Assembly (NCBI RefSeq): GCF_041378895.1
Contig: NZ_CP144212.1
Span: forward strand, 523,001 to 587,000
Direction: 5' to 3'
DNA: 64,000 nt
Source: Dechloromonas sp. ZY10
Lineage (GTDB): Bacteria > Pseudomonadota > Gammaproteobacteria > Burkholderiales > Rhodocyclaceae
A program made the position numbers and the translations under genes. Below are positions 1 to 64,000 of the stretch, piece after piece (the stretch's first letter is position 1; each line of letters begins with the position of its first letter). The notes beneath the pieces were generated by a model that was not told the DNA's origin, searched no databases, and saw only the letters and a program-made list of their open reading frames with translations.

Positions 1-1
1 T

Positions 2-328
2 GACGACCTCTTTGCCAGCTACCGGCGCGGTACCGATTTCATCCAGCAATATGTGTTCCCCGGTGGCATGCTGCCGTCGCCTTCGGCCTTCGGTCGGGCG
101 GCGGTCCGCCAGGGGCTGCGGGTGGGTGGCGAATTTTCCTTCGGGCTGGATTACGCGCGCACGCTGGCGGCCTGGCGGCAGGCTTTCGAGAGCCGGTGGC
201 CGGAAGTTGCCGAGCTGGGGTTCGACGAGCATTTCCGTCGCTTGTGGCGGCTTTATCTGGCTTATTGCGAGGCCGGTTTCCGTGCCGGGAACATCGATGT
301 CGTCCAATTTGAACTGGCGCATCGTTGA
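2..328 (+). CDS. cfa: Cyclopropane-fatty-acyl-phospholipid synthase family protein, 3' end only
   Basis: The window opens inside this gene; the readable frame begins at base 2 and gives the last 108 residues. The C-terminal part has features of the SAM-dependent CFA/mycolic-acid cyclopropane synthase family: FIQQYVFPGGMLPS, then FSFGLDYARTL, and an ending LAYCEAGFRAGNIDVVQFEL. Family members transfer a methyl(ene) group from SAM to unsaturated fatty-acyl chains of membrane phospholipids. It is the first visible gene of a tight plus-strand run with a chalcone-isomerase-like protein, a permease, a lipoprotein, an SDR and a SnoaL-like protein. The N-terminal SAM-binding part lies outside the window, so the exact substrate cannot be judged; a furan- or branched-fatty-acid methyltransferase relative is possible. 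Confidence 0.85.
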   Translation, partial: DDLFASYRRGTDFIQQYVFPGGMLPSPSAFGRAAVRQGLRVGGEFSFGLDYARTLAAWRQAFESRWPEVAELGFDEHFRRLWRLYLAYCEAGFRAGNIDVVQFELAHR

Positions 329-389
329 CCTGGTTGCGCCGGGCGCCCGCCAGCCCGGTGGTCACGGTCAACCGCCGAATCCGGCCAAA

Positions 390-911
390 ATGCCGGTGCT
401 CGACGCAGCCCGACGACGCTACTTGCTGGCGTTCGCAGGCCTGCCTCTGGCCGCCTTTGCCGACCCGGTGCTGGAATCCCCGTGGCCGGGCCTACGCCGT
501 TGGGGGCAGGGCGAATTCAGCCGTTTCGGTTTTCGAATCTACCGGGCCACGTTGTGGGCTGGTGACGACCTGCGGCGGCCACCGCTGGCCTTGCGTCTGG
601 ATTATCACCGGGCGATCCGCAGCAGCCAGATTGTCGATGCCAGCTTGCGCGAGATGCGCACCCTTGGGACCAGCGAAGTTGCGCTGGAACGCTGGGGGGC
701 GCGCCTCGCCGCGTTGCTGCCGGATGTTCGGCCAGGCGATTACATCGTCGGGGTGCACCGCGGTGATGCGGCCTGGTTTGCTCACAACGGCCGTTTTCTT
801 GGCGAAATCGCCGAAGCCGCCTTTGCCGACGCATTCTTTGCCATCTGGCTCGACCCGCGGACCAGCGAACCCGGTTTGCGCCAGGCTTTGCTAGGCTCCG
901 CAGGTGGTTGA
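390..911 (+). CDS. Chalcone-isomerase-like exported protein
   Basis: A protein of 173 residues. The first ~25 residues (MPVLDAARRRYLLAFAGLPL, then AAFADP) look like a signal peptide with a twin-arginine-like start. The body resembles the bacterial chalcone-isomerase-like family: GFRIYRATLWAG, ALRLDYHRAI, EMRTLG, NGRFLGEI, AFFAIWLDPRTSEP, then LRQALLG at the end. Bacterial members are not flavonoid enzymes; the fold is thought to bind fatty acids or related ligands. The open frame reaches upstream through ATG 297, which would overlap cfa by 32 bases and add a non-family leader, so ATG 390 is preferred. It sits between cfa and an MFS permease, so a role in handling modified lipids is inferred. 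Confidence 0.75.
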   Translation: MPVLDAARRRYLLAFAGLPLAAFADPVLESPWPGLRRWGQGEFSRFGFRIYRATLWAGDDLRRPPLALRLDYHRAIRSSQIVDASLREMRTLGTSEVALERWGARLAALLPDVRPGDYIVGVHRGDAAWFAHNGRFLGEIAEAAFADAFFAIWLDPRTSEPGLRQALLGSAGG

Positions 912-912
912 G

Positions 913-2148
913 ATGGAGCGCCGCGAGACCCTGGCTTACGGGCTGCTCGGCTTGCCGCTGGCCTTTGCTGCCCTGCCGCTGTATGTCCATCTGCCGCCGC
1001 TTTATGCCAGTCTCGGCGTCGATCTGGCGTGGTTGGGGGCAATCCTGCTGCTGAGCCGCCTGCTCGATGCCGCAGTTGATCCCTGGCTCGGACGGCTGGC
1101 CGACCGCTGGTCGCGTCCGCGCTTGCTGGCGCTAGCCTTGCCGCTGCTGGCGCTCGGCTTTGCCGGGCTGACCCGGCCCCCGGCCGGGGCTGGCGGGGGG
1201 TGGTTGCTGCTATGGCTGCTGCCCACTTACCTCGGATTTTCTGCGGCGACGCTGGCCTATCAGGCATGGGGCGCAGCGCTCGGGGTTACTCCGGGGCAGC
1301 GTACCCGGTTGACGGCAGCACGCGAAGGCTGGGGGCTGTTAGGGATTTTGCTTGCGGCGGTGTTGCCCGCCTGGTGGCAGGGGCAAGGGGCAGCGATTGC
1401 CGAGTCCTTGCAGCCACTGGGCTGGATGCTGCCCCCTTTGCTGTTGCTGGCAGCATGGCCCTTGTATCGCCTGGGACAGCGGCGGCACGGTAGCTGGCAA
1501 CATCCCGTGCTGCCGCCGGTGAGTGGCAATTGGGCATCCCTGCGTGCCGATCCGGCGATCTGGCGCTTGCTCTCGGTATTTGCGGTCAATGGCCTGGCCT
1601 CGGCCTTGCCGGCCACGCTGTTCCTGTTTTTCGTGGCCGATGTCCTGCAGCGGCCAGCCAGCGGCGGGGCTTTGCTGGGACTCTATTTTCTCGCCGGAGC
1701 CTTGTCGCTGCCGCTCTGGGTTCGCCTGGCCGCCATGCATGGCCGGGTTGCCGCCTGGGCTGCCGGCATGCTGCTGGCGCTGCTCGCCTTTGCCGGCGCA
1801 GTCTGGCTCGGCCCCGGCGATCTGGTGCCTTTTGCCCTGATCTGCCTGGCTTCGGGACTGGCGCTCGGGGCGGATCTGGCCTTGCCTGCGGCACTTCTTG
1901 CCGACTTGAGCGAACGTCTAGGGCAGAGCGGACGTTGCTTCGGGGTGTGGAATCTGGTGGCCAAGCTCAATCTGGCGCTGGCCGCCGGGCTGGCCTTGCC
2001 CTTGCTGGCGGTTGCCGGCTATGTCCCGGGGCAGCCGCAGGGAACGGCGGCGCTGGTCCTGGCCTACGCCGTGTTGCCCTTGCTGTGCAAACTGCTGGCG
2101 CTGGCGTTGTTGTGGCGCTGGCGCCCGATTCTGGAGGAAGTCCGATGA
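913..2148 (+). CDS. MFS permease of the GPH (sugar:cation symporter-like) type
   Basis: About 411 residues, almost entirely hydrophobic, with roughly 12 membrane segments. The stretch RLLDAAVDPWLGRLADRW after the second helix is the GPH/MFS_2 signature (melibiose-carrier-like). The ATG at 913 follows the previous stop after one base; an in-frame GTG at 904 is the alternative start. The gene ends in an ATGA overlap with the next gene, so translation is probably coupled. Given the cfa, lipoprotein and SDR neighbours, the substrate is more likely a lipid or a precursor than a sugar; that is inference, and no residue seen here fixes it. Confidence 0.75.
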   Translation: MERRETLAYGLLGLPLAFAALPLYVHLPPLYASLGVDLAWLGAILLLSRLLDAAVDPWLGRLADRWSRPRLLALALPLLALGFAGLTRPPAGAGGGWLLLWLLPTYLGFSAATLAYQAWGAALGVTPGQRTRLTAAREGWGLLGILLAAVLPAWWQGQGAAIAESLQPLGWMLPPLLLLAAWPLYRLGQRRHGSWQHPVLPPVSGNWASLRADPAIWRLLSVFAVNGLASALPATLFLFFVADVLQRPASGGALLGLYFLAGALSLPLWVRLAAMHGRVAAWAAGMLLALLAFAGAVWLGPGDLVPFALICLASGLALGADLALPAALLADLSERLGQSGRCFGVWNLVAKLNLALAAGLALPLLAVAGYVPGQPQGTAALVLAYAVLPLLCKLLALALLWRWRPILEEVR

Positions 2149-2678
2149 AAAAGACCATCGCCATGCTGGCTTGTCTATGTCTCGGGGCCTGTGCCTCGCC
2201 CGGCGTCGAGCCTTACCGTAGCGAACAGCCTGCGCTCGAATTGCCGCGCTATTTCAACGGCACGCTCGACGGCTGGGGGATGTTCCAGGACCGTTCCGGC
2301 GTGGTCAAAAAGCGCTTTCACGTGGTCATCGAGGCGCGCTGGCAAGGCGAGGTCGGGACGCTCGACGAGCATTTTCGCTGGTCCGACGGTTCGACCTCGC
2401 GCCGGGTATGGACCCTGAGCCGCCAGCCTGACGGCTCGTGGCGGGGCCGCGCCGACGATGTGGTCGGCGAAGCCTTGGGTGAGGTCGCGGGCAATGCGCT
2501 ACGCTGGCGTTACGTGCTGGCGCTGCCGGTTGATGGCCGGGTCTGGGAAGTCGATTTTGACGACTGGATGTTCCTGATTGACGAACGCACCTTGCTTAAC
2601 CGCTCCTTCATGTCCAAGTGGGGCTTCCGCTTGGGCGAGGTCAGCCTCAGCTTCACCCGGCGCGAGGCCGGACAATGA
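2145..2678 (+). CDS. DUF3833-type lipoprotein
   Basis: 177 residues. It begins MKKTIAMLACLCLGAC, a type II signal peptide with the lipobox LGAC (lipidated Cys16), so it is a membrane-anchored periplasmic lipoprotein. The remainder matches my memory of the DUF3833 family: YFNGTLDGWGMFQDRSG, VIEARWQG, TLDEHFRWSDG, DDWMFLIDERTLLNRSFMSK. The biochemical function is unknown. It overlaps the permease by four bases (ATGA) and the SDR gene by four bases (ATGA), which places it firmly in the operon. Related operons in other proteobacteria carry the same DUF3833, SDR and SnoaL series next to cfa. Confidence 0.8.
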   Translation: MKKTIAMLACLCLGACASPGVEPYRSEQPALELPRYFNGTLDGWGMFQDRSGVVKKRFHVVIEARWQGEVGTLDEHFRWSDGSTSRRVWTLSRQPDGSWRGRADDVVGEALGEVAGNALRWRYVLALPVDGRVWEVDFDDWMFLIDERTLLNRSFMSKWGFRLGEVSLSFTRREAGQ

Positions 2679-3436
2679 ATCCCCGGATCGTCGACTGGCG
2701 CGGCCGCCGGGTCTGGCTGCTCGGCGCATCGACTGGAATCGGTGCGGCGCTGGCTCGCGAATTGCACCGGCGCGGTGCCCGGCTGGCCTTGTCGGCCCGC
2801 TCCTCGGCGCAGTTGGCCGAACTGGCGGCGGCCTTGCCTGGCGCCACGGCCTGGCCTTGCGATGCCAGCGACCCGGCGGCGCTGGCAGAGGTCGCCAGCG
2901 GCTTGCAGCGGCAGTGGGGCGAACTCGATCTGGCGGTGTACCTGGCCGGCGATTACCGTCCGATGCGGGTCGCCGACTTCGATGTCGAGCAGGCCTTGCG
3001 CCTGCTCGACATCAACTATGCCGGGGCGTTGCGCTTCACCGCAGCCGTCCTGCCCCGCCTGGCACCGACCGGCGGGATCGCGCTGTTTGCCAGTGTCGCC
3101 GGCTATCGCGCGCTCCCTAAGGCACTAGCTTATGGGCCGGCGAAGGCGGCGCTGATTCATTTTGCCGAGGGCTTGCATCTGGAACTGGCACCGCAGGGGC
3201 GGGGAGTGTGGCTGGTTAACCCCGGGTTTGTGGCGACCCGGCTGACCGCCGGCAACGATTTTCCGATGCCGGCTTTGCTGACTCCGGAACAGGCCGCCTT
3301 GTTCACGGTCGACGGGCTGGCTGGTGGAAAATTCGAAATTGCTTACCCGCAGCGGTTCACGGGCTGGCTGAAACTGCTGCGGCAGTTGCCATATCGCCTG
3401 TATTTTCCGCTGGTGCGCCGTTTGACCGGAGGCTGA
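2675..3436 (+). CDS. Short-chain dehydrogenase/reductase (SDR)
   Basis: 253 residues with a Rossmann fold. The NAD(P)-binding glycine motif GASTGIG is near residue 16, SARSS near 45, and the active-site region has a serine in FASVAGYR followed by YGPAK (the YxxxK pair) about 140-150. NPGFVATRLT follows the active site, as in classical SDRs. The C-terminal end is basic and hydrophobic (LKLLRQLPYRLYFPLVRRL), suggesting membrane association. It starts inside the lipoprotein stop codon and is followed after one base by the SnoaL-like gene. It could reduce or oxidise a lipid intermediate made by the cfa operon; the substrate is not visible. Confidence 0.85.
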   Translation: MNPRIVDWRGRRVWLLGASTGIGAALARELHRRGARLALSARSSAQLAELAAALPGATAWPCDASDPAALAEVASGLQRQWGELDLAVYLAGDYRPMRVADFDVEQALRLLDINYAGALRFTAAVLPRLAPTGGIALFASVAGYRALPKALAYGPAKAALIHFAEGLHLELAPQGRGVWLVNPGFVATRLTAGNDFPMPALLTPEQAALFTVDGLAGGKFEIAYPQRFTGWLKLLRQLPYRLYFPLVRRLTGG

Positions 3437-3437
3437 G

Positions 3438-3863
3438 ATGCAATTCCTGCAGGATTTGATCGATTTTTACGAAACCCTGAGCCCCGAATCGCTGCCGCGC
3501 CTGGCCGAGTTTTATGCCCCAGATGCCCGGTTCAAGGATCCGTTCAACGATGTTCAGGGTTTGCCGGCAATCATCGGCATCTTCCGGCACATGTATGCCC
3601 AGGTCGATGCGCCGCGTTTTCATGTCCTTGAGCGCTTTGTCGGGGACGATCAGGCAATGCTGCTCTGGGAGTTTTCGTGGCAGCCGCGTAGCGCCTGGGG
3701 CGGGGGCGGCCGCTGGTCCTTCCGGGGCTCGACGCATTTGCGCCTGACGGCCGGGCGGGTCAGCGAACATCGCGACTACTGGGATCCGGGCGAGGAACTG
3801 TTACTCAAACTGCCCATTCTGGGCTGTTTGTGGCGCGGGTTCCGTCGCCTACTTGCCGCCTGA
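3438..3863 (+). CDS. SnoaL/NTF2-like protein
   Basis: 141 residues. The start FLQDLIDFYETL, then YAPDARFKDPFNDVQG, matches the nuclear-transport-factor-2/SnoaL fold, in which an early helix and the FxDPF segment line a small-molecule pocket. The family includes isomerases, hydratases and binding proteins, so activity cannot be named. It is the last gene of the run starting at cfa; one base separates it from the SDR stop. The next gene (a hybrid kinase) starts 81 bases later with its own ribosome binding site. No terminator hairpin is obvious in the gap. Confidence 0.75.
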   Translation: MQFLQDLIDFYETLSPESLPRLAEFYAPDARFKDPFNDVQGLPAIIGIFRHMYAQVDAPRFHVLERFVGDDQAMLLWEFSWQPRSAWGGGGRWSFRGSTHLRLTAGRVSEHRDYWDPGEELLLKLPILGCLWRGFRRLLAA

Positions 3864-3944
3864 GTCTGCCTCTGGCAATGGCTTTCGGTAAAATCCTGGG
3901 TGCGGCCAGGGTTTTCCTGCCGCATTCCAGGGAGCAACAACGCG

Positions 3945-6593
3945 ATGCCGCAGGGCCGTCTTCATCTTTCGCTGCGCTGGTTGGTGCCAGTGATCTTCGG
4001 CGTCGGCCTCCTGCTTTCTTACTTGCTGGTGCAGGCCTATCGGGAGCGGACGCTGCAGGCCGAGGCTACTGCCGGCAATCTGGTCGAGGTACTCGAAGCG
4101 CGGCTGGACAGCGCCCTGCGCCGGACCCAGGCGACCCTGGTGGCGCTTGCCGCCGAAGTGCCACTCGCCGCGCTCAGCCGTCAGCAGCAGCCAGCACAGG
4201 CAGCGGCGATGCAGAGGCGACTGGCGGCATTGGCTGCGCATTTTCCAGAAATCACCGGCTTGCGGCTGATCGATCGCGAGGGAAATGTGCTGTATGCCTC
4301 GGAGGGCGAATTCCTCAGCCCCAATGCCTATGTCAGCACTGTCGGGCGCAGCTACTTCGAATCGCTGCGGGCCAATCCGGCAACTCCGATCTTTTTCTCG
4401 GAGGTGGCGATTGGCAAGATCAGCAAGCGGCCGCAATTGTTTGTCGCGGTACCGATCCGCGAGGCAGGCGGGCAGTTTGCCGGGGTTGCTCTGGCACCGC
4501 TCGAACTGGGGCATCTGCAGGCCTTGTTCCGTTCGCTCGATCTCGGCCCCAACGGGGTGGTGACCTGGCGGCGCAGCGACGATGCGCGTCTGGTATTGCG
4601 ACTGCCAGAGCGCCCCAACACCGTTAATCAGGCGGTACATAACAATCCTCTGCATCAGCGGATTGAGGCCGGTGAGTTGCGTGGCTCGATCCGCTTTCAG
4701 GCTGCCATCGACAAACAGGACCGGATTTATGCCTACAAGCGGGTCGGCAGCTACCCCTTTTATGTGGCGGTTGGCCTGGCCGCTGAGGATTTTCTCGCTG
4801 AATGGTGGACTCTGCTGCGGGTGACTGTCGGTGGCAGCCTGCTGGCCTTGTCGTTGCTGGTCGCAGTACTTTGGCGACTGGCGCGTTCCGAGGCGCGCGA
4901 GCAGGTGGCAAACGTCGAGCGCGATGTCAGTGCCCAGCGTTTCCAGCGCCTGCTTGATGCGCTGGGCGAGGGGATTTGCGGTTTGGATCAGGAGGCGCAA
5001 TGCACCTTCTGCAACCCAACTGCCCGGCGGATGCTCGGACTCAGTCCTGATGCGCCGGTGGCGGCGGTGACCTCGCTGCGCTTCTTGGAAATCGACAGTG
5101 GTCGCGAAGTGGTTTTCCGGGAGCGCATCGGCGCCGCATTGCGGGCTGGCGAGGCTTGGCCGGAACAGGAGTTGTGGGTCGAAACCTGCGACGGCCGGCG
5201 CCTGCCGCTGCGGGTCAGGATGTATCCCTTGCGTAGCGATGTCGACGATGGTGGCGGTGTGCTGGTGCTGACCGACATGACCGAGGTTCGCCGAGCCCGC
5301 GAGGTGCAGGCGCATTATCGCGAGGAACTGGAGGCGACCGTGGCGCGGCGCACCGAGGAATTGCAACTGGCCAAGCAGGCCGCCGAGCAGGCGAGTGTGG
5401 CCAAAAGCGCGTTTCTGGCCAACATGAGTCACGAAATCCGTACCCCGCTCAACGCAATTGCCGGGATGGCCCACCTGATCCGGCGCGGTGGCTTGTCGCC
5501 GCAGCAGGAAACACAGCTGACCAAGCTGCAGGCGGCAGGCGAGCACTTGCTCAATATTCTCAATGCAATTCTCGACCTGTCAAAAATTGAGTCGGGAAAA
5601 TTCACCCTAGAACATGCCCCGTTTGCGCTGGCCGACGTTTTTGCCGATATCGAGGGGTTGATGCAGGGGCGGGCCCAAGCCAAGGGGATTGCCCTGCATT
5701 GCCATTTGCCGGGGGCGTTGCCGCTGCAGTTGCTGGGCGACCGCACCCGTTTGCAGCAGGCGCTGCTCAATTTCGTGGTCAATGCGGTGAAGTTCACCGA
5801 GCATGGGGAAGTGGCGCTCGGCGTCAGTTTGCTGGAGCAGACGGCAACCCGGGTCAGGCTGCGTTTCGAGGTCCGCGATACGGGGATCGGTATTGATCCG
5901 GCGGCCTTGCCGCGACTGTTCGGCGCTTTTGAGCAGGCTGACCGGAGTACTTCGCGCAAGTATGGCGGGACCGGGCTGGGTCTGGCGATCGCCCGCAAGT
6001 TGGCCGAATTGATGGGCGGTGAGGTTGGCGTCAGCAGTCGCCCTGGCGAAGGGTCGGTGTTTTGGCTGACGGCGGCTTTCGATCTGCCCTTGCCGTTTGA
6101 AACATTGCTGCCTGTGCCCGAGCCGGCGACTGAAAGCCTGGATGGCTGCCAGCCCGGAGGTGAAATCCTGCTGGTCGAGGATGAGGTGATCAATCGGGAG
6201 ATCGGGTTGTGCTTGCTGGAAGATGCCGGTTTTCGTGTCACGGCAGTTGAGAATGGGCTGCAGGCGGTGGCTTTGGCGGCAGTCCGCCGGTTCGATCTGA
6301 TCCTGATGGATTTGCAGATGCCCGAACTCGATGGCCTCGAAGCGACGGCCAGAATACGCGCCACCGAAGAGGGGCGTCGGGTGCCCATCGTGGCCCTGAC
6401 TGCCAATGCCTTTGCCGAGGACCGGGCCCGTTGCCTGGCCGCCGGGATGGTCGATTTCATCAGCAAGCCTTTTCAGCCGGAAACCCTGTTGAACTGCCTG
6501 CACCGCCATCTGGCGAGTGGCGGCAAGGGGGCTTCAGTGGTCGAGGCGGGCGTTCCAGCGGCTGACGAAGGCAACCACCTCGCTTGCCGGTAG
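3945..6593 (+). CDS. Hybrid sensor histidine kinase (Cache-like sensor, PAS, HisKA, HATPase, REC)
   Basis: 882 residues. Membrane helix near 11-31, an extracytoplasmic sensor of the PDC/Cache type (about 32-285; [11 protein letters not shown] and LFVAVPIRE), second helix near 288-312, PAS about 332-450, coiled coil, H-box SHEIRTPLN with the phospho-accepting His near 496, N-box [10 protein letters not shown] near 610, G-boxes DTGIGID and GTGLGLA, then a receiver domain ([24 protein letters not shown] with Asp about 789; SKPF). ATG 3945 is chosen because it is followed by the expected basic N-terminus and membrane helix; the frame extends upstream to 3900 without similarity. No separate response regulator is adjacent. 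The last 60 bases overlap the opposite-strand GGDEF-EAL gene, suggesting linked evolution with c-di-GMP signalling. Confidence 0.9.
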
Positions 6594-8261
6594 CGGCTTG
6601 CTGTAGAGAAAACCTTGCAGTAAATCGCAGCCGATCGAGTGCAGGTAGTCGCGCTGGGCTTCAGTTTCGACCCCTTCGGCCACCAGATCGAGGCCGAGAT
6701 TGTGGCCGAGCACTATGGTTGCGGAGCAAATCGCCGCATCGTTGGTGTCGGACTCGATGTCCTTGACGAAGCTGCGGTCGAGTTTGAGCCGATGGATCGG
6801 CAAATGCTTCAGGTAAGACAGCGATGAGTAACCGGTGCCGAAATCGTCGATGGCCAGTACGATGCCCATGTCCTTGAGTTGCTCGAGGATGCGGATGGTC
6901 GCTTCCGGATTCTGCATCGCCGTACTTTCGGTGATTTCAAGTTCGAGTTCCGAGGCTTCCAGATCGTAGCAGGCCAGGGCGCCACGGATCACCACCGGCA
7001 ATTGTTCGTGCCGTAGTTGCTGGGTTGACAGATTGACTGCCACCCGCAGGTTGCGCAGACCGGCGGCCTTGAAATCGCGCAGTTTGCGGCAGGCCTCCCA
7101 GAAGACCCAGTCGCCGAGCGGTCGGATCAGCCCGGTTTCTTCAGCGATCTGGATGAAAATCGTCGGCGGGATGGCGCCGAGTTCCGGGTGGTCCCAGCGG
7201 GCCAGGGCCTCCAGCCCGGTGATCCGGCCGCTGGCGAGGTCTACTTGCGGCTGGAAGTGCAGGCAGAATTGAGGCGCAATCTGCAGCGTGGTTTCTTCAA
7301 GTGCCGTGCGCAATGCGGTTTCGAAGCGCAGGCGCTCGTGGGCTGCGGCGTTCATGGTCGGGGTAAAGAACTGGAAGTTGTTCCGTCCCTGGGCCTTGGC
7401 GTGGTACATCGCCGAGTCGGCGTGCTTGAGCAGGGTGTCCGGGTCGTTGCCGTCGTTGGGAAAGAGGCAGACGCCGATGCTCGGGGTCGAGTAGAGCAGG
7501 TGGCTTTCCAGTTCGTAGGGCTCGGCTAGCGCTCGCGCCAGCTTGCTGGTGATGGCGGCGACCGACTGGGCGTGCTCGATATCGTGCAGGATCACGACAA
7601 ATTCATCTCCGCCGAGGCGGGCCACCGTGTCGCTGGCCCGGACATGTTCCCGCAGGCGGTCGGCGATGCGGATCAGTAACTGGTCGCCGACATGGTGGCC
7701 GAGTGTGTCGTTGACCTGTTTGAAGTTATCCATGTCGATCAGCATCAGCGCAAACTGGTGGCCGGAGCGACGGGCAGCCGTGAGCACCCGTTCCATTTGT
7801 GCGTCGAGCGAACTGCGGTTGGCCAGCCCGGTCAGCGGGTCGTGGTGCGCCATGTAGTACATGCGCTCGACCGCTTCCTTGCCGCTGCTGATGTCGGAAA
7901 AACTGCCCACGTAGTGGGTGATGGCGCCACCTGTATCGTAAATGGCGGTGACGCTGAGCCATTTGGGGTAGGTCCGGCCGTCCTTGCGGCGGTCCCAGAC
8001 TTCGCCCTGCCAGTGTCCTTCGATGCTCAGGGAACGATACATGGCCTCGTAGGTTTCGCTGGGGGTTTGTCCCGAGGCCAGCATCCGCGGATTGCGTCCG
8101 GCAACCTCTTCCAGTGTGTAGCCGGTCATGCGGACAAATGCCGGATTCACGTCGATGATGTTGCTGTCGGCATCGGCAATCATCACCGCTTCATTGACGC
8201 ATTCGAAGGCGCAGGCGCGTAATGCCTGGAGTGTGACGGGTAATTCCGGCGACTGGGTCAT
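6534..8261 (-). CDS. PAS-GGDEF-EAL cyclic-di-GMP signalling protein
   Basis: 575 residues with no membrane segment. PAS about 10-130 ([21 protein letters not shown]). The GGDEF domain holds an intact GGDEF at 217-221, preceded by [10 protein letters not shown]. The EAL domain begins near 320 with EAL at 351-353, and has [31 protein letters not shown] and QGF, the residues needed for phosphodiesterase activity. Both cyclase and phosphodiesterase sites look intact, so the net activity on c-di-GMP cannot be predicted. The gene runs towards the hybrid kinase and its 3' end overlaps it by 60 bases. Confidence 0.92.
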
Positions 8262-8353
8262 GGCGGGCTGGGAGGGTGACGTGAACCGACTCTACTCCTG
8301 TCATCCTGCCCGTGCCTGGCCGCCACGTCAAATTTACCGGCCGGTCGTTCGCT

Positions 8354-8602
8354 TCAGCCGGTCGGCCGGGGCGAGTCCTGGTGGCGGCGCGAAAAATGGG
8401 CAAAGTCGGCCTGCCGCCGAGCCAGCTCACGGTTGATCCGGCTTTGCTCCTGGCCAAAGGCATCGCGGCTCTGGCGGCTGGCAGCGGCGGCCTCGATGCT
8501 GCGCAGGCAGCGCCAGCGTTCGCCATGGCGGGTGGGAAATAGCCGCATTTCGGATTGCGGGTGATGGACGCGGCAGCAGTAGCAGTATTGCATTTCCGGC
8601 AT
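8354..8602 (-). CDS. Small cysteine-containing conserved-looking protein, function unknown
   Basis: 82 residues starting MPEMQYCYCCRVHHP. CYCC-x-V-HH gives a compact Cys/His cluster near residues 7-14, with another Cys about 32 (WRCLRS), consistent with a metal-binding ribbon. The remainder is charged and probably helical (SRQSRDAFGQEQSRINRELARRQADF). The start is supported by a good ribosome binding site, AGGAG six bases before ATG on the minus strand. I do not recognise a named family. It stands alone between the GGDEF-EAL gene and the Lrp-type regulator. Confidence 0.6.
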   Translation of the reverse strand: MPEMQYCYCCRVHHPQSEMRLFPTRHGERWRCLRSIEAAAASRQSRDAFGQEQSRINRELARRQADFAHFSRRHQDSPRPTG

Positions 8603-8695
8603 GGCGGTCTCCTGTCCAGAAGGGCGGTCTCCGGAGCAGCATGCCGTCCGGAGGTTACCGTGCGATGACAGCTTACTCCGGCTACCCGGTCGGCA

Positions 8696-9172
8696 TCAAG
8701 GGAGGGGCAGGGCCGTCTGGTTGACGACCTGGCGGAGGACGAAGCTGGAGTGCACTCCGGTGACGCCCTTGATCCGGGTAATCCTCTTGAGTAGGAGTTC
8801 GTGATAGGCATCCATGTCGCGGACTACCACCTTGAGCAGGTAGTCGGATTGCTGGCCGGTGATCAGCAGGCATTCGAGGACTTCGGGAATGGTGCTGATT
8901 TCCGACTCGAAATGATCAAAGCGTTCGGGAGTGTGGCGATCCATCGAGATGCCGATCAGCGCCATCAGGGTCAAGCCCAGCTTGCGGGCATCGACCAGGG
9001 CGCGATAACCGGCAATGTAGCCGCTGGCTTCGAGGGCCTTGACCCGACGCAGGCACGGCGATTGGGACAGCCCGATCTGCTCGGCGAGTTCCTGGTTGCT
9101 GAGACGCCCGTCCCGTTGCAGGAGCTGGAGAATTTGCCGGTCGTAACGGTCTAGAGGTTGAATATTGCTCAT
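8696..9172 (-). CDS. Lrp/AsnC-family transcriptional regulator
   Basis: 158 residues. The N-terminal helix-turn-helix (LDRYDRQILQLLQRDGRLSNQELAEQIGLSQSP-CLRRVKALE, residues 7-50) is the Lrp/AsnC signature, and the C-terminal half is the RAM ligand-binding domain (VLECLLITGQQSDYLLKVVVRDM). Such proteins sense amino acids, often leucine. It is divergent from leuA across a 123-base AT-rich gap, so control of leucine synthesis and of itself is a reasonable inference, although Lrp homologues also regulate distant genes. Confidence 0.92.
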   Translation of the reverse strand: MSNIQPLDRYDRQILQLLQRDGRLSNQELAEQIGLSQSPCLRRVKALEASGYIAGYRALVDARKLGLTLMALIGISMDRHTPERFDHFESEISTIPEVLECLLITGQQSDYLLKVVVRDMDAYHELLLKRITRIKGVTGVHSSFVLRQVVNQTALPLP

Positions 9173-9295
9173 CTTGTTTATTTGGTGGAAATTTGTTGCT
9201 AATTATTTTGCTTTTTGGGTTGAAAACGCAAGCAAATGGCGGTTGCTCGTCATTAGAATTCACTCCATCGCAAATTTTTAGTTCAGGAGCCCAAG
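9173..9295. promoter_or_regulatory. Divergent Lrp/leuA control region
   Basis: This gap is clearly more AT-rich than the flanking genes (runs such as TTGCTAATTATTTTGC) and must hold the promoters of the divergent Lrp-type gene and leuA. Lrp proteins favour bendable AT-rich DNA, which fits. I see no clean -35/-10 pair with correct spacing, so individual promoters are not called. Confidence 0.5.
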
Positions 9296-10975
9296 ATGAA
9301 CCCGCAAGCTACCGGCAAGTACGTCCCTTTTCCGCCTGTTCCGTTGGTTGACCGTGAATGGCCGGGGCGAGTGATTGCGCAGGCACCGGTCTGGATGAGC
9401 ACCGATCTGCGCGACGGCAACCAGGCCTTGTTCGAGCCGATGAACATCGATAAGAAAATGCGGATGTTCAAGACCCTGTGCGAGATCGGCTTCAAGGAAA
9501 TCGAGGTCGCCTTTCCGTCGGCATCGCAGACCGAGTTCGACTTTGTCCGCCAATTGATCGAGGAAGGGCACATCCCCGACGGCGTCACCATCGAGGTGTT
9601 GACCCAGGCTCGCGAACATCTGATCCGCCGTACCTTCGAGTCGCTCAAGGGCGCCAAGCGGGCCATCGTCCACGTCTATAACGCAACCTGCAAGACCTTC
9701 CGCGAAACCGTGTTCAACATGAGCAAGGCCGAGGTGGTCAACATGGCGACCGATGCCGTGCGCCTGATCCGGACCCTCGCCGACGAGATGCCGGAAACCG
9801 AGATCGTTCTCGAATACAGCCCGGAATTGTTTACCGCGACCGAACTCGAATTCGCCAAGGAAGTGTGCGACGCGGTGACCGAAGTCTGGGGCGCGACGCC
9901 ACAGCGTAAGGTGATCCTCAACTTGCCGACCACGGTCGAGATCGCCACGCCCAATATTTATGCCGACCAGATCGAATGGATGCACAAGAATCTGGCCCGC
10001 CGCGACAGCGTGTTGATCAGCCTCCACCCGCACAACGACCGTGGTACTGCCGTCGCAGCTGCCGAACTCGGCCTGATGGCCGGTGCCGATCGGGTTGAAG
10101 GTTGCCTGTTCGGTAACGGCGAGCGGACCGGCAACGTCGATCTGGTCACCCTCGCGCTCAACATGTTCACCCAAGGCGTCGATCCGCAACTCGATTTCTC
10201 GGACATCAACGCCGTTGCGCGGACTTACGAACACTGTACCCAGCTCCCGGTCCATCCGCGCCACCCATACGTCGGGGACCTCGTATTCACGGCCTTCTCA
10301 GGCTCCCACCAGGATGCCATCAAGAAGGGGTTTGCCGCGCAAAAGGCGGACGAGCTTTGGACAGTGCCCTACTTGCCGATTGATCCGGCCGATGTCGGGC
10401 GCAGCTACGAATCGGTGATCCGGGTCAATAGCCAGTCGGGCAAGGGCGGCATCGCCTACCTGCTCGAAACCGAATACGGCATTGCCATGCCGCGCCGGAT
10501 GCAGGTCGAGTTCTCGTCGGTGGTGCAGCAGCATACCGACCAGCATGGCGGGGAAATGAGCGCGGCCGCTTTGTGGTCCTTGTTCAGCACCACCTTTATT
10601 ACGCCGCCAGGGCCGGTGCGCTACCGCGAGCATCACCTGTTCGAGCAGGATGGGCGCCAGGGTATCCGGCTGGTGGTCGAAATCGACGGGGTGGCCCATG
10701 TGCTTAGCGGCCAGGGCAATGGGCCGATCGATGCTACGGTCCACGCCTTGCAGCAGGCCAATATCGTGCTTGAGGTGCGCAATTACGAGGAACGTTCGCT
10801 CGGTGCCGGCGGCGAAGCCAAGGCCTGCGCCATCCTCGAAATCGCCATGCCGGGCGTCAGCGGTGAACGGCACGGCGTTGCCATTGATGCCAATATCGTT
10901 ACCGCATCGGTTCTGGCGATGCTGGCGGGAGTCAATCGCCAATTGGTGGCGCAGGCGGTGCGCAGGGCCGCCTGA
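9296..10975 (+). CDS. leuA: 2-isopropylmalate synthase (long type 2 form)
   Basis: 559 residues. It catalyses the first committed step of leucine synthesis, condensing acetyl-CoA with 2-oxoisovalerate. The start [17 protein letters not shown] and the catalytic motif [15 protein letters not shown] are typical of the long type-2 LeuA found in actinobacteria and some betaproteobacteria. The HMGL-like barrel carries [16 protein letters not shown], and [17 protein letters not shown] supplies metal and substrate residues. The C-terminal LeuA dimer domain (about 430-555) gives leucine feedback inhibition. It is monocistronic: an Lrp-family gene lies upstream and a strong terminator hairpin follows nine bases after the stop. 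Confidence 0.96.
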
Positions 10976-10983
10976 GTTTGATC

Positions 10984-11016
10984 AACCGGTCGTTGCTGCG
11001 GCAGCGACCGGTTTTG
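10984..11016 (+). terminator. Rho-independent terminator of leuA
   Basis: AACCGGTCG at 10984-10992 pairs perfectly with CGACCGGTT at 11005-11013, with a loop that can fold further (CTG/CAG), followed by TTTT. It lies nine bases after the leuA stop. The opposite strand could also terminate the convergent kinase transcript. Confidence 0.85.
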
Positions 11017-11180
11017 CCCCCTGATATTTGCGCAAGGTGCGGACCGAGCGGTATCGAGATCGGCTTTCCAGTCCTTGCAATTGTCGGGCGAAGTGGCGGA
11101 GCGAACGGACAACAAGGCTGGCAACCAGACGCTCTGGAGCCAGCATCAGTCGTTCTGCGGCGGGAACAGGGGCGCTCGTC

Positions 11181-12446
11181 TCAGTCGGCGTCTGGCAATT
11201 CGGCAGGAATCCGCAGCAGGAAGCAACTGCCCTGGCCGCCGGTACTGCCTTCAAGAGACAACTCACCGCCCAGCAGGCGAGCCTGCGCACGTGCCAGCGA
11301 GAGTCCGAGGCCGAGACCACCGTGCCGGCGTTGCTCGTAGTCCTCCACCTGGCGGAACTGTTCGAAGATGCTCTCCTCTTGGCCGGGCGGGATACCCGGG
11401 CCATTGTCGATTATCCGGAGCAACAGGTCGCCGGCGGCGGCATCGGCTTCGAGCGCGACCTTGCCGCCGGGTTTGTCCATGTAGCGGATGGCGTTATCGA
11501 TCAGCGCGCCGAGGCAGGATTTGAGTCGGGTGCCGTCGGTTTTCAGTGTGCCGGGTATCTTGGGGGATTGGCGCAGCGACAGTTCAATGCCGCGTTCTGC
11601 TGCGGCTGCCGCATGTTCGCGGATGACCGATTCAAACAATTCGCCGCTGGCGTGCGGAAAAATCATGATGCGGGCTTTGCCGGAACCGATCTCGACCATC
11701 TGCAACATGCTGTCGAGCAAGTGCAGCAGGTTCTTGCCGCTGGCATTGATTTCCTCTGCGTACTCGCCAACCTCTTCGCTGCCGGGGTCCATGCCGATCA
11801 GCTCGGAGAAGCCGTTGATTGCGTTCAGCGGGGTCATCAACTCGTGCGAAACCATGGCAATGAAGTCGGACTTGAGCTGACTCAGTTCCTCTGCCCGTCG
11901 CAGGCCGTCGGCAAGTTGCCGGTTGGCTTCGGCGAGTTCGGCGGTGCGCGCCGCGACCTTGACTTCCAGTGCCTGATTGGCGGTTTGCAGGGCGATTTCG
12001 GCTTGCTTTTGCGCGCTGACGTCCTGCAGGGTTTCGACGGCGCCAATGATTTCGCCAGCGTTGTTGTGGATCGGGGCAGCAGTAAAGAACAGCCAGCGAC
12101 CGCCGGGGCCCAGGTGCGGGAAGAAATCGCAAGCCTCGAAGGCGCCGGGGATGATCGCCGAGCGCGACAGGCCTTTGCCGCCATAGAGCCGGTCGGCGAT
12201 CTCGTCAATGCGGCCGTCGATGATCAGGTCGGCCATGGTCGGGCGCGGCGATGGGTAGAACGGCGACCACTGGCGGTCGGTTCCGAGTACGCTGTCGGCC
12301 GGGACGCCGAGGACTTCGGCACAGCCGCGATTCCACAGCATGACCCGGTGCTGAAGATCGATGACAAAGGTTGCCACCGGGCTGGCATCGAGAATCCTTG
12401 CCAGATCGGTGGGCAGCGGCTGGTTTGGGGCTGACGGGGAATTCAT
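11181..12446 (-). CDS. Soluble PAS sensor histidine kinase, orphan
   Basis: 421 residues, no membrane helix. PAS about 15-150 (ILDASPVATFVIDLQHRVML; GRWLFFTAAPI), coiled coil about 150-195, H-box VSHELMTPLNAI with His near 205, N-box-like ALIDNAIRYMDK, G1 DNGPGIPP, F-box FEQFRQVED, G2 GGLGLGLSLARA. The usual Arg in SHEL(R)TPLN is Met here. No receiver domain is fused and no response regulator is adjacent, so it must signal to a distant partner. It converges with leuA. The 160-base downstream gap holds only the terminator and no gene I can support. Confidence 0.88.
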   Translation of the reverse strand: MNSPSAPNQPLPTDLARILDASPVATFVIDLQHRVMLWNRGCAEVLGVPADSVLGTDRQWSPFYPSPRPTMADLIIDGRIDEIADRLYGGKGLSRSAIIPGAFEACDFFPHLGPGGRWLFFTAAPIHNNAGEIIGAVETLQDVSAQKQAEIALQTANQALEVKVAARTAELAEANRQLADGLRRAEELSQLKSDFIAMVSHELMTPLNAINGFSELIGMDPGSEEVGEYAEEINASGKNLLHLLDSMLQMVEIGSGKARIMIFPHASGELFESVIREHAAAAAERGIELSLRQSPKIPGTLKTDGTRLKSCLGALIDNAIRYMDKPGGKVALEADAAAGDLLLRIIDNGPGIPPGQEESIFEQFRQVEDYEQRRHGGLGLGLSLARAQARLLGGELSLEGSTGGQGSCFLLRIPAELPDAD

Positions 12447-12528
12447 GCGCGTACTCCTTGCTGGTTCCGGTGCATGTTTTTATTCCATTGTAACGCCGGG
12501 CCTCCGCCCTGCGGTGGCTCAAGCGGCC

Positions 12529-13374
12529 TTAATTGCTGCCCTTGAGCGACTTCAGCGCATAGATGTCGAAGCGGCTGGAACTGCCTTCGAGGCTGTGGCT
12601 GGGGGCGCGGCCGGCGACGGCCGGTGCCTTGCGCGGGCGCTTGACCACCACCCGGTGGCTGGCCAGTGCCAAGGCGGCGGCGAGCAGTTCCGGCGCGTCG
12701 TCATCGTTGCCGGCGAGCGGTTTGAACAGGCGCATTTCCTTTTTGACCAGGGCGCTCTTGTCGCGCTGCGGGAACATCGGGTCGAGGTAGATGACTTGCG
12801 GGCGGTCAGCGGCTTCGGCGCTGGCGGCCAGGGCGCGCAGCGTGGCGATGGCATCGGCCGGCTGCAAATGCATGCGCGCGACAATCGCGCCGACCTCGGG
12901 GTCGCTGGCGGCGCGGGCCAGGCCGTCGGCGAGCAGGGCAGCGATGATCGGCTGGCGTTCGAGCAGCGTCAGCTCGCAGCCGAGGCTGGCGAGCACGAAG
13001 GCATCGCGCCCGAGGCCAGCGGTCGCGTCGAGGATGCGCGGGCGGATGCCGGGCTGGATGCCGACCGCCTTGGCGATCATCTGGCCGTTGCCGCCGCCGA
13101 ACTGGCGACGATGGGCGACGGCGCCGCCGGTGAAGTCGATGCGCAGCGGACCGGGGGCGTCGGGGCCGAGGTCGACGAATTGCAGCCCGTCGGGGCCGAG
13201 CTGCAGCGCGAAAAATGCCGGAATCGCCGCGTCGACCGTGGAAAAGGGCAGTTGCAGCCGCTCTGCCAGCTGCTGCGCCACCGTGCTTAGCGCGGGGTCG
13301 AGGGCTTCGGCGCGGATCGGATGTTGCGGCGTTGCAGTGGCCGGGGCCGCCGGGGAAGAAGAACGGCGGCTCAT
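12529..13374 (-). CDS. rsmJ: 16S rRNA (guanine1516-N2)-methyltransferase RsmJ
   Basis: 281 residues. The SAM-binding motif [18 protein letters not shown] (about 112-130), then [26 protein letters not shown] and [14 protein letters not shown] are distinctive for RsmJ, which methylates G1516 of 16S rRNA. The N-terminal ~30 residues are Ser/Ala/Pro-rich and probably disordered. Its start overlaps the stop of the DUF3025 gene by four bases, making it the last gene of a three-gene minus-strand unit (lipoprotein, DUF3025, rsmJ). A copy of the dispersed GTCGACCGTG motif lies inside it at 13231. Confidence 0.92.
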
Positions 13375-14159
13375 ACGCCGACCGCCTGGCGGCGGCCCGG
13401 GCGGAACTGCCAGGTATCGTCGTAATAGGCCGGGTCGGCGTTGTCCGGGGTCAGGCCGGGAATGCCGAGCAGCGGCAGCGGCTGCAGGTCGCGCGGGCGC
13501 AGCGGCGTTGCTCCGGCGAAGTCCTGCTCGATCCGTGCCGCCAGGCGGCGGTCGAGTTCGGGCTGCTGTTGTTCGGTGGGCAAGGCGAGAAAATCCGGTT
13601 CGATCTCGAACAGCAGGCCTTTGGCGGTCAGGCCGCGAAACGGCGCGAGCAATTGTTCGTAGGTCGCGTGGCCGAAAACGACGAAACGCATGCAGGTTTC
13701 GACTTCGGCGCGGCGGGTGACGAACAACTCCTTCCAGGCAAAGGCGCGCAGCAGTTCAAGCAACTCGGGGCGGGTGGACAGGATGACGATGCCGCACTCG
13801 TCGAAGTGCGTCAGCCCGTCGCGGACCATGCCGCGCCCGTCAGCCTGCGTCGGGCGGAAGGCGGCGACGTGGCTGCGGGTGATCGCCAGCTTGGTCAGCG
13901 GAAAAGCCAGCCAGACCAGGCCGTTGAAGAAGTCGTGCCAGTTGTCCGGGCGGGTTTCGACCTGGCCGCTCTCCCAGATCCGGCATTCGTAGGCGCGGCC
14001 GTCGGCGACCGGCGGTGCAAAGCGGATCGTTTGCCCGGTCTCGGTGGTGACCGGGAACGCCTCGGCCAGTGCGGCCAGCGCGAGGCTGTCGGGGGCTTCG
14101 GGCAGGCGTTCCAGCCAGGGACGCAAAGGCGCAAAGAGCGGCGAAGCGTAGAGACTCAC
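13371..14159 (-). CDS. DUF3025 domain protein
   Basis: 262 residues. Matches the uncharacterised DUF3025 family: [84 protein letters not shown], and the C-terminal [10 protein letters not shown]. No signal peptide or membrane helix, so probably cytoplasmic. No biochemical function is known to me. Overlaps of four bases at both ends with the lipoprotein gene and rsmJ show tight co-transcription. Confidence 0.85.
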
Positions 14160-14581
14160 TTGCGTTTCTTTTCTTCGTCGTCTTCCTTGACGAAGACCAG
14201 CTTGTCGTTCTTGACCCGGAAGGTGCCGATCAGCGTGATCTCGACATCGTCCGGCTCACCGTCCATCTTGGCCCAGCCCTCGCAGGTCTGGGTCTCGGTC
14301 GCGTACATCCGCTTGCCGGCACGGACGATGAAGGCGCCGGAGGGCACGCGGTAAATTTCGACCTTGGTATTGGCGGTGCCGGGGCCGATGCTGTGGCGGC
14401 GCAGGCAGTCCGGCATGCGCGCGACGGCCAGCGAGAGGTTGACCGTCTTGTCCCAGAACAGCGGCTGTTCGCGGATCAGCGACAGCGAATGTTCGGCGCC
14501 GTTGATCTCGTAAGTGGCGCCATCGTTGACGCAGGCAGTCAGCAGCGGGGCAAACAGCAGGGGCAACAGCCAATGGCGCAT
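14156..14581 (-). CDS. Small lipoprotein, function unknown
   Basis: 141 residues. MRHWLLPLLFAPLLTAC is a type II signal peptide with lipobox LTAC (Cys17). The mature part has two more cysteines (MPDCLRRH and TQTCEGWAKMDG) that could form a disulfide, and ends in a highly charged tail ([10 protein letters not shown]). I do not recognise the family. It starts a three-gene unit with DUF3025 and rsmJ, and lies 24 bases downstream of pyrC on the same strand, so read-through from pyrC is possible. Confidence 0.7.
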   Translation of the reverse strand: MRHWLLPLLFAPLLTACVNDGATYEINGAEHSLSLIREQPLFWDKTVNLSLAVARMPDCLRRHSIGPGTANTKVEIYRVPSGAFIVRAGKRMYATETQTCEGWAKMDGEPDDVEITLIGTFRVKNDKLVFVKEDDEEKKRK

Positions 14582-14605
14582 CGCGTTCTCCTTGGGGCGC
14601 TGGGC

Positions 14606-15637
14606 TTAGCGCAGTTTCCAGCGCAGGGTTTCGCCGGCGCGCAGCGGCACGATCTCGTCACCGGGCAGATAGGGGTAGCTCGCCGGCACCTGCCAGTCTT
14701 CCTTGACCAGGGTGATTTTGCCCGGGTTGCGCGTTAGACCGTACCAGTCCGGGCCGTTGAAGCTGGCAAAGGCTTCCAGTTGGTCGAGCGCGCCGACCGC
14801 CTCGAAGGCTTCGGCGTACAACTCGATCGCGGCGTAGGCGGTGTAGCAGCCGGCGCAACCGCAGGCGGCTTCCTTGGCCGATTTGGAGTGGGGTGCCGAA
14901 TCGGTGCCGAGGAAGAATTTCGGATTGCCCGAAGTCGCGGCAGCGACCAGCGCCTCGCGGTGGGTTTCGCGCTTCAAAACCGGCAGGCAGTACCAATGCG
15001 GGCGGACACCGCCCTGGAAGATGGCGTTGCGGTTGTAGAGCAGATGGTGGGCGGTGATCGTCGCGGCCACGGTCGACGGCGCTGCGGCAACAAATTCGGC
15101 GGCATCTTTGGTGGTGATGTGCTCCATCACCACCTTAAGCTTGGGAAAGCGCTGGGTCAGCGGCAGCAGCACGGTGTCGATGAAAACTTTTTCGCGGTCG
15201 AAAAGGTCGATCTGCGGATCGGTGACTTCGCCATGCACCAGCAGCGGCAGGCCAACACGTTCCATTTCGGCGAGCGTGTCGTAAGCCTTTTCGATGGCGG
15301 TGAGGCCAGCGTCGGAATTGGTCGTGGCGCCGGCCGGATAGAGCTTGACCGCCTTGACGAAGCCGGAGGCGGCAGCCTTGGCGATTTCGCTGGCCGGGGT
15401 GTTGTCGGTCAGGTACAGCGTCATCAGCGGCTCGAAATTCAGGCCGGCAGGGATCGCGGCCAGGATGCGCTCGCGGTAGGCAGCGGCCTGCTCGACGGTG
15501 GTCACCGGCGGCTTGAGGTTGGGCATCACGATGGCGCGGCCGAACTGGGCGGCAGTATGGCCGATCACGGCTTCCAGGGCAGCGCCGTCGCGCAGGTGCA
15601 GATGCCAGTCGTCGGGGCGGGTAAGCGTCAGTTGCAT
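14606..15637 (-). CDS. pyrC: Dihydroorotase, PyrC type
   Basis: 343 residues, the usual length for the class II (E. coli PyrC-like) enzyme of pyrimidine synthesis, which interconverts carbamoyl aspartate and dihydroorotate. Metal-binding HLHLRD occurs at 12-17; [15 protein letters not shown] carries the Lys that becomes carboxylated to bridge the zincs; HGE and HITT contribute metal-binding histidines; LGTDSAPH carries the catalytic Asp. The start [14 protein letters not shown] is the family start. Another GTCGAC motif copy (15068) lies within it. Confidence 0.97.
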
Positions 15638-15745
15638 AATGGTGTTTCCTAGCGAGATGGTCGCAATTTTAGCAGTCGCGGCGGTTGACCGTGTGGGCGA
15701 ACGCGCCGGCGGGGCCGGGCGCCCATCGGCGCGGTGACGGGCTGG

Positions 15746-16603
15746 TCAGCGGCGCAGGTTGCCGGTGATCGCATCCGCGTGCAGCAGGCTCCACTCGACG
15801 ATGCCGAGGTAGCCGTCGGGCACCGCGACCACCATTCGCAGCGCATCGACATGGACCAGCGCGCCCGGCCGGTGTTCGTGCCACTCGTGCCAGCCGACAG
15901 CGCGGCGGACCTGAATCTGCTGGCCATTGATCGTCGCCGAACATTCGATGCTGCCGAAGGCGCGCAACTGGCATTGCAGTTCAGCCAGCGGCCGGTTGAA
16001 ATCAAGCTCGCGCTCGGCCTCGGTCCATAGCGGGAAATATTCGCCATCCGCCTGCGGCTTGGCCGCCGCCCAGGCACCCGGGAAATCGTCGGCAATCTCG
16101 CCGGCAAGCTGCGCCATCTGCATCTGCACCTTGAGGTCGAGGCTGTCGCGGCACTCGTCGAAGGCTAGTTGAAAGCGGCGGGTTTTCAGGAGCGGGCCGG
16201 CGTCGAACTCGGGATCGAGGCGGTGGCAACTGACGCCCCATTCGGTTTCACCGCGCAGGATCGCCGCGACCAGCGGATCGGGGCCACGGCCGAGCGGCAG
16301 CGGCGAGGGGTGGAAATTGATCGCTGCCGGCAAATAGGGCTGCCAGTCGCCGATCCGCCAGCGGTAGCTGGCAACCACCAGAAGTTCGCAGCCGTCGTCG
16401 CCGAGTTGGGCCAGATCGCGTTCGTTGAGCCGTGACAGTTGCAGCGGCAGGCCTTGCTGCGTGGCCTTGGCGATGGTCGCGCGGTTGTCGTGCAGGCGCT
16501 GGTCGACCGGCGCGCTGAAAATTTTGACCGCTTCCCAGCCACGGGCCAGGAGCGCGTCGAGAACGCCGAGGTAGCGGTCGCTCAAGGTGATGGCGAATTT
16601 CAT
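15746..16603 (-). CDS. Formyltransferase-family protein (methionyl-tRNA formyltransferase-like)
   Basis: 285 residues. The N-terminal half has the formyl-transferase fold with INFHPSPLPLGRGPDPL, close to the HPSxLPxxxG motif, followed by WGVSCHRLDPEFDAGPLL. The C-terminal part (LDFNRPLAELQCQLRAFG) resembles the Fmt C-terminal OB-like domain. The usual catalytic Asn-His-Asp set is only partly recognisable and the protein is shorter than true Fmt (about 310), so it more likely formylates a sugar nucleotide or amine than initiator tRNA. It stands alone, divergent from the TonB-receptor gene. Confidence 0.75.
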   Translation of the reverse strand: MKFAITLSDRYLGVLDALLARGWEAVKIFSAPVDQRLHDNRATIAKATQQGLPLQLSRLNERDLAQLGDDGCELLVVASYRWRIGDWQPYLPAAINFHPSPLPLGRGPDPLVAAILRGETEWGVSCHRLDPEFDAGPLLKTRRFQLAFDECRDSLDLKVQMQMAQLAGEIADDFPGAWAAAKPQADGEYFPLWTEAERELDFNRPLAELQCQLRAFGSIECSATINGQQIQVRRAVGWHEWHEHRPGALVHVDALRMVVAVPDGYLGIVEWSLLHADAITGNLRR

Positions 16604-16714
16604 GCGGGGCTCAAGGGTTGAGTGGAGAGGAAAAGTCAGCCTGCCGACTTTCTACCATGCCGAGCCGGAGTTGCAAGCGGGGCGCGTGGCGAGAGGAAAA
16701 TGATTTTCGTCAAA

Positions 16715-16731
16715 ATAAGAATTGTTCTCAT
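16715..16731 (+). promoter_or_regulatory. Candidate Fur box
   Basis: ATAAGAATTGTTCTCAT is a near-symmetrical ATAAGAAT...TTCTCAT element typical of Fur sites, just downstream of an AT-rich stretch (GGAAAATGATTTTCG) that may be a second partial Fur half-site. It lies 120 bases upstream of the TonB-receptor ATG, so iron repression of that gene is expected. Confidence 0.7.
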
Positions 16732-16850
16732 GTATTAGAATGCTGATATTGGCGGGCCGCGATCCGTGTCTCCGCCGGTGCCGTCTTCCCTTTTTTCCCT
16801 TTCCGGTCAGCCAGCCACCGCCAGCCAGCCGCATCGTTTGGAGTTCGTCC

Positions 16851-18911
16851 ATGACTTTGCCCCGACTGCGCCCGCTGGCGTTGTGCCTGGCTGCGCTGTT
16901 TTCCGCTGCGCACGCCGCTGAAACCTCGCTCAATCCGATCAACGTGACGGCCAAGGGCTATGCCGCCGGCGACCTGGAAACCCCGCTCAGTACCGGCGTG
17001 CTCACGCGCGACGAGCTCGACCGGCGCGGCGGCCAGAACCTCGGCGATGCCTTGCGCGGCGAGCCGGGGATCGCCATCGCCGCCGACAGCGCGCAGGGCC
17101 AGAATCCGGTGCTGCGCGGCCTGGGCAAGGACAGCCTGGTGCTGCTGGTCGACGGCGTGCGCTTCAACTCGGCGCAGCCAGCCGGGGCCATCGCTTCGTT
17201 CATGACCCTCGGCCTGGCCGAGCGGGTCGAAGTGGTCAAGGGCGGCGCTTCGGTGCTCTACGGGACCGGCGCGATCGGCGGTGCGATCAACGTGCTTCTG
17301 CCGCAGGCGCGGTTCACCCCCGGTGTCGGGCTGGCCGCAGCGGCCGCGTTCGATAGTGCCAGCCAGGGCACACGCGGTACGGCGGTGTTCAACGGCGCCA
17401 GCGGCGACCACGCGCTGATGCTCGGCACCTCGCTGGCCCGCATCGACGATTACCGCGCGCCGGAAGGCAAGGTCGCGCGCACCGGCTACGACTCCGACAG
17501 CGTGATCGGCCAGTACCGTTTCCGCATCGACGGGCAGCAGCAGTTGCGCGTCTCGGCGCAAATCCATCGCGACGAGAACGTCTGGTATCCCGGCTCGACG
17601 CGGATGCACCCGAGCAACCCGGCGCGCAACAGCACCACCGTTCATTCGCCGACGCAGGAGCGCCGCCTGCTCGAACTCGGCTGGCAGAAAAAGGGCGACG
17701 GCGGGCAGCCGCTGAATCTCGACGTTCGCGTCTATCGCCAGGAAATGGAGCGCAGCATCTATTCCTGGGCCAACTGGCTGGGCCGCGACATCGTCACCAA
17801 CAACGTCACCTTCCGTACCGACGGGCTCGACGCACGCGGCGACTGGCTGGCGGACCCCAATCACCTGTTCTCGTTCGGCGTCAATGCCTGGGAAATGCGC
17901 GCCAACCCCGACCGCTGGATGGCCGGCGCGCCGACCTTTGCCAGCTTCGCGGCGAACAATCCGTTCCAGAACGCCAGCGTCAAGGCGCTCGGCGTTTACC
18001 TGCAGGACGACATGCGTTTCGGCCCGCTCAACCTGCTCGCCGGCCTGCGCTACGACACGGTCAAAAGCAGCGCCGACAGCATGAACAACGGCGCCCGGAC
18101 AGGCGGCCTGGACAACAGCGACAGCGCCTGGTCGGGCAGCCTCGCCGCGATCTACGAAGTAGCGCCGCTGCTGCGCCCCTACGCCAGCTACGCCCGCGCC
18201 TTCCGCGCGCCGGGGATGCGCGAGCGCTACGAATCCGGCCTGCGCGGCGACGGCTATTACTACGCCGGCAGCCCCGAGGTCGAGGCCGAAAAGGCCGACC
18301 AGTACGAAATCGGGATCAAGGGCAGCAACGAGCGCTTCGACTATCGCGTTGCCGCCTATTACCAGCAGATTGACCACTACCTGACCGGCCAGATACTGAC
18401 TGGCGCGGCGGCCAGTGCGGCCTGCGGCGCGGCCAACGCCGGCAACTGCAAGAAGACCGTCAACCTCGGCGCGGCGACGATCAAGGGGCTGGAAGCCAGC
18501 CTGCGCTGGCAGGTGGCGCGCGGCCACTGGTTGAGCGCCGGCTATTCGCGCGTGCGCGGCGAAAACAAGGATCTGGGCGAAGCGCTATTCCAGATGCCGG
18601 CTGACGAGTTGTCGCTGGGCTGGCGCGGCGCGCTCGGCGCCGGTGTCAGCGGCGACTTCACGCTGCGCCTGGTCGACCGCCAGGAGCGGGTGGCAACCCG
18701 CTTCACCCGCGGTGCCGAAAATCCGACCGCCGGCTTCGCTACCGCCGACTTCGGTGTCAATTGGGCTTACGCCAAGGATCAGAGCCTGCGCCTGGCAGTA
18801 CGCAATCTGGCCGACAAGAAGTATTACGAGCATCTGAGCGACGGGTTGTCCGGCCAGGAAATCCGTTCGCCCGGCCGCTCGCTGCAACTGCTGTGGCGCG
18901 GCAACTTCTGA
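16851..18911 (+). CDS. TonB-dependent outer-membrane receptor (heme/hemoglobin-type, iron-regulated)
   Basis: 686 residues. A signal peptide ends near ALFSAAHA; mature ETSLNPINVTAKG is the TonB-box region. Plug domain about 35-160 (GDALRGEPGIAIAADSAQGQNPVLRGLG; LVLLVDGVRFN; VEVVKGGASVLYGTGAIGGAINV), then the barrel with YASYARAFRAPGMRERY (FRAP-like motif of heme receptors) and a C-terminal strand ending in aromatic LQLLWRGNF. The start at 16851 is supported by GGAG seven bases upstream; the frame opens earlier but without a signal peptide. A candidate Fur box lies upstream. The ligand is inferred as heme or hemoglobin only from the FRAP-like motif. The next gene, a cytochrome c'-like protein, may be co-transcribed past a weak hairpin. 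Confidence 0.88.
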   Translation: MTLPRLRPLALCLAALFSAAHAAETSLNPINVTAKGYAAGDLETPLSTGVLTRDELDRRGGQNLGDALRGEPGIAIAADSAQGQNPVLRGLGKDSLVLLVDGVRFNSAQPAGAIASFMTLGLAERVEVVKGGASVLYGTGAIGGAINVLLPQARFTPGVGLAAAAAFDSASQGTRGTAVFNGASGDHALMLGTSLARIDDYRAPEGKVARTGYDSDSVIGQYRFRIDGQQQLRVSAQIHRDENVWYPGSTRMHPSNPARNSTTVHSPTQERRLLELGWQKKGDGGQPLNLDVRVYRQEMERSIYSWANWLGRDIVTNNVTFRTDGLDARGDWLADPNHLFSFGVNAWEMRANPDRWMAGAPTFASFAANNPFQNASVKALGVYLQDDMRFGPLNLLAGLRYDTVKSSADSMNNGARTGGLDNSDSAWSGSLAAIYEVAPLLRPYASYARAFRAPGMRERYESGLRGDGYYYAGSPEVEAEKADQYEIGIKGSNERFDYRVAAYYQQIDHYLTGQILTGAAASAACGAANAGNCKKTVNLGAATIKGLEASLRWQVARGHWLSAGYSRVRGENKDLGEALFQMPADELSLGWRGALGAGVSGDFTLRLVDRQERVATRFTRGAENPTAGFATADFGVNWAYAKDQSLRLAVRNLADKKYYEHLSDGLSGQEIRSPGRSLQLLWRGNF

Positions 18912-18933
18912 GCGACGCCCGGCCACATCAACC

Positions 18934-18959
18934 GGCCCGCCCGACGGCGGGCCATTTTC
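18934..18959 (+). terminator. Hairpin after the TonB-receptor gene
   Basis: GGCCCGCC (18934-18941) pairs with GGCGGGCC (18946-18953), followed by ATTTTCT. It is stable but has a poor U tract and ends 11 bases before the next gene's ATG, so it may attenuate rather than stop transcription. Confidence 0.55.
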
Positions 18960-18970
18960 TGGAATCGACG

Positions 18971-19474
18971 ATGTCGTATCTTTCGCTTTTTCCCTCGTTT
19001 TCACGGTCGACCGTGAACATTGCCCTATTTGCGCTGCTGGCGCAGCCGGCCGTCGGCTTGCCCGACGAACACCCGCACGGCAGCGGTGAGGATCGCCGCC
19101 AGCTGCTCACCCTGAGCGCCGGCGAGAAACATTTCCTGCTCTCGGAAATGCGTCATTTCCTCGCCGTTACCCAGCGCATCCTGGCTGCCGGCCTGCGCGG
19201 CGAGATGCAGGAGGTGGCTGCCGCCGCCGCCTCGGCCGGGCTCAAGGCCCACCGCGCCGACCTGGCTGACCCCAATTCGCCGCTGCAGGGCATCCGGCGC
19301 AAAGCCCCGGCCGCCTTTTTCCCGCTCGGCAAGGCAACGCACGAAGCCTTCGACGAGATCGCCGAAGTTGCGACAGCCATCGGCGACAAGGACGCGGTCA
19401 ACCGCCTGCTGGCCGACAATCTGCAGCGCTGCGTCGCCTGCCACGCCAATTACCGCGTTGGCGACGGGCACTGA
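18971..19474 (+). CDS. Cytochrome c'-like exported protein
   Basis: 167 residues. The N-terminal 29 or so form a signal peptide (ALFALLAQPAVG). A single heme c motif CVACH sits near the C-terminus (154-158) followed by ANYRV, the arrangement of cytochrome c' (CxxCH near the end of a four-helix bundle). The middle is helical (SEMRHFLAVTQRILAAGLRGEM). Cytochromes c' bind NO and related gases in the periplasm; no axial ligand can be assigned here. The N-terminal coding sequence contains an 18-bp perfect copy of the GTCGAC palindrome, so a GTG at 19012 is an alternative start. It follows the TonB receptor and converges with rsmI. Confidence 0.7.
   Translation: MSYLSLFPSFSRSTVNIALFALLAQPAVGLPDEHPHGSGEDRRQLLTLSAGEKHFLLSEMRHFLAVTQRILAAGLRGEMQEVAAAAASAGLKAHRADLADPNSPLQGIRRKAPAAFFPLGKATHEAFDEIAEVATAIGDKDAVNRLLADNLQRCVACHANYRVGDGH
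19000..19017. repeat. Dispersed GTCGAC palindrome inside a signal-peptide coding region
   Basis: TTCACGGTCGACCGTGAA is a perfect 18-bp palindrome. It encodes part of the n-region of the cytochrome c'-like signal peptide. It shares its 14-bp core CACGGTCGACCGTG with the sites at 22368, 43142 and 46196. Confidence 0.9.
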
Positions 19475-19486
19475 GTCGGCTCGGGA

Positions 19487-20326
19487 TCAGCTCTTCCTGA
19501 GTGCCAGCGCCAGGTCGTAGAGCGCGTTCTTGCTGGCGCCGCTGATCGCGGCGGCGAGCTTGGCCGCCTGTTTGACCGGCAGGCCATCGGCGAGCAGCAG
19601 CTTGAGCACCCGCTCGCCCTCGCTGTCGTCGCCGCCGGCTGGCGCGCCCGAAACGATCAGCACGAACTCGCCGCGCTGGCGGTTGCTGTCGGCCTTGAGC
19701 CAGTCGAGTGCTTCGGCGAGCGGGCCGCTGTGGATGCTCTCGAAGAGCTTGGTCAGTTCGCGCGCGATCACCAGCGTGCGCTCGCCGAGCAGTTCGGCGA
19801 GGTCGCCGACGGTGTCGAGCACCCGGTGCGGGGCTTCGTAAAAGACCAATGCTGCCGGCGTCGCGCGCAGGCTTTCGATGGCTTGCCGGCGCTGCCCGGC
19901 CTTGCTCGGCAGGAAGCCGTAGAACAGGAAATGTTCGTCACCGAGACCGGACGCCGATAGCGCGGTGGTCGCCGCGCACGGGCCGGGCAACGGCACCACC
20001 CGGCCGCCGGCCGCGCGCACCGCAGCGACGACGCGGGCGCCGGGGTCGGAGATGCCGGGGGTGCCGGCGTCGGAAATCAGCGCCACCGATTCGCCGGCCT
20101 GCAGCTTGTCGATGATCCGCTGTGCCGCTTCGTGCTCGTTGTGCTGGTGTGCCGGCAGCAGCCGCCCCGGGGCGCCCAGTTGCTTGAGCAGCGGGCCGCT
20201 GTGGCGGGTGTCCTCGGCGGCGATCCAGGGCACCGCGCGCAGCACCTCCTCGGCGCGGCGGGTGAGGTCGGCGAGGTTCCCCAGCGGGGTCGGGACGACA
20301 TACAATGCGGGTGATTCCATTGTCAT
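19487..20326 (-). CDS. rsmI: 16S rRNA (cytidine1402-2'-O)-methyltransferase RsmI
   Basis: 279 residues. [68 protein letters not shown] and FYEAPHRV are hallmarks of the tetrapyrrole-methylase-fold RsmI, which 2'-O-methylates C1402 in the decoding centre. MTMES at 20326 (or Met two codons later) is the family start; the open frame extends upstream without similarity. It is divergent from yraN over 50 bases, as in the conserved rsmI/yraN arrangement of many proteobacteria. Confidence 0.95.
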
Positions 20327-20376
20327 TAATTCCGGCGGTGCCACGGACAGCGGGGAGCGTCGGGGGCGGAGGCAAA

Positions 20377-20739
20377 ATGCGAAGAAGCGGCAACGATACC
20401 ACCGTCGCCAAGGGGCGCGAAGCCGAAACGGCGGCGGCCCGACTGCTGGAAAAAGCCGGTCTGCGCATCGTCGACCGTAATTTTCGCGTGCGCGGCGGCG
20501 AAATCGACCTGATCGCCCGCGACGGTGCCACGCTGGTTTTTGTCGAGGTGCGGGCGCGCAGCGGCAGCGGGTTTGGCGGCGCGGCGGCGAGCATCGATGC
20601 GGCCAAGCAACAGCGGCTGCTGCTTGCTGCGCGGCATTATCTCGCCCGTCACGGCGAGTGCGATTGCCGCTTCGATTGCCTGCTCTACGAAGCCGGCCAC
20701 TGGCGCTGGCTGCGCGGCGCCTTCGCGGCCGATGGCTGA
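20377..20739 (+). CDS. yraN: UPF0102 (YraN) nuclease-fold protein
   Basis: 120 residues. [25 protein letters not shown], then [22 protein letters not shown] is the UPF0102 signature: the Asp and the ExK/ExR-like acidic residues match a restriction-endonuclease-like fold (also seen in Holliday-junction resolvases). The molecular role of YraN remains unproven. ATG 20377 follows a GGAGG-like site. The 3' end overlaps the HIRAN gene by eight bases. The sequence GTCGACCGTAAT inside it is one mismatch from the dispersed motif. Confidence 0.92.
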
Positions 20740-21061
20740 GGCGGCGATGGCAGAGGTGGCCTTCCTGATCCTGCGCTGCCCTTTGGCCGGCAGCCAATAC
20801 CATGGATTGGCCGAAGTCGGGCTGCGGATGGCGCCGGGCGACTACCTGGAGTTGCAGCGCGAGCCGGAAAATCGCCACGATCCGGCGGCGATTCGCGTGC
20901 TTTGGCAGGGCCGGCAGATCGGCTATTTGCCGCGGGCGCTGAATCCGCCGCTGGCCGCTGCACTCGACGACGGAATCGCGCTGCATGCCCGTGTCACGGC
21001 CTTGCGTCTGGCGGCGACGCCGTGGGAACGGGTGGAACTCTCAGTCTATGCGCCGCTCTGA
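20732..21061 (+). CDS. HIRAN-domain protein
   Basis: 109 residues from ATG 20732 (an in-frame ATG at 20747 is equally possible). The segment [42 protein letters not shown], then [22 protein letters not shown] is a HIRAN domain almost from end to end. HIRAN domains bind 3' DNA ends in the eukaryotic HLTF; stand-alone bacterial forms are uncharacterised. Its coupling with YraN (nuclease-like fold) and proximity to DiaA suggest a DNA-related role, which is inference. Confidence 0.85.
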
Positions 21062-21106
21062 GGTAAAATCGACCTTCTTTTATTCACCCGCCAAGGGAAG
21101 CATTTC

Positions 21107-21697
21107 ATGGATCTGATTGCCCGCGTTGCCGAGAATTTCGAGGATAGCGCCCGTACCAAGCTCGAAGCCGTCGACCTGCTTGCTGCTCCGGTTGCCGCCG
21201 CCATCGAGACCCTGACCCAAAGCCTGCTCAACGGCGGCAAGATCCTCGCCTGCGGCAACGGCGGCTCGGCCGCCGACGCGCAGCACTTTGCGGCCGAGCT
21301 GGTCGGCCGCTTTGAAGCCGAACGCGGTGAGCTGGCGGCGATTGCGTTGACCACCGACACTTCGATCCTGACTGCAGTCGCCAACGACTACGCTTTCAGC
21401 CAGATCTTTGCCCGCCAGGTGCGCGCCCTCGGCCATGCCGGCGACGTGCTGCTGGCGATCTCGACCTCGGGCAATTCCGGCAACGTGATCGAGGCGATCA
21501 ACGCCGCCCACGAACACGAGATGCGGGTGATCGCGCTGACCGGCCGCGACGGCGGCCAGATCGGCGAACTGCTGCGCGACGACGACATCCACCTGTGCGT
21601 GCCGGCGCAACGCACCGCGCGCATCCAGGAAACCCACCTGCTGATCATTCACTGCCTGTGCGACGGGATCGACGCACTGCTGCTCGGAGTCGAGTAA
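21107..21697 (+). CDS. diaA: SIS-domain protein, DiaA/phosphoheptose-isomerase type
   Basis: 196 residues. SIS fold with CGNGGSAADAQHFAAELVGRF, ALTTDTSILTAVANDY, GDVLLAISTSGNSGNVI and ARIQETHLLIIHCLCDGID. It resembles E. coli DiaA, the DnaA-binding initiation factor, and also GmhA (sedoheptulose-7-phosphate isomerase). The gene order rsmI/yraN-diaA-dolP matches the DiaA locus, which favours that name, but an isomerase role cannot be excluded. It overlaps the next gene by one base (TAATG). Confidence 0.85.
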   Translation: MDLIARVAENFEDSARTKLEAVDLLAAPVAAAIETLTQSLLNGGKILACGNGGSAADAQHFAAELVGRFEAERGELAAIALTTDTSILTAVANDYAFSQIFARQVRALGHAGDVLLAISTSGNSGNVIEAINAAHEHEMRVIALTGRDGGQIGELLRDDDIHLCVPAQRTARIQETHLLIIHCLCDGIDALLLGVE

Positions 21698-22344
21698 TGA
21701 ACAAGCCCCGCCTGACCCTCGCCGCAACTGCGCTGGCGCTGACCCTGCCGCTGCTGCAGGGCTGTTTCCCGGCGATCGTCGCCGGCACCGCCGCTGGGGT
21801 GATGAGCGCCCACGACCGCCGCAGCACCGGCACCCAGGCTGATGACGAAAGCCTGGAGTGGAAGGCCGGCGAAGCCATCCCGGCCCGCTTCCGCAGCGCC
21901 GCGCACGTCAATGCCACCGCCTACAACCGGCGCCTGCTGCTGACCGGCGAGGTTGCCAGCGACGAGGCGCGGATGGAAATCGAAGCTGCCGTGCGCGCGG
22001 TGCAGGGCGTCCGCGAGGTGTTCAACGAATTGGTGGTGGCGGCGCCAAGCAGCCTGACCGTGCGCAGCCGCGACAGCTTCGTCACCTCCAAGGTCAAGGC
22101 CCGGCTGGTCGATTCGCAGAAGATTTCGGCCAACCACATCAAGGTGGTGACCGAGAACGGCTACACCTACCTGATGGGGGTGGTGACCGACTACGAAGCC
22201 AAGGTAGCGGTGCAGGTGGCGCGGACCACCGACGGCGTCAGGAAGGTGGTCAATGTGCTTGAGGTCCTGTCCGACGCCGAGATTCGCCGGCTGGACCTGG
22301 CCCCGGCCGGGGCGCAGCGCCCGGCACCGGTCGAAAGCCGTTAA
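21697..22344 (+). CDS. dolP: BON-domain outer-membrane lipoprotein, DolP (YraP) type
   Basis: 215 residues. The N-terminus ends in lipobox LLQGC (about residue 23), followed by a short glycine/alanine stretch. Two BON domains follow: VNATAYNRRLLLTGEVASDEAR with VQGVREVFNEL, and SFVTSKVKARLVDSQKISANHIKVVTENGYTYLMGVV, ending in GVRKVVNVLEVL. DolP maintains outer-membrane integrity and binds anionic phospholipid in E. coli. Gene order after diaA is the conserved one. A 36-bp perfect palindrome lies 12 bases beyond its stop. Confidence 0.9.
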   Translation: MNKPRLTLAATALALTLPLLQGCFPAIVAGTAAGVMSAHDRRSTGTQADDESLEWKAGEAIPARFRSAAHVNATAYNRRLLLTGEVASDEARMEIEAAVRAVQGVREVFNELVVAAPSSLTVRSRDSFVTSKVKARLVDSQKISANHIKVVTENGYTYLMGVVTDYEAKVAVQVARTTDGVRKVVNVLEVLSDAEIRRLDLAPAGAQRPAPVESR

Positions 22345-22356
22345 ACCCGGCGATTT

Positions 22357-22392
22357 TGCCGTTTTGCCACGGTCGACCGTGGCAAAACGGCA
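22357..22392. repeat. 36-bp perfect palindrome with GTCGAC core between convergent genes
   Basis: A 36-bp perfect inverted repeat centred on GGTCGACC, with arms TGCCGTTTTGCCAC and its complement. It lies between the stop codons of dolP (plus) and the EamA permease (minus) and could terminate both transcripts: T runs flank it on the right and A/T on the left. The central CACGGTCGACCGTG is shared with three other palindromes in the window. Confidence 0.9.
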
Positions 22393-22401
22393 TTTTTGCT
22401 T

Positions 22402-23301
22402 TCAGCGCTCGCGTTCGCCACGCGCGGCAAGGTAAATGCCGCCGAGCAACAGGCTGAAGCCGGCAAACTGCAGCGGACCGAAACCCTCGCCGAAAAAGAC
22501 GTAAGCCATCAGCGCGCTGCCGACCGGTTCGCCGAGCGTGACCACCGCGATGAAGGTGGCTGAGACGTGGCGCAGCGACCAGTTGTAAGCGGTATGGCCA
22601 AGCAGTTGCGGCCCCAGCGCCATCCCGGCCATCGCCCACCAGGCGCCGCTGCTCAAGGTGTCGAAGCGGAGACCGGTCAACTGCACGGCGGCGAGCAGGA
22701 AGAGCGCGGCAACGCCATAGGCGATCCAGATATAGGCAGTCAGCGGCAAGCCGGCGCGCAGGCGGCGGCCGAGCAGCAGATAGGCGGAAAAACACCAGCT
22801 GCCGACCAGCGCCAGCGCATTGCCGAGCAGCGGCTGGCTGCCGGGGGCGGCGTTGGCGCTGTCGCTCCAGAAAATCAGCAGGCTGCCCAGCAGCGATAGC
22901 GCGATCCCGCCCTGCATGGCCCGGTTGGGCCGTTCGCCCCAGAAAAGCAGACCGGCGAGACCGATCCACAGCGGGTTGGTGGTGACCAGCGCGGTGCTGG
23001 AAGCCACCGAGGTGTATTCCAGCGAGCTGATCCAGGTCGCGAAGTGCAGCGCCAGGCAGCCGCCGGCCGCCAGTCCCAGCGCCAGTTGGCGGCGGCTCAG
23101 CTGGCGCAATGCGCTGCCGCCAAACCACAGCGCCAGCGGCGTCACCACCAGCGCCGCCAAGCCGAGGCGGACGCAGGCGACGAGCAGCGATGGCGCGCCT
23201 TCACCCTGGGCCAGCCTGGCCAGGATCGCACCGAAAGAAATCGCCGTCAGGCCGCAGCCGAGGACGACAAACGGCAGCCAGCGTGGTGGCGGCGCGCTCA
23301 C
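22402..23301 (-). CDS. EamA-family (DMT) permease
   Basis: 299 residues with ten predicted membrane helices in two EamA repeats (LGCGLTAISFGAILARLA; YTSVASSTALVTTNPLWIGLAGLLFWGE; second repeat ending GEPVGSALMAYVFFGEGF). DMT proteins of this type export amino acids or metabolites. Its ATG overlaps the livF stop by four bases, so it is the last gene of the gntR-livK-putA-livHMGF run. A safety-valve exporter for the imported amino acid is one reading. Confidence 0.85.
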   Translation of the reverse strand: MSAPPPRWLPFVVLGCGLTAISFGAILARLAQGEGAPSLLVACVRLGLAALVVTPLALWFGGSALRQLSRRQLALGLAAGGCLALHFATWISSLEYTSVASSTALVTTNPLWIGLAGLLFWGERPNRAMQGGIALSLLGSLLIFWSDSANAAPGSQPLLGNALALVGSWCFSAYLLLGRRLRAGLPLTAYIWIAYGVAALFLLAAVQLTGLRFDTLSSGAWWAMAGMALGPQLLGHTAYNWSLRHVSATFIAVVTLGEPVGSALMAYVFFGEGFGPLQFAGFSLLLGGIYLAARGERER

Positions 23302-24010
23302 CCGTGGCCGCCTTCGAGATAGGCGGCACGGACCTCGGGGCTGGCCAGTAACTCCTGACCGCTACCGGAAAGCACGATCTCGCCGTGTTGCAGCACGTAG
23401 CCCCGGTGGGCGACGCGCAGTGCGTGGTGGGCGTTCTGCTCGACCAGCAAGATGGTCATCCCGTGTTCGCGGTTGAGGTCGCGGATGATCTGGAAAATCC
23501 GCTTGATATACAGCGGCGCCAGCCCCAGCGACGGTTCGTCGAGCAGCAGCAGCTGCGGCCGGCTCATCAACGCGCGGGCAATCGCCAGCATTTGCTGTTC
23601 GCCGCCGGACAAGGTGCCGGCGCGTTGCAAGCGACGCTCGCCGAGGATCGGGAAGAGTTCGATCATGCGCGCGACGTCGGCCTCGAAGTTGGCCGGGTCG
23701 GCCAGCACCGCACCCATCTGCAGGTTTTCCAGCACGCTCATGCGCGGGAAGATCCGCCGCCCTTCCGGCACCAGCGCGATGCCGCGATGCGGCACCTGGT
23801 GCGTCGGCAGCGCCGTGATGTCCTCGCCGTCGAAAACGATGCGTCCGGCCGAAGCCCGTGGGGCGCCGAACAGCGTCATCATCAGCGTCGACTTGCCGGC
23901 CCCGTTGGCGCCGATCAGGGTCACGATCTCGCCGGCGGCGACTTCCAGGTCAATCCCGCGCAGGGCGTGGATATGTCCGTAATGGGCATGCACGCCCGAG
24001 AGTTTGAGCA

Positions 24011-24014
<4 letters not shown>
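23298..24014 (-). CDS. livF: Branched-chain-type amino-acid ABC transporter, ATPase LivF
   Basis: 238 residues. Walker A GANGAGKST, the LivF-typical IALVPEGRRIFPRMSVLENL, signature LSGGEQQMLAIARAL, Walker B LLLLDEPSLGLAP, and H-loop VEQNAHHAL. Two adjacent ATGs (24014, 24011) overlap the livG stop region. It supplies one of two ATPase subunits of the HAAT importer encoded here. Confidence 0.95.
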
Positions 24015-24833
<819 letters not shown>

Positions 24834-24841
<8 letters not shown>

Positions 24842-26132
24842 GGGCAGTCTCCTTGGCGCCAACACCGAGGCGCAGGGTCGGCTGGCGTGCGGCGAGCAGG
24901 CCGCCCGGCTTCCAGACCATGATCAGGATCATCGCCAGGCCAAAGGCGAGCATCCGGTATTCGGAAAAATTGCGCCCGAATTCGGGCAGCAGCACCAGCA
25001 CCGAGGCCGCCAGGACGACGCCGAGCTGGCTGCCCATGCCGCCAAGCACGACAATCGCCAGAATGATCGCCGACTCGGTGAACACGAAGCTCTCCGGCGA
25101 GATGAAACCCTGGCGGGCGGCAAAGAAGACCCCGGCGAAGCCGCCCAGCATCGCGCCCAGCGCAAAGGCCGAAAGCTTGACGTTGGTGACGTTGATCCCG
25201 AGCGCCTTGCAGGCGATTTCGTCTTCGCGCAGCGCCTCCCAGGCACGGCCGACCGGCAGCTTGCGCAGGCGCAGCACGAGCAGGTTGGTGAGCAGGGCGA
25301 GGACCAGGATCAGGTAGTAAAGGAAGATGATCCGGTGCATCGGCGAAAACTCCAGCCCGAAAAAGCTGGCGAAGGTCTGGCTTTCCTCGTCGCCGCCGGC
25401 CTTGAACGGCAGGCCGAAAAAGCTCGGGCGGGGAATCGAGGCGATGCCGTTGGGGCCGCCCGACAATTCGGTCCAGTTCACCAGCACGATGCGGATGATT
25501 TCGCCGAAACCGAGGGTGACAATCGCCAGATAATCGCCACGCAGGCGCAAGGTCGGCCAGCCGAGCAGGATGCCGAAAGCAGCAGCGGCCAGTCCGGCGA
25601 GCGGCAGCGCCTCCCAGAAGCCCCAGCCGAACTGGGTAGCCAGGATCGCGTAGGTGTAGGCGCCGACGGCATAGAAGGCGACATAGCCGAGGTCGAGCAG
25701 GCCGGCGAGACCGACCACCACGTTCAGGCCCCAGCCGAGCATGACGTAGATCAGCACGGTGGTGGCGGTGTCGACCACGTAGCGGTCTTCGAGGAAGAAC
25801 AGCGGCAGCACGACCGCGACCCCGAGCAGCAACCAGGCCAGCTTGCCCAGCCAGCCATGACGGTTGGTCGGCGCGCTCGCTGCCTGGTGGCGGCGTTTGG
25901 CCTGAACACGGTCAACGGCCCAGCGCAGGCAAAAACGCCCGAGCGCGCTGGCGACGACAAAGAGCAGCAATTCCGGCCAGCGGGTAAGCACGACCAGGGC
26001 GCCGCCCTGGTCCTGGGTGGTCAGGCCGATCAGCGGAATGCCGAGGATCAGGGCGACCAGCGCGGCGGCCCCGGCATCCTTGAGGCGTTCGGCCAGGCTG
26101 GGCGGATGGGCGATGGCAAAAGGAGCGGACAT
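24834..26132 (-). CDS. livM: Branched-chain-type amino-acid ABC transporter, permease LivM
   Basis: 432 residues with about ten membrane helices. VVGLAGLLDLGYVAFYAVGAYTYA, GDYLAIVTLGFGEIIRI, LREDEIACKALGINVTNVKLSAFALGAMLGGFAG and ESFVFTESAIILAIVVLGGMGSQLGVV are the LivM permease signatures. The N-terminal ~100 residues include extra helices and a basic linker (QAKRRHQ), as in long LivM proteins. It shares one base with the livH stop. Confidence 0.94.
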
Positions 26133-27046
26133 CAGACTTTCTCCACTTCTGGGCGGCCGAGCAGGCCGCTGGGGCGGAACATCAGGACCAGAATCAGGAT
26201 GCCGAAGGTGGCCACATCCTTGTATTCAGCCCACAGATAGGCGCCCCAGAAGGCTTCGATCAGGCCGATGATCAGGCCGCCGAGCATCGCGCCAGGCAGC
26301 GAGCCGATGCCGCCGAGCACGGCAGCGGTGAAGGCCTTGATCCCGGCGACGAAGCCGATGAAAAAATCGACCACGCCGTAGTAGACCGTGACCATCACCC
26401 CGGCGACAGCGGCGAGCGCAGCGCCGAGCATGAAGGTCGAGGAAATCACGCGGTCGACGTTGATCCCGAGCAGCGCGGTCATCGTCCGGTCCTGCTCGCA
26501 GGCCCGCTGCTGGCGGCCGAAGGAGGTGCGGGTGATCAGCCAGGTAAAGGCCAGCATCAGGCCGACGGTGACGACGATGACCAGCAGCTGGGTCCAGGCC
26601 AGATGCACGGCATCGCCGCCGCTGCCGAACAGCGTGATGCCGCCTTCGATCACCGGCGGGATCGGTTTGACCCGGGCACCCTGGGTGACCTGCACCAGGT
26701 TTTGCAGGAAGATCGACATGCCGATGGCTGAAATCAGCGGCGCCAGGCGCGGCGCGCCGCGCAGCGGCCGGTAGGCGGTCCGTTCGACGGCCCAGCCGTA
26801 GGCGGTGGTGAAAAAGAGGGTGACCAGCAGCACGAAGAGCAGGGCCAGCGGCACCGACGAAACTCCGGCGGCTGCCAGCAGCGTGAACGCGGTGACGGCG
26901 ATGAAGGCGCTGATCATGTAAATGTCGCCGTGGGCGAAATTGATCATCCCGATGATGCCGTACACCATCGTGTAGCCAATCGCGATCAGCCCGTACAGCG
27001 AGCCGAGTGTCAGCCCGTTGATCAGTTGTTGAAAAAAGAGGGTCAT
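26132..27046 (-). CDS. livH: Branched-chain-type amino-acid ABC transporter, permease LivH
   Basis: 304 residues. MTLFFQQLINGLTLGSLYGLIAIG-YTMVYGIIGMINFAHGD is the LivH start, with FGRQQRACEQDRTMTALLGINVDRVISSTF and AFTAAVLGGIGSLPGAMLGG later. About eight membrane helices. Met 27046 is chosen because it gives the family N-terminus; the upstream 16 codons are Pro/Gly-rich. It follows putA by 61 bases on the same strand. Confidence 0.94.
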   Translation of the reverse strand: MTLFFQQLINGLTLGSLYGLIAIGYTMVYGIIGMINFAHGDIYMISAFIAVTAFTLLAAAGVSSVPLALLFVLLVTLFFTTAYGWAVERTAYRPLRGAPRLAPLISAIGMSIFLQNLVQVTQGARVKPIPPVIEGGITLFGSGGDAVHLAWTQLLVIVVTVGLMLAFTWLITRTSFGRQQRACEQDRTMTALLGINVDRVISSTFMLGAALAAVAGVMVTVYYGVVDFFIGFVAGIKAFTAAVLGGIGSLPGAMLGGLIIGLIEAFWGAYLWAEYKDVATFGILILVLMFRPSGLLGRPEVEKV

Positions 27047-27107
27047 GCTTACTCCCGGAGCTACTCCCGGCGCCCCGCCCGGCGGGCAGGGCACACGGTG
27101 ACGACGG

Positions 27108-30100
27108 TTACTGGGCTTCGTCCATCGACATCAGGCTGGCGTTGCCGCCGGCGGCCGTGGTGTCGATTGAGATCGTGCGTTCGCTGGCGAAGCGCAGCAG
27201 GTAGTGCGGGCCGCCGGCCTTGGGGCCGGTTCCGGACAGCCCTTCGCCGCCGAAAGGCTGGACCCCGACCACGGCACCGATGATGTTGCGATTGACGTAG
27301 GTGTTGCCGACGTGCAGACGCTCGGTGATGAAGGCGACGGTTTCGTCGATCCGGCTGTGGATGCCGAGGGTCAGGCCATAGCCGGTGGCGGCGATGCTGT
27401 CGCACAGTTCGCCGAGCCGGTCGGAGCGCCAGCGGACGACGTGCAGGATCGGCCCGAAGACTTCGCGCTGCAGGCGGCCGATGCTGTCGATTTCGTAAGC
27501 CTGCGGAGCAAAGAAACTGCCGTCGGGACAGTGGGCCGGCAGCGCACAGACGTGAATCTCGCGGGCGTCGGCAGCCAGGCTGCGGGCGTGCGCTTCGAGT
27601 CCGGCACAAGCTTCGGCGTCGATCACCGGGCCGACGTCGGTGCGGATGTCGCTCGGGTCGCCGATCACCAGTTCCTGCATCGCCCCCTTGAGCATCGCAC
27701 AGACCTTGTCGGCGATGTCTTCCTGCACACAGAGGACGCGCAGTGCCGAGCAGCGTTGCCCGGCCGAGTTGAAGGCCGAGGCAACGACATCGCGCACCAG
27801 TTGCTCGGGCAGTGCCGAGGAGTCGGCAATCAGCGCGTTCTGGCCGCCGGTTTCGGCGATCAGCGGCACAATCGGGCCGTCCTTGGCGGCCAGCGCGCGG
27901 GCGATATGGCGGGCGACTTCGGTCGAGCCGGTGAAAGCCACGCCACCACAATGCGGGTCGGCCACCAGGGCCGCGCCGACGGCGCCGGCACCGGGGACGA
28001 AATGCAGCACATCGGCCGGAATCCCGGCTTCATGCAGCAGTTGCACCGCCAGGGCGCCGATCAAGGGCGTCTGCTCGGCCGGCTTGGCGACGACACAGTT
28101 GCCGGCGGCGAGCGCAGCGGCAATCTGGCCAACGAAGATCGCCAGCGGGAAGTTCCACGGGCTGATGCAGACGAAAACGCCGCGCCCGTGCAGGCTGAGG
28201 AGATTTTTCTCGCCGGTTGGGCCGGGCAGTTCCAGTGGCGCCGAGAAGCGGTTGCGGCCTTCCTTGGCGTAGTAATGGCAGAAGTCGATGGCTTCGCGGA
28301 CTTCGGCAACGGCATCGCCCTGGGTGCGGCCACCTTCGCGGACGATCAGCGCAACCAGTTCAGGCATCCGCTCCTGTAGCAGGCGTCCGGCGCGGTCGAG
28401 CGCAGCGGCCCGGGTCGAAACCGGGGTCTTCTCCCAGCGGCGGTAAGCAGCGGCGGCCTGACGCATCGCTTCGGCGGCCTGCTCCGGGCTGGCGTCGACG
28501 CAGTGACCGAGCAGTTCAGCCCGGTTGGCCGGCGCGTACAGTGCCTGCTCCGGGCCGCTGAGGATGGCACCGCCCACCATGGGGGCAGCGCGATAGGTTT
28601 GCTGCCGGCTGGCGGCCAGGGCGGCGGCGAGGTCGTTGATGGTTTTCTGATCGAACATGTCCAGTCCTTCACTATTGGGGCGTTCGTCGCCAGCCGCGCG
28701 ATACAGTTGAACGGGCAGCGGAATGCGTGGGTGGCGAAGGCCGGCGGGGCCGGCGGCAAAGGCAGCGACTTTTTCGCAGGGATCGACGAGCAGGTCGTCA
28801 ATCGGCAGGTCGGCGTCGGCGATACGGTTTACAAACGACGAGTTGGCGCCGTTTTCAAGCAGGCGGCGAACCAGATAGGCGAGCAGGTCTTCGTGCGTAC
28901 CGACCGGGGCATAGACCCGGCAGGCGATGTTCCAGCAGTCGGGGCCGACGATCTGGTCGTAGAGTTCTTCGCCCATGCCGTGCAGGCGCTGGTATTCCCA
29001 GTCGTGGCCGGCGCCGGATTCGGCGGCAATCTGGGCCACCGCCGCCAGGGTCTGGGCATTGTGGGTGGCAAAGGCCGGGTAGAAGGCTTCCCGGTCGGCC
29101 AGCAGGCGGCGGGCGCAGGCCAGATAGGAAACGTCGGTCGACTGCTTGCGGGTGAATACCGGGTAATCGCTCAGGCCGCGCTCTTGGGCCATCTTGATTT
29201 CGGCGTCCCAGTAGGCGCCCTTGACCAGACGTACCATCAGCCGGCGCTGGGCACGGCGGGCCAGGTCGGCGAGCCAGTCGAGGGTGGGCAGGGCGCGCTT
29301 CATGTACGCCTGGACGGCGAGTCCCAAGCCGTCCCAGCCGGCCAGTTCGGGGTCGAGCGCGAGGGCTTCGATCAGGTCGAGCGAGATTTCGAGGCGGTCG
29401 GCTTCTTCGGCGTCGATGGTGAAGCCGATGTTGTGCTGCTTGGCGAGCAGGGCCAGCTTCTTCACCGTCGGCAGCAGTTCGCGCAGCACCCGCTGGTGCT
29501 GGCTGGCCTCGTAGCGCGGATGCAGCGCCGAGAGCTTGACCGAAATCGACGGGGCTTCCAGTGGCGGCAGCCCGTTCGCGGCCTGACCGATGGCGGCGAT
29601 GGCGCGGGCGTAAGATTCGTAATAGCGGAGCGCATCCTCGCTGGTGCGGGCGGCTTCGCCAAGCATGTCATAAGAGTGGCGGTAACCGTGCTTTTCGGCG
29701 CTGCGCGCGCGCTCCAGCGCCTCGCCGATGTTGCGGCCCATCACGAACTGCTTGCCGAGAATACGCATGGCGGTCAGCGTCGCCTGCCGGATCACCGGCT
29801 CGCCGATCCGGGAAACCAGCTTGCCGAGCGTGCCGCCGGGGTGCTTGTCTTCGTCGCCGAGGTTGATGATGCGGCCGGTCAGCATCAGGGCCCAGGTTGA
29901 GGCGTTGACGAACAGGCTGTGCGAGGCGCCGAGCTTTTCGGCCCATTCGGTGGCGCCGATCTTGTCCTTGATCAGGCGGTCGACGGTTTCTGCATCGGGA
30001 ATCCGCAGCAGGGCTTCGGCCATGCACATCAGCACGATGCCTTCGCGCGACGAGAGGTCGTAAGTATTGAGAAAGGCGTCGATGCCGGTGGTCTTGTTGC

Positions 30101-30272
30101 GCTCGGCACGAACCCGGGCGACCAGGGGGCGGGCGCGTTCGAGAATCTGGTATTGCCCGGCCGGCGTGAAGCGGGCGAGGCGCAGCAGCTCCTGTACGAC
30201 TTCGTCTTCATCGGCCCGGTGGCGGGCGCGAATGCGGGCACGCAGTGTGGCGCTGGATTGCAGTTCGGTCAT
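27108..30272 (-). CDS. putA: Bifunctional proline dehydrogenase / P5C dehydrogenase PutA (no RHH domain)
   Basis: 1054 residues. The N-terminal half is the FAD proline dehydrogenase barrel (SVKLSALHPRYE; LMVRLVKGAYWDAEIK; FATHNAQT; EYQRLHGMGEELYD), the C-terminal half the NAD aldehyde dehydrogenase (ISPWNFPLAIFVGQIAAALAAGN; FTGSTEVA; ETGGQNALI; FNSAGQRCSALR with catalytic Cys about 841; GGEGLSGTGPKAGGPHYL). It oxidises proline to glutamate. The N-terminus lacks the ribbon-helix-helix repressor domain of E. coli PutA, so it should not repress its own gene. It sits between livK and livH, implying that the transporter feeds it. Confidence 0.96.
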   Translation of the reverse strand: MTELQSSATLRARIRARHRADEDEVVQELLRLARFTPAGQYQILERARPLVARVRAERNKTTGIDAFLNTYDLSSREGIVLMCMAEALLRIPDAETVDRLIKDKIGATEWAEKLGASHSLFVNASTWALMLTGRIINLGDEDKHPGGTLGKLVSRIGEPVIRQATLTAMRILGKQFVMGRNIGEALERARSAEKHGYRHSYDMLGEAARTSEDALRYYESYARAIAAIGQAANGLPPLEAPSISVKLSALHPRYEASQHQRVLRELLPTVKKLALLAKQHNIGFTIDAEEADRLEISLDLIEALALDPELAGWDGLGLAVQAYMKRALPTLDWLADLARRAQRRLMVRLVKGAYWDAEIKMAQERGLSDYPVFTRKQSTDVSYLACARRLLADREAFYPAFATHNAQTLAAVAQIAAESGAGHDWEYQRLHGMGEELYDQIVGPDCWNIACRVYAPVGTHEDLLAYLVRRLLENGANSSFVNRIADADLPIDDLLVDPCEKVAAFAAGPAGLRHPRIPLPVQLYRAAGDERPNSEGLDMFDQKTINDLAAALAASRQQTYRAAPMVGGAILSGPEQALYAPANRAELLGHCVDASPEQAAEAMRQAAAAYRRWEKTPVSTRAAALDRAGRLLQERMPELVALIVREGGRTQGDAVAEVREAIDFCHYYAKEGRNRFSAPLELPGPTGEKNLLSLHGRGVFVCISPWNFPLAIFVGQIAAALAAGNCVVAKPAEQTPLIGALAVQLLHEAGIPADVLHFVPGAGAVGAALVADPHCGGVAFTGSTEVARHIARALAAKDGPIVPLIAETGGQNALIADSSALPEQLVRDVVASAFNSAGQRCSALRVLCVQEDIADKVCAMLKGAMQELVIGDPSDIRTDVGPVIDAEACAGLEAHARSLAADAREIHVCALPAHCPDGSFFAPQAYEIDSIGRLQREVFGPILHVVRWRSDRLGELCDSIAATGYGLTLGIHSRIDETVAFITERLHVGNTYVNRNIIGAVVGVQPFGGEGLSGTGPKAGGPHYLLRFASERTISIDTTAAGGNASLMSMDEAQ

Positions 30273-30322
30273 GGTGTCACCTACGGTGATGGGCCGGGCC
30301 CTCTTGTGGATGGTCCGGCAAA

Positions 30323-30354
30323 CCTCCGGCCGGCTGGGTGCGGCCAGCCGGAGG
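30323..30354 (-). terminator. Hairpin between livK and putA
   Basis: CCGGCTGG (30330-30337) pairs with CCAGCCGG (30344-30351), with additional CCTC/GAGG pairing across a bulge. No U tract follows on the minus strand. Such hairpins downstream of binding-protein genes often protect the upstream mRNA or attenuate transcription, giving more binding protein than downstream products. Confidence 0.5.
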
Positions 30355-30376
30355 CGGAAGCGGGTTGGTTCGACGC

Positions 30377-31474
30377 TTACTTGGCGTAGTCGTACTTGCC
30401 GCCTTGCCACTTATAGACGGCAAAGCCTGGCGCCTTGTTGTCGCCCTTGGCGTCAAACGCCAGCTTGCCGATCACGGTGTCGAAGCTGCCCTTGGCCAGG
30501 GTTTTCTGCACATCCGCCTGCTTCGCGCTCTTGGCCTGGTTGGCGGCATCGGCAAACAGCTGCATCGCGGCGTAGGCGTACATTACGTAGCCTTCCGGCT
30601 CGACCTTGGCCTCGCGGAACTTCTTGACCACGGCCTCGGCCGCCGGGTTCTTGCGCGGATCGGGAGCGAAGGTGAAGTAGACGTTGTCGGCGGCAGCGCC
30701 GGCAGCGGTGATCAGTTCCGAGTTGGTCATCGTGTCGCCCCCGACAATCGCCAGCTTGAGGCCGGCTTGCTGGGCCTGGCGCAGGATCAGCGCAACTTCG
30801 GTGTGGTAACCGCCGTAGGCCAGGACTTCGACGCCGGCACCCTTGAGTTTGGTGATCAGCGCCGAGTAATCCTTCTCGCCGGCAGTGATCGATTCGCGCA
30901 GCGCGGGCTTGGCGCCCTTGCCATTCATCGCCTTGGCGATTTCGTCGGCAAGGCCCTTGCCGTAGGCCGACTTGTCGTCGACCACGGCAACCTTCTTGCC
31001 CTTGAACTGGTCGGCGATGAAGCTGCCGGCGACCAGGCCCTGTTGATCGTCGCGGCCCATGATGCGGAACAGGTTCTTGAGGCCGCGCTCGGTCACTTGC
31101 GGGTTGGTCGATACCGTTGCCATCGGGATGCCGGCTTCGGCATAGACGTCGGAGGCCGGGATGGTCGAGCTGGAGCACCAGTGGCCGTGCATGAAGACGA
31201 TCTTCTTGTTGACCATGGTGTTGGCGACCGAAACCGCCTGCTTGGGGTCGCAGGCATCGTCGCCGACTTCGAGCACCAGCTTCTGACCGAGCACGCCGCC
31301 CTTGGCGTTGATGTCGGCGACCGCCATTTCGGCGCCCTTGCGGATCTGGTCACCGGCCGAGGCGTATTGCCCGGTCATCGGACCGGCAATGGCAACCTTG
31401 AGGTCAGCGTGGGCAACGCTGGCAAAAGCGGCGAGGGAAAAGGCCGCAGCCAGGGTGTGGATGGTTTTGTTCAT
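30377..31474 (-). CDS. livK: Periplasmic amino-acid-binding protein, LivK type
   Basis: 365 residues. The signal peptide ends AAFASVAHA, and mature DLKVAIAGPMTGQYASAGDQIRKGAEMAVADINAKGGVLGQKL is the classic LIV-binding start. A Cys pair in this family occurs here as CDPKQAV and HGHWCSSST. It captures amino acids in the periplasm for LivHMGF. It lies 16 bases downstream of gntR and upstream of putA; the ligand could be branched-chain amino acids or proline. Confidence 0.93.
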   Translation of the reverse strand: MNKTIHTLAAAFSLAAFASVAHADLKVAIAGPMTGQYASAGDQIRKGAEMAVADINAKGGVLGQKLVLEVGDDACDPKQAVSVANTMVNKKIVFMHGHWCSSSTIPASDVYAEAGIPMATVSTNPQVTERGLKNLFRIMGRDDQQGLVAGSFIADQFKGKKVAVVDDKSAYGKGLADEIAKAMNGKGAKPALRESITAGEKDYSALITKLKGAGVEVLAYGGYHTEVALILRQAQQAGLKLAIVGGDTMTNSELITAAGAAADNVYFTFAPDPRKNPAAEAVVKKFREAKVEPEGYVMYAYAAMQLFADAANQAKSAKQADVQKTLAKGSFDTVIGKLAFDAKGDNKAPGFAVYKWQGGKYDYAK

Positions 31475-31490
31475 GGATTTTCTCCAATGG

Positions 31491-32171
31491 TTAGTGATCG
31501 CGATGATCTTTGAGGTATTTCACCAGCGACGTGCCCGCATCGAGTACATGGGCACGCGTGAGTTCGGCGGCCGCCCGGCCGTCGCGGCGGGCAAAGGCAG
31601 CGACAATGGCACGGTGTTCGGCCTGGGTTTTGGGCATTTCCGGGGTCATCGCCAGCAAGGCGCGAACATAGCGTTCGACCTTGTCGTACAAAGCCCGGAT
31701 TTCCGCCATCAGGATCGGGCGGCCGGCATCGGCGTACAGCGCCGAATGCAACTGCCAGTTGAGTTCGCCCCAATGGCGGGCTTCGGTGGCCTGGCCGAGG
31801 GCATCAAGCGCCGCATTGGCGGCCGCCAGATTGGCCTCGCTGATGCGCGGTGCCGCCAGTTCGGCGGCGCGCGCCTCAAGCATGGCGCGGATATCGAGGT
31901 ATTCCATGATTTCCTCGCTCGACAGCGAGGCCACCAAGGCGCCGCGATTGCGGATGAAGGTCACCAGCCCCTCGGCTTCCAGCCGCTTCAAGGCTTCGCG
32001 CACTGGAATCTTGCTTACCGCAAACCGGGCAGCGATTTCGTCCTGGCGCAGGATTTCGCCGACCGGCAGCACCCCGTCGACAATCGCGTCACGCAGGGTC
32101 TCGGCAATCCGGTCGGAGACTGACAGGCGTTCAAGCGGAGGAATATTGAGCAGGTCCAACGAGGTCGTCAT
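31491..32171 (-). CDS. GntR-family regulator, FCD type
   Basis: 226 residues. The N-terminal winged helix (LSVSDRIAETLRDAIVDGVLPVGEILRQDEIAARFAVSKIPVREALKRLEAEGLV) is the GntR DNA-binding domain; the C-terminal all-helical FCD domain (EIMEYLDIRAMLEARAAELAA; ELNWQLHSALYADAG; EHRAIVAAFARRDG) has conserved Asp/His metal ligands. It heads the liv-putA operon and is probably its regulator. A palindrome, ATCGTATACGAT, lies 27 bases upstream of its ATG and fits the GTATAC half-sites of FCD regulators. Confidence 0.92.
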   Translation of the reverse strand: MTTSLDLLNIPPLERLSVSDRIAETLRDAIVDGVLPVGEILRQDEIAARFAVSKIPVREALKRLEAEGLVTFIRNRGALVASLSSEEIMEYLDIRAMLEARAAELAAPRISEANLAAANAALDALGQATEARHWGELNWQLHSALYADAGRPILMAEIRALYDKVERYVRALLAMTPEMPKTQAEHRAIVAAFARRDGRAAAELTRAHVLDAGTSLVKYLKDHRDH

Positions 32172-32197
32172 GGGCGTGGAGTCTTGGTATTTCGTAG

Positions 32198-32209
32198 ATC
32201 GTATACGAT
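32198..32209. promoter_or_regulatory. Candidate GntR operator
   Basis: ATCGTATACGAT is a perfect 12-bp palindrome with the GTATAC centre common to FCD-type GntR operators (for example PdhR-like TGGTATACCA). It lies in an AT-rich stretch 27 bases upstream of the gntR start, where it could control the whole gntR-liv-putA operon. Confidence 0.65.
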
Positions 32210-32612
32210 TTATATTATTGCTGTTTTCTCAGGAAATCAATTCACTTATTTGCAATGCTGGTTAATGGGGCTTGCTTGCGCAGGGGGGGGCGGATGCCGG
32301 TGTTGTATCCGAGGCTTCCAGTGAACCGCATGGAGGGATGCGCCGCAAGCGGGGTAATCCCTGAGGCGGCCGAGTGCAGTCAGCGATCCGGCTGTGCTCC
32401 GGCCCGGGGGCGGATCAATATGCTCGATGCGGCTGAATAGGTCGTGACCAGGATGGCGGGCGGTTGAGGGGGGGCTGCGAGCCAGCCAAACCGAATCTGA
32501 TTGGCGAGGGAGAAGAGGGACCCTGCTGTTGTGCTTCGAGCAGGTGTCATCCGGTCGAGCATTGCAGGGCAGATGGTTTTCGCAGTCCAGTCAGCGGCGG
32601 CAGTGGTGGAAT
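32210..32612. other. Non-coding stretch between the gntR promoter and the tpx terminator
   Basis: About 400 bases without a convincing gene. Reading frames here are short, rich in rare residue runs and lack ribosome binding sites. Near 32235 the sequence is AT-rich (probable upstream part of the gntR promoter). A G run of eight to nine occurs around 32281-32289. No tRNA, riboswitch or mobile-element end is recognised. Confidence 0.5.
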
Positions 32613-32648
32613 GAAAAATCCCCGTGCGACCTCAGGGGCGGACGGGGA
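32613..32648 (-). terminator. Probable terminator of tpx
   Basis: On the minus strand CCCCGT (plus 32642-32647 as ACGGGG) pairs with ACGGGG (plus 32620-32625 as CCCCGT), followed by ATTTTTC. It is about 50 bases beyond the tpx stop. A second GC-rich hairpin (CCCGGGGTCG type, about 32655-32685) lies between them. Confidence 0.65.
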
Positions 32649-32697
32649 GTGGGCGGGCCCGGGGGGCGTAAGCGACCCCGGGTGGCAGGGCAGGGGC

Positions 32698-33198
32698 TTA
32701 CAGCACCGCCAGCGCGGCGGCGTAGTTCGGTTCGTTCTTGATTTCGCCGACCAGTTCGCTGTGCAGTACGACGTTGTTTGCGTCGAGCACGACCACGGCG
32801 CGAGCGCTGACGCCGGCGAGCGGGCCGGCGGCGATGGCGACGCCGTAGTTTTCGAGGAATTCACGACCGCGCATGGTCGACAGCGTGACCACGTTGGCCA
32901 GGCCTTCGGCGCCGCAGAAACGGGCCTGGGCGAAAGGCAGGTCAGCCGAGATGCAGAGCACGACAGTGTTGGGCAGAGCGCTGGCCTGGGCGTTGAACTG
33001 GCGGACCGAGGTGGCGCAGGTCGGGGTGTCGATGCTCGGGAAGATGTTGAGGATCTTGCGCTGGCCGGCGTAGTTGGCCAGCGTGACGTCGGCAAGATCC
33101 TTGCCGACCAGCGAGAAGGCGGGGGCGCTTTCGCCCGGTTGCGGGAAATGGCCGTTGACGGGGATGGCGTTGCCGCCGAGGGTGACGCTTTGGCTCAT
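32698..33198 (-). CDS. tpx: Thiol peroxidase
   Basis: 166 residues from Met 33198. An atypical 2-Cys peroxiredoxin: peroxidatic Cys61 in [15 protein letters not shown] and resolving Cys95 in [11 protein letters not shown], both in the expected places; the N-terminus [20 protein letters not shown] is typical of Tpx. It reduces peroxides with thioredoxin as electron donor. katA lies nearby on the same strand, making a local peroxide-defence group. The intergenic region upstream holds a split copy of the GTCGAC repeat. Confidence 0.95.
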
Positions 33199-33357
33199 GC
33201 TGGGCTCCAAAAAATGAAATTAACGGGCAGCGGGGCTGCCGACCGGGGCTCAGACGCTGGCGGAGTTGGCAAGTTCCGTTTGTTTGTCATTAAGGAAGCC
33301 TGGTCGCGCCGGTTATCCGGCCAACTGCGGCGCTTGGCAGGTAGCGGAACAGACAAA

Positions 33358-33411
33358 TCACGGTCGACGCGGAAAAAGGCCATTTTTGCCCCGGCCCGGC
33401 GTCGACCGTGA
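33358..33411. repeat. Split GTCGAC inverted repeat
   Basis: TCACGGTCGACGC (33358-33370) and GCGTCGACCGTGA (33399-33411) are perfect inverse complements separated by 28 bases that themselves contain AAAAAGG and a partly complementary CCATTTTT. It lies between the Cys-rich small gene and tpx. It carries two copies of the 10-mer that recurs through the window. Confidence 0.85.
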
Positions 33412-33418
33412 ACATCGC

Positions 33419-33574
33419 CTAAACCGCCCGTAGCGGAAAGACTTTGCGTCCGCCGGCCGGGGCGGCGGCGAACTCGCACAGCGCGCAATCGACGTGCTTG
33501 CCCTTGCTCTTGCCGGCCTGGCGCTTGGGGCAGTGCTTGCACGGCGGATCGCTACGACAGCATTTCTTGGCCAT
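33419..33574 (-). CDS. Small cysteine-rich protein, function unknown
   Basis: 51 residues: MAKKCCRSDPPCKHCPKR, then a basic Lys/Gly stretch, then VDCALCEF. Three Cys pairs (CC, CxxC, CxxC) suggest zinc or iron binding. ATG 33574 is chosen over an upstream Met because GAGGAAACC provides a ribosome binding site and the family-like MAKKCC start is compact. It sits between katA and tpx on the same strand, so co-regulation with peroxide defence is plausible. I know of similar short KKCC...CKxCP proteins but no assigned function. Confidence 0.65.
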   Translation of the reverse strand: MAKKCCRSDPPCKHCPKRQAGKSKGKHVDCALCEFAAAPAGGRKVFPLRAV

Positions 33575-33645
33575 GTGGTTTCCTCGGCGGATGGGTTCCG
33601 GCACGCGGGCAGCGTCCCCGATGGGCGCTGCCCGCTGGTTGCCGC

Positions 33646-35082
33646 TTAGTCGAGACCGAGCGCCTTCGCGACCCCGGCGCCGTAGGCCGGGTCGGCTTGG
33701 CGGCAGTGCTCGATGTGGCGGCGCTTGATCGCTTCCGGCGCATCGCCCATGGCGCGGGCGGTGTTCTCAAACAGGCGCTGCTGCTCGTCCGCCGCCATCA
33801 GGCGGAAGAGATCGCCGGCCTGCGAGAAGTAGTCCGTGTCCTCGCGGTGGTTCCAGTGATCGGCCATGCCGGCAAGCGACAGCGGCGGCTCGCGGTAATC
33901 CGGCTGCTCTTGCCACTGGCCCTCGCTGTTCGGCTCATAGCCGATGCGCGCGCCGTGGTTGCCGTCGATGCGCATCGCGCCGTCGCGGTGGTAGCTGTGG
34001 AAGGGGCACTTCGGGGCATTCACCGGGATCTGGTGGTGATTGACGCCGAGCCGGTAGCGCTGCGCATCGCCGTAGGAGAACAGCCGCGCCTGCAACATCT
34101 TGTCCGGCGAAAAGGAAATGCCGGGGACGACGGCGGCCGGGTTGAAGGCCGACTGCTCGACTTCGGCAAAGAAGTTCTCCGGGTTGCGGTTCAGCTCCAT
34201 CACCCCGACCTCGATCAAGGGGTAGTCCTTGTGCGGCCAGACCTTGGTCAGATCGAAGGGGTTGTACGGCACCTTCGCCGCGTCATCCTCGGGCATCACC
34301 TGGACGTAAAGCGTCCATTTCGGGAAATCGCCGTGATCAATCGCGTCGAGCAGGTCGCGCTGGTGCGATTCGCGGTCGCGGCCGATGATTTCGGTGGCTT
34401 CGGCATCGGTCAGGTTCTTGATTCCCTGCTGGGTGCGGAAATGGAACTTGACCCAGTAACGCTCGTTGGTGGCGTTGATGAAGCTGAAGGTGTGCGAGCC
34501 GAAGCCGTGCATGTGGCGGTAGCTGGCCGGGATGCCGCGGTCGGACATGACGATGGTGATCTGATGCAAGGCTTCCGGCAGCGAGGTCCAGAAGTCCCAG
34601 TTGTTCTTGGCCGAACGCAGATTGGTGCGCGGGTCGCGCTTGACCGCGTGGTTGAGGTCGGGGAACTTCAACGGGTCGCGCAGGAAGAACACCGGGGTGT
34701 TGTTGCCGACCAGATCCCAGTTACCTTCCTCGGTATAGAACTTGACCGCGAAGCCGCGAATGTCGCGCTCGGCATCGGCCGCGCCACGCTCGCCGGCGAC
34801 GGTGGTGAAGCGGGCGAAGAGTTCGGTCTGCTTGCCAATCTGGCTGAAAATCTTGGCGCGGGTATAGCGGGTAATGTCCTGCGTCACGGTAAACGTGCCG
34901 TAAGCGCCGGAACCCTTGGCGTGCATGCGCCGCTCGGGGATCACCTCGCGGTCGAAGTGGGCGAGCTTTTCGAGCAGCCACACGTCCTGCAACAGCACCG
35001 GGCCGCGCGGGCCGGCGGTCATCGTGTTCTGGTTATCAACAACCGGCGCGCCGGCCGCAGTAGTGAGTTTCTTGCCTTGCAT
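33646..35082 (-). CDS. katA: Catalase, small-subunit heme type
   Basis: 478 residues, the length of clade 3 monofunctional catalases. The start [20 protein letters not shown] is typical; [20 protein letters not shown] contains the distal His, [18 protein letters not shown] the distal Asn region, and [23 protein letters not shown] contains the proximal Tyr heme ligand. It decomposes hydrogen peroxide in the cytoplasm. AAGGAGAG precedes the ATG. A tiny ORF with a strong ribosome binding site ends 35 bases upstream, and a 34-bp AT-rich dyad lies further up, a candidate peroxide-responsive control region. Confidence 0.97.
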
Positions 35083-35117
35083 GGTTCTCTCCTTGAATGA
35101 GGTTGCGCTCGCAACGC

Positions 35118-35207
35118 TTAAAAATTGTCCGGCAACGCCGCCAGCACCGAGAAATAGGAATCCCAGGCCAGGTCGTCAAACCAGCGGTCAATAAAGCGCG
35201 AAATCAT
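35118..35207 (-). CDS. 29-residue microprotein or leader peptide upstream of katA
   Basis: A 30-codon frame encoding [20 protein letters not shown], then VLAALPDNF, ending in TAA. AAGGAGG lies six bases before the ATG, one of the strongest ribosome binding sites in the window. The peptide is acidic-aromatic (three Trp/Tyr, five Phe/Ile) and amphipathic. The stop is 35 bases before katA on the same strand. It may be a small protein acting with catalase or an upstream ORF affecting katA translation. I do not recognise the sequence. Confidence 0.6.
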
Positions 35208-35268
35208 GGCGGGCCTCCTTGCTGAGCAGCGGTCGAACTGACCGGATGAATGCAGTCTAGGATTCGGT

Positions 35269-35302
35269 GGTTTATTTATCCAATCAATTGAATAAATAAA
35301 CC
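35269..35302. promoter_or_regulatory. 34-bp AT-rich dyad upstream of katA
   Basis: GGTTTATTTAT (35269-35279) and ATAAATAAACC (35292-35302) are perfect complements; between them only one of five base pairs is mismatched before a two-base centre. It lies 62 bases upstream of the microprotein ATG. It may be an operator for a redox regulator or part of a promoter. It lacks the four ATAG/CTAT blocks of an OxyR site. Confidence 0.55.
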
Positions 35303-35587
35303 GGATTTGAATTAGCTATGGCTGATGTCGCGGCAGGAGTTCCGGGTAGGGGCCTTGAATTCTCTTCCTCGAGGGAGATCGACTGTGGTTCGGGAGGTAG
35401 TTCTTCCTGCTCGTCGGGTTGCACGAGTCGAGGTCTTCGAACAGACAGGTTTTCAGTCGCCCGTTGCCGCGCTATTGTGCTGACAGCATGCACTGTCGGG
35501 CTCCGGACCTGATTCCACAAAATGGGCAGAGGCATCGGTTTACGATGATGGTCGTCAGGCTAGAATTTGCCTGGCACGGGAGGAAAC
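35303..35587. other. Intergenic region between the katA promoter and the binding-protein gene
   Basis: About 285 bases. It should contain the promoter for the plus-strand binding-protein/kinase pair. An 83-codon minus-strand frame crosses it and the AT-rich dyad, but it has no ribosome binding site and no recognisable composition, so it is not called. No repeats or RNA motifs were seen. Confidence 0.4.
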
Positions 35588-36865
35588 ATGTCAATCAAGC
35601 ACTGTTCGAGGAAAACCGGGGACGGCTGGCCGGTGTGCGTCCTGTTCCTGCTGGTTTGGCTGCTGGTGCCGCTTGATGCTGCGCGGGCGGCGCCGGCGGG
35701 GCCGATCCTGATTGCCCATGTCGCCCCGACGACCGGCCGTTTTGCTTTACATGCCGAGGCGGATCGGCGCGGCGCCGAAATGGCGATCGAGGATTTCAAC
35801 CGCAACGGCGGCGTGCTGGGGCGTGAGGTCGTGCTGATTTCACGTAATCCGGGGATGGATGGCAAGCAGGCCGCTCAGGTAGCCGAAGAGTTGATCGTCC
35901 GTAACCGGGTCGGCTTTATGGTCGGCGCGATTGCCTCGAACGTCGCGGCCAGCATGTCGGCGGTGGCGCAGAAATACGGCGTTATCTATATCAACACCAA
36001 TTCCTCCGCGCCCTCGGAGTCGGTCGAGAACGCTCACCGCAGCAAGTTTGTCTTCGATGCCAGCGGCGCCAATTTCAATCGGGCCTTGCTCAAATATGCG
36101 CTGAAAGATCGCAAGACCAGGCGGGTCCTGCAGCTGACCGAGGACAACGAAGCCGGGCGCAGTAACGCAGCGGCGATGCGGACCTACATCGCCGAATTCG
36201 GGGGCGAAGTGGTGGGTGAGGTTGTTGCCCCGGAGAACCTTGCCGATCCGGTCGAGGTGCTGCGCAAGGTGGCGGCGATTCCGGCCGATGTCGTCACCTT
36301 GGTGATCAGCGGCGATAATCAGATCAAGCTGTTTTCGCAGATCGATCCCAAGGTTCTTGAGCAGCAAGCATGGATTGTTGGTGAGGTCGATTGGGAGGAG
36401 CTTTATCCGGCACCGGGAACGCCGCGTCCGCTGTTCGGGACGACCTGGGCCTGGAATCTCGATACCGCCGGAACCCGTGAATTTGTCGACCGCTACCGCA
36501 AGCGTTATGGCCATACCCGACTCCCCTGGCCCGGTGACGTGACGCATGCGGCTTATCTGGCAACCCGCGCGTTGCTGGCTGCCATCAGCAAGGCGGGGAC
36601 AACCGATAGCCACGCAGTGATCCTGCAACTAGAACAGTACAAGGCAACGGCAACCGAGCGGATGCAGCACGATGCAGCCTGGATGGATCCGGTCAGCCAC
36701 CATCTCCAGCAAACCGTCTATATCGCACGTTGGCGGCCGAGTGCGACGCAGCCGGAGCGTGGAATCGAAATTCTTGGCCGGGTCAGCCCCGAGCAGGCGC
36801 GTTACGAACCCGAAAAAAACACCCGTCTTGAGCCTCTGGCCGAGACTCCGCGATATATTCCCTGA
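35588..36865 (+). CDS. Periplasmic ligand-binding protein (LivK-like) paired with a hybrid kinase
   Basis: 425 residues. Signal peptide to about residue 34 (LLVWLLVPLDAARAA); mature GPILIAHVAPTTGRFALHAEADRRGAEMAIEDFNRNGGVLGREV matches the type-1 periplasmic binding fold used for branched-chain amino acids, amides and urea. ATG 35588 has GGAGG six bases upstream. No ABC permease or ATPase is nearby; the gene is followed three bases later by a membrane-bound hybrid histidine kinase, so it is probably a sensor subunit rather than a transporter component. The ligand is unknown. Confidence 0.85.
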   Translation: MSIKHCSRKTGDGWPVCVLFLLVWLLVPLDAARAAPAGPILIAHVAPTTGRFALHAEADRRGAEMAIEDFNRNGGVLGREVVLISRNPGMDGKQAAQVAEELIVRNRVGFMVGAIASNVAASMSAVAQKYGVIYINTNSSAPSESVENAHRSKFVFDASGANFNRALLKYALKDRKTRRVLQLTEDNEAGRSNAAAMRTYIAEFGGEVVGEVVAPENLADPVEVLRKVAAIPADVVTLVISGDNQIKLFSQIDPKVLEQQAWIVGEVDWEELYPAPGTPRPLFGTTWAWNLDTAGTREFVDRYRKRYGHTRLPWPGDVTHAAYLATRALLAAISKAGTTDSHAVILQLEQYKATATERMQHDAAWMDPVSHHLQQTVYIARWRPSATQPERGIEILGRVSPEQARYEPEKNTRLEPLAETPRYIP

Positions 36866-36868
36866 GTC

Positions 36869-39247
36869 ATGTTCAAGAAACCCGGCCTGATCGGCCGCAT
36901 TGCACTGCTTGTCGTTTGCGTCGAAATCTTTGTCTTCGGTGCGCTGGGCAGCTTTTATGTCAGCCGCTTCAGCAATACGCTCGATCAACACCTGACCTCG
37001 GGAATCCGCAACGTCGGCCGGATGCTGGCGCAGGAAAGCCTTCCGATCAGTTCCCTGGGGGAAAAAAGCCTGATCTCCGACCTGGTGGGAGCCCCCTACC
37101 TCGATGGGTTAGTAATCGGCGGCAACGGTCGGGTCATCGTTGCGACCGATAGCTCTATCCTCGGCCAGGCGGCATCGAGCCTACTCGGTATTGATCCGGC
37201 CTGGCTCAATGCCGCTGCGTCCGACGAGCAATGGATCGTCGAAGATTCGCGTCTGACCAGCGTGCAGCATTTGCACGGCGGCAGCATTTCTCCTCTCTAT
37301 ATTGCGATCATCCGGGTCAGTACTGCTCCGATTGAGGCCCGCAAGCAGTCGATCATCCTCTGGGGTTTGCTCGGCTCGCTGCTTTTCGTCGCGCTCAGTT
37401 CGGCCGTGCTGATCGTGGTCGCCCAGCGCTTTATCGGCCAACGTGTCGATACCTCGCTGAAGGTTCTCAAGCAGGTCGAGTCCGGAGCCTTCGACGTGCA
37501 GATCACCGATCCCGCAGCCGATGAACTTGGGCAGTTGCAGGAGGGGATCAATTCGATGATCGTCAGGGTCGGGACCCTGATCCGGCAGCAGCAGGACGAC
37601 GCCAAGGAAATGCGCGAACAGAAGGATTTACTGCAGTCGATCATCGACCATGCACCGATCCGCGTTTTCTGGAAGGACTGCGAGCTGCGCTATCGCGGGT
37701 GCAATAATCTTTTTGCACGCGATGCCAGCTTTTCGCGGCCGGAACAGTTGATCGGCAAGACCGACTTCGACATGGTCTGGCGCAACGAGGCGGAAAAATA
37801 TCGCAGCGATGACCGGGCTGTGATGGAATCTGGCGTTGCCAAACTCAACTTTGAAGAACCGCAGTCGTCGGCCAATGGGCTAATCTGGCTGAGTACCTCG
37901 AAGGTACCTTTGCGCGATGCCAATGGGCAGATTTTCGGGGTCCTCGGCATCTATCAGGATGTGACCGAGCGAAAGCATGGCGAGGACGAACTGGTTGCCT
38001 ATCGCGATCACCTTGAGTCCTTGGTCAAGGCGCGTACGCTTGAATTGGCGTCGGCCAAAGAGGCTGCCGAAGCTGCAAATGTCGCCAAGAGTGCCTTTTT
38101 GGCCAACATCAGTCACGAAATCCGGACCCCGCTCAACGCCATCACCGGCATGGCATATCTACTCCGCCGTAGCGGCGTCGATGCCCGGCAGGCCGATAAA
38201 CTGGACAAGATCGAAGCCGCCGGCAATCACCTGCTCGAAATCATCAATGCCGTGCTTGACCTCTCGAAGATCGAGGCCAGCAAATTCTCGCTGGCCGAAG
38301 AACCTTTCTCCGTCGCCGAGATGGTCGACAACGTTGCCGGCATGGTCGGCGTCAAGGCCAAGGAAAAAGGGCTGGTCCTGAGCGTTGCCGCCGAGCCGCT
38401 GCCTGCCCGGTTGCTGGGCGACCGTACGCGCTTGCAGCAGGCCTTGCTCAACTATCTGTCGAATGCCGTCAAATTTACCCGGAGCGGCGGCATTGGACTG
38501 CGCGCACGTGTCGTCGAGGAGACCGCCGAGAACGTCCTGCTGCGCTTCGAGGTCAGCGACTCGGGGCCGGGGATCGCACCCGAAGCCTTGCCCCGGCTGT
38601 TCTCGGATTTCGAGCAGGCCGACAACTCGATTGCGCGCAAATATGGCGGCACCGGGCTGGGCCTGGCGATTACCCGGAAGATCGCATTGTTGATGGAGGG
38701 CGATGCCGGCGTCGATACGGAGTTGGGCAAGGGCAGTACTTTCTGGCTGAACGTTCGCCTGAAGAAATGCGATTCCGATACCGGTCTCGTTGCCGATGAC
38801 GATTATGTGACCAGCGATATCGAGCTTGCATTGCGGCGCGAATTTGCCGGTGTGCGCATCCTGCTTGCCGAGGATGAGCCGATCAACCGGGAGGTAACCT
38901 TGTCGCTGCTCGACGATGTCGGCCTGGTCTGCGATATCGCCGAAGACGGGGTTGAGGCCCTGAAGCTTGCCACCGAGCGGCAATACGCGCTGATCCTGAT
39001 GGACATGCAGATGCCGAACATGGATGGGCTGGAGGCAGCACAGCGGATTCGCCGGCTTTCCGAAATACGGCGGTTGCCGATTCTGGCGATGACTGCCAAC
39101 GCCTTTGCCGAAGACCGCGCGCGCTGCCTGGCGGCAGGGATGGATGATTTCATCGCCAAGCCGGTCAGTCCGGAGCGTCTATTTGCAGCCTTGTTGCAAT
39201 GGCTCAGGGCTGGTTGTGCAGAGGCTGGCGCCGCCACCGTCCGCTGA
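36869..39247 (+). CDS. Hybrid sensor histidine kinase (periplasmic sensor, HAMP, PAS, HisKA, HATPase, REC)
   Basis: 792 residues. Membrane helices near 9-30 and 160-187 flank a periplasmic domain of about 130 residues; HAMP about 185-240; PAS about 258-370 ([24 protein letters not shown]); H-box SHEIRTPLN with His near 416; N-box [10 protein letters not shown] near 527; G-boxes DSGPGIAP and GTGLGLAIT; receiver AEDEPINRE with Asp near 712 in [13 protein letters not shown]. From the H-box on it is closely similar to the kinase at 3945 (shared [15 protein letters not shown] segment), so the two are paralogues with different sensors. It follows the binding-protein stop by three bases and probably reads ligand occupancy from it. 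A bidirectional terminator ends it. Confidence 0.92.
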
Positions 39248-39275
39248 CGGACCGGTGCCTCCTGCCTTGTCCAAT

Positions 39276-39303
39276 GAAAAAACCGCCGGTTTGCCGGCGG
39301 TTT
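39276..39303. terminator. Bidirectional terminator between the kinase gene and argH
   Basis: AACCGCCGG (39281-39289) and CCGGCGGTT (39294-39302) form a perfect stem with a TTTG loop, preceded by AAAA and followed by T, so it can end transcripts on both strands. The kinase stops at 39247 and argH (minus) at 39328. Confidence 0.9.
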
Positions 39304-39327
39304 CTCTGCTCCTGAAAGCGAGCTAGC

Positions 39328-40716
39328 TTAGCCCAGTCGCTGCCGTGCCCGGCCAATCGCGGCCTTGACCTGTTCCGGGGCGGTGCCGCCGATGTGGTTG
39401 CGGGAAGCAAGGGAGCCGGCCACGGTCAACACGGCAAAAACGTCGTTTTCCACCTGCGGGCAGAAGGCCTTGAGTTCGTCCAGGCTGAGTTGCGGCAGGT
39501 CGACGCCCTTGGCTTCGGCGGCCTTGACCGCGTGGCCGACGGCTTCGTGCGCGTCGCGGAAGGGCAGGCCCTTCTTGACCAGGTAGTCGGCGAGGTCGGT
39601 GGCGGTGGCGAAGCCCTGGGTCAGCGCGGCCTGCATGTTCTCGGCGCGGACGGTGATGCCGCCGGCCATGTCGGCAAAGATGCGCAGGGTGTCGGTGACG
39701 GTGTCGACGGCGTCGAACAGCGGCTCTTTATCTTCCTGGTTGTCCTTGTTGTAGGCCAGCGGTTGCGACTTCATCAGGGTCAGCAGGCTGAGCAGCTGGC
39801 CGTAGACGCGGCCGGTCTTGCCACGCGCCAGTTCCGGCACGTCCGGGTTCTTCTTCTGCGGCATGATCGACGAGCCGGTGCAGAAGCGGTCGGCGATCTG
39901 GATGAAGCCGATGCGCGGGCTCATCCACATCACCAGTTCTTCCGACAGGCGGCTGATGTGCATCATCAGCAGCGCGCAGGCAGCAGTGAATTCGATGGCG
40001 AAGTCGCGGTCGGAGACGGCGTCGAGCGAATTTTCGCAGACGGCTTCAAAGCCGAGTTCCTGGGCGACGAATTCGCGGTCAATCGGGTAGGTGGTGCCGG
40101 CCAGCGCGGCCGAGCCGAGCGGCAGGCGGTTGGTGCGCTTCCTGGCATCGGCAAAACGCTCGGCGTCGCGGCCGAACATTTCGAAGTAAGCGAGCATGTG
40201 GTGGCCGAAGGTGACCGGCTGCGCGACCTGCAGGTGGGTGAAACCGGGCATCGGGGTCGCCGCTTCCTTTTCGGCGAGGTCGACCAGCGCGCTGCGGAAT
40301 TGCTTGAGCAGCACCTGGATGTCGTCGATGGCGTCGCGCAGGTAGAGGCGGATGTCGGTCGCGACCTGGTCGTTGCGCGAGCGGCCGGTGTGCAGGCGCT
40401 TGCCGGCGTCGCCGACCAGTGCGGTGAGGCGCTTTTCGACGTTGAGGTGCACGTCTTCGAGGTCAATCGACCATTCGAGCTGGCCGGATTCGATTTCCTG
40501 CGCCACCTGCGCCATGCCGCGTTCGATGTCGGCCAGATCCTGGGCGCTGATGATGCCCTGCTTGGCGAGCATCTTGGCGTGCGCCAGCGAGCCGCGAATG
40601 TCCTGCCGCCACATCCGCTGGTCGAAATCGACCGAGGCGGTGTAGCGCTTGACGAGGTCGGATACCGGTTCGGAGAAACGGCCGGCCCAGGTGTATTGAT
40701 TGGCGTTGGAGGTCAT
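39328..40716 (-). CDS. argH: Argininosuccinate lyase
   Basis: 462 residues. Last step of arginine synthesis, cleaving argininosuccinate to arginine and fumarate. Fumarase/aspartase-superfamily motifs: [27 protein letters not shown] and the signature loop [16 protein letters not shown] with the catalytic Ser. The start [17 protein letters not shown] is standard. It is divergent from the AlgZ/AlgR-type pair, the arrangement found in Pseudomonas and many betaproteobacteria. A GTCAAC variant of the dispersed motif occurs at 39421. Confidence 0.97.
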
Positions 40717-40830
40717 GAGGTGCTCTAGAATTCGGCAATCGGTCAGAAATCAGTTAATCACGGCCGCCGAGCGCGCTGGCCCGGACTGGAAGTGGAGGGC
40801 AAGCGGGGCGCGGCCAGGACGACAGGAAAA

Positions 40831-41916
40831 ATGTCCAGCGAACCTGCAAGTATACGGCACTTTCCGGCGGCTCACCCGCTCCCGGACTGGCGCAATCTCG
40901 GCGTCCTGCTGCGCACCCTGCTCGGGATCAACGCGGCTGCGCTGCTCTGGGCGCTGGCGCAGGTCGGTAGCGGTGCCGGCGGGAGTAGTGCGGGGGCGGC
41001 GCAACCCTGGCTGACGGCCTGGGCTGCCCGCTATCTGGAACTGGCGGTGGGGGTCGAGCCGCATCTATTCCTGCTCGGGCTGCTGCTGGCGCTGGCTCGG
41101 GATGGGCTATGGCGCCTGCCGCTGCGTCTGGCGCAGGGCCTGGTAACGTTGCTTGCCGGTGGCCTGGCGCTTGGGCTGAGTGCCCTGGGGGCGGCGCTGG
41201 GGATCGGTGATGGCGGGCTGGCCCCGGTCTTTCTGCTGGCAATGGCGGCCTGGGCCTTGCTGCTCGGCTATTTTGACCTGCGTGCCCGCGCCCACTCGCC
41301 AGTACTGGCCGAAGCCCGGCTGGCGGCGCTGAATGCGCGCATCCGGCCGCACTTCCTGTTCAATTCGCTGAATGCAGTACTGTCCTTGATTCGCGCCCGG
41401 CCGCAGCAGGCCGAAAATGCGCTGGAATCGCTCGCTGACCTGTTCCGCGCCGCGCTGCGCGACCCCGGCGAACTGGTTCGGCTGGGTGACGAGATCGAGC
41501 TCGGGCGGCAGTACCTGGAACTGGAAAAACTGCGTCTCGGCGAGCGGCTCACAGTCGAATGGCAAATCGGCGATATTTCGCCGGCCACGCCGATCCCGCC
41601 GCTGATGCTGCAGCCCCTGCTGGAAAATGCGGTCTATCACGGTATCGAACCTTCGCCCGCTGGGGGCTGCATCCGCATCGCGATTGGCTATTCGCATCCC
41701 GGCGACCGGCGCGAATTCCGCCTCAGCATCGGCAATCCCCTGCCGCCGGTTGCCGGTGGCCGGGCAACCCACGCCGCCGGCAACCGTATCGCGCTCGACA
41801 ATATCCGCGAACGCCTGCGCCTGTACTACGATCTCGAAGCCCGCCTGAAGATTGAAAGCCAACCCGAGTACTACCAAGTCAATATCGTGCTGCCATGTCC
41901 GCCCCCGTGCCCCTGA
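40831..41916 (+). CDS. algZ: LytS/AlgZ-type membrane histidine kinase
   Basis: 361 residues. Four predicted membrane helices in the first ~165 residues (LGVLLRTLLGINAAALLWALAQV; LELAVGVEPHLFLLGLLLALAR; LVTLLAGGLALGLSALGAALG; PVFLLAMAAWALLLGYFDL), then the His_kinase domain with RPHFLFNSLNAVLSLIR (phospho-accepting His) and LLENAVYHGIEPSPAGG. The start 40831 has GGAAAAA just before it; the earlier in-frame start lacks similarity. It overlaps the LytTR regulator by 22 bases, the AlgZ-AlgR arrangement. The symbol is given by similarity and context. Confidence 0.85.
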   Translation: MSSEPASIRHFPAAHPLPDWRNLGVLLRTLLGINAAALLWALAQVGSGAGGSSAGAAQPWLTAWAARYLELAVGVEPHLFLLGLLLALARDGLWRLPLRLAQGLVTLLAGGLALGLSALGAALGIGDGGLAPVFLLAMAAWALLLGYFDLRARAHSPVLAEARLAALNARIRPHFLFNSLNAVLSLIRARPQQAENALESLADLFRAALRDPGELVRLGDEIELGRQYLELEKLRLGERLTVEWQIGDISPATPIPPLMLQPLLENAVYHGIEPSPAGGCIRIAIGYSHPGDRREFRLSIGNPLPPVAGGRATHAAGNRIALDNIRERLRLYYDLEARLKIESQPEYYQVNIVLPCPPPCP

Positions 41917-42689
41917 ATCTGCTGCTGGTCGATGACGAGGCGCCGGCCCGCGAACGCCTGCGCTTGCTGCTTGGTGATATGGCCGGCCAATTGCCCAATC
42001 GCGTCGTCGGCGAGGCCGCCAATGGTCGTGAGGCGCTGGCCTGGCTGAATGCATGCGCGGCAACTGGCGAAACGGTCGATGGTGTACTCGCCGACATCCG
42101 CATGCCGGGCATGGACGGGATCGAACTGGCCAGCCATCTGGCCTTGCTGCCGCAGCCGCCGGCAGTGATCTTCACCACCGCCTACGATAATTATGCGGTT
42201 CAGGCCTTCGATCTGGCGGCCGTCGATTACCTGTTGAAGCCGGTGCGCGCCCAGCGTTTGCTGACTGCCCTGCAGAAGCTGCCGGCACGGCTGGCGCCGA
42301 CGGAATTGCGGCAATTGGCGGCAACGCTCGGCCAGAACTGGCGCGGCGGTGGACGCAGTCACCTGTCCTGCCATGAACGCGGACGGCTGCTGTTGATCCC
42401 GGTCGATGAAATTCTTTACCTGCGTGCCGAACAAAAATACGTGACCGCGCGCACCCTCGAACGTGACTATCTGCTCGACGAATCGCTGGCCCAGCTGGAG
42501 GCCGAATTCGTCGAGCGCTTCCTGCGTCTGCACCGGGCGGTGCTGGTCGCGCCCGGCGCCGTCGCCGGTTTCGAAAAGGCCGCCGGCGACGATGCCGAAG
42601 CCTACGGCTGGGCCTTGCTGCGCGGGGTGCCCGAGAAGCTGCCGGTCAGCCGCCGGCTATGGTCGGCGGTGCGGCAGGCGCTGGCCTAA
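41895..42689 (+). CDS. algR: LytTR-family response regulator, AlgR type
   Basis: 264 residues. Receiver domain 8-~125 (LLLVDDEAPARERLRLLL; phospho-Asp in GVLADIRMPGMDGIELA; TTAYDNYAVQAFDLAAVDYLLKPV), then a LytTR DNA-binding domain about 155-255 (RLLLIPVDEILYLRAEQKYVTART; FLRLHRAVLV). AlgR relatives control type IV pili, exopolysaccharide and virulence. Unlike in Pseudomonas the next gene is not hemC, which lies 15.6 kb further on. Confidence 0.9.
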   Translation: MSAPVPLNLLLVDDEAPARERLRLLLGDMAGQLPNRVVGEAANGREALAWLNACAATGETVDGVLADIRMPGMDGIELASHLALLPQPPAVIFTTAYDNYAVQAFDLAAVDYLLKPVRAQRLLTALQKLPARLAPTELRQLAATLGQNWRGGGRSHLSCHERGRLLLIPVDEILYLRAEQKYVTARTLERDYLLDESLAQLEAEFVERFLRLHRAVLVAPGAVAGFEKAAGDDAEAYGWALLRGVPEKLPVSRRLWSAVRQALA

Positions 42690-42875
42690 GCGTTGCGCTC
42701 AGGACGTTCTTGAAGGGTTTTGTGGGCTTTTGAGTCAGCTGCTGGCTGCGTTTTCCTTGTTCTGTTAATGCCATTGGATTTATTCTTATGGAATTGCCTG
42801 GGTTTGCCATCGGCCCTTCATCGCCGTGTCGCAATCCGTCGGCAGGATGGTCGTGGGCAAACTTGGAGAACCAGC

Positions 42876-43106
42876 ATGGGAAATCAGCAAAACAACGCTT
42901 GCAGCGCCTGCGCCGGCGAGGACGTGGTCCTGGAGAACGTCTCGCGCGAGTTGGCCTTGATGCGCTTCCTGCAGTTGCAGCAATGCGGTGATCAGCCGCT
43001 GATGTGCGAAGTGCTGCCGAACCGCTACACGGTCTGCCGCGGGCACCTGGGCTGCCATGTTTCGCCGTCGCCCGTAGCGGTCTTGCCGCGGTTTGCTTGC
43101 GCCTGA
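42876..43106 (+). CDS. Small cysteine-rich protein, function unknown
   Basis: 76 residues with seven cysteines: NACSACAGED near the start, QQCGDQPLMCEVLPNRYTVC in the middle, HLGCH and a terminal FACA. GGAGAACC supports ATG 42876. The region between the CxxC pairs could bind metal. It lies between algR and a convergent LysR gene, with a copy of the GTCGAC palindrome 35 bases after its stop. No family is recognised. Confidence 0.55.
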   Translation: MGNQQNNACSACAGEDVVLENVSRELALMRFLQLQQCGDQPLMCEVLPNRYTVCRGHLGCHVSPSPVAVLPRFACA

Positions 43107-43141
43107 AACCGGCCGGACGCCAGCGGATTTTTGCGGTTGCC

Positions 43142-43155
43142 CACGGTCGACCGTG
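43142..43155. repeat. GTCGAC palindrome core between convergent genes
   Basis: CACGGTCGACCGTG, a 14-bp perfect palindrome with weakly complementary flanks (TTG/CAA-type pairing broken by mismatches). It lies between the small Cys-rich gene (plus) and lysR (minus), the same convergent setting as 22357 and 46185. Confidence 0.8.
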
Positions 43156-43178
43156 AAAAACACCGAAATTCGCCGTCT

Positions 43179-44159
43179 TCAGCCCGCTGGCGCGGAAAAG
43201 CTGAGCCCACCGGCGCCCGACGAGGGGCCGTGGCTGGGACTGCCGGGAACGCTGTCGGGCCGGTCCCAGTAGGGTTCCTCGCCGAAGCGCCGGAGCAGGT
43301 AGTCGATGAAAGCCCGGATCTTCGGCGGCAGGTGCCGGTTGGGCCAGTGCACGGCGTAAAGAAAGCGTTCGACCGGGACGTAGCCGGGCAAGACCTCGAT
43401 CAGCCGCCCAGCCTGCAATTCGCGGCCGATGATGAAGGTCGGCAGCAAGGCCAGCCCGAGGCCGCCGACCACCGCCTGCGACAGAGCTTCGTCGTCGTTG
43501 ATCCGCAGCGAACCGGAGACCGGGATCGCGATGTCGCCGTCCGGCCCCTTCAGGCGCCACTGTCCCTGCGTGCTCATGTGCGTGTAGTCGAGGCAGTTGT
43601 GGCTGCGCAGGTCTTCCGGGCGCTGCGGCAGGCCGTGCCGGGCCAGGTAGTCGGGGCTGGCGCAGATCTTCCGCCGGATCGGCGCGAGACGGCGGGCGAC
43701 CAGGTGATCGTCGGGGGCGGCGGTGATGCGCAGCGCCAGGTCGTAACCTTCGTCGACCAGGTCGACCAGGCGGTCGTTGATCGTCATGTCGACGTTCAAT
43801 TCCGGGTATTGCGCCATGAAACCGGGCAGGGCCGGGGCCACGTGCAGCGTCCCGAAGGCAACCGAGGCGCTGATCTTGAGCGTGCCGCGCGGCGCCTGGT
43901 GCAGCCGGTGCACGGTGTTGTCGGCGAGTGCGAGCTCTTCGAGGATGCGTTCGCAATGCTCGAAATAAGCCTCGCCGACCTCGGTTAGTCCGAGTCGGCG
44001 GGTGCTGCGATGCAGCAGGCGGACGCCGAGCGCCGCTTCGAGCCGGGCAACCGCCTTGCTGACCCGCGACTTGGACTGGCCGAGGCGTACCGCCGCACCG
44101 GAAAAACTCCTGGCCTTGACCACCTGGGCAAAGATCAGCATGTCGTTGATATCGTGCAT
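43179..44159 (-). CDS. LysR-family transcriptional regulator
   Basis: 326 residues. The N-terminal helix-turn-helix (MLIFAQVVKARSFSGAAVRLGQSKSRVSKAVARLEAALGVRLLHRSTRRLGLTEVGE) is the LysR signature; the remainder is the periplasmic-binding-like effector domain. A C-terminal Ser/Pro/Gly tail (SPSHGPSSGAGG) is unusual. A 19-bp dyad, TGTTTCC-TTGAT-GGAAACA, lies 14 bases upstream of its start, suggesting autoregulation and control of divergent rnk. The effector is unknown. Confidence 0.9.
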   Translation of the reverse strand: MHDINDMLIFAQVVKARSFSGAAVRLGQSKSRVSKAVARLEAALGVRLLHRSTRRLGLTEVGEAYFEHCERILEELALADNTVHRLHQAPRGTLKISASVAFGTLHVAPALPGFMAQYPELNVDMTINDRLVDLVDEGYDLALRITAAPDDHLVARRLAPIRRKICASPDYLARHGLPQRPEDLRSHNCLDYTHMSTQGQWRLKGPDGDIAIPVSGSLRINDDEALSQAVVGGLGLALLPTFIIGRELQAGRLIEVLPGYVPVERFLYAVHWPNRHLPPKIRAFIDYLLRRFGEEPYWDRPDSVPGSPSHGPSSGAGGLSFSAPAG

Positions 44160-44172
44160 CGCCGCTTTCTAT

Positions 44173-44191
44173 TGTTTCCTTGATGGAAACA
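44173..44191. promoter_or_regulatory. Candidate LysR operator
   Basis: TGTTTCC (44173-44179) and GGAAACA (44185-44191) are perfect complements around TTGAT. LysR-type regulators bind T-N11-A dyads close to their own start; this one is 14 bases upstream of lysR in the 167-base gap to rnk. Confidence 0.6.
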
Positions 44192-44326
44192 GTTTGATTC
44201 GAACTCGCCAGCTTATCAAGCGCCGGCTCTTTCCCTAAGATGGACGACATGCTACCCGCCAAGATCACGGCAAGTGGCTGTTTTTTGCGATTTGAATTAT
44301 TTTTTTGAGGAAAAATAGGCCGATAC

Positions 44327-44713
44327 ATGTTGGAGCCGAGCATCATTGTCAGCGATGTTGACTACGTTCGTTTGATGGCGCTGCCCTCGCCGCCGGAGCT
44401 GCGGGCCGAGTTGGAACGCGCAATTGTTGTTCCTTTGGAATCAATGAACCCGGCGATTGTCGGCATGCACTCGCTGGTCCTGTACCGCGACGAGGCCAGC
44501 GAGCAATTGCGCGAAGTCGAGGTGGTTTACCCCGACGAAGCTGATCCGGCGAGCGGCAGGGTCTCGGTTTTCGCCCCGGTCGGCGCCGCGCTGATCGGCC
44601 TGACCATCGGTGAAAGCATCGACTGGGACTTTCCCGACGGCAGCGTGCGCCGCTTGTGCGTACTGGCGGTCAAGCCGCCGCCGGCACCGCCCGCCGCCCT
44701 TCCGGCCCACTAG
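44327..44713 (+). CDS. rnk: Rnk-like GreA/GreB-family protein (nucleoside diphosphate kinase regulator)
   Basis: 128 residues. PSIIVSDVDYVRLMALP, then the C-terminal GreA/B FKBP-like fold (EVEVVYPDEADPASGRVSVFAPVGAALIGLTIGESIDWDFPDGSVRRLCVLAV). Rnk binds RNA polymerase's secondary channel and affects nucleoside diphosphate kinase levels in E. coli. The C-terminus is extended by a Pro/Ala tail. A hairpin after the gene precedes gdhA. Confidence 0.85.
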   Translation: MLEPSIIVSDVDYVRLMALPSPPELRAELERAIVVPLESMNPAIVGMHSLVLYRDEASEQLREVEVVYPDEADPASGRVSVFAPVGAALIGLTIGESIDWDFPDGSVRRLCVLAVKPPPAPPAALPAH

Positions 44714-46168
<1,455 letters not shown>

Positions 46169-46184
46169 ACCCGCTGCGGCTTTT

Positions 46185-46220
46185 TGGCGCTTTTTCACGG
46201 TCGACCGTGAAAGAGCGCCA
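46185..46220. repeat. 36-bp near-perfect palindrome with GTCGAC core between gdhA and pepN
   Basis: A 36-bp dyad centred on GGTCGACC with one mismatched pair; arms TGGCGCTTTTTCAC and GTGAAAGAGCGCCA. It sits between the stops of gdhA (plus) and pepN (minus) and probably terminates both. It has the same length and core as the element at 22357, while the outer arms differ but stay complementary. Confidence 0.9.
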
Positions 46221-46228
46221 TTTTCCGT

Positions 46229-48832
46229 TTACCCGCCGAGCGCCCGGCTGACCACTTCGGCGACATCGCGCGACAGTCCGGCATGGTCGCGGATGCGTTC
46301 GAGCGCGGCGCGAGCGTGCGCCTGGCGGCCGGCGTCGAACTTCTTCCAGCGGTCGAAACTGCGCGCCAGGCGCGAGGCCACCTGCGGGTTGCGGTCGTTA
46401 AGCGCGATCACCTGTTCGGCCATGAAGGCGTAGCCGCTGCCGTCGGCGGCGTGAAAGCGCGCGAGATTAGCGCCGAAGGCGCGGATCAGCGCATAGACTT
46501 TGTTCGGATTGCCGAGGTCGAAGGCCGGGTGCGCGGTCAGCGCCTTGACCGTGGCCAGCGTGTCGGGGCGGCGGCTGGTCGATTGCACCTGCAGCCATTT
46601 GTCGACCACCAGCGCCTCGTGCTGCCATTGCGCGTAGAAGTCGGCCAGTGCCTGCTCGCGCTGCGGGCAGGGATCGGCATTCACATTGGCCAGCGCCGCC
46701 AGCGCCGCGAACTGGTCGGTCATGTTGTCGGCCTGCGCGAACTGGCTGGCGGCCAGGCGATAGCTGGCGGCGTCGGCGAGTTCGAGCAGGTAGCCGAGGC
46801 AGACGTTGCGCAGCGCGCGGCGGCCGGCCTGCTCGCGGCTCGGTGCATAGGGCTCATTCACGGTCAACGCCGCGTAGAGGCCGGAAAACTCGCCTTCGAG
46901 CTGTTCGGCGAGGTGGCGGCGCAGGGCATTGCGCGCGGCGTGCAGGGCCTCCGGATTGACCTCTGCCAGCAGTTCGGCCAGCGTGCCTTCGCCGGGCAGG
47001 GTGAGGGCTTCGGCGACGAAGGCCGCGCCGCGCTCGGCTTGCGTCTGGAGCAGGCGGCGGCAGGCAGCGGTGAAGGTCTCCGGCCACTGCGGCTGACGCC
47101 CGGCGGCGATTTCGGCGGTGGCGTCGAGGATCAGCGTGGTGGCGAGGCGCTGGCCGGCTTCCCAGGCATTGAACGAGTCGCTTTCGTGCGCCAGCAGCAG
47201 GGCCAGTTGTTCCGGGCTGTAGGCGAAGTCGAGATAGACCGGCGCCGAGAAATCGCGCAGCAGCGACGGTACCGGCTCGGCGGCGAGGTCGTTGAAGACG
47301 AAGGACTGGCTGCTGGCGGTGAGCTGCAGGGTGCGCTCGCTGCCCGGCAGCAGTGCGCCGCTCTCCGCGAACAAGGCGACGCGGACCGGGATCAGGTAAG
47401 GCTGTTCATCGCTGGCCTTGGCGTTGCTCTGGCTCAGAGTCAGCGTGTAGCTCCGCGATTCCGGGTCGAAATGGCCGTCGACCGTGACTTTAGGCGTGCC
47501 CGGCTGGCGGTACCAGCGCATGAACTGGCTGAAATCGAAGCCGGAGGCTGCCGCCATCGCCGCGACGAAATCCTCGCAGGTCACCGCCTGCCCGTCGTGG
47601 CGGCGGAAGTATTCGTCCATCCCGGCGCGGAAGGCGTCGCGGCCGATCAGCGTCTGGATCATGCGGATCACCTCGGCGCCCTTTTCATAGACCGTCGCGG
47701 TGTAGAAATTGTTGATCTCGATATAGGACTCGGGCCGGATCGGGTGCGCCATCGGGCCGGCGTCTTCCGGGAACTGCGCGGCGCGCAGGGTGCGTACCTC
47801 GCGGATGCGGGCGGTCTGGCGGTTGTGCAGGTCGGCGCCGAATTCCTGGTCGCGGAAGACGGTCAGGCCTTCCTTCAGCGACAGCTGGAACCACTCGCGG
47901 CAGGTGACGCGGTTGCCGGTCCAGTTGTGGAAGTATTCATGCGCGACGACCCGGTCGATGTTCTCGAAATCGACGTCGGTAGCGACATCCGGGCGGGCCA
48001 GCACGTACTTGGTATTGAAGATGTTGAGGCCCTTGTTCTCCATCGCGCCCATGTTGAAATCGCCGACGGCGACGATCATGTAATGGTCAAGGTCGCATTC
48101 GAGGCCGAAGCGTTCTTCGTCCCACTTCATCGACTTCTCGAGCGCGGCCATCGCGTGCGGGCATTGGTCGAGCTTGCCCGGCTCGACGTAGATCGCCAGC
48201 TGCACGGTACGGCCGGAGGCGGTGGTGAAGGTGTCGCGCAGCACGTCGAGCTTGCCGGCGACGACGGCAAACAGATAGGCCGGCTTCTTGAACGGGTCTT
48301 CCCACTTGGCCCAGTGTTTGCCGTTGGCTTCGTCTCCGGCAGCGACCGGGTTGCCGTTGGCGAGCAGGACCGGGAAGGTCGCTTTATCGGCGTGCAGGGT
48401 TACGGTATAGACCGACATCACGTCCGGGCGGTCGAGGAACCAGGTGATGCGGCGGAAGCCCTGCGCCTCGCACTGGGTGAAATAGCCGTCTCGCGAGCGG
48501 TAAAGGCCGGAGAGGCGGGTGTTGCGGTCGGGCTGGATGCGCACCACGGTCTGCAGCGTGCACTGGTCGGGCAAGGCATCCACGGTCAACGTGCGCTCAG
48601 TGACCAAAAACGGCACTTCCTGGCCGTCGACCGTGAGCGACAGGGTGTCCAGTTCCTCGCCGTCGAGCACCAGCGGCTGCGCCGGCTGCTCAAGGTTGCG
48701 GCGCAAGGCCAGGCGGCTGGTGACCGTGGTCCCGTCGGCGGCGATTACGAAGTCGAGATCGACCCGGTCGATCCACCAGGCGGGCGGAGTGTAGTCCTTG
48801 AGATAAATGGTCGGGGCGGTATCGGTGTTCAT
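46229..48832 (-). CDS. pepN: Aminopeptidase N (M1 metallopeptidase)
   Basis: 867 residues, the normal length. GAMENKGLN (substrate binding) and the zinc motif HEYFHNWTGNR followed by LKEGLTVFRDQEF are present; the remainder matches the alanyl aminopeptidase class including the C-terminal helical domain. It releases N-terminal amino acids from peptides in the cytoplasm. The start MNTDTAPTIYLKDYTPP is typical. Four copies of the dispersed motif (46859, 47477, 48581, 48626) lie inside it, the densest cluster in any one gene. Confidence 0.97.
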   Translation of the reverse strand: MNTDTAPTIYLKDYTPPAWWIDRVDLDFVIAADGTTVTSRLALRRNLEQPAQPLVLDGEELDTLSLTVDGQEVPFLVTERTLTVDALPDQCTLQTVVRIQPDRNTRLSGLYRSRDGYFTQCEAQGFRRITWFLDRPDVMSVYTVTLHADKATFPVLLANGNPVAAGDEANGKHWAKWEDPFKKPAYLFAVVAGKLDVLRDTFTTASGRTVQLAIYVEPGKLDQCPHAMAALEKSMKWDEERFGLECDLDHYMIVAVGDFNMGAMENKGLNIFNTKYVLARPDVATDVDFENIDRVVAHEYFHNWTGNRVTCREWFQLSLKEGLTVFRDQEFGADLHNRQTARIREVRTLRAAQFPEDAGPMAHPIRPESYIEINNFYTATVYEKGAEVIRMIQTLIGRDAFRAGMDEYFRRHDGQAVTCEDFVAAMAAASGFDFSQFMRWYRQPGTPKVTVDGHFDPESRSYTLTLSQSNAKASDEQPYLIPVRVALFAESGALLPGSERTLQLTASSQSFVFNDLAAEPVPSLLRDFSAPVYLDFAYSPEQLALLLAHESDSFNAWEAGQRLATTLILDATAEIAAGRQPQWPETFTAACRRLLQTQAERGAAFVAEALTLPGEGTLAELLAEVNPEALHAARNALRRHLAEQLEGEFSGLYAALTVNEPYAPSREQAGRRALRNVCLGYLLELADAASYRLAASQFAQADNMTDQFAALAALANVNADPCPQREQALADFYAQWQHEALVVDKWLQVQSTSRRPDTLATVKALTAHPAFDLGNPNKVYALIRAFGANLARFHAADGSGYAFMAEQVIALNDRNPQVASRLARSFDRWKKFDAGRQAHARAALERIRDHAGLSRDVAEVVSRALGG

Positions 48833-48938
48833 CGGGTCTCTGGCCTGAATGCGAAATGAGCGCCCGATGATAAGGCAAAGCCGGCCCTGTAGCGTGGCCC
48901 GCTTGCCGGCGCCGGCTCAGCCAGATCGTTGCCGACCG

Positions 48939-49364
48939 TCAGTCGCGGCCGCGCCCATGACCGTGCCCGCGATCACCTCGATCACCGCGGCCGCGTTCGT
49001 CGTCGCGATCGTTGCGGTACTCCCGGCGCTCGTGCTGTTCGCGGTAAAGCGGGATGTATTCGTTGCGGTACCAGTCGTCCTGCACGAAATACACCGGCCG
49101 GCCGCAGGCGTTGTAGCGGTCGCAGTAGCGGTGCCATTTCTTGGCATGGCCGGGCGGTACGCGCAGGTAGAGCGGCGGATAGGCGACGCGGGCCGGACGA
49201 ACGACGATCGGCTCGGCGTAAATCAGCGGCGGCGGCGGATAGCCGCCAATGTCGATGCGGCCATAGAAACCGGGCTGTCCGATGCTGACGGAAATCTGTG
49301 CGCTGGCAGGCAGGCTGACGGCGGCGGCGAGCACTGCGGCGGCAAAAAGCTGGGGAAATTTCAT
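48939..49364 (-). CDS. Exported basic/Arg-rich protein, function unknown
   Basis: 141 residues from Met 49364. The signal peptide is MKFPQLFAAAVLAAAVSLPASA. Mature ISVSIGQPGFYGRIDIGGYPPPPLIYAEPIVV, PPLYLRVPPGHAKKWHRYCDRYNACGRPVYFVQDDWYRNEYIP matches a betaproteobacterial exported family of unknown role. The tail is a run of Arg/Asp/Gly/His (RNDRDDERGRGDRGDRGHGHGRG region), probably disordered. The frame extends 60 codons upstream without a plausible start. It stands alone between pepN and the TonB-receptor region. Confidence 0.75.
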   Translation of the reverse strand: MKFPQLFAAAVLAAAVSLPASAQISVSIGQPGFYGRIDIGGYPPPPLIYAEPIVVRPARVAYPPLYLRVPPGHAKKWHRYCDRYNACGRPVYFVQDDWYRNEYIPLYREQHERREYRNDRDDERGRGDRGDRGHGHGRGRD

Positions 49365-49755
49365 GATGATCGTTCCGACAAGGAGGGTATTAAGCAAACG
49401 CTCGAACCAGTCGGTTGGTGGACAGCGGCGATCAAGGATTGGTTGCCCGACGATGGCCGGCGGGCGCCGAGCATTTCCCGGCAGGTTGGCGGAGCCAGGG
49501 GGCGCGGGCATCGGGCCGGTTGTGCCGGAAGTCAGTCCCGGCAATGGATGCTTCGTGCGGTGTCGGTTTGCATGGGCAGGAGGATTGGGGAGGGTGCGCT
49601 GAGGAATCTCCCGGCATTTCTGCGTCCTCTCGGCAAAACTGCTTGCGACGATATGTCGCAGGCTTGCGGCCGGGGCTTCGCCCTACAATGCGGGCCCCGC
49701 AATTCATCCATAAAAACAGTGCATTAGAAAATCATGGTGCGCTGATCGGAATTCC
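49365..49755. other. Intergenic region upstream of the tandem TonB-receptor genes
   Basis: About 390 bases with no convincing gene on either strand. It must contain the promoter of the receptor gene at 49756. No clear Fur box was found, unlike the receptor at 16851. Frames crossing it are shadows with poor composition. Confidence 0.4.
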
Positions 49756-51777
49756 ATGCAGACATTCAAGCTTCTTCCCCTGGCCTGGGCCTTGGCCGCT
49801 ATCGGCAACGTACTGGCCGGCGAAAGCGGTATCGCCGCGACCGACAATTCGGCAGTCACCCTCGGCGAAATCAAGGTCCAGGGCAGCGGCAGTCTGCCGG
49901 CGCGCAGCGTGCTCAGTTCGGTCAATCTGCTCGGAGCGAGCCAGATCGAGAACCAGAACGTCAAATCGCCGTGGCAACTGTTCAACCTGATGCCGGGGGT
50001 GATGATGACCGAGTTCAACATGGGCACGACCTCGGGCAAGTTGTCCTTCCGCGGCTTCAACGGCGAAGGCGAAGTGAACGCCGTCAAACTGCTGATCGAC
50101 GGTATTCCCAGCAACAGCAACGATGGCAACATGCCCTATCTCGACCTGCTGTTTCCGCTCGACATCGAGTCGATCGAACTGGTCAAGGGGACCAACGATC
50201 CGCGCTACGGCCTGCACAACATCGCCGGCAATGCCAACCTGACGACCACCGTCGGCGGTAATTACACGCGGGCCAGAGCGGCGCTGGGCAGCTTTGCCGC
50301 GCGCGAGCTGCAATTGGCAAAAGGGATCGAGGACGGCGGCTGGAGCCAGAACTACTTCTTTGCCTACCAGGCGGCCGATGGCTGGCGCGACCATGCCGGA
50401 TCCGAGAAATTCTCGACCGCCGGCAAATGGTTCTATTCGCCGGATAGCGGGCGGACCCAGTTGGGGCTGATCGCTCGTGCCTATCGCCAGGCGGCGGAAG
50501 AGCCGGGCTATCTGAGCCGCAGCGAAGCGGCCAGCGCGCCGCGCAGTTCGCCGGCACGCAGCGAGACCGATGCCGGCCGGCGCGAGATGCAGCAGGTCAG
50601 CCTGCATGCCGACCGCCAGTTCACCGAGCGCCTGTTCGGCAGCGCCAAGGCGTATCTCAATCACATCGACGACCGGCGCTGGCTGAATTACGGCCAGGGC
50701 TTGCAGGCGCAGGAGCGGGCGATCCAGGAAACCCAGCGCGGGCTGCTGGCGACGCTGACCTGGCGGCCGCAGGTCAGCCTGGTGCACGACCTCGCCATCG
50801 AAGGCGGGGTCGATGGCGAGTGGCAGGAGAACCAGAGCCAGCGCTACAACATCGCCAAGCGGCTGCGGCTGGCGCAGACACGCGACCAGGATTTCGATTT
50901 CAACATTGCCGGTGCTTTCGTCCAGGCGGTGATTCGCCCGACCGAGCGCTTCAAGATCATTCCGGCGCTGCGTGTCGATAGCGTCTCCGGGCATTACGTC
51001 AATCGCCTGAGCGGGGTCAATTACGACATGAACGATTACGGTCTGATCAAACAGCCGAAACTGAGCGCCCTGTACAGCCTGACGCCGGCCTTCAGCCTGT
51101 ACGGCAACGCCGGCCGCAGCTTCCAGGTCGGCGCCGGGACCGGTGCCTACCGGCAGAGCGCACTCGCCGATCAGACGCCTTCGCTCAACGATGGCTGGGA
51201 GGCCGGCGTCAAGTTCAAGCCGCTGGCTGGGGCCGAGGCCCGCGTGGCGCTGTGGCGGCAGACGGCGGCCAACGAAATGCGGCGCAAGCTGTTCGGGGCC
51301 AGCAATGATGTCGAGGCAGTCGGCAAAACCCGGCGCCAGGGGCTGGATCTCGAATTGTCGGCCAAGCTCGGCGAACAGACGCGGGTCTGGGTGTTCCATT
51401 CCTGGCAAAGCTCGGAAATCCTCAAGGCTGGCGCTCAGGAGCCGCTGGCCCAGGGCAAGGAAATCGACCACGTACCACGCCGCATTCTCTCGGCCGGTGT
51501 TGAGCGTAGCGTTGGTGATGCCTGGCGGGTGCAAGCCACGGTCAACACGCAAAGTGACTATTTTCTGGAGCGGACCAACGCGACGGCCAAGTTCGGTGCC
51601 TACACGCTGGTCAACCTGGCGGCCAACTACCGCCTGAACGCGAATACCAGCCTCGATTTCCAGGTGCGCAACCTGTTCGACAAACGCTACGAGTACGTCT
51701 GGTACGACAGCGGCAATACCTTCCATTCGCCGGGCGATGGGCGGGCAGTGTTCGCAGCGATCAATTACCGTCACTAA
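49756..51777 (+). CDS. TonB-dependent outer-membrane receptor, substrate unknown
   Basis: 673 residues. Signal peptide to about 22 (LAWALAAIGNVLA). TonB-box-like VTLGEIKVQG near 35. Plug domain: WQLFNLMPGVMMTEFNMGTTSGKLSFRGFNGEGEVNAVKLLIDGIPSNSN, then IESIELVKGTNDPRYGLHNIAGNANLTT. C-terminal strand RAVFAAINYRH ends in an aromatic/His pair rather than the usual Phe. It is followed 50 bases later by a second receptor and then a PepSY protein, so it is likely part of a metal or siderophore uptake unit; nothing seen here fixes the substrate. Confidence 0.85.
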   Translation: MQTFKLLPLAWALAAIGNVLAGESGIAATDNSAVTLGEIKVQGSGSLPARSVLSSVNLLGASQIENQNVKSPWQLFNLMPGVMMTEFNMGTTSGKLSFRGFNGEGEVNAVKLLIDGIPSNSNDGNMPYLDLLFPLDIESIELVKGTNDPRYGLHNIAGNANLTTTVGGNYTRARAALGSFAARELQLAKGIEDGGWSQNYFFAYQAADGWRDHAGSEKFSTAGKWFYSPDSGRTQLGLIARAYRQAAEEPGYLSRSEAASAPRSSPARSETDAGRREMQQVSLHADRQFTERLFGSAKAYLNHIDDRRWLNYGQGLQAQERAIQETQRGLLATLTWRPQVSLVHDLAIEGGVDGEWQENQSQRYNIAKRLRLAQTRDQDFDFNIAGAFVQAVIRPTERFKIIPALRVDSVSGHYVNRLSGVNYDMNDYGLIKQPKLSALYSLTPAFSLYGNAGRSFQVGAGTGAYRQSALADQTPSLNDGWEAGVKFKPLAGAEARVALWRQTAANEMRRKLFGASNDVEAVGKTRRQGLDLELSAKLGEQTRVWVFHSWQSSEILKAGAQEPLAQGKEIDHVPRRILSAGVERSVGDAWRVQATVNTQSDYFLERTNATAKFGAYTLVNLAANYRLNANTSLDFQVRNLFDKRYEYVWYDSGNTFHSPGDGRAVFAAINYRH

Positions 51778-51827
51778 AAAAAGCACAGGCCAGAGTGCCT
51801 GAGGCGATATTCATTACTGGAGAAATC

Positions 51828-53996
51828 ATGTTTTTGTTTCAACGATTCACCTTGCGCCCCTTGGCGGTTGCGGTGCTGGCCTTGGGCAGTCCGTTCCTGG
51901 CGATGGCCGACGAGGCGACCGTGCTTGGCGAGGTCCGGGTCAGCGGTCAGGCCGAGAACGACGCGATCACGCTCAAGCGCAAAACGAGTACCGGCTCGCG
52001 CCTTGGTCTGACGATCCAGGAAACCCCGGCGGCAGTGACGGTGGTCGGGCGCGAAACTCTGGAACAGCGCGGCGTCGGCAATACCCAGGAGGCTCTGCGC
52101 GGGGTGCCGGGGATCAGTTGGTCGTCCGATCCCGGTTCGTCGGGCACGGTCTTCTTCCGCGGCTTTTCCGGCGCCAGCGTGACCCAGATGTTCAACGGTA
52201 TTACCGTTCAGTATGACTCGATTGCTGCACGGCCGGTCGATAGCTGGATTTACGACCGGGTCGAGACCATCGGCGGCGCGTCAAGCTTTCTCAATGGCGC
52301 CGGCGGCGTTGGTGGCTCGGTCAACAACATCACCAAGCTGGCTAATCGCGACGGCGAAACCAGCGAGGCCAAGGTCGGTGTCGGCAGCTACGACAAGAAA
52401 CAGCTGGCGGTCGGGACCAACCGGCAGCTGAGCGACAATCACTACCTGCGCCTCGACATCAATCGCGAGGAAGGCGGCACCTGGGTCGATGGCATGCGCC
52501 GCGAAGCCACCCAGTTTGCCGGCTCGTGGCTGGTCGACCTGACCCCGGCCCTGTCGCACACATTGGCCGTCGAGTACCAGAAGGAAACCGTGGATCGCCC
52601 GTACTGGGGGACACCGACCTTGCGGGGCAGCGGGGGGACGATGCAGATCGACCGGGAAACGCGGTTCAGGAACTACAACAGTCGCGATGGTATTTACGAG
52701 CAAACTGTGCAGTGGGCACGCTCGGTGCTCGATTACCGGGTCAGTGATACGCTGAAGCTGAAAAACACGGTCTACGCCTACGATGCCTTGCGTGACTATC
52801 GCAACGTCGAGGTCTACGCCTTCAATGCTGGCAACACGGCGGTGGCCCGTTCGGCGGCACTTCTCCAGCGCCACGATCAGAAACTGCTCGGCAACCGTTT
52901 TGAATTCACCTGGGATTCGACACTGGGCGGCAAGACTTCGACCTGGGCCGGGGGTGTGGACTACAGCATCAATAAACAAACCCGCTTTCCACTTAGTCTG
53001 GCCGGGCCATTCGGCACCGTTGATCCGTACCACTTCAGCACCGAAGCCTTCTTCTCTATTCCGGGAATGGTTCCGGGCTTCACTCCCGATCGCAGCAACC
53101 GGGTCAAAACCCTGGCCCTGTTCCTGGAAAACCGGACCTTGCTGACGCCCGCCTTGGCCTTGGTCAGCGGCCTGCGCTGGGAGCAGATTGACCTTGAAGT
53201 GACCAATCTGCGCGCCGCCAGCGCCAGTAATCCGGCTTATTTCGAGCGTCGTTACCAGCCTTTGACCGGGCGTCTGGCGCTGAACTACGAGTTGACGCCG
53301 CAGTGGTCGACTTATGTCCAGTACAGTACCGCCGCCGATCCACCGGCCGGCATCCTGACCACCGCCAGTTTTTCGCAGGTACGCGATTTCGACCTGACGA
53401 CCGGCCGACAGTGGGAAATAGGGAGCAAGTATCTGTTCGCCGATAACAAAGGTCAGGCAACGGTGGCCTATTACGACATCGTCCGCCGCAATATCGCGGT
53501 TGCCGACCCGGTCAATCCGGGGACAACCCTGCCAGTCGGCCAGCAGTCGTCGCAAGGGATCGAATTGGCGGTTTCATATAAGCCGGCGCCGCAGTGGCGT
53601 CTCGATGGCAATCTGGGCATCGTTTCGGCGCAATACGACGACTTCACCGAAAACGTTGGTGGTGTCGCCGTTTCACGCGCCGGCAAGCGGCCGGCGAATG
53701 TGCCGGAACGAGTGGCCAATGCCTGGCTGACCTTTACCCCGCATGCCCAATGGGAACTAGGGGCCGACGCCCGCTATGTTTCCGCGCGTTTCGGCGATAC
53801 CGCCAATACCTATCGTGATCAGGCTTACACCCTGTTCGGTGCTTACGTCAGCTACAAGCTGGATCGCAAGACTTCGCTCACCCTGCGTGGCAAGAACCTT
53901 TCCGACGAGGTTTACGCAGAGCGGGTCAGTGGCACTGGCATGGCTTACCTGGGCGCCCCGCGTACCGTCGAATTGAGTCTGCACACCCGTTTCTGA
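51828..53996 (+). CDS. TonB-dependent siderophore-type receptor
   Basis: 722 residues. ATG 51828 has GGAGA upstream. Signal peptide LALGSPFLAMA; TonB region ATVLGEVRVSGQ. The plug has the siderophore-receptor series: TSTGSRLGLTIQETPAAVTVVGRETLEQRG, EALRGVPGISWSSDPGSSGTVFFRGFSGA, RVETIGGASSFLNGAGGVGGSVNNITK. The barrel ends LGAPRTVELSLHTRF with terminal Phe. This fits the TIGR01783-like class of ferric-siderophore receptors. A terminator hairpin follows within 20 bases, and a PepSY membrane protein gene follows that. Confidence 0.9.
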   Translation: MFLFQRFTLRPLAVAVLALGSPFLAMADEATVLGEVRVSGQAENDAITLKRKTSTGSRLGLTIQETPAAVTVVGRETLEQRGVGNTQEALRGVPGISWSSDPGSSGTVFFRGFSGASVTQMFNGITVQYDSIAARPVDSWIYDRVETIGGASSFLNGAGGVGGSVNNITKLANRDGETSEAKVGVGSYDKKQLAVGTNRQLSDNHYLRLDINREEGGTWVDGMRREATQFAGSWLVDLTPALSHTLAVEYQKETVDRPYWGTPTLRGSGGTMQIDRETRFRNYNSRDGIYEQTVQWARSVLDYRVSDTLKLKNTVYAYDALRDYRNVEVYAFNAGNTAVARSAALLQRHDQKLLGNRFEFTWDSTLGGKTSTWAGGVDYSINKQTRFPLSLAGPFGTVDPYHFSTEAFFSIPGMVPGFTPDRSNRVKTLALFLENRTLLTPALALVSGLRWEQIDLEVTNLRAASASNPAYFERRYQPLTGRLALNYELTPQWSTYVQYSTAADPPAGILTTASFSQVRDFDLTTGRQWEIGSKYLFADNKGQATVAYYDIVRRNIAVADPVNPGTTLPVGQQSSQGIELAVSYKPAPQWRLDGNLGIVSAQYDDFTENVGGVAVSRAGKRPANVPERVANAWLTFTPHAQWELGADARYVSARFGDTANTYRDQAYTLFGAYVSYKLDRKTSLTLRGKNLSDEVYAERVSGTGMAYLGAPRTVELSLHTRF

Positions 53997-54013
53997 CCTG
54001 TTGAGAACCGTAT

Positions 54014-54040
54014 GGCCCGCTGCGGCGGGCCGCTTTTTTC
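54014..54040 (+). terminator. Rho-independent terminator after the siderophore-receptor gene
   Basis: GGCCCGC (54014-54020) pairs with GCGGGCC (54025-54031), then TTTTTT (54034-54039). The T run ends five bases before the ATG at 54045 of the PepSY gene, and the upstream ATG 54012 lies right before the stem. Confidence 0.85.
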
Positions 54041-54044
54041 CGCC

Positions 54045-55526
54045 ATGAATCTGCGTCGTTATCTTTATCTCGGGCATCGCTGGCTGGGGATCGCCCTGGC
54101 CTGGTTGATGCTGCTCTGGTTCGTTTCCGGCGCGGTCATGCTTTACGTCGGTTATCCCAAGCTGACCCCGGCCGAGCGCCTGGCCCATCTGCCCGCACTG
54201 GCGCTGGCCGAGGTCTTGCCGCCGGAGCAGGTACTGGCCGGGCTGCCGGTGCGACCGACCGCGTTGCGTCTGTCGATGCAGGGCGAACAGGCGGTCTACG
54301 TGGCGCGCCTGGGGCAGGAAAGCCGTGTTTTCGACGCCCGCACCGGCCTGCCATTGGCGCAGCCGGACGCTGAGCGCTGGCACCGGGTTGCTGCGGCCTG
54401 GGCGCCGGGGCTGCCGGTCCGGATGCTGGGTAGCGTGCAGGAGGATGCGTGGACGCATTCGCGCGCGCTCGACCCGCATCGGCCGCTGCAATTGTTCAGC
54501 GTTGGCGACGATTGGCTCTATCTGTCCGGCGTCACCGGCGAAGTGGTGCGCGATGCGCCGGCATTCGAGCGCCGCTGGGGATGGCTCGGGGCCTGGCTGC
54601 ACTGGCTCTATCCCTTGCGCGGCGGCGTGGCCGAAGTGTTCTGGCAGGATTTCGTGATCTATACCGCGCTGGCCGCGACGTTGCTGACCCTGCTCGGCCT
54701 GTGGATCGGTGTTGGCCGCTGGCGGCGGCGTCGCTACGCCAACGGTTGCCACACACCGTATCGCGAGTTCTGGTTGCGCTGGCATCACCTGATCGGGCTG
54801 TGGGGCGGGCTGCTGGTCTTGCTATGGGCATTGAGCGGTTTGCTCTCGATGAACCCGTGGCGGATTTTCGACGGGCGCAAGCCGCCGGCTGCGGTTGGCC
54901 TGCCGTCCTTGGCCGACTTGCCGGCGCCGGCGCAGTGGCTAACCTGCACAGCAAGCGCCGGTACGGTCGAGGTGCTGTGGCAGAGTGTGGCCGGGCAACC
55001 GCTGGCCGTCCTGCGGCGCGGCAATGCTGCGCCGCAGGTGCTGTTGCCGGCGACCGCGTGTCCGCAAACCGGCGAACTTCCCGCCGACTGGCTGCGCCGC
55101 GAAGCCGAGCGGCAGGGCGGCGGATCGGTACAGGCCAGCGAGCGGCTGAGCGCCTACGACTTCCATTATTACGCACGGGCTCAGCACACCATGGGCGGGC
55201 ATCTGGAGCGGCCGCTACCCGCCTTGCGCTACCGTTTCTCCGATGCCGAGGCAACGTGGGTCACGCTCGATCCGGTAACCGGTAGCGTCGTGCAGCGCTC
55301 AACCCGGGCGAAGCGCTGGCAACGGGTGTTGTTTGCCCTGTTTCACAGCTGGGATTGGCTACCTTTGCTTGAATGTCGCCCGCTTTGGGACCTGGCGATG
55401 ATCGTCGGCAGTGTCGGCGGGGCCGTGGTTTCTCTGTCCGGTCTGATTCTCGGCTGGCGGCGCCTGCAACGTCGCCGCCAGTCGCCGCCTACAGCGGCTT
55501 CACCGGAATGCACAACTGGCAGTTGA
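54045..55526 (+). CDS. PepSY-associated membrane protein, probable ferric/siderophore reductase partner
   Basis: 493 residues. Start MNLRRYLYLGHRWLGIALAWLMLLWFVSGAVML is the PepSY_TM family signature; further helices near 215-240 and 270-290 (WLRWHHLIGLWGGLLVLLWALSGLLSM), and near the C-terminus (LAMIVGSVGGAVVSLSGLILGWRR). His pairs (GHRW, RWHHL) could coordinate heme or metal. Genes of this family often sit next to TonB siderophore receptors and help reduce or release iron. ATG 54045 lacks a clear ribosome binding site and follows a terminator; ATG 54012 with GAGAA upstream is possible. The 3' end overlaps the convergent AraC-type gene by 38 bases. Confidence 0.8.
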   Translation: MNLRRYLYLGHRWLGIALAWLMLLWFVSGAVMLYVGYPKLTPAERLAHLPALALAEVLPPEQVLAGLPVRPTALRLSMQGEQAVYVARLGQESRVFDARTGLPLAQPDAERWHRVAAAWAPGLPVRMLGSVQEDAWTHSRALDPHRPLQLFSVGDDWLYLSGVTGEVVRDAPAFERRWGWLGAWLHWLYPLRGGVAEVFWQDFVIYTALAATLLTLLGLWIGVGRWRRRRYANGCHTPYREFWLRWHHLIGLWGGLLVLLWALSGLLSMNPWRIFDGRKPPAAVGLPSLADLPAPAQWLTCTASAGTVEVLWQSVAGQPLAVLRRGNAAPQVLLPATACPQTGELPADWLRREAERQGGGSVQASERLSAYDFHYYARAQHTMGGHLERPLPALRYRFSDAEATWVTLDPVTGSVVQRSTRAKRWQRVLFALFHSWDWLPLLECRPLWDLAMIVGSVGGAVVSLSGLILGWRRLQRRRQSPPTAASPECTTGS

Positions 55527-56526
55527 ATTCGCCGGTTGCCGGGTTGTAATCCGGGTTGATCGGATAGCGTTCAAAAAATGGCCGGCTGTCGATTTGCAGG
55601 CCGCTGTTGGGCAGCCAGTCGCGCATGAATTCGCTCCAGGCGCGGCCGATGCCAGCGCCGGTACCGCGATAGTCGGCCAGGGCGTAGCGTCCGCCGGGCA
55701 GCAGGGCGACACCGGCCGGGCTGCCTGGGGTGGCGTCGGCGGCGATTTCGACGCCGGCGTCGTAGCGGCAGTTTTCTGGCGCGGTGATCCCGGGGTCGTC
55801 GTGGCCGATGCCGTAGCAGACGCGGCCGGCGAGGTCATTGGCGTGCATCCAGGGGAAAAACGCTTGCCGCCAGAAGGCTTCGACGCTCGGGCCATAGGGG
55901 CCGATATGGCGCAGGTAGGCAATGCGGACAGGCGGCAGGGTGGCGAGGGTGACGGGCATGGGAAACTCCGTAGGGGTCGGGTGATTGACCCCGGAAGTGT
56001 CGCTTCCGGCTGCGGCCGGCGCCTGATCGAACTTGCGCTCGACCTGATCGTGCTTGCGCCGTTGCTGCAGCAGTTCCTCGGCCCAGCGTTGCTCGGTGGT
56101 CGCCCGCCAGGCGCTCGGAGTTTGCCCGAAGTGTGTTTTGAAGGCGCGGGCAAAGGCCTCGCCGGAGCCGAAACCGACACTCAGCGCGACGTGCAGGACC
56201 GGCGTTTGCCGTTGCCCGGCGAGGCGGGCGGCGGCGACTTCGAGGCGGCGCCGGCGCAGGTAGTCGCCGAGGGTTTCGCCCATCCAGGCGGTGAAGACGC
56301 GGTGGAAATGGAAGGGCGAAAAATGGGCGACCTCGGCCAGTTGCGCCACTTCCAGCGGGGCGTCGAGGTGGGCGTCGATCTGGTCGAGGACGCGGTTCAT
56401 CCGTTGCGTGTAGGCAGCGAGCGGGGCCAGCCGTTCACGGCGGCCGGCGGCGACGCCGGTGTCGGGGTTCTGGCCAGAGCGGACATTGCGCGGGCTGCGC
56501 CCCAGGCGGCGGGGAGGCTGTGCCAT
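55489..56526 (-). CDS. AraC-family regulator with GyrI-like ligand domain
   Basis: 345 residues. N-terminal AraC helix-turn-helix pair about 45-145 (MNRVLDQIDAHLDAPLEVAQLAEVAHFSPFHFHRVFTAWMGETLGDYLRRRRLEVAAARLAG; ALSVGFGSGEAFARAFKTHFGQTPSAWR). Then a GyrI-like (effector-binding) domain about 185-345 (LATLPPVRIAYLRHIGPYGPSVEAFWRQAF; GRYALADYRGTGAGIGRAWSEFMRDWLPNSG). This is the Rob/multidrug-sensor arrangement, with the GyrI domain binding small molecules. It follows LeuE-like by one base. Confidence 0.9.
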   Translation of the reverse strand: MAQPPRRLGRSPRNVRSGQNPDTGVAAGRRERLAPLAAYTQRMNRVLDQIDAHLDAPLEVAQLAEVAHFSPFHFHRVFTAWMGETLGDYLRRRRLEVAAARLAGQRQTPVLHVALSVGFGSGEAFARAFKTHFGQTPSAWRATTEQRWAEELLQQRRKHDQVERKFDQAPAAAGSDTSGVNHPTPTEFPMPVTLATLPPVRIAYLRHIGPYGPSVEAFWRQAFFPWMHANDLAGRVCYGIGHDDPGITAPENCRYDAGVEIAADATPGSPAGVALLPGGRYALADYRGTGAGIGRAWSEFMRDWLPNSGLQIDSRPFFERYPINPDYNPATGEFNCQLCIPVKPL

Positions 56527-56527
56527 C

Positions 56528-57181
56528 TCAGTTCAACGAGGCGCCGGCCAGTTTGCCGGCGAAGCCGATGAACAACGCGCCGACCGCACCGGTGCCACCG
56601 GCTGCCAGCCAGCGGCGGCGGCTGACCTGGCGGGCGAGATGAACGCCGCCGAAGATCAGCAGGGTCAGGTAGAGCGCGCTGCAGATTTGCACGATCAGCC
56701 CGAGGATCGCGAACGACAGTGCTGGATGCGGGTAGTCCGGCGAAACGAACTGGATGAAGAAGGAGACGAAGAACAGGATTGCCTTCGGGTTGGTCAGGCT
56801 GATCAGCAGTGCGATGCGGAAGGGGCGGCTGGCGTCGAGGCGCGGCGCCAGTGCCGGGTCGTGCTCGTTTGCCGGTTGCCCCCAGCGGGCGATGCCGGCC
56901 TTGATTAATTTAAATCCGAGCCAGGCCAGATAAGCCGCGCCGCTGTACTTGATCAGCATGAACAGCGCCGGCGTGGCTTGCAGCAGCGAGGCGACCCCGG
57001 TGGCCGCCGCCAGCATCAGCACGGTATCGCCGACGAAGATGCCGCAGGCACCGCGATAGCCGGCGGCGACGCCTTCGCGCGAGGCGACGGTCATCACGTA
57101 GAGCGAATTCGGCCCCGGCAGCAGCACGATGACGATGGTGCCAATGATGAAGGCCCACAGATCGGTGATTCCGTAAAACAT
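56528..57181 (-). CDS. LysE/RhtB-family exporter, LeuE type
   Basis: 217 residues, six membrane helices. GITDLWAFIIGTIVIVLLPGPNSLYVMTVASREGVAAGYRGACGIFVGD is the RhtB/LeuE N-terminus and NPKAILFFVSFFIQFVSPDYP the typical central loop. Such proteins export leucine or similar amino acids. It lies in a minus-strand run: thioredoxin-like, TPMT-like, LeuE-like, AraC/GyrI-like. Confidence 0.88.
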   Translation of the reverse strand: MFYGITDLWAFIIGTIVIVLLPGPNSLYVMTVASREGVAAGYRGACGIFVGDTVLMLAAATGVASLLQATPALFMLIKYSGAAYLAWLGFKLIKAGIARWGQPANEHDPALAPRLDASRPFRIALLISLTNPKAILFFVSFFIQFVSPDYPHPALSFAILGLIVQICSALYLTLLIFGGVHLARQVSRRRWLAAGGTGAVGALFIGFAGKLAGASLN

Positions 57182-57184
57182 GCT

Positions 57185-57829
57185 TCAGTCCTTGCGTTGC
57201 CAGACCTGCCAGCGTTCGCGGCCGGCAAACACCGGGATCGAGTCGGCGACCGGGCGATCTTCAAGGCAGATGAAATGCGGGGCCAGCAGTTCGGCGAGCT
57301 GTGCTGCCTCGATCCCGAAGGGCGGACCTTTGAGTTGCTCGCAGACGAAGAAATAGCCGGCCAGCCGGGCGCCGGCCGGCAGCAGTTCGGCGACGCGCTG
57401 CGCCCAGTCGGCCCACAGCTTGCGCGGCAGGGCGCAGAGGAAGGCGCGTTCATAGATCAGGTCGAGCGGTGTTTCCGATTGCCACTGGAAAAAATCGGCG
57501 CAGACAACGTCGACCGTGGAAGCTGGCCCGAGCACCGGAGCGAGCACGCCACGCGCCCGCTCGACGGCGACCGGCGAAAAATCGAGGGCGGTGGTGCGCC
57601 AGCTGTGTTCTGCGAGCAGCACCGCTTCCCAGCCGCTACCGCAGCCGGGGATCAGGGTGCGCAGTGGCGTCGTTTCGGCAGCGACAAAGGCAGCGAAATC
57701 ATCGGGCACCTTGCCCGCATCCCACGGGGTGGTGCCGGCGCCGAAGCGCTTGCACCAGAAGTCGGGGTGTTCCGGGCGCTGGTCCGGGGTTTTTCCGTCG
57801 GCAGTTTGGTTCGCGGTTGGCTGATCCAT
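57185..57829 (-). CDS. SAM-dependent methyltransferase, TPMT family
   Basis: 214 residues. HPDFWCKRFGAGTTPWDAGKVPDDF, LIPGCGSGWEAVLLAEH (SAM motif I), TALDFSPVAVERARG, VVCADFFQW and DLIYERAFLCALP match the thiopurine-S-methyltransferase superfamily, which methylates thio, selenium or tellurium compounds. The substrate is not predictable. Three bases separate it from the LeuE-like gene. A GTCGACCGTG copy lies at 57509. Confidence 0.88.
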   Translation of the reverse strand: MDQPTANQTADGKTPDQRPEHPDFWCKRFGAGTTPWDAGKVPDDFAAFVAAETTPLRTLIPGCGSGWEAVLLAEHSWRTTALDFSPVAVERARGVLAPVLGPASTVDVVCADFFQWQSETPLDLIYERAFLCALPRKLWADWAQRVAELLPAGARLAGYFFVCEQLKGPPFGIEAAQLAELLAPHFICLEDRPVADSIPVFAGRERWQVWQRKD

Positions 57830-57846
57830 CAGTGTCTCTTTTCGGC

Positions 57847-58329
57847 TTACGGACGCGTCTTGAGCTGGCGCTGCGACTGGTCGATCGCGCTTTCAAGATA
57901 GCTTTGGTAAAAATCGGGCAGGCGGGCGCCGACAATCGGCTCGGCCAGCGCTTCGCCTTGCGGGCCGTAAAAGGCAACGACCGGCACCAGCTTGATCCCG
58001 TTGGCGGCGGTGAAACGGGCGTGGGTGGTGCTGCGGCCGGAGAAGTCGCGTAGCGGGCTGTCGCGGTCCTGGCCGATTTCGCGGATCACGATGCGTTGAC
58101 CGTAGTTCTTGTCGCGCAGCAGGGCGCGCAGGTGATTCTGTTTGATGGTCCGGCAAAAATGGCAGTCCGCACGGCTGTAGAGCACGATCAGCGGTCCGCC
58201 GGCGGCCGCCGCCTGGCGGCTTTCGGCCGCCAGGTCGCGGGCCGGCAAAAGCTCGGATGCATCAAGAGTGGCGTAGGGGGCACATGCTAGAATCAGCGCT
58301 CCCAAACGCATCGACCATTGCCGCATCAT
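57847..58329 (-). CDS. Thioredoxin-fold exported protein
   Basis: 160 residues. Signal peptide about 1-25 ([20 protein letters not shown]). Redox-type motif [15 protein letters not shown] gives CHFC at about 54-57, like SoxW/DsbC-related thioredoxins, and the end has [15 protein letters not shown] (cis-Pro region). It is probably a periplasmic thiol oxidoreductase. The start is placed at 58329 because GAGAG precedes it; Met 58311 is an alternative. Its start codon overlaps the divergent hemC start by two bases. Confidence 0.75.
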
Positions 58330-59263
58330 GTCCGCTCTCAACAAAATCGTCATCGCCTCTCGTGAATCCCGCCTCGCCATGTGGCAGGCCGTGCATGTTC
58401 AGGGCCGCCTGGCCGAACTCAATCCGGGGGCGGAGGTCGTTATTCTAGGCATGACGACCAAGGGTGACCAGATTCTTGACCGCCCGCTCGCCGAAATCGG
58501 TGGCAAGGGCCTGTTCATCAAGGAGCTGGAAGTGGCGATGCAGGAAGGCCGCGCCCACCTCGCGGTACATTCGATGAAGGATGTGCCGATGACCATGCCC
58601 GAGGGCTTTGCGCTGGAAGCCATCTCGGCCCGCGAAAATCCGCGCGATGCCTTCGTTTCCAACAACTACAACGGTCTCGACGAATTGCCCGCCGGGGCTG
58701 TGGTCGGCACCTCCAGCCTGCGCCGCGAAGCGATCTTGCGCGCCAAGTACCCGCAGCTGGTGATCAAGAGCCTGCGCGGCAACCTCGATACCCGGCTGAA
58801 GAAGCTCGATGCCGGCGAATACGATGCGATCATCCTCGCCGCTGCCGGCCTGATCCGCCTTGGCCTCAAGGACCGGATCAAGACCATCCTGACCCCGGAG
58901 CAATCGCTGCCGGCTCCCGGCCAGGGGGCGCTGGGGATCGAGATCGTCGCCGGCGATGCGGCCATGGCCGCTGTGGTCGCGCCGCTCAACGATCCCGAAA
59001 CCGCGCATTGCGTGCGCGCCGAACGCGCCTTCTCGCGCGCACTGGGCGGCTCCTGCCAGGTACCGCTGGGCGGCTACGCGATCATCGATAACGGCCAGCT
59101 GTGGCTGCGCGGCTTTGTTGCCACCCCGGACGGCCAGGAAATGCTCGCCGGCGAAGTGCGCGGTAACCCGGCCGACGACGAAGCGCTCGGCCTGCAACTG
59201 GCCGCCGACCTCCGCGCGCGCGGCGTTGAGGCCATTCTGCAAAAACTCGGCCTCTGCCGCTGA
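58328..59263 (+). CDS. hemC: Hydroxymethylbilane synthase (porphobilinogen deaminase)
   Basis: 311 residues. Polymerises four porphobilinogens in heme synthesis. [39 protein letters not shown], and [12 protein letters not shown] with the cofactor-carrying Cys are present. It starts at ATG 58328, overlapping the divergent thioredoxin-like start codon, and is followed after five bases by hemD. Its promoter must lie inside the thioredoxin-like gene. Confidence 0.97.
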
Positions 59264-59268
59264 AGCGC

Positions 59269-60051
59269 ATGGCCAGCGACGGCGTTCTCGCCGGCCGGAC
59301 CATCGTCGTGACCCGGCCGCTGGCCCAATGCGGGCCGCTGGCCGAGGCGATCCGAGCCGCTGGCGGCGAGCCGCTGGTCTTTCCCCTGCTCGAAATCCTG
59401 CCGGCCGATGATCCGGCACCTTTGGTGGCGGCGGTTGAGCAGCTGGCCAGCTACCGGGTGGCGATTTTCATCAGCCCAAACGCGGTCGACCACGCCTTGC
59501 CGGCGATTATCGCGGCTGGCGGCTGGCCGGCCGGCTTGCTGCCGGCGGCGGTCGGCCAGGGTACGGTCAAGGCCCTGGCGGCGCATGGCGTGCATGGCTG
59601 CATCGCGCCGACCGAGCGTTTTGACTCGGAGGCCTTGCTCGAACTCCCCGAGCTCGCGAGGGAGCGGATCGCCGGCCAGCGGATCGCGATCTTTCGCGGC
59701 GACGGCGGCCGCGAACTGCTCGGCGACACCCTGCGTGCGCGCGGTGCGACGGTCGATCCGGTGACCTGTTACCGTCGCCTCGGCCCGTCGGCCGGTGCCC
59801 AGCCCCTGCTGGCTGCCTGGAAAAATCGGTCTCTCGATGCGTTGACCGTGTCGAGCAGCGAAGGCCTGCGTTACCTCTGGGATTTGCTGCCGGAAGAAGG
59901 GCGCTTGGCGCTCGCGGAAACCCCGGTTTTCGTGCCGCATGCCAGAATTGCCGAAAATGCTAAAATCATCGGTTTGCAAAAAATAATCCTTACCGAAGCG
60001 GCGGATCAGGGCATTTTGCGCGCCCTGCGTGCTTATAATTGGCAGCGATGA
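59269..60051 (+). CDS. hemD: Uroporphyrinogen-III synthase
   Basis: 260 residues. GRTIVVTRPLAQCGPLAEAIRAAGGEPLVFPLLEI and VAIFISPNAVDHAL are typical, with the C-terminal SSSEGLRYLWDLLP and VFVPHARIAENAKIIG. The family is divergent, so assignment also relies on the hemC neighbour. It closes the linear hydroxymethylbilane ring with inversion. hemX/hemY, which often follow, are absent here. Confidence 0.92.
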   Translation: MASDGVLAGRTIVVTRPLAQCGPLAEAIRAAGGEPLVFPLLEILPADDPAPLVAAVEQLASYRVAIFISPNAVDHALPAIIAAGGWPAGLLPAAVGQGTVKALAAHGVHGCIAPTERFDSEALLELPELARERIAGQRIAIFRGDGGRELLGDTLRARGATVDPVTCYRRLGPSAGAQPLLAAWKNRSLDALTVSSSEGLRYLWDLLPEEGRLALAETPVFVPHARIAENAKIIGLQKIILTEAADQGILRALRAYNWQR

Positions 60052-60138
60052 GGCCGGCATGAGTTCGGCCGGGAGGATGGGCGTTTCGGGCGCTCAGCCA
60101 ATTCATGACGCAATGCAAAAAAGAACGAGAGGGACTCC

Positions 60139-60378
60139 ATGCTGAACATCGACATGCGCAAAATCTACAATTTTTACCCGATCGAGCCGGAGCCCGATCC
60201 CGCCAATCTCCCGACGGGGGGTGATCTCTACTACGAGTGTCTGGATTGCACCGTGATCTGCAATTCGGTGCCGCATATCAAGGCCGCTTGCGCCTGTGGC
60301 AACCTCGAAGGTGGCGGTGGCAAGCTGAATGTCAAGAATCCGGCACGGGTGCGTGTCGTGCGTGGCAAGCTGAAGTAA
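60139..60378 (+). CDS. Small cysteine-containing protein, function unknown
   Basis: 79 residues. An aspartate/proline-rich start (FYPIEPEPDPANLPTGGD) precedes YYECLDCTVICNSVPHIKAACACGNLEGGGG, with CLDC and CAC forming a possible zinc site, then NPARVRVVRGKLK. The start ATG 60139 follows GAGGGACTCC. It follows hemD by 87 bases and ends in a strong terminator. Similar short CxxC proteins exist but have no function known to me. Confidence 0.6.
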   Translation: MLNIDMRKIYNFYPIEPEPDPANLPTGGDLYYECLDCTVICNSVPHIKAACACGNLEGGGGKLNVKNPARVRVVRGKLK

Positions 60379-60404
60379 CGGTTAGCTGGCAACTTTTGGC
60401 TGAA

Positions 60405-60439
60405 GCAAGGGGGGGCGCCATGGCGCCCCCTTGCTTTTT
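60405..60439 (+). terminator. Rho-independent terminator between the small gene and hemF
   Basis: A stem GGGGGCGCCA/TGGCGCCCCC (60411-60430) with outer GCAAGG/CTTGC pairing, followed by TTTTT. It closes the plus-strand hem gene run before convergent hemF. Confidence 0.85.
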
Positions 60440-60469
60440 GCTAACCCCCCCTCAACTGATGGCCGACGG

Positions 60470-61384
60470 CTAAGCCAGCCAGTCGGTCGGCTTGAGGAAG
60501 ACTTCGTAGAGCTCGGCTTCCGGCGTTCCGGTTTCCGGCTGCCAGTCGTAGCGCCATTTGACGACGGGCGGCAGCGACATCAGGATCGACTCGGTGCGGC
60601 CGCCGGATTGCAGGCCGAACAGCGTACCGCGATCCCAGACCAGGTTGAATTCGACATAGCGGCCACGGCGGTAGGCCTGAAAATCGCGCTCGCGTTCGCC
60701 ATAGGGCATCTCGCGGCGTTTGGCGAGGACCGGCAGATAGGCGTTGGTGAAGGCCTTGCCGACCGCCTGGGTCAGTGCGAAGCAGCGGGTGAAGCCGCCT
60801 TCGTTGAGATCGTCGAAGAAGATGCCGCCAACCCCGCGCGGCTCATTGCGGTGCTTGAGGAAGAAATACTCATCGCACCAGTCTTTGTACTTGGGATACA
60901 CCTCGTCGCCAAAAGGCATCAGCGCGTCGCGGCAGGTGCGGTGAAAATGCGCGACATCCTCGCGTTGACCGTAGTAAGGGGTCATGTCCATGCCGCCGCC
61001 GAACCACCAGACCGGGGCTTCGCCTTCCTTGGTGGCGACGAAGCAGCGGACGTTCATGTGCGCGGTCGGGCAGTAGGGATTGCGTGGGTGCAGCACCAGC
61101 GAAACGCCCATCGCTTCCCAGGCACGGCCGGCGAGTTGCGGACGCACTGCGGTGGCGGAGGCGGGGAGGGATTTGCCGGTAACGTGCGAGAAATTGACGC
61201 CGCCGCGCTCGAAGAAGTTGCCCTCTTCGATCAGCCGAGAAATCCCGCCGCCGCCTTCCGGGCGGGTCCAGCTATCGGTGCGGAAGGCCTGGCCGTCGAA
61301 GGCTTCGAGTTCGGCGACGATGCTGGCCTGCAGGCCGGTGAAAAAGTCTTTCAGCGCTTGAGTCGGTATCGGTTCGTGGGTCAT
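60470..61384 (-). CDS. hemF: Oxygen-dependent coproporphyrinogen-III oxidase
   Basis: 304 residues. FEGQ-like [69 protein letters not shown] and [22 protein letters not shown] are standard HemF blocks. It performs the aerobic oxidative decarboxylation in heme synthesis, implying growth with oxygen. Its start overlaps the diguanylate cyclase stop by four bases on the same strand. Confidence 0.97.
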
Positions 61385-63012
61385 GTCGGGGAGATGTTGT
61401 CGTTATGGATGGTATAGCGGTTGCGGCCGGTACCCTTGGCGCAGTACATCGCCCGGTCGGCGCGGGCGATCAGGGTGTCGGCGAGCAGATCGCTGGGTTC
61501 GCTGCCGGGCTCGATGCAGGCAATGCCGATCGAGACACCGATCTGCAGGTTTTCACCCTGGATCGGGAAAGTCGGGGCAAGCCCGTCGATGCACCGCTGG
61601 GCTGCACGCTGGGCTGCATCGAGCGGATTCGCGGTATCACTGAGCAGGATCAGGAATTCATCGCCGCCGAGGCGGGCGAGCAGGTCGCAGTCACGAATGC
61701 ATTGACGCAGCCGCTGTCCGACCTCGAACAGCAGCAGGTCGCCGAGTTGATGCCCGTATTGGTCGTTGACCGCCTTGAAACCGTCGAGATCGAGGAAAAG
61801 CAGGGCCAGGCCGGTATTCTGGCGCCGGCAGCGGCGGATTTCCAGGTTCATGCGGTCACGGATTGCGAGCCGGTTGGGCAATCCGGTCAGCGGGTCGTGA
61901 TGTGCGATGTCGGCCAGGCGCCTTTCCTGAGCCAGCAGTTTTTGCTGCAGCTGGTTGAAGCTGTCGGCTACCCGCGCCACTTCGTCGCCCGTTCCGAGCG
62001 CGATGGCTTGCAGCGGTCGCTGGCCGCTGGCCATCTCCTGCAAGGCGGTAGCCAGTACGCCCAGCGGACGGAGCAAACGGTCAAGTCCGATCAGCAGTCC
62101 CACCAGCAGAGGCAGGCTGAGCAGCAGGGCCAGCAGGAGGGCATTCTGGCGCATGTTGTCTACGGCGGCCAGGGCGGTACTGGCAGGCTGTCGAGCCAGC
62201 AACGACCAGCCGCTTTGCGGGATATCGACCAGCGCGACCAGTTCCTGCTCTCCCGATTCCAGGCGGACGAGCCGGCTGCCGCGCTGGCCGGCAACGGCAA
62301 GATCAACGGCCGGGTCGCTGCCATCGCGCGGCAGGGCGGTCACGCTGTCCTTCTGGTCGGAACTCATCACCCAGAGCCCATGCTTGGCCGAGAGCAATTG
62401 ATAACGGGCATCCTTGGCCGGACTGGCGCCAATCAGCGCGTTGAGAAAACCGGGGGCGGTCAGCGGGATGATGCCGGCAACTACGGCGCGGATTTCGCCG
62501 TGCCGGGTCAACATGGGAATCGCGATGACCAGAGCGGCTTCGCCGCTGGCCCGGGTGTACAGGGGGCGACTGATGACCGGGCGGCGGCTGGTACGGACCT
62601 CGGCGAACCAGTCCCGGTCGGCAAAGCTGCGCGGCCGGCTGGACAGCTTGATCGAGTCGGCCAGGGCGGTTCCGCCATCGGCAGGGATCACCAGCAGGCC
62701 GTTGGGAAACAGCGGATGGATGGTGCGCCGCTCATCGATCCAGCCCTGGAGTTGTGCCGGCTGGCTCAGCAGCTCCACCGGCAGGCTGCTGGCAACGCGT
62801 TGCAGGCTTTCCAGGCGCAGGCGCAGTTTGCCGTCAATGTCCTTGGCCAGATGGGTTGCGGTGGCCAGTTGCTGCTGCGATAGCTGGGCACGAATTTCAT
62901 CGCGCAGCTGTTCGGTGACCAGCAGGGTGATGATGATGATGGTCAATAAAAAAAGCAGCCCGACCAGCCCGCTGATCCGGGCCTTCAGGCTGCTTGCCGG
63001 AAACGGCTTCAT
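61381..63012 (-). CDS. Membrane diguanylate cyclase (Cache sensor, HAMP, GGDEF)
   Basis: 543 residues. Membrane helices near 12-33 and 290-315 flank a dCache-type sensor domain ([38 protein letters not shown]). HAMP follows ([22 protein letters not shown]), then GGDEF with an intact GGDEF at 449-453 preceded by [12 protein letters not shown]. No EAL domain, so it should make c-di-GMP. It lies between purD and hemF with a four-base overlap into hemF and a nine-base gap from purD, which suggests co-transcription. Confidence 0.92.
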
Positions 63013-63021
63013 GCAGTGACT

Positions 63022-64000
63022 TTACCGGCCAATCGCGCGATAGCCGATGTCCTTGCGGTACTGCAGGCCTTCCCAGGCGATCTGGGCTGCTGCTTCGTAA
63101 GCCCGCTTCTGGGCCAGTTTGACGTTTTCGCCGAGGGCGGTGACACAGAGCACGCGACCGCCGTTGGTGATCACGCAGCCGTCCCGCTCGGCGGTGCCGG
63201 CATGGAAAACGTGACAGTCGTCGCCAAAGCTGTTGCCGGCCGGCAGGCCGCCGATCACGTCGCCTTTTTTCGGAGTTTCCGGGTAGTTGGCGGCGGCGAG
63301 GACCACGCCGAGTGCGACGCGGCGATCCCATTCGGCTTCGATCTGGTCGAGGGTGCCGGCGATGCCGTGCTCGAGCAGGGTGACGAAGTCGGATTTCAGG
63401 CGCATCAGGATCGGCTGGGTTTCCGGGTCGCCCATGCGGCAGTTGAATTCAAGGGTCTTGACCGAGCCGTCCTTGCCGATCATCAGGCCAGCGTAGAGGA
63501 AGCCGGTGAAGGGGATGCCGTCGGCCAGCATGCCGCGTACGGTCGGCATGATAATCTCGCGCATCGCCTTGGCGTGCACTTCCGGCGTCACGCACGGAGC
63601 CGGGGAGTAGGCACCCATGCCGCCGGTGTTCGGGCCCTGGTCGCCGTCGAAGATGCGCTTGTGGTCCTGGCTGGAGGCCAGGGCGAGGACGTTCTTGCCG
63701 TCGACCATGACGATGAAGCTGGCTTCTTCGCCGTCGAGGAATTCCTCGATCACGACGCGGGCGCCGGCATCGCCGAGCTTGTTGCCGGAGAGCATGTCGT
63801 CGATGGCGGCGTGGGCTTCTTCGAGGCTCATGGCGACGACGACGCCCTTGCCGGCAGCCAGGCCATCGGCCTTGATGACGATCGGGGCGCCCTTGCGGTC
63901 AATGTAGGCGTGCGCCGCGGCGGCGTCTGAGAAGGTCTCGAATTCAGCGGTCGGGATGGCGTGGCGGGCCATGAAGCGCTTGGCGAAATCCTTGGAGGAC
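63022..64000 (-). CDS. purD: Phosphoribosylamine-glycine ligase, 5' end beyond the window
   Basis: The visible part is the last 325 residues. ATP-grasp features: PIVIKADGLAAGKGVVVAMSLEEA, VVIEEFLDGEEASFIVMVDG, DGDQGPNTGGMGAYSPAP, TGFLYAGLM, LEFNCRMGDPETQPIL, and the C-terminal domain ending in RKDIGYRAI. PurD joins glycine to phosphoribosylamine in purine synthesis. The frame runs through the right edge (upstream SSKDFAKRF), so the N-terminus is missing only because the window ends. Confidence 0.96.
   Translation of the reverse strand, partial: SSKDFAKRFMARHAIPTAEFETFSDAAAAHAYIDRKGAPIVIKADGLAAGKGVVVAMSLEEAHAAIDDMLSGNKLGDAGARVVIEEFLDGEEASFIVMVDGKNVLALASSQDHKRIFDGDQGPNTGGMGAYSPAPCVTPEVHAKAMREIIMPTVRGMLADGIPFTGFLYAGLMIGKDGSVKTLEFNCRMGDPETQPILMRLKSDFVTLLEHGIAGTLDQIEAEWDRRVALGVVLAAANYPETPKKGDVIGGLPAGNSFGDDCHVFHAGTAERDGCVITNGGRVLCVTALGENVKLAQKRAYEAAAQIAWEGLQYRKDIGYRAIGR

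Follow-up and report, generated by a model that had tools for sequence, protein, structure and literature searches.

The window analysed here, a stretch of 64,000 nucleotides, corresponds to positions 523001-587000 of the 3,568,927-bp genome of Dechloromonas sp. ZY10 (G000). In this window a gdhA-like gene on the + strand (44822..46168; Aromatoleum gave the best identity, 84-85%, among the matches listed) converges with a pepN-like gene on the - strand (46229..48832), both names being those of the first-pass annotation. The short gap between them harbours a two-sided element without strand, which extends from outer A/T tract to outer A/T tract over 46181..46224. Its 14-bp palindromic core, CACGGTCGACCGTG (46196..46209, likewise without strand), is flanked on the left by an inner tract TTTTT (46191..46195) and an outer tract TTTTT (46181..46185), and on the right by an inner A-rich tract AAAGA (46210..46214) and an outer tract ATTTT (46220..46224). 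The dyad is centred at 46202/46203, where ten pairs, a mismatch at offset 11 and seven more pairs make up complementary arms of 18 bp (46185..46220), and a foldable terminator-like hairpin is followed by TTTT on the + (gdhA) strand. The computed RNA fold of 46185-46220 had an energy of -28.6 kcal/mol (z -7.4) on the + strand, where the arm mismatch becomes a U-G pair, and of -24.8 kcal/mol on the - strand. The first-pass annotation had described a 36-bp dyad in this gap, with the same core as a dyad at 22357-22392 and with outer arms complementary save for one mismatch, and both its position and its pairing were borne out.

The dyad at 22357-22392 has perfect arms of 18 bp and belongs to a second two-sided element (22353..22396, core 22368-22381); stable RNA folds were obtained for both dyads (centres 46202 and 22374). 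A third element (18987..19030, core 19002-19015) and a fourth (43127..43170, core 43142-43155) have the identical 14-bp core, the third with the same A/T patches, and their arms are complementary only to 9 bp and 7 bp from the centre, respectively, the latter being unpaired past the core. All three, like the first, lie in convergent gaps. In the whole window the 14-mer CACGGTCGACCGTG occurred four times exactly, never with one mismatch and twice with two mismatches, as against 0.41 expected for all these together, while the shorter GGTCGACC occurred ten times against 1.39 expected. A half-element pattern, GGTCRACC-N5-WW-N7-WWW with the two strands summed, matched nine times, five of them inside the four two-sided elements, against 0.03 expected. 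One-sided half-elements were located at 366..390 on the + strand (GGTCAACC with phased A/T) and at 9329..9353 on the - strand, both weaker members of the family, at 45118..45142 on the + strand inside gdhA, which is of the weakest kind and possibly due to chance, and at 59484..59508 on the + strand, a weak one which is also possibly due to chance.

The element is abundant in the 3.57-Mb genome of G000. We counted 164 exact copies of CACGGTCGACCGTG against 0 for the reversed pattern, 507 copies with up to two mismatches against 40 for the control, and 588 half-element matches, in which a two-sided site can count twice. Half-elements showed no clear strand bias, the split between forward and reverse strands being 280/308 in G000, 281/290 in its relative G301 and 289/308 in another relative, G342. 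The spacing of exact copies was random (CV 1.05 for the first 100 in G000, near-copies left out). The strict two-sided G000-type pattern had 0 matches in viral contigs, and in plasmids a single 18-bp match was judged to be due to chance. Exact copies were somewhat denser at 1.6-2.0 Mb (28 in 400 kb as against about 18 expected), and the GC skew of G000 switches at about 1.75 Mb; in the first 2.07 Mb no exclusion zone was seen at this switch, which showed a mild excess instead.

The anatomy of the element was determined from the first 100 of the 164 exact copies, at positions up to 2.07 Mb. These copies shared a two-sided design of about 44 bp, in which the palindromic core is accompanied by patches of A/T at positions ±8..12 and ±18..22, with G/C between them. 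The A/T share by column was 96-99% at ±19..21, 75-87% at ±9..11 and 7-17% at ±14..15, in a window of 65% GC, and little conservation was found beyond ±23. AAA and TTT were about equally frequent as outer patches, and left and right were independent of each other (AA 27, TA 26, AT 22, TT 22, other 3). The left-right complementarity of the outer tracts at ±19..21 equalled that expected, and TpA was rare in the outer patches (6 of the 683 A/T-A/T steps). Since the outer patches are A/T in either direction and independent on the two sides, they point to a helically phased element in duplex DNA and not to a stem.

Placement was assessed with gene calls from our own codon-score predictor and not from an annotation. 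The 100 copies were distributed over convergent gaps (39), tandem gaps (31), divergent gaps (5) and coding sequence (19), with 6 undetermined. Convergent gaps were enriched (39 of 75 site gaps vs 13 of 90 control gaps, p 3e-7) and divergent, i.e. promoter, gaps were depleted (5 of 75 vs 29 of 90, p 4e-5), the control gaps being a non-random set made up of the element-free gaps of the same loci, which were chosen for holding a copy, and of all window gaps of at least 44 bp, including those of its own four elements. The median distance to the nearest stop codon was 48 bp, and 24 of the 31 tandem copies were closer to the upstream stop than to the downstream start. Copies within genes are also common in relatives with a one-sided form: 34 of 71 half-elements in G342 were coding, in sequence that is 82% coding (20 in the same and 14 in the opposite orientation to the gene), as were 14 of 30 sites in G301 and G353 taken together, with orientations relative to the gene divided 7/7.

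Within the set of genomes that we searched, the element was restricted to a single genus, Dechloromonas. The two-sided pattern W3-N14-GGTCGACC-N14-W3, run over the order (399 genomes), gave more than three matches only in this genus. Of the 60 genomes of the genus, 32 had 89-682 half-elements and 28 had 2-41, while controls did not exceed 14; the highest count, 682, was that of G351 (about 4.1 Mb). Outside the genus 394 genomes were searched, of which none had more than 25 half-elements, the top one (G086) having 25 against 13 for its control and the next one 15, and a few of them exceeded their control by up to about 9 (G263, for example, with 11 vs 2). Within the genus the distribution is patchy. 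When presence (at least 80 matches) is mapped on a PepN tree of 30 members, eight changes are needed, five of them forced by well-supported branches, and its clustering barely exceeds that of shuffled labels (62 of 500 shuffles were as low). G330 and G327, neighbours on this tree with support 94/95, had 461 and 16 matches, respectively. No other cores were seen in samples of 60-120 kb from the element-poor relatives G334, G343, G346 and G315.

The arms beside the shared centre CGGTCGACCG differ between species. CAC/GTG is the dialect of G000 and of its sister species G310, whereas G338 has mainly AGC/GCT (56 of its 134 sites examined), G111 mainly TGC/GCA (46 sites) and G329 either CGC/GCG or TGC/GCA (29 of 64 sites). 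Few sites were available for two further relatives: G330 showed GAC/GTC in four rows, representing at most three different sites (near-matches 342 vs 54), and G318 showed CAC/GTG at one site (near-matches 227 vs 26). On these few sites G318, with a PepN 80% identical, has the G000 dialect, and G330, at 84%, has not.

A one-sided form of the element came to light in genomes where near-matches were many and two-sided sites few. At 30 sites of G301 and G353, CCACGGTCRACCGGG was followed by 3' A/T patches at +8..12, +18..22 and +25..28, and the left side showed only a T at -10. G342, which is rich in the one-sided form, had 79 copies of GGTCAACC in 480 kb when no A/T filter was applied, with 3' A/T patches at +7..12 and +18..22 and a weaker one at +25..28. 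Its A/T share reached 0.90 on the right, whereas the rise on the left was weaker, up to 0.67 (in the row of GGTTGACC), and the control CCAACTGG (37 copies in G342) displayed no A/T pattern. The core of G342 is TGCGGTCAACCGG, which contains GCGGT. The 11-mer CGGTCAACCGG occurred in G342 39 times exactly and 67 times with one mismatch, as compared to 3 and 29 for the reversed control, a strong consensus, although in strict terms one-mismatch copies still outnumber or equal exact ones. The element is mainly one-sided in the three relatives G301, G353 and G342, though not absolutely so in G342.

Sequence-specific DNA uptake has been described from two families only, according to the excerpted text of PMC1626085 and PMC7811141, and the features of the uptake sequences concerned, USS and DUS, are set out in excerpts of PMC1626085, PMC3630211, PMC12616744, PMC7811141 and PMC5217627. 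The USS of Pasteurellaceae consist of a 9-nt core and two A/T-rich segments 3' of it (excerpts of PMC1626085 and PMC12616744), a low-copy case being that of H. ducreyi, tabulated in the excerpt of PMC1626085; terminator use is reported, in the same excerpted literature, for both DUS and USS. The Dechloromonas element resembles these USS in having a core with two 3' A/T patches about a helical turn apart (in G342 and in G301/G353, and on both sides in G000). It is also like them in its clade-specific variants, its occurrence on both strands, its preference for non-coding sequence with many copies in genes, its terminator use and its strong consensus. Moreover, GCGGT is found in both USS cores (Hin AAGTGCGGT, Apl ACAAGCGGT) and in the G342, G111 and G338 dialects, although neither AAGTGCGGT nor ACAAGCGGT occurs as the core of the element, and GCGGT, in some dialects, is all that is common. 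The first A/T patch follows GCGGT by about 9 nt in Dechloromonas, which is further than in Haemophilus USS, where it follows by 2-3 nt. Unlike USS, the element has a several-fold lower density, a longer core (10-14 bp) and random spacing, and is palindromic and two-sided in G000 and several relatives.

The hosts of the Neisseriaceae DUS are Betaproteobacteria, as is Dechloromonas. The element shares with DUS its species dialects and its association with terminators, and its dyad overlap recalls Simonsiella muelleri, in which the excerpt of PMC3630211 describes an overlapping dyad arrangement of DUS with 1294 occurrences. DUS are, however, continuous, up to about 13 nt long and free of A/T patches, number in the thousands and have ComP as the protein that binds them, as the excerpted accounts have it, whereas the Dechloromonas element has hundreds of copies, no sequence relation to DUS and a core that is not of the GCCGTCTGAA type. 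The excerpt of PMC5217627 also reports two unexplained intergenic motifs, GCTTAT-N5-AAGCG in Acidovorax ebreus (114 copies; 44 convergent, 4 divergent and 59 co-oriented) and a spaced motif in Polaromonas naphthalenivorans (about 100 copies, near gene ends). They are like the Dechloromonas element in numbering about 100, in being mostly intergenic near gene ends and in a similar preference for convergent gaps, but differ in sequence, and a core with phased A/T is not described in that excerpt.

The core with 3' A/T patches, the dialects, the presence on both strands, the coding as well as non-coding copies, the strong consensus and the terminators make an uptake sequence the most likely reading. 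The copy number, the restriction to the genus, the separate origin of the copies and the patchy presence fit this reading too. We therefore propose, at about even probability, that the element is a candidate, undescribed family of DNA uptake sequences (DUS/USS) with dialects, dyad-symmetric in G000. The wider proposal, to which we give a probability just short of even, is that Dechloromonas and its close relatives, environmental Betaproteobacteria, have a putative third uptake sequence system that evolved independently of the two in Pasteurellaceae and Neisseriaceae, comprises five or more dialects and an orientation-free dyad form, and was gained and lost repeatedly within the genus. Among the open-licence papers listed, none was seen to deal with competence or uptake sequences in Dechloromonas, which is weak evidence of novelty.

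According to this proposal, the DNA receptor of a competence type IV pilus would bind double-stranded DNA at the core (CGGTCRACCG with an arm that differs between species), and the A/T patches, at one and two turns of the helix 3' of this core, would supply the DNA shape or bendability needed for entry. DNA bearing the element would then be taken up preferentially, and recombination among kin would spread and maintain the element. It would persist at sites where it is harmless, chiefly those between genes that converge. In G000 two half-elements share one palindromic core, a form easily turned into an intrinsic terminator, and the element would accordingly work in both orientations. Several points stand against an uptake role: the density is at most 682 per genome, as compared to about one per kb for known USS and DUS; spacing is random, whereas that of USS is described as more regular; presence of the element does not follow intact comEC; the one-sidedness of G342 is not absolute; the first A/T patch starts further from GCGGT than in Haemophilus USS; and the two-sided form and strong 3'-end bias in G000 also suit an intracellular DNA-binding protein. 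It is an old argument whether uptake specificity evolved for kin recognition or is a by-product of receptor preference. A genus with one-sided, two-sided and near-empty relatives, and with dialects, would provide a natural experiment on this argument and on how receptor specificity changes.

The alternative that survives best, though we regard it as rather unlikely, is that the element is the site of a putative sequence-specific DNA-bending protein of the chromosome, be it nucleoid-associated, a marker of domain boundaries or a roadblock. About 44 bp of DNA might be wrapped around such a protein, which would contact the core through the major groove and meet the A/T patches where narrow minor grooves face it, at ±10 and ±20. 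The two-fold symmetry of the site, with A/T one and two turns of the helix away and G/C in the intervening stretches, the near-absence of TpA from the outer patches, and the avoidance of divergent and preference for convergent gaps are consistent with it. The nucleoid-occlusion and domain sites of SlmA, Noc and MatP, which are palindromic and present in tens to hundreds of copies, are similar to the Dechloromonas element in these respects. We know of no one-sided form of SlmA, Noc or MatP sites, however, and in the first 2.07 Mb of G000 the GC-skew switch showed a mild excess of copies and no exclusion zone. The mainly one-sided form in three relatives, the eight changes of presence on a 30-member tree, with neighbours as different as G330 and G327, the arm dialects within one genus, the very strong core consensus and the random spacing argue against a chromosomal protein. 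Were it the site of such a protein, the element would reveal an architectural system that evolves fast and by which convergent gene ends are marked. Under either reading, uptake sequence or protein site, the 'covarying hairpin' should be taken first as duplex DNA.

The first-pass annotation had instead concluded from the differing but complementary arms at 46185-46220 and 22357-22392 that the hairpin itself is selected, i.e. that these elements are a family of RNA or terminator hairpins maintained for their stem. As an account of the family as a whole we consider this improbable. The two dyads are paralogous copies at different places, so the difference between their arms alone is no proof of compensation, and the copies with cores at 19002-19015 and 43142-43155 lack long complementary arms, the very observation that the annotation had named as refuting its reading. 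Arm complementarity at offsets 8-16 of the 100 copies was bimodal. Thirteen copies paired at all 9 positions, as against 0.18 expected when arms were re-paired between copies; 17 paired at 8 or more and 25 at 7 or more (about 4.5 expected in re-paired copies), whereas 75 paired at 6 or fewer. The outer patches showed no covariation between the arms.

The comparison with G310 gave a similar picture. The two site lists were partial (50 of 239 sites for G310 and 130 of at least 254 for G000), and eight of the 50 listed G310 sites matched one of the 130 G000 sites at three or fewer differences, where about one was expected. All eight pairs were orthologous, as their flanks aligned, while looser pairs were mostly due to chance. 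The one orthologous site that is fully paired in both species carried a compensatory change at offset 13 (GAGG/CCTC vs GAGC/GCTC), and at the other seven sites all 13 changed arm pairs (13/13) were uncompensated. An intrinsic terminator made of a G/C stem and a T run was not a property of every copy, in keeping with the 13 of 100 that are fully paired. Near the element, 93 gene ends were considered, a convergent element being counted from both sides: a terminator-like hairpin lay on the element at 17 and elsewhere at 16, and none was detected by our simple rule at 60. By the same rule terminators were rare everywhere, being found at 6 of 30 convergent and 3 of 57 tandem gene ends free of the element. 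The stable folds of the two window dyads, the excess of fully paired copies and the compensated ortholog therefore uphold selection of the hairpin for a terminator-like subset; the 75 poorly paired copies, the non-covarying outer tracts, the 19 copies in coding sequence, the mainly one-sided form of three relatives and an Rfam scan of eight loci, with two matches both far below the gathering threshold, argue against it in general, and we rejected the hairpin as the unit of selection for most copies. A minority of copies, including 46185-46220, became terminator-type hairpins; a stem does not characterise the family as a whole, and hairpin formation is a use to which an element of duplex DNA has been put secondarily.

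Palindromic sites of protein-binding type that come in dialects would also suit the promoter regulon of a transcription factor, but with five of 100 copies in divergent gaps and most tandem copies nearer to the upstream stop this reading was rejected on placement and is highly implausible. Least credible of all is a miniature repeat of MITE or REP type, mobile or copied, that transposition has dispersed. It could explain why the copies number in the hundreds, are scattered and mostly intergenic, and agree so strongly in their core, but we rejected it because the variable positions are independent, copy-to-copy identity being 0.374 at these positions as against 0.380 expected from column composition (flanks 0.287 vs 0.294), so that the copies arose separately; the longest identical block among the 100 copies was 30 bp, and the core dialect varies between species.

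As regards the uptake sequence that we favour, the competence protein ComEC/Rec2 (TIGR00361) was matched in 59 of the 60 genomes of the genus, 53 of them over the cut-off (358.9 bits in G000). ComEC is necessary for competence but common elsewhere, with matches in 12 of 14 control genomes, and is thus weakly informative. In genomes at least 90% complete, the match pieces as we read them showed an interrupted comEC for 5 of the 26 rich in the element and for 5 of the 18 poor in it, and a link between presence of the element and an intact comEC was rejected, there being no association (p 0.72).

In six members of the genus (G301:C33, G304:C9, G317:C8, G343:C1, G355:C1 and G335:C153) comEC appeared split near model positions 145-166, with its parts 5-41 kb apart on one contig; the split point is possibly one at which mobile elements have repeatedly inserted into this competence gene. 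The comEC match of G000 (1305801-1307651, L048) carries an exact copy of the element in its coding sequence, at C1:1307315.

The arrangement of gdhA beside pepN was absent from the sister species G310, and in a tblastn search with the gdhA protein gdhA adjoined pepN in one of 29 other pepN loci, five of which end early, namely that of G349 (L190, 84% identity). The gdhA position in G000 may thus reflect a recent arrival or repeated loss elsewhere. In the gdhA/pepN gap of G349 (L190:830-1500), a core ACGGTCGACCGC flanked by A/T patches lies, together with two degenerate neighbours, amid a different repeat; in this one case the element of the gap is of another dialect and is not a copy of the G000 hairpin. 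In G000, four elements lie within about 650 bp at 279.9-280.6 kb (L013:1500-2170), two of them having their centres separated by 29 bp, downstream of a gene which we take to be lipA. This cluster lies among another repeat, GTTGACCGGCGGGCGTACTTTTCTTG...CAAGAAAAGTAGCC, and a repeat resembling it borders the group of elements found between gdhA and pepN in G349.
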